Shown here: piece by piece, positions 1 through 25,022 of the stretch
Numbering within the stretch: position 1 is the stretch's first letter
How the letters are laid out: the number at the start of each line of letters is the position of its first letter
From: a virus
DNA length: 25,022 nucleotides
Virus record (IMG/VR): IMGVR_UViG_3300036985_002072
Span: 1 to 25,022 of that record
Direction: 5' to 3' (one strand)
Made by a program: the position numbers and the translations under genes
The notes under the pieces: model-generated
The model's database searches: none
What the model was told of the DNA's origin: nothing
The model's input: the letters and a program-made list of their open reading frames with translations, nothing else

Positions 1-30
1 GTTCACGGTGTCGGTCTTCATCAGAGTCAT
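1..30 (-). CDS. 5' end of a gene running off the left edge
   Basis: Only ten codons are visible (MTLMKTDTVN), so no function can be given. The start is supported by the phage's own start module: minus-strand AAGGGACTGACC directly precedes the ATG, as before the other early genes. It lacks the covarying ribosome-site stem seen at seven of those genes. It starts 19 bases after the stop of the RecE-like nuclease gene and is probably co-transcribed with it. Confidence 0.7.
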   Translation of the reverse strand, partial: MTLMKTDTVN

Positions 31-49
31 GGTCAGTCCCTTCTTGCGG

Positions 50-877
50 TCAGTCGTTGCCAAGCCACCAACGCGGCGGCTCAAGTTCCTGAATGGTCAG
101 CGCGTAGCCCGTGCGGTCGCCCTCGGCGACCTGCCACCAACGCTCGACCAGTTCGTCGATGCGGCGGTCGGCGGTCTCGATAGCGTGGAACGGCAGGCGG
201 TACACGGCCGTGAGGTACGGCGCTTTCTTCTCGACGGCGATGATGATGAAGTCATCCATCACGCCGACATTCTGCTCGACGAGGCGGCGATAGAACGCGG
301 CTTGGTGGAAGTACCCGAACTTCGCGGCGCTCGCGCCGAAGTCGCGCGGCGAGGCTGACTCGGTGGTCTTGACATCGAGGACGATGCACGCGCCTGCGAG
401 GCGCACGATGCCGTCCACCTTGGCCTTGGCGGGGCGGCCGCCGATGTCGCCGATGATAGTGATCTCGCGCTCCGAGAGCGTGTTGAGCAGCGGTGCAGCA
501 GCAGGGTTCTCACGCACGGCCTGCGCCATCGCAGTCGCCTGTTGCACGAGCGGCCGCGTGATGATCCGCGCGCCCGAGAGTCCGGCGCGACGCTGCGCGC
601 TATCCCACTCGGCCTTGCCTTCCTTCGTGCGACGGTCGATGTCGCCGAGCGCGATGAAGTTGGTCGCGATCGACTCGGGGTCGAGAAGCAGAGCGTGGAG
701 ATACGCTCCGAGGGTGAATGCGTCGGTCTCCTCACGCGGGGTCTCGCGCTCGGCAGCAAGGTGCGCGTTCGTTCCGTTGAGCAGGGTCTTCGTTCCGCTG
801 CTGCTCGGAAGGTCGATGGCGAAGTACTCGGTATCAGGCAGGCGGTGGAGTCCTGCGGGTGGGTGTGCTACACTCAT
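50..877 (-). CDS. RecE-like PD-(D/E)XK exonuclease (exodeoxyribonuclease VIII type)
   Basis: 275 aa. The layout matches the PDDEXK-like domain of phage RecE-type exonucleases, which resect dsDNA 5' ends and load a single-strand annealing protein. Seen: a GAYLHALLLDPE segment near residues 57-68 (the family's G-x-x-x-H-x-L-L-x-P region, H61), the nuclease core with D155 in AKVDGIV and D168-x-K170 in VLDVKTTES, and a downstream helix GYFHQAAFYRR (Q192, Y196) typical of RecB-type nuclease motifs. The ATG is preceded by GAAAGGATCTGACCCC, which supplies the ribosome site without the stem found elsewhere. No RecT-like annealing partner is visible in the window; it could lie further left. The role in phage recombination or replication is inferred from the family. 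Confidence 0.85.
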   Translation of the reverse strand: MSVAHPPAGLHRLPDTEYFAIDLPSSSGTKTLLNGTNAHLAAERETPREETDAFTLGAYLHALLLDPESIATNFIALGDIDRRTKEGKAEWDSAQRRAGLSGARIITRPLVQQATAMAQAVRENPAAAPLLNTLSEREITIIGDIGGRPAKAKVDGIVRLAGACIVLDVKTTESASPRDFGASAAKFGYFHQAAFYRRLVEQNVGVMDDFIIIAVEKKAPYLTAVYRLPFHAIETADRRIDELVERWWQVAEGDRTGYALTIQELEPPRWWLGND

Positions 878-934
878 GGGGTCAGATCCTTTCTCCCCTC
901 GGCCCTGCGAAAGCGAGGTCGGGGGGATTCTCCT

Positions 935-1213
935 TCAGGCCGTCTCGGTCTCGGTCTGGTCAGCCGCAACGCGCGGCTTCTTGAACTGAATGGGCTTGGG
1001 GTCGTTCGCACGCTCCTCGATGAAGTCACGCACGCTCGGGTTGTGCTTGCAGTAGAAGTCAATTAGCACATCGATCGTCGCGGTTCGACTGCGACGGCCT
1101 GCGAGGCAGAGCGCGTCGAGTCGCCATTTCGTCTTGCCGCCGACGCAGATCGTCTCGTGAATTCGTGGCTTGGTTCGCAGGCGTGGGGTCGAGTCAGTTT
1201 CGGTAGTCATCAT
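935..1213 (-). CDS. Small ribbon-helix-helix-like protein (candidate DNA-binding regulator)
   Basis: 92 aa from the first of two tandem ATGs; the second is at 1210. A GAG-containing ribosome site lies 6-8 bases upstream, and a longer reading would start inside a strong hairpin. The central part (residues 19-57) fits a ribbon-helix-helix fold: a short strand (HETICVGG), helix A (KTKWRLDALCLAG), a turn (RRS) and helix B (RTATIDVLIDFYCKHNP). The C-terminal third is charged and polar. Arc/MetJ/CopG-type proteins bind palindromic operators as dimers, so this is the best candidate in the window to bind the CCACA-N2-TGTGG sites, but nothing in the sequence proves it. It lies between the DUF932 and exonuclease genes. 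It could instead be an uncharacterised accessory protein. Confidence 0.55.
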   Translation of the reverse strand: MMTTETDSTPRLRTKPRIHETICVGGKTKWRLDALCLAGRRSRTATIDVLIDFYCKHNPSVRDFIEERANDPKPIQFKKPRVAADQTETETA

Positions 1214-1238
1214 CGTTCTCGGTTGAGGTGCGAAAGCA

Positions 1239-1275
1239 GCCTCGGCATGGGGTCGGGTGCTCCCCATGCCGAGGC
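1239..1275 (-). terminator. Strong 14-bp hairpin between DUF932 and RHH-like genes
   Basis: Perfect inverted repeat: GCCTCGGCATGGGG at 1239-1252 pairs with CCCCATGCCGAGGC at 1262-1275 around a 9-base loop. It starts 14 bases after the stop of the DUF932 gene in minus-strand direction. No U-tract follows, so it is not a textbook intrinsic terminator. It may act as a partial terminator, a 3'-end stabiliser or a processing site. Confidence 0.55.
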
Positions 1276-1288
1276 CGCGTGTGGTGGA

Positions 1289-2284
1289 TCAGACGAGGGC
1301 GAGCGCCTTGCTCATCACGGCGCGCTTTGCGTCACCGTACACTCCGAAGAGATCGGCGTTGACGCGCGCGTCACCCTTCAGGTAGCCACGGTGGAACTGG
1401 ATGTAGTTCGTCGCGGCGTTGGCGGCGACCCAAGCGGTCGCGCCGAACTGGCTCGCCTCGCGGTCGAAGACGCGCGACATATCGGCGAGCGCATCGACGG
1501 CTTTCTGCTTGCGGCGCGCCTCTTGCTCGGTGCGGGGGTTGGCCTCAATCTTGCCGTCGAGCGCGACGAGCACATCAACCCACAGGCTCTGAATCTCGTC
1601 GCGGGTGAGCGGCTTGGCGGCGAGCGCCTCCATCGCCTCGCCTTCAGCGCGAGCGGCGATGCCGTAGGTCGCGAGAGCAGCCTTGATGTCATCGACGCGC
1701 AGCGCGAGGCCCGAGGTATGTCGCCAACGGTACGCGGCCTTGCTCGCAGAGCCGAGCGCCATTGTCAGGGTGTTGTTACAGACAACACGGACGGAGGTCG
1801 GCATCGCGGTCGCCGACATCGTGCCGTCGTGCGCGTTGGCGAGCAGGATGTACTGCTCGACGATGTCGCCCTTGTGTGAGATGTCGAGCGTGTTGGTGTG
1901 CAGCAGGAAGAACACCTTGCGGCCGCCGAAGAGGCTGCCTGCGGTCTCGACGCGCGCGCTGCCTTGCGAGCCGAGGCTCGTGGCGATCTCGGCGAGCGTG
2001 CTGTTCTGAAGCACCGAGTAGTCCGCGCCGACCGTCGAGAGGATCGACTGGTCATCGCTGCGGCGAAGCGTCTTGTGCGACTCGACGATGGCGCGCTCGG
2101 CGTTGCCGTCGTTGCCGACGAAGCAGGCGGTGAGCGAGGTCGATTCTTCGACCGTCCAGTTCAGGCGGCCGATGGTCAGCGCCTCGGCGGGGGTGACGGT
2201 GTCGGGGAGGATATGCCCGAGGCCGTGCCATGCGGAGGTCTTGGCGAGGACGAGAGAGTCGTTGGAGCGAATTTCGTGAGCCAT
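1289..2284 (-). CDS. DUF932 family phage/plasmid-like protein
   Basis: 331 aa, a usual length for the DUF932 (phage/plasmid-like, TIGR03299-type) family, whose biochemical role is not established. Family landmarks seen: WHGLG near residue 19, VGADYSVLQNSTL near residue 85, LFGGRKVFFLL, LLANAHDGTMSATAMPTSVRVVCNNTL in the middle, and NYIQFHRGYLKGD near the C-terminus. DUF932 genes are common in phages and plasmids beside recombination or replication genes, which fits the RecE-like nuclease downstream. The ATG has the start module CCCGAAAGGACTGACTGCA with a GTCC/GGAC ribosome-site stem. It is the first gene after the operator-containing promoter at 2352-2379, and transcription probably continues to the left edge. 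Confidence 0.88.
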   Translation of the reverse strand: MAHEIRSNDSLVLAKTSAWHGLGHILPDTVTPAEALTIGRLNWTVEESTSLTACFVGNDGNAERAIVESHKTLRRSDDQSILSTVGADYSVLQNSTLAEIATSLGSQGSARVETAGSLFGGRKVFFLLHTNTLDISHKGDIVEQYILLANAHDGTMSATAMPTSVRVVCNNTLTMALGSASKAAYRWRHTSGLALRVDDIKAALATYGIAARAEGEAMEALAAKPLTRDEIQSLWVDVLVALDGKIEANPRTEQEARRKQKAVDALADMSRVFDREASQFGATAWVAANAATNYIQFHRGYLKGDARVNADLFGVYGDAKRAVMSKALALV

Positions 2285-2292
2285 TGCAGTCA

Positions 2293-2305
2293 GTCCTTTC
2301 GGGAC
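2293..2305 (-). promoter_or_regulatory. Ribosome-site hairpin of the DUF932 gene
   Basis: On the minus strand GTCC-CGAAA-GGAC forms a small stem. The Shine-Dalgarno AAAGGA spans the loop and 3' arm. Other genes keep the loop but have different, still complementary arms. Confidence 0.65.
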
Positions 2306-2351
2306 GGGGTTCTGATGTCACCTCGGCGGAAGTGCCTCGGCTGACGGTGCG

Positions 2352-2379
2352 ATCTTACAACCACAAATGTGGCAGGCAA
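2352..2379 (-). promoter_or_regulatory. Promoter with internal palindromic operator, driving the DUF932 gene
   Basis: Minus-strand -35 TTGCCT and -10 TAAGAT are separated by 16 bp. The spacer contains the operator CCACATTTGTGG (plus-strand CCACAAATGTGG at 2361-2372; arms CCACA/TGTGG). A repressor bound there would block polymerase directly. An A-rich box, GATCTTGTGAAAAATC, lies upstream and is nearly repeated at the 6271-6298 promoter. Confidence 0.7.
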
Positions 2380-2397
2380 GGAAAGTGGGGAGATTTT

Positions 2398-2493
2398 TCA
2401 CAAGATCGCTGCGAGTGTCCACAGGATGGCGAAGAGCGCAGCGATGGTGAGCATTCCGCAGATCAGGTCGGTGGTGGTCGGTTCGTCGTTCAC
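2398..2493 (-). CDS. 31-aa single-pass membrane microprotein
   Basis: GTG start overlapping the stop of the zinc-ribbon gene (GTGA), with AAGGA six bases upstream. The product has a short acidic N-terminus (MNDEPTTTD) followed by a hydrophobic run from about residue 10 to the end (LICGMLTIAALFAILWTLAAIL), long enough to span a membrane once. It is the third member of a GTGA-coupled chain. Function is not recognised. Tiny phage membrane peptides can act in lysis timing, superinfection exclusion or inhibition of host membrane enzymes, but none is indicated here. The stop lies 19 bases upstream of the -35 of the next promoter. Support comes from overlap, ribosome site and composition, not homology. 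Confidence 0.55.
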   Translation of the reverse strand: MNDEPTTTDLICGMLTIAALFAILWTLAAIL

Positions 2494-2717
2494 GGGAGTT
2501 CCTTGCGGCAAGTGCCGCAGCAGAGGCGGGGTTCAATGTTGTCGATCGAGAAGATCGCGCCGACTGGGTTGCCGTAGCGGTCATCGAGATTCTCGGGCAG
2601 GCCGTTCAGGTCGGTGGTCGGGCGACCCGCGAGGGTCAGCCGTCCCCCCGCGTGCGCGGTTTTGGCGCACGCGGGGCAATGCAGGTCGGCTTCGTAGGTG
2701 TAGGCGATGACTCTCAC
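2490..2717 (-). CDS. Small zinc-ribbon-like protein
   Basis: 75 aa from a GTG overlapping the previous stop (GTGA), which indicates translational coupling to the 173-aa gene. Two CxxC knuckles are visible, C14/C17 (HCPAC) and C67/C70 (CGTC), separated by a mostly polar segment with DDRYGNPVGAIFSIDN. This four-Cys arrangement is typical of a zinc ribbon. Small zinc-ribbon proteins are common in phage early regions and are often of unknown function. The codons around CPACAKTAHAGG also form a perfect 12-bp DNA/RNA hairpin at 2646-2676. The C-terminus RKELP runs directly into the start of the membrane microprotein gene. Confidence 0.75.
   Translation of the reverse strand: MRVIAYTYEADLHCPACAKTAHAGGRLTLAGRPTTDLNGLPENLDDRYGNPVGAIFSIDNIEPRLCCGTCRKELP
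2646..2676 (-). other. Perfect 12-bp hairpin inside the zinc-ribbon gene
   Basis: CCCCGCGTGCGC at 2646-2657 pairs fully with 2665-2676 around a 7-base loop. It lies over the codons of the first zinc knuckle. It could affect translation, mRNA stability or transcription of the coupled genes, or be a by-product of GC-rich codons. Confidence 0.5.
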
Positions 2718-3235
2718 GCGACACCTGCCTCGACGAGTACACGCTCGGCGTACTGGCGCAACTGGGTCACAGATTCGGGCGAGTACGCGGCCTCGATCGA
2801 CGCGAAGTTGCGCATCAGGTACGCGAGGAAACGGGCCTGCTTGCCTGACCAGTCGGTAGGGAGCGTGCCTTCCCGCGCATAGCGCAGGTCGGCGAGGTAG
2901 CGGGTGACGAGGTCGTGCAGGGGCTTGCGCACCGAGAGGGCCGAGACGCGGGTGTCGGCGTTGCCGTAGCGGTCGGTGATCTCCTCGCGGTTGTAGAACC
3001 GATCGGCCGTAACGTTCTGACGCAGATCGGCCTTGCAGATGTCGAACAGGTCGTTGAGCAGGGTGTTCGCCACGCTTTCACACATGGCGGTCTTGAGGAT
3101 CCAATGGCTGATGCCGCTCGCCTCCTCGCAGGCGGATAGCAGCGTCGAGGTCTCGGACGAGAGTGTCCACTTGCATCGCTCGGCGAGGTGGTTGCGGACG
3201 GCGTGATCGAAAAGGGCGGTCGCGATGATTGTCAT
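2714..3235 (-). CDS. Hypothetical protein, 173 aa, mainly helical
   Basis: The start at 3235 is chosen because it carries the phage's start module (GGTTCACGAAAGGAACCTGACC then ATG). The longer frame to 3409 runs back through a GC hairpin and has no ribosome site. The protein is soluble and probably mostly alpha-helical, with three cysteines in the first half (around C21, C36, C52). The second half is rich in charged helices (REEITDRYGNADTRVSALSVRK). I recognise no family. It is the first gene of a three-gene chain coupled by GTGA overlaps, ahead of the zinc-ribbon and membrane microprotein genes, and follows the 77-aa gene across a strong hairpin. Transcription probably starts at the promoter at 3596-3623. 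Confidence 0.75.
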   Translation of the reverse strand: MTIIATALFDHAVRNHLAERCKWTLSSETSTLLSACEEASGISHWILKTAMCESVANTLLNDLFDICKADLRQNVTADRFYNREEITDRYGNADTRVSALSVRKPLHDLVTRYLADLRYAREGTLPTDWSGKQARFLAYLMRNFASIEAAYSPESVTQLRQYAERVLVEAGVA

Positions 3236-3240
3236 GGTCA

Positions 3241-3257
3241 GGTTCCTTTCGTGAACC
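3241..3257 (-). promoter_or_regulatory. Ribosome-site hairpin of the 173-aa gene
   Basis: Minus-strand GGTTC-ACGAAAG-GAACC: 5-bp complementary arms around the shared CGAAAG loop, followed by CTGACC-ATG. The Shine-Dalgarno AAAGGA spans the loop and the start of the 3' arm. Confidence 0.7.
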
Positions 3258-3286
3258 GAGGTGTTGTCCTGCAACGGAGCAGGCGG

Positions 3287-3314
3287 GTGCGCCCCCATTG
3301 CTTGGGGGGCGCAC
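3287..3314 (-). terminator. GC-rich hairpin between the 77-aa and 173-aa genes
   Basis: GTGCGCCCCC at 3287-3296 pairs perfectly with 3305-3314 around an 8-base loop, 13 bases after the stop of the 77-aa gene (minus direction). No U-tract follows. Since no promoter is visible before the next gene, it may attenuate rather than end transcription, or mark an RNA-processing point. Confidence 0.5.
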
Positions 3315-3327
3315 GGCGCGCGAGCCG

Positions 3328-3561
3328 TCAGCGAGTGATGTAGTTTCCGAACACTTCGGCGGCGGTCTTGAGGATGCGCGTAGCGCGCTCGGATTGCGTG
3401 CAGTTGCATCGCTTCATTCCGTTGCGTGCTGCGCAGGCGCGCTCGGCGGCCTCATCGAACTCCTCGGGGCCGACATTCGGGCCGCAAGCGTCGTAGGTAG
3501 CCTGTTCCAGTTGCGCGAGCCAGTCTGCGTTGGTGTTGGTGATGTCGTTGGGGCTTTTCAT
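3328..3561 (-). CDS. Hypothetical Cys-containing protein, 77 aa
   Basis: The start at 3561 (MKSPND) is chosen over the longer frame because it carries the start module (CGCGAAAGGATCACGACC then ATG) and lies downstream of a good promoter. The longer frame would begin upstream of that promoter. Four cysteines are visible (C26 in DACGPN, C43 in ERACAAR, C52 and C54 in KRCNC). The last pair resembles half of a metal-binding knuckle, but no complete known motif is present. No family is recognised. It is the first gene after the operator-containing promoter at 3596-3623, so it should be among the genes most directly controlled by it. Confidence 0.72.
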   Translation of the reverse strand: MKSPNDITNTNADWLAQLEQATYDACGPNVGPEEFDEAAERACAARNGMKRCNCTQSERATRILKTAAEVFGNYITR

Positions 3562-3566
3562 GGTCG

Positions 3567-3583
3567 TGATCCTTTCGCGATCA
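3567..3583 (-). promoter_or_regulatory. Ribosome-site hairpin of the 77-aa gene
   Basis: Minus-strand TGATC-GCGAAAG-GATCA: 5-bp arms around the shared CGAAAG loop. The arm sequence differs from every other copy but stays complementary. Confidence 0.7.
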
Positions 3584-3595
3584 GGTGATACCGAG

Positions 3596-3623
3596 AGTAT
3601 GCTACCACAAATGTGGTTGTCAA
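3596..3623 (-). promoter_or_regulatory. Promoter with internal palindromic operator, driving the 77-aa gene
   Basis: Minus-strand -35 TTGACA (full consensus) and -10 CATACT with a 16-bp spacer holding ACCACATTTGTGGT (plus-strand 3604-3617). This is the clearest promoter in the window. It probably drives the 77-aa, 173-aa, zinc-ribbon and membrane microprotein genes. Confidence 0.78.
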
Positions 3624-3641
3624 GTCGATGTTCGAAGATTT

Positions 3642-4445
3642 TCAGAGATTGAGGACGGTGCATGTTCCGAGGTGAGGGTGGTAGTTGGGCAGCACCGCGC
3701 GGATGATTGGATTCCCGTCTTCCTCGACGCGGTAGATTGTGGTTTGCGCTGCGAGCAGCGCATTCGCGAGGGCGACAATCTTCTGCTCGGTGGTAAGCCC
3801 AAGCAGCGCACGGAAGATCGGCTCCGTTCCGCTTTCTGCGCCTGCGTTCTTCTCGGTGTGCGGCGCGGAGCCGAGGCTGTTGGTGCAGACGATGCGCGAG
3901 TAGCCGCCGATCTGAACTTGCTTGCTGTCATCGTGCGAGTCAACGGCGCGGAACTCGGGCGCAGGCCCGATGATAGTAGTCGCGGCGCGCTCGGCCTCGA
4001 CGGCCGTGGCCGCGCGGTCGAGTTCGGCGTACCACTCGCGCGCCCTGCGCCGCAGCGCCTCGGCATTAGCCTGCACCTTGCGCTCGGCGCGTTCCTGCTT
4101 CGCCTGCTTCGCCGCCTTGGTCGGCTCGCTCAAGGCGAGCGGCACGCGCAGGCTCCGAGCGTTCCACGAGGCCGAGTTCGCGATACGCTTGAACAGGTTG
4201 CGGATCGCGGTGAGCCGCGTGTGGCCTTCCGCATAGCAGTACAGGCAGTCAATGTCACACTTCGCGGTGAAGATCGGGGTCTCCCAACGGTAGCCTGCCT
4301 TGCGCGTGTACCGAACCCCAGTCGTGATGTGGAGGGTCTTGAACTCGGCAGGCGGACACACCGTGTTTCCGAGGGAGCGCGGCGCATACGCGGCGAGGGT
4401 GTCGAGCGCGGACTGGATCGTGGCAAGGTTGTCGTTGGTAAGCAT
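3642..4445 (-). CDS. Hypothetical protein, 267 aa, with a Cys cluster and possible HicB-like N-terminal segment
   Basis: The start at 4445 (MLTNDNLATI) is chosen because it carries the start module; nine upstream codons of the longer frame overlap the ribosome-site hairpin. Around residues 55-90 is WETPIFTAKCDIDC followed by LYCYAEGHTRLTAIRNLF. The cysteines C63, C67 and C70 happen to fit C-x3-C-x2-C, but no other radical-SAM feature is present. The segment reads better as a strand-strand-helix unit like HicB-type domains (acidic-Cys, then GxT, then an amphipathic helix). Residues 105-150 are a highly charged Lys/Arg/Ala/Glu helix or coiled coil. The C-terminal part is mixed. No family assignment is secure. 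Confidence 0.72.
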   Translation of the reverse strand: MLTNDNLATIQSALDTLAAYAPRSLGNTVCPPAEFKTLHITTGVRYTRKAGYRWETPIFTAKCDIDCLYCYAEGHTRLTAIRNLFKRIANSASWNARSLRVPLALSEPTKAAKQAKQERAERKVQANAEALRRRAREWYAELDRAATAVEAERAATTIIGPAPEFRAVDSHDDSKQVQIGGYSRIVCTNSLGSAPHTEKNAGAESGTEPIFRALLGLTTEQKIVALANALLAAQTTIYRVEEDGNPIIRAVLPNYHPHLGTCTVLNL

Positions 4446-4449
4446 GGTC

Positions 4450-4464
4450 AGCCCTTTCGTGGCT
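4450..4464 (-). promoter_or_regulatory. Ribosome-site hairpin of the 267-aa gene
   Basis: Minus-strand AGCC-ACGAAAG-GGCT followed by GACC-ATG. Here the 3' arm is GGGCT rather than GGAnn, and the 5' arm has changed to match, which is a compensatory difference. Confidence 0.68.
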
Positions 4465-4467
4465 TGG

Positions 4468-4485
4468 GTCACCGTAATTGGTGAC
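4468..4485 (-). promoter_or_regulatory. Upstream leader hairpin of the 267-aa gene
   Basis: Minus-strand GTCACC-AATTAC-GGTGAC: a 6-bp stem and 6-base loop between the predicted transcription start and the ribosome-site hairpin. The 305-aa gene has the same arrangement at 5532-5549 with different stem bases. Confidence 0.5.
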
Positions 4486-4491
4486 AGGATC

Positions 4492-4531
4492 AGTATCGGT
4501 CGGATTCGATGAGGTGCAACAGAAATGTGGT
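4492..4531 (-). promoter_or_regulatory. Promoter and degenerate operator upstream of the 267-aa gene
   Basis: Minus-strand -35 TTGCAC and -10 GATACT with a 16-bp spacer. The operator-like sequence ACCACATTTCTGTT (plus-strand 4518-4531) abuts and overlaps the -35 on its upstream side instead of lying in the spacer. One arm (CCACA) is intact and the other is degenerate. Confidence 0.6.
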
Positions 4532-4552
4532 AAGATTGTCGAAGATCGTGTT

Positions 4553-4575
4553 ATGGGGCGGTCGCATCGCCCCAT
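4553..4575 (-). terminator. Hairpin after the 305-aa gene
   Basis: ATGGGGCG at 4553-4560 pairs with CGCCCCAT at 4568-4575 around a 7-base loop. It lies 15 bases after the stop of the 305-aa gene and before the next promoter. It is terminator-like in position but lacks a U-tract. Confidence 0.5.
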
Positions 4576-4590
4576 GCCACGAAAGGATGG

Positions 4591-5508
4591 TCAGGTGTTA
4601 TCGCGCGCCTCGGTCAGAGCCGAGGACGCGAGCCGAGGCAGGTGGTCGAGGACGAGCATCATCAGGGAGGCGGTCAGGGTCGCACGGGCGCGCTTCGCCT
4701 GCTCGGGGGTGAGCGGGGTCTGATCGAAGGTCAGGTCATCGCGGCCGAGGACGGAGTCGAGGAACGCGGGATCGAAGTCCACGGCATGGGCCGCCTTCGG
4801 CGCGTCCTCGGCACGAGGTTCCCAAGTGCATTCGCAGTCGGAGGTGGAACCGCTGACCGCCGACTCGGGGAAGAAGTCGATGCGCACACCCGACCCGCCG
4901 CACCGCTCGCAGTCGTGATCGGGTTCGGCCTCGTGCTGCGCCTCGGTCTCGCCGATGTCGCAGGCATCGTCGCCCTCGGCAAGGCAGGTGGCTTCGGTGA
5001 TGTCGAACCCATCCTGCATCGGATCCCAATCGAACTGCGCGGTGTTGCCGAGGTGATCGGCGAGGTAGATCGTGACTGGGGACTCCGCGCCCTCGCGGTG
5101 TTCGGCTGCGCAATCAAGGCCAAGGTCGAGCATCGCCTTGATGACTGAAGATCCGTGGCCGAATGCGCCATATACGCAGCCACGAGATTTTGACTCCGTC
5201 CACGCCATCGTGGCCGCGTCACGAATCTCGTACAGGTCATCGTCGGTCGCGATGGTGGAGCGGGTGTCCTCGACCTCGACGGCGATCTCCTCGACGCGCT
5301 GCGCGCCGCGCCATCCCGTGATGTCCTTCGCGACCTCCATCGCGGCTTCGAAGGTGTCGAACACGAGCGCCTCGCCCTTCACGCGGGTGGTCTCGGTCGA
5401 GACGGTCGCCGCGTGCCGCGAGAAGATGCGGTTGGCGGGGACATCGCACTTGACGAGGTAGATCGGGGTCGCGGGGCAGAGGGCGATGATGAAACGGGTC
5501 GCGAGCAT
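4591..5508 (-). CDS. Hypothetical protein, 305 aa, with a DnaJ-like Cys knuckle
   Basis: The ATG at 5508 has the start module (CAGTCACGAAAGGACTGACCC). No whole-protein family is recognised. Visible elements are an N-terminal region with alternating strands (RFIIALCPATPIYLVKCDVP), an acidic middle (about residues 80-200), and C200-ERC203-GGSG followed by a CEC pair at C225 and C227. CxxCxGxG is the repeat unit of the DnaJ zinc-binding region, and single copies occur in many phage proteins as small zinc knuckles. The C-terminal 60 residues are helical (LTPEQAKRARATL). It is transcribed alone from the promoter at 5556-5596 and is followed by a hairpin. A zinc-binding regulatory or nucleic-acid-associated role is possible but not shown. 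Confidence 0.75.
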   Translation of the reverse strand: MLATRFIIALCPATPIYLVKCDVPANRIFSRHAATVSTETTRVKGEALVFDTFEAAMEVAKDITGWRGAQRVEEIAVEVEDTRSTIATDDDLYEIRDAATMAWTESKSRGCVYGAFGHGSSVIKAMLDLGLDCAAEHREGAESPVTIYLADHLGNTAQFDWDPMQDGFDITEATCLAEGDDACDIGETEAQHEAEPDHDCERCGGSGVRIDFFPESAVSGSTSDCECTWEPRAEDAPKAAHAVDFDPAFLDSVLGRDDLTFDQTPLTPEQAKRARATLTASLMMLVLDHLPRLASSALTEARDNT

Positions 5509-5512
5509 GGGT

Positions 5513-5529
5513 CAGTCCTTTCGTGACTG
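5513..5529 (-). promoter_or_regulatory. Ribosome-site hairpin of the 305-aa gene
   Basis: Minus-strand CAGTC-ACGAAAG-GACTG: 5-bp arms around the shared loop, followed by ACCC-ATG. Confidence 0.7.
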
Positions 5530-5531
5530 GG

Positions 5532-5549
5532 GTCAGCGGCATTGCTGAC
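5532..5549 (-). promoter_or_regulatory. Upstream leader hairpin of the 305-aa gene
   Basis: Minus-strand GTCAGC-AATGCC-GCTGAC: a 6-bp stem and 6-base loop directly upstream of the ribosome-site hairpin, parallel to the one at 4468-4485. Confidence 0.5.
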
Positions 5550-5555
5550 AAGGTG

Positions 5556-5596
5556 AGAGTAGGTCGGGTTCCGAGGGAGTCAACAGAAATGTGGTG
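5556..5596 (-). promoter_or_regulatory. Promoter and degenerate operator upstream of the 305-aa gene
   Basis: Minus-strand -35 TTGACT and weak -10 TACTCT with a 16-bp spacer. The operator-like CACCACATTTCTGTT (plus-strand about 5582-5596) lies immediately upstream of and overlapping the -35, with the same degenerate arm as the site at 4518-4531. Confidence 0.57.
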
Positions 5597-5638
5597 AGAA
5601 TGTTGGAGATCGTGTTATCGGGTGTCGGTCACCCGCAG

Positions 5639-5662
5639 CCCCCCCGCACGAATGCGGGAGGG
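5639..5662 (-). terminator. GC-rich hairpin after the 114-aa gene
   Basis: CCCGCA at 5643-5648 pairs with TGCGGG at 5653-5658 around a CGAA loop, extended by C/G pairs after one mismatch. It lies between the 114-aa gene's stop and the next promoter. No U-tract follows. Confidence 0.45.
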
Positions 5663-5681
5663 TTGGCGGAGGATCGGCAGG

Positions 5682-6026
5682 TCAGCGGCGCTTGCGGCGA
5701 GCGAGCGCACGGTCGCGAGCCTCGATGGCCGCCTTGCGCAGGTAATAGACGATGCTGTCGGTGTCGCTCGCGAACTGGTCGGTCGCGAGCGTGATCAGCC
5801 GGATCTGTCCGACGATCTCGGCGTAGACCGCGTTGATGTCTGCGATCTTGCCCTCCGCGCCGAAGTGCCACAGGTGACGGATGGCTGACTCGATCCGGTC
5901 GAGCATGATCGTGATCAGGGCCGAGCCATCGACGCGGACGGGGACGGTAAAGGTCGCGGGAGATACGCCCGTGTTGGCGCTGTAGGTGACGGTCGTGACA
6001 GGGTGGATGGTGTCGTTGGTGAGCAT
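5682..6026 (-). CDS. Hypothetical protein, 114 aa
   Basis: ATG at 6026 with the start module (ATCCCGAAAGGATACCTGACCC). The N-terminal third is beta-like (VTTVTYSANTGVSPATFTVPV). The rest is helical (MLDRIESAIRHLW, IADINAVYAEIVGQIRLI) and ends in a basic tail (RALARRKRR) that could bind nucleic acid. No family is recognised. It starts with the same MLTND as the 267-aa protein, and the DNA around both starts is nearly identical, so the leader and first codons appear to be copied between genes. It is probably co-transcribed with the 55-aa gene, whose stop lies inside its ribosome-site hairpin. Confidence 0.72.
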   Translation of the reverse strand: MLTNDTIHPVTTVTYSANTGVSPATFTVPVRVDGSALITIMLDRIESAIRHLWHFGAEGKIADINAVYAEIVGQIRLITLATDQFASDTDSIVYYLRKAAIEARDRALARRKRR

Positions 6027-6035
6027 GGGTCAGGT

Positions 6036-6048
6036 ATCCTTTCGGGAT
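6036..6048 (-). promoter_or_regulatory. Ribosome-site hairpin of the 114-aa gene
   Basis: Minus-strand ATCC-CGAAA-GGAT. Its 5' arm overlaps the stop region of the 55-aa gene, so ribosomes finishing that gene would open it. Confidence 0.62.
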
Positions 6049-6215
6049 CAGCGAACAATTGGGGAAACGCGGAACACGGGTGAGAGCGTGCGGTTGGCCT
6101 TCTCAACAAGCAGGTCGTTGTACGAGCCGTAGGCGATGATCGCGTAGCCGTTACGGACGCGGTCTCCCTTGCAGATGATCAGGTTGCCGTGGCGGTCAGA
6201 CTGGAGCGTGTACAT
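6048..6215 (-). CDS. Hypothetical protein, 55 aa
   Basis: ATG at 6215 preceded by CCGAAAGGAACTGACC, the shared start module, so the short frame is credible. The product reads MYTLQSDRHGNLIICKGDRV, then a strand-rich middle (GYAIIAYGSYNDLL) and a basic C-terminus, ending SPIVR. It is compact and probably beta-rich; no family is recognised. It is the first gene of the minus-strand block after the divergent control region. Its promoter has the most symmetric operator in the window, so it and the 114-aa gene may be the most tightly controlled early genes. Confidence 0.7.
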   Translation of the reverse strand: MYTLQSDRHGNLIICKGDRVRNGYAIIAYGSYNDLLVEKANRTLSPVFRVSPIVR

Positions 6216-6222
6216 GGTCAGT

Positions 6223-6233
6223 TCCTTTCGGGA
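6223..6233 (-). promoter_or_regulatory. Minimal ribosome-site hairpin of the 55-aa gene
   Basis: Minus-strand TCC-CGAAA-GGA followed by ACTGACC-ATG. Only three base pairs, the weakest of the seven copies. A CAGCAC/GTGCTG inverted repeat at 6244-6256 lies just upstream in the same leader. Confidence 0.5.
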
Positions 6234-6270
6234 GGGGCGAGGTCAGCACCGTGCTGCTCTCGACCCCCAC

Positions 6271-6298
6271 ACAGTACACCACACTTGTGGTGATGCAA
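6271..6298 (-). promoter_or_regulatory. Divergent-region promoter with perfect palindromic operator
   Basis: Minus-strand -35 TTGCAT and -10 TACTGT with a 16-bp spacer made entirely of the operator CACCACAAGTGTGGTG (plus-strand 6277-6292; 7-bp arms, 2-base centre). The upstream A-rich box (GATCTGCAAGAAAAATC) resembles that of the 2352-2379 promoter. Confidence 0.7.
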
Positions 6299-6323
6299 AC
6301 CATTCTTCGGATTTTTCTTGCAG

Positions 6324-6337
6324 ATCGCTTGAGCGAT
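6324..6337. repeat. Palindrome in the divergent control region
   Basis: ATCGCT-TG-AGCGAT, 6-bp perfect arms with a 2-base centre, unrelated in sequence to the CCACA operator. It lies between the minus promoter and the small terminase gene and could bind a second regulator. Confidence 0.4.
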
Positions 6338-6339
6338 TC

Positions 6340-6377
6340 TTCCAAGTTGTCCACAAGTGCCGTAGGATGTGGTGGTT
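6340..6377 (+). promoter_or_regulatory. Possible late promoter of the small terminase, with operator half-sites
   Basis: TTCCAA (6340-6345) and TAGGAT (6363-6368) are 17 bp apart, a weak match to -35/-10. The same stretch holds CCACAAGTG at 6351-6359 and TGTGG at 6368-6372, matching half-sites of the early operator. If the promoter is real, the mRNA would begin almost at the ATG (leaderless). If not, AGGA at 6364-6367 could serve as ribosome site on a longer transcript. Confidence 0.3.
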
Positions 6378-6827
6378 ATGGCAAAGCAACTTCCTGCAAC
6401 AATTTTGTTCGACACCCTGCCCGAGAGCGTGGAACCGCCCGCAATGGCTGATAAGCGTGAGCGACAGATGGCCGTTTGGCTCGACACCGTGGGGGCGGGA
6501 GGGTGGCGGGCGGCCTGCGATGCGGCGGGTGTGAGCGATGCGCAGGTGCATCGGTGGCGCAGGATGTTCCCCGAGTTCGCCGAGAGGCACGACGCCACGA
6601 GCGCCGAGACGGCCACGCGACTAGAGGGCATCGTCGATGCCATCGCCACGGGCGAGATCGACGCGACCCCTGCACAGGTGACGCTCCTCCAGTTCCGCCT
6701 GAAGGGTCTGCGGCCCGAGGTCTACCGCGATCGTGCATCGGTGCAGGTCGATCAGCGCACCACGCTGTCGGCCGAGGTCGGGGAAGGTGGCAGGGCGCGG
6801 CTCCTGCTCGCCGAGTGGCAGGCGTGA
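6378..6827 (+). CDS. Terminase small subunit-like protein
   Basis: 149 aa from the ATG at 6378; the frame also opens with GTG codons at 6369 and 6372, but ATG is preferred. Residues about 40-75 (GGWRAACDAAGVSD followed by QVHRWRRMFPEF) form a helix-turn-helix of the kind found in phage small terminase subunits, which recognise the packaging site and regulate the large subunit. The C-terminal segment LKGLRPEVYRDRASVQVDQRTT is also typical of this group. It is first on the late strand with the large terminase next, which supports the call. There is an unusual non-coding gap of 189 bp between the two terminase genes. Identification rests on HTH plus context; the family is very divergent. Confidence 0.75.
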   Translation: MAKQLPATILFDTLPESVEPPAMADKRERQMAVWLDTVGAGGWRAACDAAGVSDAQVHRWRRMFPEFAERHDATSAETATRLEGIVDAIATGEIDATPAQVTLLQFRLKGLRPEVYRDRASVQVDQRTTLSAEVGEGGRARLLLAEWQA

Positions 6828-7016
6828 CGGCAACGGTGCAAGGCAGCGCGCACACACGCGTCACGCAGGCGGCCGCACGCACGCGCCACGCGCAGGCACG
6901 CACCCGCGTCACGCGCGCGCACCCACCCGTACACCCCCGAGCGCGCGCGCGCCCAGTACCTAGTATCTAATACCCCCCTCCCTTCTCACAGTACTGACCC
7001 CTAAATCCTTACCTAT
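6828..7016 (+). other. CACGC-rich low-complexity gap between terminase genes (candidate packaging or regulatory site)
   Basis: There is no credible gene here. CACGC occurs seven times on the plus strand between 6855 and 6914 (starts 6855, 6862, 6876, 6880, 6887, 6897, 6910). Two stretches alternate purine and pyrimidine (about 6846-6860 and 6941-6951), a pattern that can adopt Z-DNA. The right half is C-rich and then A/T-richer (TAGTATCTAATA) with AGTAC/GTACT repeats before the large terminase. Position and repetition suggest a terminase recognition site or a regulatory region. No ribosome site precedes the large terminase ATG. Confidence 0.45.
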
Positions 7017-8738
7017 ATGTCCGAAATCACACGACTGCGGAAGAAGTTCTTGGACGCAACGGGTACTGACCCCATCGCGCAGGCGGATTTCCGTGCTGCG
7101 TTTGCGGAAGACATCTGCTTGTGGTTGCGGCTGACGGGTTGGACTTACGCTCCGAAGGAGGTTGACCCCACCACGGGAAGAGACGTACCTAGTTTGAAGC
7201 CGAATCGGCCGTTTGTTTTGTGGCCGTGTCAGGAGAGGGCGGTGAAGGAGGTGATCGATGCTGTCGGCGATGGTCGTGATGTGGTGGTTCGGAAGAGCCG
7301 CGACATGGGCGCGAGTTGGCTGTTGGCTGCGGTCGCGGGGTGGGGATGGCTTTTCAAGGGCTGGCAGGCGTTGTTGGTCAGCCGTGTGGAGGATGGTGTT
7401 GATCGCCCCGGCGATCCTGACAGCCTGATGTGGAAGGTGGACTTCCTTCTTCAGAGTCAGCCGCCTTGGTTGCTTCCGGGGGTTGCGGACGAGTTGCTTC
7501 GGCGTGGTTCGGACACTCGTCAGCACATGATGCTGCGGAACCCGCTGTCGGGGGCGACGATTGCGGGTCAGGCGAGTACTGCCCATGTCGGCCGTGGTGG
7601 CCGTAGAACCCTGATTTTGTTTGATGAGTTTGCGTCTATGGGGGAGGCCGAGGCTGCTTGGCGGTCTGCGGCGGATGCTTCGGCGTGTCGGATTGCTGTG
7701 AGTACCCCTCTTGGGAGCGGAACCCAGTACTCGACGCTGGTACGGATGGCTCGGACGCAGGGGGATCCGAGGCTGGTGGAGTTGCTGTACACGGAGCATC
7801 CGTTCAAGGGTGCTGGTGCGGAGACTCGGGTGGATGTGGACGGCCGGGTGACGGGGATTGCGGGGTCGGAGTTCGTGTGGACACCGTGGCTTGGGGAGCA
7901 GATGAAGCGCCGCGACACGGTGGACATGGCGCAGAATGTCTTTGCGACCGAGGTTGGTAGCGGTTCGAACTTCTTCACCCCGGGCGTGGTGACGGCGCAC
8001 GCGAATGAGTTTGCGGTGGGTGGGGAGAAGTGCGAGTTGCTCCGTGGGCGGTTCGTGGCGGATCCCCACGGGCGGTGGCGGGTGTTCCGGCACGGGGATG
8101 TTGATCGGGAATATGTGATGTTTGCGGATCCGTCGTATGGGACGGGGTCGGCGAACGCTGCGATCTGCGTGATGGACGCGGAAAACCGGGAGGTGGTGGC
8201 CGAGTTTGCTGACCCGAATGTCCCACCGCACGACTTGGCGCAGGAGATGGTGGAGGTGGCGATGACGGCCTACAAGGGTCGGCGGCTGCCGATGATCGGT
8301 TGGGAGGTCAATGGCCCGGGTGCGGCGATGCACCACGACTTCCAGCGGATCGGGTACACGGCGGTGTATCGCCAGCGGATGGTGGGAACCACGACCGAGC
8401 GGCTGACGGTTCGGTACGGCTGGAACAGCAGTCGGAGGGCGAAGCGGACGCTGCTCGGTGCGTTGAGTCGGGCGATCAGTCAGGGGACTGTTCGGATTCC
8501 GAGCGAAGAAACATTGCGGGAGATGATGGATTATGTGATACTTGAAGACGGATCGATCGAGGCCGCGTCTGTACGCGACCTAGCATCGGGCGCGCGTGAG
8601 TCTCACGGCGATCGTGTGATTGCTTGTGCTGGCGCGCTGATGCTTTGCGAGGAGGGAGTGAGTTCCGAGAACAGGGACACATCTCTTCCGAGCGAAGCAT
8701 TGGGTGTGATTCTCAAACACGACGAGGTGTTCCGATGA
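7017..8738 (+). CDS. Terminase large subunit (ATPase and nuclease)
   Basis: 573 aa, normal length. It packages DNA into the prohead and cuts it. ATPase: Walker A-type VVRKSRDMGASWL at about residues 89-101, Walker B LILFDEF at 199-205 (D203, E204), coupling motif STPLGSG at 229-235. Nuclease: RNase-H-like acidic residues D371 (MFADPSYGTG), E430 (GWEVNGPG) and D532 (HGDRVIACAGA). The N-terminal region ends with RPFVLWPCQERAV, where the adenine-binding segment is expected. The ATG at 7017 is the first start after an in-frame stop, but no Shine-Dalgarno is visible (CTTACCTAT precedes it), so initiation is unusual or the start is misplaced. The stop overlaps the next gene (ATGA). Confidence 0.95.
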   Translation: MSEITRLRKKFLDATGTDPIAQADFRAAFAEDICLWLRLTGWTYAPKEVDPTTGRDVPSLKPNRPFVLWPCQERAVKEVIDAVGDGRDVVVRKSRDMGASWLLAAVAGWGWLFKGWQALLVSRVEDGVDRPGDPDSLMWKVDFLLQSQPPWLLPGVADELLRRGSDTRQHMMLRNPLSGATIAGQASTAHVGRGGRRTLILFDEFASMGEAEAAWRSAADASACRIAVSTPLGSGTQYSTLVRMARTQGDPRLVELLYTEHPFKGAGAETRVDVDGRVTGIAGSEFVWTPWLGEQMKRRDTVDMAQNVFATEVGSGSNFFTPGVVTAHANEFAVGGEKCELLRGRFVADPHGRWRVFRHGDVDREYVMFADPSYGTGSANAAICVMDAENREVVAEFADPNVPPHDLAQEMVEVAMTAYKGRRLPMIGWEVNGPGAAMHHDFQRIGYTAVYRQRMVGTTTERLTVRYGWNSSRRAKRTLLGALSRAISQGTVRIPSEETLREMMDYVILEDGSIEAASVRDLASGARESHGDRVIACAGALMLCEEGVSSENRDTSLPSEALGVILKHDEVFR

Positions 8739-8902
8739 ACTACGGTGGCGGCTACGGCAACTCGATGAACGACAAGATGCGGCGCAAGGCTGGCATCGAG
8801 AAGAACTCCGGCATGAAGCGTTCGGCGACGAACGGTGGCAACGGTGGCAAGGGTGGCGCGAAGGGTGGCCCAAAGCGTCCGAAGGCTAAGAAGGGTCGCT
8901 GA
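8735..8902 (+). CDS. Small basic Gly/Lys-rich protein, 55 aa
   Basis: ATGA overlap with the large terminase, then TGATG overlap with the next gene, so it is translationally embedded in the late operon. The N-terminus is MNYGGGYGNSMND, the middle KMRRKAGIEKNSGMKR, and the C-terminus is a Gly/Lys/Asn tail (NGGNGGKGGAKGG) ending KAKKGR. It is disordered in character and strongly basic, suggesting nucleic-acid binding or a capsid-interior role. No family is recognised. It is one of eight similar small basic proteins flanking the lectin-like pair. Confidence 0.65.
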   Translation: MNYGGGYGNSMNDKMRRKAGIEKNSGMKRSATNGGNGGKGGAKGGPKRPKAKKGR

Positions 8903-9066
8903 TGACGATCCGTCCTCCGACTTTGACCCCTGCCAAAGGAACTGGCATCACTATTGGTGGTAGAGATCGGAGAATCACTCGTCCTTTTGAAGACCTTCGC
9001 GAGAAGGAAGAAAAGAAGAAGGACGATGACGAGGACTCCAAGCGAAAGCACGAGCCACGCCGATGA
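8902..9066 (+). CDS. Small charged protein, 54 aa
   Basis: Starts in a TGATG overlap and ends overlapping the next start (ATGA). The first half is MTIRPPTLTPAKGTGITIGG, then RDRRITRPFEDL, then a very charged C-terminal half alternating Glu/Lys/Asp (LREKEEKKKDDDED) and ending EPRR. It is probably unstructured. No family is recognised. The coupled starts and stops and continuous coding layout support its reality. Confidence 0.6.
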   Translation: MTIRPPTLTPAKGTGITIGGRDRRITRPFEDLREKEEKKKDDDEDSKRKHEPRR

Positions 9067-9290
9067 AGAAGAAATCACCCAGCCTTTCCGTAGGACGCGG
9101 TGAGAAACTCCCCGTGTCGAAGGGCGCTGGCCTGACCGCGAAGGGCCGAGCGAAGTACAACCGCGAGACTGGGTCGAACCTCAAGGCTCCCCAGCCCGAG
9201 GGAGGCGCTCGCAAGCGGTCGTTCTGCGCCCGGTCGGCTGGTTGGACTGGCGAGCGCGGCAAGGCCGCAAGAAAGCGATGGAAGTGCTAA
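9063..9290 (+). CDS. DUF6321-like small phage protein, 75 aa
   Basis: Contains GAGLTAKGRAKYNRETGSNL, then KAPQPEGGARKRSFCARSAGW, ending AARKRWKC. These blocks match a widespread small phage/environmental-virus family that I recall as DUF6321, of unknown function and usually near virion genes. It is strongly basic with two cysteines (in SFCARS and at the C-terminus). It is coupled by ATGA to the previous gene and TAATG to the next. The family number is from memory. Confidence 0.72.
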   Translation: MKKKSPSLSVGRGEKLPVSKGAGLTAKGRAKYNRETGSNLKAPQPEGGARKRSFCARSAGWTGERGKAARKRWKC

Positions 9291-9427
9291 TGGCCGCGAA
9301 GAAGAACTCGCTCGTTGGCAACATCAACAAGCGCAAGGCCGCTGGGACTTCTCGTCCGAAGTCGAAGTCAACGGTCAGCGACAAGGCATTTGCCGACATG
9401 AAGCGCAACTGGGGACGGAAACGCTGA
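9290..9427 (+). CDS. Small basic protein, 45 aa
   Basis: The ATG overlaps the previous stop (TAATG) and its own stop overlaps the HNH start (TGATG), which fixes the reading. Sequence features are MAAKKNSLVGNINKRKAAGT, SRPKSKSTVSDKAFADMK and a terminal WGRKR. The SKSTVS-x-x-A-x-x-x-M pattern recalls small basic proteins encoded beside DUF6321-like genes in other phages. No function is known. Confidence 0.65.
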   Translation: MAAKKNSLVGNINKRKAAGTSRPKSKSTVSDKAFADMKRNWGRKR

Positions 9428-9648
9428 TGCCGCGCGACTATAAGGCCGAGTACGCGAAGTTCCACTCATCGACCGAGTCGAAACGCGATCGCGCGTCACG
9501 GAACAAGGTGCGCCGCGCTGCGGAGCGCGAGGGCCGCGTCAACAAGGGCGACGGCAAAGACATCGATCACAAGAATGGCAACCCAAGAGACAATCGTCGC
9601 AGCAACCTGCGCGCGGTTTCTCGCAGCACCAATCGAAGGAAAAAGTGA
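9427..9648 (+). CDS. Small HNH endonuclease-type protein, 73 aa
   Basis: The C-terminal half carries an HNH-type motif: DIDHKNGNPRDNRRSNLRAV, with the D-H pair, the NGNP turn, DN and the final NLR. The N-terminal half is a basic helix (MPRDYKAEYAKF, RNKVRRAAEREGRVNKGDGK). HNH proteins cut DNA using a divalent metal, and phages often carry one near the terminase where it can assist packaging. At 73 aa this one is short and has little besides the motif region. It is coupled at both ends (TGATG), so it is part of the operon rather than an inserted homing gene. Catalytic activity is inferred only. Confidence 0.8.
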   Translation: MPRDYKAEYAKFHSSTESKRDRASRNKVRRAAEREGRVNKGDGKDIDHKNGNPRDNRRSNLRAVSRSTNRRKK

Positions 9649-10448
9649 TGCAGAAGGACAAGTTCTACAAGCCGCAATCGTTCCCGATTGACCCACGCGA
9701 GTTTGACCCATACCGAGGCACGCGCGTGTTCAGCGACTTTTTCCAACTTGAGGATTGGACTGGATACAACACGACAACTTCTCCCACAGACGGTATTGCT
9801 CCAACGGCGGCATCGACCTTTGACTACACCGACTCACGCGGGGTAGTCGCTGGAGTTGGTTCAGTCCAACTTGCTTCCGCAAAAGATAATGGAGCAAAGT
9901 CTGAAATCAGAGACCGAACATCAAACTCTGTAAATCCCGGAATCATGTTTGGGAAATCAGAGATGGACTTTGTTGCTCGTTGCAAGTGGAGTACTAGCGC
10001 AGCAGAACAGACATTTCGTGTGGGTTTTTACGATGATGTTGCTGACTTGTCGGGAGCAAACGAAAGTCGATACGGACTGTATTTCTTCGTGAAAAACGCC
10101 ATATCGTCTACCAATCTGTACCTTGGAATCTTCAACGATTGGACAGGTACTGCATCTGCCACTTCATACAAGTTTGTCAAAGATACTGGCATCCTATTGG
10201 AGTCGTATCGCACGCTTGGCATTTTCGTGAATAAGGATGCAACCGATGTTGTGTTTACGATCGATGGTGTTGTTGTACATCGTCAATCGAACGACATTCC
10301 CAACTACCTTCGCGGTAGTTGGGTAGGAACTGCTTCTCGTCGATTGCAATGCGGTATCGCCTTACAAGCAACAGGCACAACATCCACCGCTTCAACTGCA
10401 TATGTCGATTACATGCAGTTCCGCCACTTCACAGATAGGAACATCTGA
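9648..10448 (+). CDS. Beta-sandwich (lectin/LamG-like) virion protein, paralog A
   Basis: 266 aa from ATG 9648 (AAGGA seven bases upstream); an alternative GTG at 9645 adds one residue. The protein is rich in beta strands. EQTFRVGFYDD, then RYGLYFFVKN, then LYLGIF, then YRTLGIFVNK and DVVFTIDGVVVHRQ follow the strand order of a concanavalin/laminin-G-like jelly roll, including the family's 'v-x-F-x-IDG' strand. Its neighbour at 10448-11215 has the same layout. No enzyme motif is seen. Such domains in phages usually bind glycans on the host surface or decorate capsids. The DNA is visibly A/T-richer than the flanking terminase and portal genes, suggesting separate acquisition. Confidence 0.6.
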   Translation: MQKDKFYKPQSFPIDPREFDPYRGTRVFSDFFQLEDWTGYNTTTSPTDGIAPTAASTFDYTDSRGVVAGVGSVQLASAKDNGAKSEIRDRTSNSVNPGIMFGKSEMDFVARCKWSTSAAEQTFRVGFYDDVADLSGANESRYGLYFFVKNAISSTNLYLGIFNDWTGTASATSYKFVKDTGILLESYRTLGIFVNKDATDVVFTIDGVVVHRQSNDIPNYLRGSWVGTASRRLQCGIALQATGTTSTASTAYVDYMQFRHFTDRNI

Positions 10449-11215
10449 TGTCACGAGCAAAGCAAGACATTGCGTCTGTTCCATATGACATTCGGCAATT
10501 CATGCCAACGGAATGTGTGTGGCTTCAGATGAGTGCGCATCATGGACGAAAGCAGACAAATGCTTCGGCTCCTGAAACATACGATGTTGGAGAAGGATGC
10601 ACCCTATCGGCGAGTGCAAGTAGCACCCTCACTCACTTTGTAAATACAGGTGAAGAACCGTCTGCGTATTGGAGATTGGCTATTTCGAACGCAACAGCCA
10701 ATTCTCGCGCATACATCGGACATAACCGATCAAATGGGGCAACATCTTTTACTCTTGGAAAAAACGAAGCAGATGTAACCACTCGTGTTCGCTTCAATTC
10801 GACAGACACATCAGGAAGTTTGGCCGCAACAGCAATGGTTGGGTTTTTCGACACCAATGCAGCGATGAGTTCGCAATTGTCCGCGTGTTGTTTCTACACC
10901 ACGAATCTTTCGAAGACTTGGGAGTGCAAGATCTTTGGAACTGGCGGAACAGTTGAATACGATAAAAGTTTCAATACTGGAATAAGTTCAACTGAATGGC
11001 GCGATCTATCCGTTTGGGCATCTAATGATGGGAAGAAAGCAGTCTTCACCATCGATTCTCAACCTGTGTGGTCATTGGCGGATAGCGGGTTGACAGACCT
11101 GAACAATGCTGATCGTTCAGGAGGAGGAGCGCAGATTCGCCGCATTGCTACAGGAAATGGTTCTAAAACATTTGATGTAGCGTGGTATCTAGAACGCCAT
11201 TTCTGCAAACGGTGA
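10448..11215 (+). CDS. Beta-sandwich (lectin/LamG-like) virion protein, paralog B
   Basis: 255 aa, starting in a TGATG overlap with paralog A. Corresponding blocks: FTLGKNEADVTTRVRF against IMFGKSEMDFVARCKW in A; ATAMVGFFDTNAAMS against FRVGFYDDVADLS; WRDLSVWASNDGKKAVFTIDSQPVW against YRTLGIFVNKDATDVVFTIDGVVVH. The two are diverged tandem duplicates with the same fold. This copy has three cysteines absent from A (two in SACCFYT, one in WECKIF). Function is probably glycan binding or capsid/tail decoration, inferred from fold only. A/T-richer composition is shared with A. It ends four bases before the next small gene. Confidence 0.6.
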   Translation: MSRAKQDIASVPYDIRQFMPTECVWLQMSAHHGRKQTNASAPETYDVGEGCTLSASASSTLTHFVNTGEEPSAYWRLAISNATANSRAYIGHNRSNGATSFTLGKNEADVTTRVRFNSTDTSGSLAATAMVGFFDTNAAMSSQLSACCFYTTNLSKTWECKIFGTGGTVEYDKSFNTGISSTEWRDLSVWASNDGKKAVFTIDSQPVWSLADSGLTDLNNADRSGGGAQIRRIATGNGSKTFDVAWYLERHFCKR

Positions 11216-11218
11216 TCG

Positions 11219-11350
11219 ATGCCATTCAAATCAAAAGCCCAGCAAAAATACATGTTTGCCACCATGCCCAAGACGGCTAAACGGTGGGCAAGCGAGACAA
11301 AGAACATAAAATCGCTGCCGAAAAAGGCCGCGAAGAAACGGAGCAAGTAA
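11219..11350 (+). CDS. Small basic phage protein, 43 aa (MPFKSKAQQKYM type)
   Basis: MPFKSKAQQKYMFATMPKTA, then KRWASETKNIKSLPKKAAKK. The opening 'MPFKSxAQxxYM' followed by a 'P-K-x-A-x-x-W' block is a recurrent small-phage-protein signature I recognise, with no known function. It is strongly basic. Its stop overlaps the next start (TAATG). Confidence 0.7.
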   Translation: MPFKSKAQQKYMFATMPKTAKRWASETKNIKSLPKKAAKKRSK

Positions 11351-11487
11351 TGCCGACAGTCTCATCGCAGAGGGAGCGCATGATGCACGAGAAGATGCAC
11401 CGCTCCGGCAAGGCGAAGACCGCGCTCGCGAAGGCGGGGCGCAAGATGAATGGAAACTGCAAGAAGTGCGCGAAGCGCAGGAGTTGA
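11350..11487 (+). CDS. Small basic protein, 45 aa, with a CxxC pair
   Basis: Starts in a TAATG overlap. The sequence is MPTVSSQRERMMHEKMHRSG, then KAKTALAKAGRKMNGNCKKC, ending AKRRS. The C-terminal CKKC could bind metal or form a disulfide; the rest is basic helix. No family is recognised. Coupling to its neighbours supports it as a real gene. Confidence 0.6.
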   Translation: MPTVSSQRERMMHEKMHRSGKAKTALAKAGRKMNGNCKKCAKRRS

Positions 11488-11489
11488 AC

Positions 11490-11630
11490 ATGGCAAAGTC
11501 AAAAGCAAAAATTCGTCGGGTCGTGAAATCGACCGCTGCATCCAAGGCATCCACTCTCAACATCGCTCGTAGCAAGACTTCCGGCACGCAAACCATCCCA
11601 TCCGGCGGTGGTGGAAAGGGCCAACGATGA
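11490..11630 (+). CDS. Small basic protein, 46 aa
   Basis: ATG two bases after the previous stop, with AGGAG about six bases upstream; its stop overlaps the next start (ATGA). The N-terminus is MAKSKAKIRRVVKSTAASKA and the C-terminus a Gly-rich tail (SGGGGKGQR). It is low-complexity and basic, similar in character to the neighbouring small proteins. Function unknown. Confidence 0.6.
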   Translation: MAKSKAKIRRVVKSTAASKASTLNIARSKTSGTQTIPSGGGGKGQR

Positions 11631-11824
11631 AAGCAAAATCACGATACGGATCCGGTGGCGCAAAGAATGGCGGCGATGACGGAGGAAACGGCGGTGGAAG
11701 CCGTGGTATGCATTTCAAGCGCAAGCCGCCATCCAAGCCGTTGGTTGCTGCACGAAAGGCTGCTGCGGTAAATGCAAGTACAGGAACTGGTACGGTTGCA
11801 GGTGGCGGCGGCGGAAAGAAGTGA
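11627..11824 (+). CDS. Small Gly/Lys-rich protein, 65 aa
   Basis: Starts in an ATGA overlap. The N-terminus is MKAKSRYGSGGAKNGGDDGG, the centre HFKRKPPSKPLVAARKAAAV, and the C-terminus Gly/Thr-rich (TGTGTVAGGGGGKK). The basic proline-containing centre flanked by Gly-rich linkers resembles 8735-8902 and 11490-11630 in style, suggesting a shared role, perhaps inside the capsid or in DNA binding. Not recognised as a named family. It ends eight bases before the portal gene. Confidence 0.6.
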   Translation: MKAKSRYGSGGAKNGGDDGGNGGGSRGMHFKRKPPSKPLVAARKAAAVNASTGTGTVAGGGGGKK

Positions 11825-11832
11825 GGTAATCG

Positions 11833-13611
11833 ATGCTCGACCTTTCGTTCGATTCCATCCGCCGAGAGGTGGAGAGCGCGGAACGATTCCGCGACACGCA
11901 CCTTTCGTCCCTTCGGACAATGGTCGAGAAGTACCACGGCCCCGCTTTCCGCGATGACCGCGCCGATCCATACATTGACGATCCTGAAAACTTCGGACAC
12001 GAGTATGTGTCGTTGGTGCTTCCTCGCATCATCCATGACACGCCAAAGTTCCGAGTGAAGTTGGGCGAGCCGATGCTCGACCTGATGATTGGGCGCAGGC
12101 TTCAGATCGCGATCAACCGTTGGTCACGCATCACGAAATTGCGCCGAACGCTGGAGCGTGTTGCTACCGACATGCTGTTCACCTACGGCGTTGCGATGAC
12201 GGTGAGTGAGCCACGGCCCGAGGTGAGGAAGACCGATGGAAAGGAGCCGTACCTTCCGCGCGTCTACCGCATCAGCCCCGAGCGGTTCTTCATGGATCCC
12301 GCCGCGACCCACATTGAAGACGCTCGGTTCATGGGCCATTGCTACGCGATGGACAAGAACGACCTCGTTGCGCGCGCGGAGAACGACAAGACTTACGACC
12401 TTGAGGCGATTCTCTCGATCCCGTCAGGAACTGACCTCGACGAGATCCGCGATGACAACGGCCGCGACATTGAGGATCGCAAGGAACTCGCCGTCTACGA
12501 AGTGTGGGTTCCTGAGTCAGACGAATCGGTAGCCGAGGAGATCGACGAACTGCTCGGCCCCGGCATGGTGAACGGGACGATCTACACCTTCGTGAAGGGT
12601 CGTTCGAAGTCCAGCAAATGGGACGGGTACATCAGGAAGCCCATACCGTACTTCGGGCCAAGGAATGGCCCGTACACCGTCTTCGGGGTGTACACCGTCC
12701 CTGATGACCCCTACCCGCTGTCGCCACTCATGGCGATTCAGTCGCAGGTCGAGGATCTCAACGCCCACCTGACGAGCGTGCGGTCGAGCGCGGCAGCCTA
12801 CAAGCGTCTCGTCATGGTCGATGCGCGCAACAGCAAACTGGCGCAGGACATCAAGGACAGGCCGCACGACTACATCGTCCTGTCGGAAAGCCTCGACAAG
12901 GACAAGGTGGTCAACCTTGAAGTTGGCGGCATCACCCAGCAGCAGGTGCAGTACTCGCAGATGGCGCAGGATCGCCTCGACCGCGTGTCGGGCATCCACG
13001 ATGCCATGCGCGGAAACATCCAAGGCTCGGCAACAGCGACCGAGGTCGCCGTGGCGGAATCGAGCGCCACCATGCGCATGGCGCACCTCAAGCGCCAATT
13101 CCAAGAGTCGGTCGATGACCTCGCTCGTTCAGTTTTGTGGTACATGTGGCACGACGATCGTGTCGCATTCCCGCTCGGGCGCGAGGGTGCAGAGGCGTTG
13201 CTTGAGGCTGACCCGAAGTTCACGGGCGGCGTGCGGATGCCGGGGTGGGAGGATCTTGAGGTGGCCGTCGATGCGTACAGCATGGAGCGCGTCTCCGAGG
13301 CGCTCGTGCAGAAGCGCGCGATGGAACTGCTTCAGATCACCACCTCGGTCGCGCAGGGCATGATGGCGATGCCGTTCATCAAGTGGCGCGAGATCCTGTC
13401 GGTGGTCGGAGATGCGCTGAACATGCCGCACCTCGCCGACATGATTGATCAGAACGCCATGATGCAGATGGCGCAGCAGCAGCAGGCCGCGCAGGCTGGG
13501 GCGATGCCCGGGCCGTCAGGTGGGCCGCCGCTGAACGAGATGGGCGAACCAAACCCGATCCCCGCAAGCAGCAGGGCAGGACTCCAAGGAGCCGCCAACA
13601 GGGCGATGTGA
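11833..13611 (+). CDS. Portal protein (podovirus type)
   Basis: 592 aa. The portal is the dodecameric ring at the DNA entry vertex that connects head, terminase and tail. Seen: an N-terminal helical region, the strand-rich stem/wing region (LPRVYRISPERFFMDP, KELAVYEVWVPE), PIPYFGPRNGPYTVFGVYTV, then PYPLSPLMAIQSQVEDLNAH leading to the long crown-side helices. A GNIQGSATATEVAVAESSAT block near residue 395 is typical of portals of short-tailed phages. The C-terminal 50 residues are Gln/Met/Pro-rich and probably flexible. Position before scaffold and capsid confirms the call. GAGG lies about ten bases before the ATG. Confidence 0.88.
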   Translation: MLDLSFDSIRREVESAERFRDTHLSSLRTMVEKYHGPAFRDDRADPYIDDPENFGHEYVSLVLPRIIHDTPKFRVKLGEPMLDLMIGRRLQIAINRWSRITKLRRTLERVATDMLFTYGVAMTVSEPRPEVRKTDGKEPYLPRVYRISPERFFMDPAATHIEDARFMGHCYAMDKNDLVARAENDKTYDLEAILSIPSGTDLDEIRDDNGRDIEDRKELAVYEVWVPESDESVAEEIDELLGPGMVNGTIYTFVKGRSKSSKWDGYIRKPIPYFGPRNGPYTVFGVYTVPDDPYPLSPLMAIQSQVEDLNAHLTSVRSSAAAYKRLVMVDARNSKLAQDIKDRPHDYIVLSESLDKDKVVNLEVGGITQQQVQYSQMAQDRLDRVSGIHDAMRGNIQGSATATEVAVAESSATMRMAHLKRQFQESVDDLARSVLWYMWHDDRVAFPLGREGAEALLEADPKFTGGVRMPGWEDLEVAVDAYSMERVSEALVQKRAMELLQITTSVAQGMMAMPFIKWREILSVVGDALNMPHLADMIDQNAMMQMAQQQQAAQAGAMPGPSGGPPLNEMGEPNPIPASSRAGLQGAANRAM

Positions 13612-13612
13612 C

Positions 13613-13903
13613 ATGAAGTACGAGTTCCTCGACTCCGATGGAAATGTGGTTGAAATCACGATGTTGATGCGTGACGCGCCTTCCATCGGCAGTATTATCA
13701 CACACGAAGGGCAAACCCTGACCCGTATTGCCAGCACTCCGCAGGTTGATCCGGGGACGAATCGAAGCCAGTATCCCTATGTCAGCACTTCGCTTCCGCG
13801 CAGGCTGGAAGGATGCAAGGCTACGAAGCAGGGGAAGCCCGTCATTATGTCGAAGCGCCATGAACGCGAAATCATGGCGCGGCACGGTTTCGAAAAGGAC
13901 TGA
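13613..13903 (+). CDS. FmdB-like small phage protein without cysteines, 96 aa
   Basis: The N-terminal part (MKYEFLDSDGNVVEITMLMR then DAPSIGSIITHEGQTLTRI) follows the layout of phage FmdB-type zinc-ribbon proteins ('Y-x-x-x-C-x-D-G...M-x-x-PxxG...C-x-x-C'), but the metal-binding cysteines are absent; the only Cys is in EGCKAT. The C-terminal block GKPVIMSKRHEREIMARHGF is characteristic of this phage group. It lies between portal and scaffold. The role is unknown; the fold may survive without zinc. Confidence 0.65.
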   Translation: MKYEFLDSDGNVVEITMLMRDAPSIGSIITHEGQTLTRIASTPQVDPGTNRSQYPYVSTSLPRRLEGCKATKQGKPVIMSKRHEREIMARHGFEKD

Positions 13904-13904
13904 A

Positions 13905-14762
13905 ATGTCAGAACCCGAAGTACCAGCCAAGCCCGTCGAAGAGACGCTCAATCCTGTCCAGCAACTCGCTGCGGAAGCCGCCATTGAAGCGGACAACTCC
14001 GAGAGCGAGGACGCTGTGCTGGATCGTCTCCTCGGCATCGACGAACCTGCTCCACGGCGGGTTGATCGCACGCCCGACCCCGTTGCTCCAGCGAATGATC
14101 CCGACTTCGATCGGGCGCTGAAGGCTCTGCAACGGGACGGCGTTCCGGCCGAGATCATCGACTCCATTCGCTCCGATCCTTCCAAGGTGAAGGACTGGGG
14201 GCTGAAGGCAGCGAAGAGGCAGGCCGATGTGGATTCATTCGGAGCCAAGAAGGCGAAGGCCGAGGAGGCTCCGAACACTTCACCGAGGAACTCCGCACAT
14301 TCGGATGACGGCGAGGCAGATGCCGACCCGCTTTCGCAGTTCGGGGACATCTTCGGAGACGAGGCTGCGAAGCCTCTTCGCACCATCACCGACCGTCTTC
14401 GCTCCGAGTTCGAAGAGAAGACCAAGGCGATGGAGGTGAAGTACGAGACCCGTAGCGCCTACGAGCGTCTCGCGCCGATGTACGGGAAGAACGCCCCGAC
14501 CATCGACGAGATCACCAAGGTGGCAGCGCAGATCGGGCGCGAGAATCCCGGTCAGTTCGAATCCATCTCGGACATCGTCCAAGAGGCGTTCCGAATGAGG
14601 GCAGGCGAGCCGAAGCGTTCCGATCCGAGGAACTCCGCGCGTCCGACCGTGGGCCAGCCGCCTGCGCGTCAGACCCGCGAGGTCGATCGTGAGGACGCTG
14701 TTCTCGACATCCTGCTTTCAGGCGGCACGCGCGCGGACGCTCTCCGAATCCTTTCACGCTAA
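13905..14762 (+). CDS. Scaffolding-type protein
   Basis: 285 aa from the ATG at 13905, two bases after the previous stop; longer frames overlap the preceding gene. It is acidic at the N-terminus, then highly charged and helical (KVKDWGLKAAKRQADVDSFG, LRSEFEEKTKAMEVKY), typical of procapsid scaffolds, which are placed between portal and capsid genes. The motif EDAVLDRLLG at residues 35-44 recurs as EDAVLDILLS at 263-272, close to the two ends. The C-terminal helix often docks on the capsid protein. The call relies on composition and position because scaffolds diverge beyond recognition. Confidence 0.78.
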   Translation: MSEPEVPAKPVEETLNPVQQLAAEAAIEADNSESEDAVLDRLLGIDEPAPRRVDRTPDPVAPANDPDFDRALKALQRDGVPAEIIDSIRSDPSKVKDWGLKAAKRQADVDSFGAKKAKAEEAPNTSPRNSAHSDDGEADADPLSQFGDIFGDEAAKPLRTITDRLRSEFEEKTKAMEVKYETRSAYERLAPMYGKNAPTIDEITKVAAQIGRENPGQFESISDIVQEAFRMRAGEPKRSDPRNSARPTVGQPPARQTREVDREDAVLDILLSGGTRADALRILSR

Positions 14763-14777
14763 CCCAAAGAGGGCATC

Positions 14778-16124
14778 ATGCCTGCAATCTCAACTTTCAA
14801 CGACTTTATGACCACCACCGGGCCGTCGTACCTGACGAGCGCCGATCAGGTCATCAACGAGGCTGTCAAGAACACCTACGCATTCAGCCGACTTCTCAAG
14901 GGCAAGTCCCGCGAGCAGACCATTCAGGGTGGAACCGAGATCCGCGATGTCATCATGTTCGATGACTCGCGCACCTACGACCACTACCAGCCGAACGACA
15001 CCTTCGTGTGGCGCAACCCGCAGGTCACCGACTATGTGCGCGCTCCGTGGCGCTTCCACATCGACCACATGTCGTGGACTGACGCTGAGGTCGAACTCAA
15101 CACGGGCGAGACCTCGGCCAACACCAAGGTCGCCTACAAGCGGCTGAAGCGCATCAAGGAGCAGCGCATGTGGACTTCGATGCTCAACGGCTTCGAAGAG
15201 GATCTGTGGGCTGTTCCGTCCGTGGCGAACATGGAGTCCGACAGCGGCAAGTTGCCGTACTCGCTCCCGTACTTCCTCACCGAGATCGCGCAGGACTTTG
15301 GTGGCGCTCTTGGTCGCCGTGGCACGGCTCCGTTCACCGCCAGCACCAACACGGCGCACACCGTCATGCGCATCTCTCCGTTCACGGAGAACCGCTGGAC
15401 GAATGTCGTTGAACTCTACAACTGCAAGTCAACGGCTCTGACTCCTCTCGGGGCTGACTGGGGTACGACCTCTAATGTGAGTCTCGCGTCGAACACGGTG
15501 TACTCGCAGGGAGCCGCCTCGACCGCATCGGTTGGGAACATCTTCAGCGCGATGGATGTGATGTTCATGCGTCTGAAGTACGAGGCTCCCAGCACCCGTC
15601 AGCAGTACTTTGAGAACGACAACCTCAATCGGCAGATGATCCTCACCAGCCGTGCTGGTGTTCAGCAGTACCGCAACGCGCTTCGTCTTTCCAACGACAC
15701 CCTCGTCTCGTATCAGGATGCTTCCTACAGCAGCCCTGCCTATGCAGGCATCGATGTCACCTACTGCTCCGACCTCGACAACGCCGCGATCTTCCCAGCG
15801 CAAAGCAGCAGCATGGCGGCGCAACAGTTCGTTGCAGCATCGACTGGCTACAACGCGCAGACTGCGTCAAATGGAAACTTCCCGCAGTTTGGAACTGAGT
15901 TCGGAACCAACACGATCGTGCAGGCTCCGCGCTACTTCTTCGTGAACGGCAACTACCTCACGCCGATCTTCCACGCTCGCCGCTACTTCAAGCAGCACGA
16001 GGTTCTCCGTCACCCCAACCAGCCGTTCACCTATGTCCAGCCCGTGGACTGCTGGTCGAACCTGTTCTGCAATTCTCGTCAGCGTCACGGCGTTGTCGCT
16101 CCAATCAATCTCGCTACCAGTTGA
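14778..16124 (+). CDS. Major capsid protein
   Basis: 448 aa, preceded by AAAGAGGG nine bases before the ATG. The N-terminus (FNDFMTTTGPSYLTSADQVI) leads into a region with paired strands and helices (GGTEIRDVIMFDDSRTYDHY, WRNPQVTDYVRAPWRFHIDH) as in HK97-fold capsid proteins of short-tailed phages. The C-terminal portion has YFFVNGNYLTPIFHARRYFK and RHPNQPFTYVQPVDCW. It assembles the icosahedral shell. Position after scaffold and before a decoration-like gene makes the identification strong even though I cannot name a closest relative. Confidence 0.88.
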   Translation: MPAISTFNDFMTTTGPSYLTSADQVINEAVKNTYAFSRLLKGKSREQTIQGGTEIRDVIMFDDSRTYDHYQPNDTFVWRNPQVTDYVRAPWRFHIDHMSWTDAEVELNTGETSANTKVAYKRLKRIKEQRMWTSMLNGFEEDLWAVPSVANMESDSGKLPYSLPYFLTEIAQDFGGALGRRGTAPFTASTNTAHTVMRISPFTENRWTNVVELYNCKSTALTPLGADWGTTSNVSLASNTVYSQGAASTASVGNIFSAMDVMFMRLKYEAPSTRQQYFENDNLNRQMILTSRAGVQQYRNALRLSNDTLVSYQDASYSSPAYAGIDVTYCSDLDNAAIFPAQSSSMAAQQFVAASTGYNAQTASNGNFPQFGTEFGTNTIVQAPRYFFVNGNYLTPIFHARRYFKQHEVLRHPNQPFTYVQPVDCWSNLFCNSRQRHGVVAPINLATS

Positions 16125-16145
16125 TCCCAAAGGAGGGACACACAC

Positions 16146-16694
16146 ATGATTCCAGGAATTCTCGTTCCTACTGGAAACCTCGGCGGACTCAATCCGCATC
16201 AAGTCACTTGTTCTCCGATTGCTGCGGTAGATGTTGCCGTTGGCGATTTGGTGATGTTCGATCTTGCTGCTACCAACAGCACCTACACCGATGCAGCGCA
16301 GATTGCTGACCTCGACCACAAGAAGAACCCCTTCAATGTCGTGGTTAAATCGGTTGCTGGTGTTGCTGGTACTTCTTCAGCGGGTGGTCAGGCCGTTGGT
16401 AAGGGCGGTGTCTTTGCCGTTGTGACTACGGCTGCTCTTGCTGGACAGCGGTGCGTTGTATGCGTCAGCGGTTTTGTTGACGCAAAGGTCACTACCGTTG
16501 CAACGACTGGTGAATGCACGGCAGGAAAGACTGTCTTGTTTAACGGAGTGGGTGTACTCACTTGCGTTGGTTTGGCATCGGCAACGGCAACGGGTGCGCC
16601 ACTTGGTATTGGTTTCACAAGTGTTGCCACATCAAGCACTACGGTGATGAAGGTGCTTTTTAACGGTTATGCATTCGCCATCGGCGGCGCGTGA
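16146..16694 (+). CDS. Head decoration-like protein, 182 aa
   Basis: Preceded by AAAGGAGGG, the strongest Shine-Dalgarno in the window, which fits a highly expressed virion protein. The protein is beta-rich and low in charge: MIPGILVPTGNLGG, AVGDLVMFDL, VGKGGVFAVVTTAALAGQRC, LFNGVGVLTCVGLA, VLFNGYAFAIGGA. Small beta-barrel proteins directly after the capsid gene usually cement or decorate the shell. There is no specific family match. It is followed by a 13-bp hairpin that may limit read-through into the tail genes. Confidence 0.65.
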   Translation: MIPGILVPTGNLGGLNPHQVTCSPIAAVDVAVGDLVMFDLAATNSTYTDAAQIADLDHKKNPFNVVVKSVAGVAGTSSAGGQAVGKGGVFAVVTTAALAGQRCVVCVSGFVDAKVTTVATTGECTAGKTVLFNGVGVLTCVGLASATATGAPLGIGFTSVATSSTTVMKVLFNGYAFAIGGA

Positions 16695-16709
16695 TCTGAA
16701 ACTTACTAC

Positions 16710-16739
16710 CGGGTGGCCGTGGGAAACCACGGCCACCCG
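16710..16739 (+). terminator. 13-bp GAAA-loop hairpin after the capsid genes
   Basis: CGGGTGGCCGTGG at 16710-16722 and its perfect complement at 16727-16739 around a GAAA tetraloop. It is followed by CTTCC, not a U-tract, and the next ATG is five bases away. It could be a partial terminator, a stabiliser of the capsid mRNA 3' end, or an RNase-processing site. It occupies the place where the next gene's ribosome site should be. Confidence 0.62.
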
Positions 16740-16744
16740 CTTCC

Positions 16745-17515
16745 ATGCTTACCTACGGTGGCCTTCGCCAGCACATCCTCCTCGCGCTCGGCGGCCAACC
16801 GTCGATCGTCAGCGGTGTCACGCAGAACCAGCGCATTGCCGAGATCGTCAATCAGGCTGGGAACTACCTGTTCTCCAAGCAATGGCGGTTCCGTGAGCGC
16901 ACGGGCCGCCCTGTCTCGCTGGTAGCCAATCAGAACTGGGCAGCGATGCCCGGTGATGCCGAGGAGATCATCAGCCTTGTCACAAAGGCTGGTCTCGGTT
17001 GGCGCGTCGAACTTACGAGTCCCGAGCAGATCGAACTGTTCCGCAACAGCATGGCCCCCGCGTTGCTGGACAGCGTCTACTACGCGGCTCTCTCTCGGCC
17101 GTGGGCGCAGGCAGACAATGTGACTCCTCTCGTAGCGGGGACTGCATTCCCTGCACCACGGCTCGATATCTACCCCACTCCGCAGGCGACCACGAACGAT
17201 GCCATCATCATGCGCTACCGCGCGGGATGGACGGCCGTCTCGGGCGAGACGAATGCGGTCACCCCCGACACCTACATCATCCCTGTTCCCCCGTATGTCG
17301 AGGCGCTCCTGATCGCCTACTGCCGCGCCTTCGCCGTTGCCTACGAAGACGAAGGACTGGCTGCGCGGCTGATCGAGATCGACAACGGCCCGATTTGGAA
17401 CGCGGCCGCCATCAAGGATGGCATTGCACAGAGAGACTACGGTCGCCTGAACCCCGTCCGTTCGGGTGCGTTTGTCTCCGATCCAGTTAGGTATCGCAGG
17501 GGATTCGTGCAATGA
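16745..17515 (+). CDS. Head-tail adaptor protein (gp11/gp4-like)
   Basis: 256 aa. The opening MLTYGGLRQHILLALGGQPS followed by RIAEIVNQAGNYLFSKQWRF is the arrangement seen in podovirus adaptors ('tail tubular protein A' type): an N-terminal helix, then a W-containing helix. A strand-rich core follows (LDIYPTPQATTNDAIIMRYR), then a helix with PPYVEALLIAYCRAFAVAYE. Adaptors form the ring under the portal to which the nozzle attaches, which fits the nozzle-like gene downstream. The start matches the family N-terminus, but no Shine-Dalgarno exists because a hairpin ends five bases upstream. The end overlaps the next gene (ATGA). Confidence 0.78.
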   Translation: MLTYGGLRQHILLALGGQPSIVSGVTQNQRIAEIVNQAGNYLFSKQWRFRERTGRPVSLVANQNWAAMPGDAEEIISLVTKAGLGWRVELTSPEQIELFRNSMAPALLDSVYYAALSRPWAQADNVTPLVAGTAFPAPRLDIYPTPQATTNDAIIMRYRAGWTAVSGETNAVTPDTYIIPVPPYVEALLIAYCRAFAVAYEDEGLAARLIEIDNGPIWNAAAIKDGIAQRDYGRLNPVRSGAFVSDPVRYRRGFVQ

Positions 17516-17781
17516 CGGAAGAGAGCAAGAAGAACTCGCAACTCGTGGCATCGTGGGCGCAGTTCGTCGCGATCTGCATCGGCATCAGTACGGTGCTGCT
17601 GAACATGGGCCGCAAGGATCAGCAGTTGGCTACTACCAGCGAGCAGGTCAAGGAGTTGAGCAACATCGTCTCCGACCTTGCCATGGCGCAGGTCGGCTTC
17701 AACCTCACGGATCAGCAGACCTCCGAGCGTCTGCGCGAACTAGCCGCACGGCTAGATCGTCTTGAAAGGAGCAAGTCGTGA
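17512..17781 (+). CDS. Small membrane-anchored coiled-coil protein, 89 aa
   Basis: Starts in an ATGA overlap. One hydrophobic segment (ASWAQFVAICIGISTVLLNM, about residues 13-32) is followed by a long heptad-like charged helix (SEQVKELSNIVSDLAMAQ, SERLRELAARLDRLERSK). The topology resembles inner-membrane spanin-type or holin-associated proteins. With the holin-like gene next and a lipoprotein two genes on, a lysis role is plausible but not proven. It overlaps the next gene by GTGA. Confidence 0.65.
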   Translation: MTEESKKNSQLVASWAQFVAICIGISTVLLNMGRKDQQLATTSEQVKELSNIVSDLAMAQVGFNLTDQQTSERLRELAARLDRLERSKS

Positions 17782-17987
17782 CTGAATTCATTCCTTCGTG
17801 GCGTACCACAGTTGCAGGCATTGGCGCGATGCTCGTCGCCATCGGCGGCGCAATTTCGGCGACCTTCGACAATGACCCCGCGACTGTCGCCGATTGGACT
17901 GCCGTCATCGCCGCCTGCATCGCTGGCTTCGGCCTGCTGTTTGCTCGCGACAACAAGGTCAGCAGCGAGAAGGCTGGCGCGAAGTGA
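17778..17987 (+). CDS. Holin-like small membrane protein, 69 aa
   Basis: GTG start in a GTGA overlap with AAAGGAG nine bases upstream. There are two hydrophobic segments (TVAGIGAMLVAIGGAISA and WTAVIAACIAGFGLLFA) with a short acidic loop between them, ending ARDNKVSSEKAGAK. This size, two-helix topology and the 'ARDN-x-V-x-S-E-x-AGAK' tail occur in phage membrane proteins often labelled holin-like. Holins permeabilise the inner membrane at lysis. No endolysin gene is seen in the window, so the lysis assignment is tentative. Confidence 0.65.
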   Translation: MTEFIPSWRTTVAGIGAMLVAIGGAISATFDNDPATVADWTAVIAACIAGFGLLFARDNKVSSEKAGAK

Positions 17988-18024
17988 CCCAAGGGTACGA
18001 CGATTGGTACGAGGAGAAAGCACC

Positions 18025-18252
18025 ATGCTCGACAGAGTCATCGCGCAAATTGTCCTTGGCCTCTTGTCGTACCTTGAAAAGCGCATGGAGCGTGGCTCCG
18101 TGGCACTCGATGCTGATATGGATCGTGATCGTCTTCGTCGTGGCGGCGCTCGCATTCGCGAGTGGCTGCGGAAGCAGGGCGGTGTTCATCAGCGACCAAA
18201 GTCCAGTCAGGATCGGGCCGGGGATCAAGGGACGAGTGTGGATGCTGATTGA
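18025..18252 (+). CDS. Small basic phage protein, 75 aa, overlapped by a lipoprotein gene
   Basis: The ATG at 18025 has GAGGAGAAAG just upstream. The N-terminus is amphipathic (MLDRVIAQIVLGLLSYLEKR), the centre strongly charged (DADMDRDRLRRGGARIREWL), and the C-terminus hydrophilic. The 'DAD-x-D-R-D-R-L-R-R-x-G-x-R-I-R-E-W' block matches a small conserved phage protein I have seen beside such lysis-like cassettes; the function is unknown. From 18110 onward a second frame encodes the lipoprotein, so the last 47 codons including the stop are dual-coding. Confidence 0.65.
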   Translation: MLDRVIAQIVLGLLSYLEKRMERGSVALDADMDRDRLRRGGARIREWLRKQGGVHQRPKSSQDRAGDQGTSVDAD

Positions 18253-18343
18253 TGGAGAGTGGATGCTGTCGAACAACAGCGTCGAATTGCCTGAAGGCAT
18301 GTACCTCGTGCCTCCGAGGTTTGTCGAGGAAGGTGACCAATGA
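18110..18343 (+). CDS. Phage lipoprotein, 77 aa, out-of-frame overlap (o-spanin-like arrangement)
   Basis: The ATG at 18110 lies inside the preceding gene in another frame; no good ribosome site is adjacent, so translation may be coupled. The N-terminus is a lipoprotein signal peptide: MLIWIVIVFVVAALAFASGC, with A-S-G-C as lipobox and C20 as the lipidated residue. The mature part SRAVFISDQSPVRIGPGIKG, then RVWMLIDGEWML, then PEGMYLVPPRFVEE, is a compact beta-type domain shared by a group of small phage lipoproteins. An outer-membrane lipoprotein nested in another small gene recalls Rz/Rz1 spanins, but the mature domain is not Rz1-like (not proline-rich). The stop overlaps the fibre start (ATGA). 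Confidence 0.7.
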   Translation: MLIWIVIVFVVAALAFASGCGSRAVFISDQSPVRIGPGIKGRVWMLIDGEWMLSNNSVELPEGMYLVPPRFVEEGDQ

Positions 18344-19512
18344 CCGCAAAGATCCAATTACGCCGTGACACAAGCACCAACTGGAATGCCGCAACGCCTC
18401 CGACCCTTGATGTCGGCGAGATTGGATATGACACCACTCTGAAGCAGATCAAGATTGGTGATGGGTCGAGCAACTGGACGGCTCTCCCGTGGCTAACTGG
18501 GTCATTTCCAGTCTACACCACCCCTACCAGCAGCGATCTCAACAATTCATCAAACTCCGTGCAAGGCGTGTACCGTTTTTCCAGCGGAGTTGCACTTACA
18601 AACGCTCCATCATCTCCAATCAACATCACGTCATTGGATGGTGGCGTGTCTATGTTGGTCGTGAAATATGGAACGACTGTAGTTCAGTCTTTGTGGACTG
18701 ACGGAGATGGAACTGTAACTCCCAAGTCGTATTCCCGCGTGTATGACGGAGATGTTTCGACTTGGCGCGCGTGGGTTCCGCAGAACATTTGGGGCATTAG
18801 CGCGACCGAAGGCGTTGAAATTGTTGCCAAGAGCATCACGCTCAAGGACTCTGCGACTGGCCTGACGGTCGATGGGAACTCGACGCTGACGGGCAATCTG
18901 ACTGTCAACGGAACTACCACGCTTGGAAACGCAACTACCGACATCGTGACGGTGCAGGCTGGTACTGCTACTAATCCGATCATCACGACAAGCGGCGACA
19001 TAAATACAGGAATCTTTTTTCCTGCCGCAGACACCATCGCGGTTTCAACAAACGGTACTCAAGCGATTTCGGTAAATGCGTCTCAACTCGTCACATTGGC
19101 TGCAAATCTAACGGTTTCAGGCCAACTTGGTGCAACGCTCAACTGCGGATCGCAACGCCTGACGAATGTTGGAACGGCAACAGCAGCAACGGACGCGATT
19201 AGCAATACCCAACAGTCAACCATGACACACATGGGTTATGCAACTGCAAACGGCAATAATGCTGGTACGCAAGGAACCATCAACATGGTTTTGGGAGGAT
19301 TTACGTCGTCAACTATTACGATAAATCCACAAAATGCTGGTGATGGAAGTTGGTGCGGAATCGCGATGGTATTCAACGGTGGAAATCTTGTTGGCGTAAG
19401 TGTCAAAGCAAGAAATGCTGGGACTCTCATAACTTCATCAGCGGCTTTGAGTGTCACAAGTAGTCCAAATCCCCAAGCAATTATGTGGTTTTTGACTCGC
19501 GTTCTTCCATGA
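18340..19512 (+). CDS. Tail fibre protein with Mtd-like N-terminal domain
   Basis: 390 aa. The N-terminus IQLRRDTSTNWNAATPPTLD followed by VGEIGYDTTLKQIKIGDGSSNWTAL is the short beta domain found at the virion-attached end of many phage fibres ('major tropism determinant N-terminal' type). RVYDGDVSTWRAWV follows. The middle is repetitive beta structure (LTVDGNSTLTGNLTVNGTTT), then TSGDINTGIFFPAADTIAVS and QRLTNVGTATAATDAISN, both common in fibre shafts. The C-terminal domain, probably receptor binding, is unrecognised. Starts in an ATGA overlap. Parts of the gene are A/T-richer, as often seen in fibre genes exchanged between phages. Confidence 0.82.
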   Translation: MTAKIQLRRDTSTNWNAATPPTLDVGEIGYDTTLKQIKIGDGSSNWTALPWLTGSFPVYTTPTSSDLNNSSNSVQGVYRFSSGVALTNAPSSPINITSLDGGVSMLVVKYGTTVVQSLWTDGDGTVTPKSYSRVYDGDVSTWRAWVPQNIWGISATEGVEIVAKSITLKDSATGLTVDGNSTLTGNLTVNGTTTLGNATTDIVTVQAGTATNPIITTSGDINTGIFFPAADTIAVSTNGTQAISVNASQLVTLAANLTVSGQLGATLNCGSQRLTNVGTATAATDAISNTQQSTMTHMGYATANGNNAGTQGTINMVLGGFTSSTITINPQNAGDGSWCGIAMVFNGGNLVGVSVKARNAGTLITSSAALSVTSSPNPQAIMWFLTRVLP

Positions 19513-21854
19513 CGCACATTCCCGTCCAACTTCCGTTCAAGGGATTCACGGAGCAGTCGCAGTTCTCTGCGATCCCGCAGGGCATGACACCGTCATGCCT
19601 CAACATGATGCCTTCGGATGTTTGGAACGGCAGGATGCGGATCAGCACGCGCAACGGCACGCAGTTGTACAACCTCGGCAGCGTGCAGTTCATGGGGACA
19701 TACCGGATCTACGAGGGTTCGACCCTAGTCGAGAAGTTGATCTTCGTCAGGGCGGGAGTGATCTACCGCGCCGACCCGCGAGCCGACTTGACCGCAACGG
19801 CTACCGCATTCGGAAACGGAAGCACGCAATCGACTCCGTTCCTGAACACCACGGGAATGGTCGAGGGAGTGCAATTCAACGAACACTACTACTTCGTCGA
19901 TGGAGATCACTACGTTCTGGTGCATCTCGCGACACCTGCGTCTGCTACTGCGGTAACTGTTTGGGGTGATGACTCTCCTAAACATGGCCCGTTTCATACG
20001 GATCCAGGAACCATCACGACTGGATGCAGGGCGACTCTGATCTGCCGATGGGGTGCGCGCCTCGTTCTGGCTGGATACAAGGACACGCCGAACATCTGGT
20101 ACGCATGTTCTCCCGACGATACTTGGCCCATTACGGGAGGTTCCGGAGGAACGCTCGTCGACGGATGGAGCGGCAACCATCCGATCGGAGCGATCACCGG
20201 AACAACTGCGAACGAATATGGAACGCTCGGAGATCCGATCGTCGCCATCTTTCCGTTCGCGCAGAGCGGGTTGATGTTCGCGTGTTCGAACTCGTTCTCG
20301 TTCCTCACGGGCGATCCTGCTGCGAACTTCACGGCGGATGTACAGATGGTCTCGCTGACCAAGTCCATCGGAATCGCTGGAAGTCGCGCGTACTGCCAGT
20401 CGCAGGAGAAGGGCGCGTTCATCCTCGCGAACGATGGCCTGTACTTCATCAACGCGAACGACTTCAACTTCAACCGCGCCAACCGCATCAGCGCGGGAAG
20501 ACTGGATTCTTTCTTCCTCCGACTCGACTTCGGAACTCCAGCCATCGGCGGAACCAGCAGTCTTGCAGGTGGAACGCTTCGGTCTCTTACGACAGAGCAG
20601 GGAAGTGCGTCCGGAGCGTCCTCCAAGACGCAGACTCCTGAAGGCGGTTTGTCAGAGGAGGCGACAGCAGAGAAGATCGAGATTGGGACATCGGTTGCCT
20701 CGCTGTTCGGAACTGTCGAGACTGGCGATGTATTCCCGTGTCTGTGCTACGACCCTGATCGCGAAGGCGTGTGGATCTTCCTCTCCGTTAGCGGCGTGGA
20801 ACAGGCAAGCCTGCACCTCTACTACGACCTGAAGACGGATTCGTTTTGGCCGCAGCGGTTCTCCGATCCGAACATCTACGCGCCTACATCCGCGTCATAC
20901 ATCGGAACATCGAGAACCAGCGCAGGCCGTTTGTTCCTTGGAGGCGGCGAGTCAATCAGCGTCATCGACCGTGCATTTCCCATCGGGGTGGACGGTTGGG
21001 ACGAGGAGATGACAGACGAGCAGCAGAGACGGCAGTTCGTGCGAAGCAGCCTTACGGTCGGCCCTGTGATTGGTCAGTTGCCATATAGGGTCATGCTCAA
21101 CGAGATCCGAGTCGATCTCGGAGATGACGAGTACGAGGTTCCGACTGGCTTCAACGACTTGAGCCAGTCTCCGATTATCAGCGTCACCAAGGGAGACACG
21201 GCACAGTCCGCGCTCGGGTTGCAGACGGACAGCCTGTTCGTCATCAACCTGAACCCGCTCGTGATCGACGGCGGCAATGCGGCTGGATCAGGATCCGTGC
21301 TGTATAACGGTGGAACCCGCGCTACGCCATCGCCAAGCGAGATCGATGGTCGCTTCGCCATCCGTCCGTTCGGCCAGTACACGCAGGACGATCCGTTCGC
21401 TGCTGGCATCAGCCGCGTCTACAACGGCCCCGGCAACTGGGTGATCCGATGGGACACGCTTGCTCCGAGCGGAGCGCGATGGGTCATCGAGCGCGACCAC
21501 ATTGCTGCGGTTGATGGGAATGATTACGGAATCACGGCTGGGTCTCCTCCGCAACTCGTCGAATACGAGCAGATCACGCCTGACATCGGATCGCCCGATG
21601 GAGCGATGATCACCATTCAGCAGATTCCCGTGTCTCCTGACGAACCCGACAACGCCGATGTCTCGGGCGCTTCGTTTCCCGAGGCAGAAGTTACTGAAGT
21701 TGGAACATTAGTACCCGGACGAAACACGGCCAAGAAATGCCGCATCCGTGGTGAATCGATGTACATGACCATTGCATCGGACGGTAAGCCGTGGTCTATC
21801 GAGCGCATGTCCGTCATCGTTTCGCAAGTCGGAAAGAGCAGAGGTGATCCGTAA
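19509..21854 (+). CDS. Large tail nozzle-like structural protein (gp12/tail tubular B-like)
   Basis: 781 aa from the ATG at 19509 (ATGA overlap); the upstream ATG of the same frame lies inside the fibre gene. The N-terminus PFKGFTEQSQFSAIPQGMTP, then CLNMMPSDVWNGRMRISTRN, is the typical opening of the large tail protein of short-tailed phages, followed by strand-rich repeats such as DPIVAIFPFAQSGLMFACSN and GAFILANDGLYFINANDFNF that suggest a propeller-like core. The protein probably forms the tail nozzle below the adaptor. The region around residues 360-390 (GSASGASSKTQTPEGGLSEE) looks like a flexible loop. Identification is by layout and position, without a definite family match. Confidence 0.72.
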   Translation: MTHIPVQLPFKGFTEQSQFSAIPQGMTPSCLNMMPSDVWNGRMRISTRNGTQLYNLGSVQFMGTYRIYEGSTLVEKLIFVRAGVIYRADPRADLTATATAFGNGSTQSTPFLNTTGMVEGVQFNEHYYFVDGDHYVLVHLATPASATAVTVWGDDSPKHGPFHTDPGTITTGCRATLICRWGARLVLAGYKDTPNIWYACSPDDTWPITGGSGGTLVDGWSGNHPIGAITGTTANEYGTLGDPIVAIFPFAQSGLMFACSNSFSFLTGDPAANFTADVQMVSLTKSIGIAGSRAYCQSQEKGAFILANDGLYFINANDFNFNRANRISAGRLDSFFLRLDFGTPAIGGTSSLAGGTLRSLTTEQGSASGASSKTQTPEGGLSEEATAEKIEIGTSVASLFGTVETGDVFPCLCYDPDREGVWIFLSVSGVEQASLHLYYDLKTDSFWPQRFSDPNIYAPTSASYIGTSRTSAGRLFLGGGESISVIDRAFPIGVDGWDEEMTDEQQRRQFVRSSLTVGPVIGQLPYRVMLNEIRVDLGDDEYEVPTGFNDLSQSPIISVTKGDTAQSALGLQTDSLFVINLNPLVIDGGNAAGSGSVLYNGGTRATPSPSEIDGRFAIRPFGQYTQDDPFAAGISRVYNGPGNWVIRWDTLAPSGARWVIERDHIAAVDGNDYGITAGSPPQLVEYEQITPDIGSPDGAMITIQQIPVSPDEPDNADVSGASFPEAEVTEVGTLVPGRNTAKKCRIRGESMYMTIASDGKPWSIERMSVIVSQVGKSRGDP

Positions 21855-22825
21855 TGCCATTCTTTGCAGCAGCAATCATCGGCGGTGGACTCATGGCTGG
21901 CGGTGCTGCGGCCAATTCTATGAGTCAACGTGCGAAGCGAAAAGCCTTACTTGGGATGAAGGCTGGTGCTATCGATGATTTCCGAGAACTTGGCGACGAG
22001 TACAAGGATCTATTTGACCCAATCATGCAGCAGTATTCTCGGGAACGTGACGCAAACATGTCGCTTTACCGATCCGAGATGCGGCGCGCCGAGCAATCAT
22101 TCTCCCGATACTTCGATCAGGCACGAACCGAATACGGCGCAGGCATGGATCGCGCGCTGGGAGAGATGCGTATTGGCCGAGAATCGACGCTTGCGCTTGC
22201 TCGTCAGGAAACGGAACGACAGCAGCAGGGCGCTCGCGCACGCAACGCATTCACGGGCCTTGGTCAGACTTCGTTCGGACAAGAACAAGTCCAAGCCATC
22301 GGCCGTCAGGGTGTGTTGCAGGAAGGCGCGATCCGAGAGCAGTATGCAGGGCAATTGTCCGCTCTTGAAGCGCAGCGTGCGCAGGGCATGTCCACCTTGT
22401 CCGCGCAGATGGGTCAGGGAATGTCGGGCATCCAGCAGTCGCTCGCGACCAACCTGTCCAACATGTACCAGACCTACAGCGGGAACATTGCGAACATGCA
22501 GCAGCAGGGTCTTGGTCAGCAGTTCAACATGTACCAGCAAGGTCTCAACATTGGATACCAATTTGGTGGTCAAGCGGCAAACCTTGCTGGATCCGGTATC
22601 GCAGCAGTTGGTTCTGCAATGGGTTCGTTCGGCGGCGCGCTGTTCGGCGCGGGTCTTGGAGGAATGATGGCTCCTGCTTCTGCTGCTGCTGGATCTGCTG
22701 GTGGGTTTATGTCAGGAAATATGACAGCATCACCCGCATCGCAAATGGCTCCTCCGGGATCTTTCTACGGCAATCTCCAAGCGTCTCAATATGGTTACGG
22801 AAATTATTACGGGAACATGAGGTAA
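21854..22825 (+). CDS. Probable internal virion (ejection) protein, 323 aa
   Basis: Starts in a TAATG overlap. A hydrophobic glycine-rich N-terminus (MPFFAAAIIGGGLMAGGAAA) is followed by a long helical region rich in Gln, Arg and Glu (residues about 40-220, such as ARQETERQQQGARARNAF). A Gly/Ala hydrophobic stretch follows (GIAAVGSAMGSFGGALFGAG), with a Gly/Tyr/Asn-rich end (QYGYGNYYGNMR). Membrane-active ends around a helical core fit the small ejection proteins of short-tailed phages (T7 gp14 or P22 gp7 type), which help form the DNA channel. The position after the nozzle-like gene agrees. Not a certain match. Confidence 0.6.
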   Translation: MPFFAAAIIGGGLMAGGAAANSMSQRAKRKALLGMKAGAIDDFRELGDEYKDLFDPIMQQYSRERDANMSLYRSEMRRAEQSFSRYFDQARTEYGAGMDRALGEMRIGRESTLALARQETERQQQGARARNAFTGLGQTSFGQEQVQAIGRQGVLQEGAIREQYAGQLSALEAQRAQGMSTLSAQMGQGMSGIQQSLATNLSNMYQTYSGNIANMQQQGLGQQFNMYQQGLNIGYQFGGQAANLAGSGIAAVGSAMGSFGGALFGAGLGGMMAPASAAAGSAGGFMSGNMTASPASQMAPPGSFYGNLQASQYGYGNYYGNMR

Positions 22826-22828
22826 TAC

Positions 22829-23530
22829 ATGCCGACAACCAACGAAGAGTTCTTCACCCGAGAACGATTGCAGGCCATTGGTCTTGGCATCGGACGCGGC
22901 TTTCAGTCTTATGACCCAAACAATCCATTTGCTGGCGCAGGCGCGGCTATGGAAGCAACCATTGGCGCAGAAATGATTGTCGATCAACGGCGAAAAGATC
23001 GGCGAGAGCGGTTTGAAGATCTTGAAATAATTCGAAAAGAGAAACTCGACGCAGAGCGAAGAGCAGAAGAAGCGTCGATTCGCGAATTTGATCGCCGAAT
23101 CGAACAAGCCAAGAAGATGGGTGACATCGAGACGCAGCAGATGCTTGAGCGTCAACGCAAGTCGCGCGAAGAACTTCAAGATTGGTACAAGAAGCAACAG
23201 GTGGTTGGTATTTCCGAAGGGTTGGCTAAAAAGAAATCCCCGGGTTTTCCGCAGTATCTCAACTTGCTTGCCAATCTTTTGGGAGGAAACAAGCCTCGTA
23301 TCAAGGGAAATGCGCCGATCAACTTGTTCGATGAATCGATGACTATGGAGCCTGCGACAGCAGAGTATCGACCGTCTCCAATGCGTCGGCCTCTCGGTGT
23401 TGAAATGATGCGTGGTGATGAAGATTTTGGATCTACACAACCGAATCCATCAGGAGCGCGCAACACCTACATCGACAGCAAAGGCATAAAGCGTTACGCC
23501 GACACAGGCCAGCCGTTCGGTATGTTCTGA
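22829..23530 (+). CDS. Coiled-coil protein, probable internal virion protein, 233 aa
   Basis: ATG three bases after the previous stop, with GAGG ahead. Residues about 50-130 are a strongly charged coiled coil (VDQRRKDRRERFEDLEIIRK, EQAKKMGDIETQQMLERQRK). The N-terminus and the C-terminal 90 residues are polar and probably flexible, ending in a small block (YIDSKGIKRYADTGQPFGMF). No family is recognised. Its place between two candidate ejection proteins suggests a virion-interior role. The DNA is A/T-richer than the nozzle gene. Confidence 0.6.
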   Translation: MPTTNEEFFTRERLQAIGLGIGRGFQSYDPNNPFAGAGAAMEATIGAEMIVDQRRKDRRERFEDLEIIRKEKLDAERRAEEASIREFDRRIEQAKKMGDIETQQMLERQRKSREELQDWYKKQQVVGISEGLAKKKSPGFPQYLNLLANLLGGNKPRIKGNAPINLFDESMTMEPATAEYRPSPMRRPLGVEMMRGDEDFGSTQPNPSGARNTYIDSKGIKRYADTGQPFGMF

Positions 23531-23554
23531 TCAGATACGAAATGTAGGATTCTC

Positions 23555-24772
23555 ATGGCAATCGACCAAACCGATATTTCCGATCCGCAATCTGAAGAAA
23601 TGATTCCGGGAGGGTCGTACATCCCACAGGGAGAATCGTTTCAATCAGAACAAGCGATCCGTAGCATTGCCGATGCGCGTGATCTGATTGGCCGTGCAAG
23701 CGATGTCAACGACTTCAACCTAACCATGAGCGGGATCTCCGATGGAGATCCTGTTGGCATGGAGACTTTCGATCTTGGGTTCTTTGAGGACGGCACTCCG
23801 GCAATCACGATCAACGGAGCCAATGTTCCGATTCGTCACGAGCAATGGATGGCGCTCCTGACTCAACGAAACAAAACTCGCGCCGAAGTGAAGGCGCGAA
23901 TGATGTTCGAACACGACAAGCGTAAGGCCAAAGATGGGATTACCAAGATCCTCGCCTCCGCTCCGAGCGTTCCGCCGCAACTCGGTCAGTTGCTTCTGAC
24001 GATCGCCGACATGGATCCGGCGACGGCTATGCAGGAGACGCAGCAGTTGCTGGTCAGCATGTCCAAGGACAACGGCCGCCAGCAGATCGGAAAGTTGTCC
24101 ATGATGCTTCAGGACAACGGTGTTGCTGCGGAGATGTCTCGTCTTACCCGAGAGGTAGAGACACAAATCGGAGAAACCAAGTTCGGCGACCCCATCATGG
24201 GCAAGACCTCTCCAGCCCGGTCTCGTGCCGCCGAACTTCAGAAGGATTCCGATCCTCGCAAGCGGAAGACTGCATACGCGATCAGCAACATCGACTCGAT
24301 GTTCCCGCCGAAGGGGATGAAGGCCGATCCATCGGTGAACGGCAAGCCGATTGGCATCTTCGACATCATGGTCGGACTTGACGGCGGCGACACGAGCGAA
24401 CTGTCCCGGTTCGAACTGCTTCGGAACCTTGCCGCCTACAGCGACATGTGGCCGTCCAAGGTTGATTGGGTCGATGCGCCGACCAACATGGGTGGTTTCA
24501 TGGGGCCAAATACTGGCGGCCCGATCGACATGATGTCCGCGCCGCAGTCATATGCGCAGTTCCGCAACTACCTGCTTGAACTCGATCAATGGGCCAACAG
24601 CGCGCTCAAGTGGGATCGTTCTGATCCGCGCGCGATCGACCTGATCATGCAGCAGGTCATCGCCAACAACCGCATGGCGTACAACCAGCCTGCACAGCAA
24701 CAGCAGGGTTCGGCGCAGCAGAACAACGCTAGCGCGGCAACTGATGAGTTCACCATCGACTTTGGATCGTAA
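23555..24772 (+). CDS. Probable internal virion protein, 405 aa
   Basis: ATG preceded by TAGGATTCTC. The N-terminal 90 residues are acidic with strands (MAIDQTDISDPQSEEMIPGG, FDLGFFEDGTPAITINGANV). A long helical part follows (LLTQRNKTRAEVKARMMFEH, GQLLLTIADMDPATAMQETQ), and the C-terminal 35 residues are Gln/Asn/Ala-rich (QQQQGSAQQNNASA) with an acidic end. No enzymatic motif or family is recognised. The place in the late block after two likely ejection proteins suggests a virion component; no stronger claim is possible. Confidence 0.62.
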   Translation: MAIDQTDISDPQSEEMIPGGSYIPQGESFQSEQAIRSIADARDLIGRASDVNDFNLTMSGISDGDPVGMETFDLGFFEDGTPAITINGANVPIRHEQWMALLTQRNKTRAEVKARMMFEHDKRKAKDGITKILASAPSVPPQLGQLLLTIADMDPATAMQETQQLLVSMSKDNGRQQIGKLSMMLQDNGVAAEMSRLTREVETQIGETKFGDPIMGKTSPARSRAAELQKDSDPRKRKTAYAISNIDSMFPPKGMKADPSVNGKPIGIFDIMVGLDGGDTSELSRFELLRNLAAYSDMWPSKVDWVDAPTNMGGFMGPNTGGPIDMMSAPQSYAQFRNYLLELDQWANSALKWDRSDPRAIDLIMQQVIANNRMAYNQPAQQQQGSAQQNNASAATDEFTIDFGS

Positions 24773-24775
24773 GCC

Positions 24776-25022
24776 ATGACTCAGATGAATACGCAGACGC
24801 AGATCGATCGAATCCGAGCCAAGGCAGTCGAGCGCGCACGCGCAGAAATGCAGGCTCGTGGCATTAGGCCCGATGCCCCCGAGGCTGCGGAGTTCATCCA
24901 GTCTTCGATCTCAAAGATTGAAGATGGTGCATACAAGGCTGCCTACAACAAGGCGATGGCGAACCTGTTTGAAATAAAGGTTCCCGACATCACGCTCGTG
25001 TCAGATGAAGATGCCAAGAATT
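24776..25022 (+). CDS. 5' part of a late gene running off the right edge
   Basis: ATG at 24776, three bases after the previous stop; the frame stays open to the end of the window (82 codons). The visible part is helical and charged: MTQMNTQTQIDRIRAKAVER, then EMQARGIRPDAPEAAEFIQS, then KAAYNKAMANLFEIKVPDIT. Too little is present for a family. Large internal virion proteins, sometimes with a transglycosylase domain, often follow here in short-tailed phages, but nothing visible identifies one. Confidence 0.65.
   Translation, partial: MTQMNTQTQIDRIRAKAVERARAEMQARGIRPDAPEAAEFIQSSISKIEDGAYKAAYNKAMANLFEIKVPDITLVSDEDAKN

Follow-up and report, generated by a model that had tools for sequence, protein, structure and literature searches.

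Hairpins of variable sequence and conserved pairing around the ribosome-binding sites of early genes in a clade of uncultured phages

The window analyzed here is the entire 25-kb record (25,022 nucleotides) of an uncultured virus. It probably represents part of a genome, and it raises the question whether the Shine-Dalgarno (SD) sequences of a set of its genes are embedded in an RNA structure that is maintained by selection. The left part of the window contains leftward genes, including an exonuclease VIII-like gene and a DUF932 gene, and the right part contains rightward packaging and structural genes with terminase, portal, head and tail fibre matches; from this gene content, we infer that the leftward genes are early. 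A sequence-only reading had described mini-hairpins over the ribosome sites of seven minus-strand genes, with the loop CGAAA(G) and with arms that differ from gene to gene, and all seven are found where it had placed them, with the arms that it listed.

On the minus strand, with the GAAAG centre and the gene start in brackets, these hairpins are TCC-CGAAA-GGA at 6223..6233 (6229; 6215), which is weak with -1.7 kcal/mol, ATCC-CGAAA-GGAT at 6036..6048 (6043; 6026), CAGTC-ACGAAAG-GACTG at 5513..5529 (5522; 5508) with -6.5 kcal/mol, AGCC-ACGAAAG-GGCT at 4450..4464 (4458; 4445), TGATC-GCGAAAG-GATCA at 3567..3583 (3576; 3561), GGTTC-ACGAAAG-GAACC at 3241..3257 (3250; 3235), where orthologues have other arms and keep the stem, and GTCC-CGAAA-GGAC at 2293..2305 (2300; 2284), which precedes the DUF932 gene. 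The distance from GAAAG to the start is 13-17 nt. The predicted probability of the hairpin in the full leader is 0.78-0.98 for six of the seven copies (in the above order, from the second copy onwards, 0.78, 0.90, 0.88, 0.79, 0.98 and 0.87), and the energies of all seven range from -1.7 to -6.5 kcal/mol at 37 °C and are deeper at 10-20 °C. The TCC/GGA copy is predicted not to form, with a probability of 0.12 in the full leader, and taken alone it is no evidence for a hairpin. In the window only, the stem sum is 27 versus 18.0±2.9 expected, a moderate excess that is turned decisive by the relatives.

A common register was defined that counts the G of GAAAG as position 0 and starts the stem with the pairs -3:+5 and -4:+6, further pairs lying outward. 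In this register, the stem comprises 3-6 variable, complementary pairs and is followed by a TGACC-like spacer and the start. The NNGAAAG loop contains the 5' half of the SD, and the 3' half (GGA) sits in the 3' arm. The innermost two pairs (C-G, T-A) are nearly invariant, as the SD itself forms their 3' side, and the informative covariation is therefore that of the outer pairs. The loop, first described as CGAAA(G), becomes [N][C]GAAAG in the common register; loops AAGAAAG and TTGAAAG also occur, and the dinucleotide outside the SD is found as AC, CC, TC, TT, GC, AA and CT. The proposed GNRA tetraloop closed by C-G represents the usual form, as 65 of 69 elements have a C or U at position -1 that can close a GAAA tetraloop with G+4 (57 C-G, 8 U-G), but it is not invariant, with four elements unpaired there. 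Position -2 is free or forms an additional C-G pair.

The only constant loop positions are those that match the 16S tail. The constant part GAAAGGA, more loosely also the next TGA, fits the complement of an actinobacterial 16S tail (GAAAGGAGGTGATC); the conserved CTGACC spacer may be read as an extension of the SD:16S pairing. The GAAAGG-type SD and distant DUF932 relatives make an actinobacterial host likely. A pattern search found no relative of the DUF932 gene in cellular genomes, and the portal and the gene at 4591-5508 had no match in cultured phages. Cellular matches of GTTCNCGAAAGGAAC...ATG were also considered and discarded, since by a rough estimate their number does not exceed chance, with stems at background once the seed sites are removed.

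Relatives were obtained by searches of viral collections with the DUF932 protein or its alignments and by a pattern search. Nine further contigs have the same leader type (L004, L005, L028, L131, L132, L136, L137, L138 and L147, with L028 and L006 being one contig); L222 and the remainder of the L137 contig (L178) were found afterwards in another pattern search. Leaders were selected for a GAAAGG suitably spaced from a start, irrespective of pairing, resulting in 68 GAAAGG-type leaders from ten related uncultured phage contigs including the window. Stems of at least 4 bp occur in 32 of the 68 leaders, versus 12.3±2.3 after the 3' arms were re-dealt, and none of 2000 re-deals gave more than 21; the same procedure with 206 control leaders of other phages gave 3 stems versus 3.5 expected. 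In alignment A3, which contains 69 distinct elements, the covariation score was 0.251 versus 0.109±0.012 in shuffles, none of the 500 shuffles reaching it, and slid registers scored at most 0.103. An untargeted scan of all column pairs placed -5:+7, which is the predicted third base pair, at the top with an APC-corrected mutual information of 0.379, followed by 0.205 for the next pair. RNAalifold returned no consensus structure for the unselected alignment of all 69 leaders, probably due to the stemless leaders left in it, and covariation was therefore counted on the named structure with controls.

The pairing can also be followed at orthologous genes. The DUF932 gene (1289..2284, minus strand; PF06067, phrog_1221) served as reference. 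In all nine contigs compared, its leader retains the stem, for which six arm pairs are in use, namely GTC/GAC (window, L004, L132), TGTC/GACA (L136), GGTTC/GAACC (L005, L028), GCTC/GAGC (L131), TACC/GGTA (L137) and GTTC/GAAC (L147). For a second gene, the one starting at 3235 in the window, all seven leaders retain 3 bp or more, with the arms CAGTC/GACTG, CAGTTC/GAACTG, GCTC/GAGC, CTC/GAG and GGTTC/GAACC. The respective P values, 3e-5 (exact permutation) and 0.007, include identical rows and ignore relatedness. A search for covariation in related phages had been proposed as a check of the sequence-only reading, and the orthologous leaders indeed keep their pairing with changed arms; the view that compensatory changes reflect a selected RNA shape is strongly supported by the shuffles, the re-deals, the column scan and these leaders. 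At the level of sequence comparison, selection for pairing around the SD is thus shown for the early leaders of the clade.

The reading would have been undermined by complementarity being freely lost in relatives, and this does not occur inside the clade, but pairing is missing in sister phages. Stems are absent from L007, which has 70-74% identity with the window in portal and terminase and uses the same start module GAAAGGAACTGAC without the stem, and from the GC-rich L133-L135, whose DUF932 genes are about 65% identical. Because of this absence from the sisters, the SD hairpin is a clade-specific lineage trait. Most early genes with their own leader carry it and tightly coupled early genes do not; late genes, in comparisons of orthologues, have neither the module nor a conserved stem. 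It was also right that the two leftmost genes have no stem: the exonuclease VIII-like gene (50-877), which starts at 877, has the start module AGAAAGGATCTGACC at 880..894 (minus strand) without it, and all six orthologues of this gene likewise have no stem. In the leader of this gene, at about 893-930 (minus strand) and also in L004, L005, L132 and L136, a conserved large hairpin ends directly 5' of the SD. A crude comparison of SD pairing probability in early and late ORFs gave no significant difference (P=0.06) and was set aside, as it is confounded by spurious ORFs and GC-rich sequence. On the plus strand, the terminase gene start (6981-7017) has no visible SD, and the preceding CAGTACTGACCCCTAAATC is conserved in several relatives. 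Furthermore, a 13-bp hairpin with a GAAA loop (16709-16744, plus strand) ends shortly 5' of the gene at 16745, and its counterpart in L178 has different arms that are still paired (12 bp).

Beyond the clade, a wider search was seeded by one arm pair, and other phage groups retain a modest excess when judged without the seed sites. Stems occur in 5 of 19 leaders of a GC-0.49 group (L174, L185, L212) versus 0.9±0.9 expected, and in 8 of 35 leaders of a low-GC group versus 2.8±1.2 expected. The GC-0.49 group has a few late proteins in common with the window and nothing more; besides SD hairpins, its early genes have a palindrome TTCTAGGATCCTAGAA (TTCTAGTCACTAGAA in L185 and L212) just 5' of or overlapping the SD. 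The 226-kb contig L171 contains GCTCTTGAAAGGAGC start hairpins at 8333 and 8899 (minus strand) that are identical to those of L131 and L138.

The surroundings of the hairpins are also structured. By eye, some hairpin leaders are preceded by a promoter-like TTGAC...TACTNT pair and others by a strong hairpin. A second hairpin lies upstream of the SD hairpin of the gene starting at 5508 (GTCAGC-AATGCC-GCTGAC, 5532..5549, minus strand) and of the one starting at 4445 (GTCACC-AATTAC-GGTGAC, 4468..4485, minus strand). Such tandem leaders occur in the window (2293-6330, minus strand), L004, L005, L028, L131, L132 and L138, and they begin with either a strong hairpin of 10-12 bp or a promoter-like stretch, followed by a 6-8 bp hairpin (for instance GTCAGCAATGCCGCTGAC versus GTCACCAATTACGGTGAC and CCTGCTCCGTTGCAGG), ACCCC and the SD hairpin; the first two hairpins, too, seem to stay complementary despite sequence change. 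A palindrome like CCACATTTGTGG, probably a regulator site, is found in or beside the promoter-like spacers of several early genes at about 2355-2370, 3600-3615 and 6280-6295 (minus strand). After one gene, at about 4535-4585 (minus strand) and also in L004, L005, L028 and L136, there is a conserved TTCCTTTCGTGGCATGGGGCGATGCGACCGCCCCATAACACGA (ATCC... in the window), which forms an extended hairpin whose arms show a compensated change in L136; it also contains a CCTTTC to which the SD of the following gene is complementary. The corresponding anti-SD element CCTTTCGTGGC, 3' of the gene at 4591-5508, was not supported as a general regulator: pairing with the next SD in read-through RNA is predicted for three out of five phages (P about 1.0), and in L004 and L028 the values are 0.11 and 0.24, respectively. 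Its CGTG is better explained as an arm of the extended hairpin (CGTG/CACG, changed to CTTG/CAAG in L136).

The nearest known kind of element is the start-associated sequence (SAS) of actinobacteriophages, described for Cluster K mycobacteriophages (PMC3203893) and Cluster EF Microbacterium phages (PMC7302621), and the present element is a structure-conserved, sequence-variable variant of it. According to the SAS descriptions in these reports, many copies per genome lie exactly at the ribosome site of selected genes and conservation exceeds the 16S pairing, as in our clade, where the repeated element is likewise gene-oriented and placed at the ribosome site of many genes; the same descriptions give SAS position 1 and 10-13 as conserved without a 16S partner, with the function left open by the authors (PMC3203893, PMC7302621). 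In contrast, SAS arms as presented there are nearly fixed in sequence, whereas the clade hairpin arms vary freely and covary, and those descriptions propose no hairpin for SAS and find little support for RNA pairing of the ESAS repeats (PMC3203893, PMC7302621). A fixed 13-bp sequence (GGGATAGGAGCCC or GGGAAAGGACCCC) is not found in our leaders, as the arms vary between copies, nor are the 17-bp imperfect inverted repeats of ESAS, the upstream hairpins differing between leaders by inspection. In the SAS copies GGGATAGGAGCCC and GGGAAAGGACCCC, a 3-bp palindrome encloses a 7-nt loop containing the SD; most of the copies examined are GGG...CCC palindromes that have the SD looped out in this way, and a compensated change is seen in one Pixie copy (CGGATAGGAGCCG). 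Because several copies break the pair (TM4 CGG..CCC, GGG..CCA), a hairpin in SAS is only suggested. By its sequence, the clade hairpin is not an SAS. A search of positions 1-8000 with Rfam covariance models gave one chance-level match (SrbA, far below gathering) and no family, and within a partial coverage of the literature on covarying SD hairpins in phages nothing closer was found.

As to what the hairpin does, we tentatively favor, at a little under even confidence, an SD-presenting hairpin that is weaker than SD:16S pairing and would control initiation on autonomous leaders. In all leaders the hairpin energies are 0 to -7.4 kcal/mol (median -4.0) and those of the SD:anti-SD duplex -8.7 to -16.6 kcal/mol (median -10.6), the SD:16S duplex being stronger than its hairpin in every leader. 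The loop would offer the 16S 3' tail (CCUUUC) a single-stranded toehold, and pairing would then open the weak stem, the SD:anti-SD duplex being the more stable of the two. The stem would guard the SD against mispairing in GC-rich leaders with other strong hairpins, its stability would set the initiation strength for each gene, and a trans-acting regulator would be possible and not required. Against this reading stand the missing correlation between stem strength and SD strength (r=-0.02), the RNAalifold result without a consensus structure, and the fact that L007 and the GC-rich L133-L135 do without the stem. Moreover, the loop dinucleotide differs between phages (permutation p=0.0014) and each genome reuses few arm/loop versions, which pure insulation does not predict; these versions could reflect a recognising factor or module copying.

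A recognising factor is central to a translational operator, in which a phage or host RNA-binding protein would bind the bulged GAAA hairpin and repress or activate the early set. MS2 coat protein and T4 RegA are translational regulators acting on their targets, and the MS2-type coat-protein operator is, as our hairpin, small, bulged and placed over an SD, where it acts as a translation-level site; the usual form of our hairpin resembles known protein-bound operators. The operator would explain why a set of early genes has one shape in common, usually a GAAA loop closed by C-G or U-G (65 of 69) with one 5' bulge, and why the hairpin has per-genome dialects, but it appears somewhat unlikely to us, as loop bases outside the SD and stem length vary and the exonuclease gene and others have no hairpin. 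The MS2-type operator also differs in concerning one gene, instead of many with variable arms and no known binding protein, and conserved loop bases beyond the SD were not found, with -2 varying freely and -1 being C, T or A. A GGA in an apical loop, as for CsrA/RsmA, was not found either, since the GGA spans the closing pair and the 3' arm. Conservation of the loop is confined to the SD and no regulator gene was identified, so that the earlier idea of a switch by a loop-binding protein, a ribosomal feature or temperature stays conjectural. Temperature in particular would imply an RNA thermosensor with an SD opened by warming, for which the marginal stability in the window, deeper in the cold, could be adduced; it is very improbable, however, since stability varies widely among genes within one phage, half of the SD is already in the loop, and fourU or ROSE sequences are absent, the 5' arms of the leaders having no stretch of four U that would pair with the SD. 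That the modules have no RNA function and are palindromic by chance, either as start modules duplicated within the genome or as DNA operators, is given an equally small chance: identical modules do recur (CAGTTCNCGAAAGGAACTG in four other contigs), but both arms change in register, also at orthologous genes, and neither copying nor a sequence-specific DNA site gives such changes, so that the covariation contradicts this reading. A role in mRNA processing or stability, in which the hairpin and its neighbours shield the SD from an endoribonuclease or present it to one, would suit the tandem hairpins and has a precedent in T4 RegB, which cuts GGAG in early SDs and thus also marks an early gene set at the SD (PMC3014915). 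Nevertheless, it is improbable, as RegB requires an unpaired GGA and is inhibited by structure, with no covarying stem described (PMC3014915), whereas here the GA is in the stem.

As judged from the alignments, it is the shape and not the sequence of the ribosome-site hairpin that is kept by evolution; the fold matters, and its function is a proposal. The element may even be regulon-wide, with a hairpin dialect of each phage that would co-evolve with a phage or host factor and place the early set under translational control via the shape, which on the whole we consider unlikely. If it were true, the related hairpins in L174/L185/L212, in the low-GC contigs and in the 226-kb contig would represent a widespread phage device. 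SAS have been known since 2011 without a function, and the varying sequence with kept pairing described here provides direct evidence that elements of this kind can function as RNA structures. SAS therefore deserve re-examination, as a 3-bp stem would require the very end bases (position 1 and 10-13) that have been left without an explanation.
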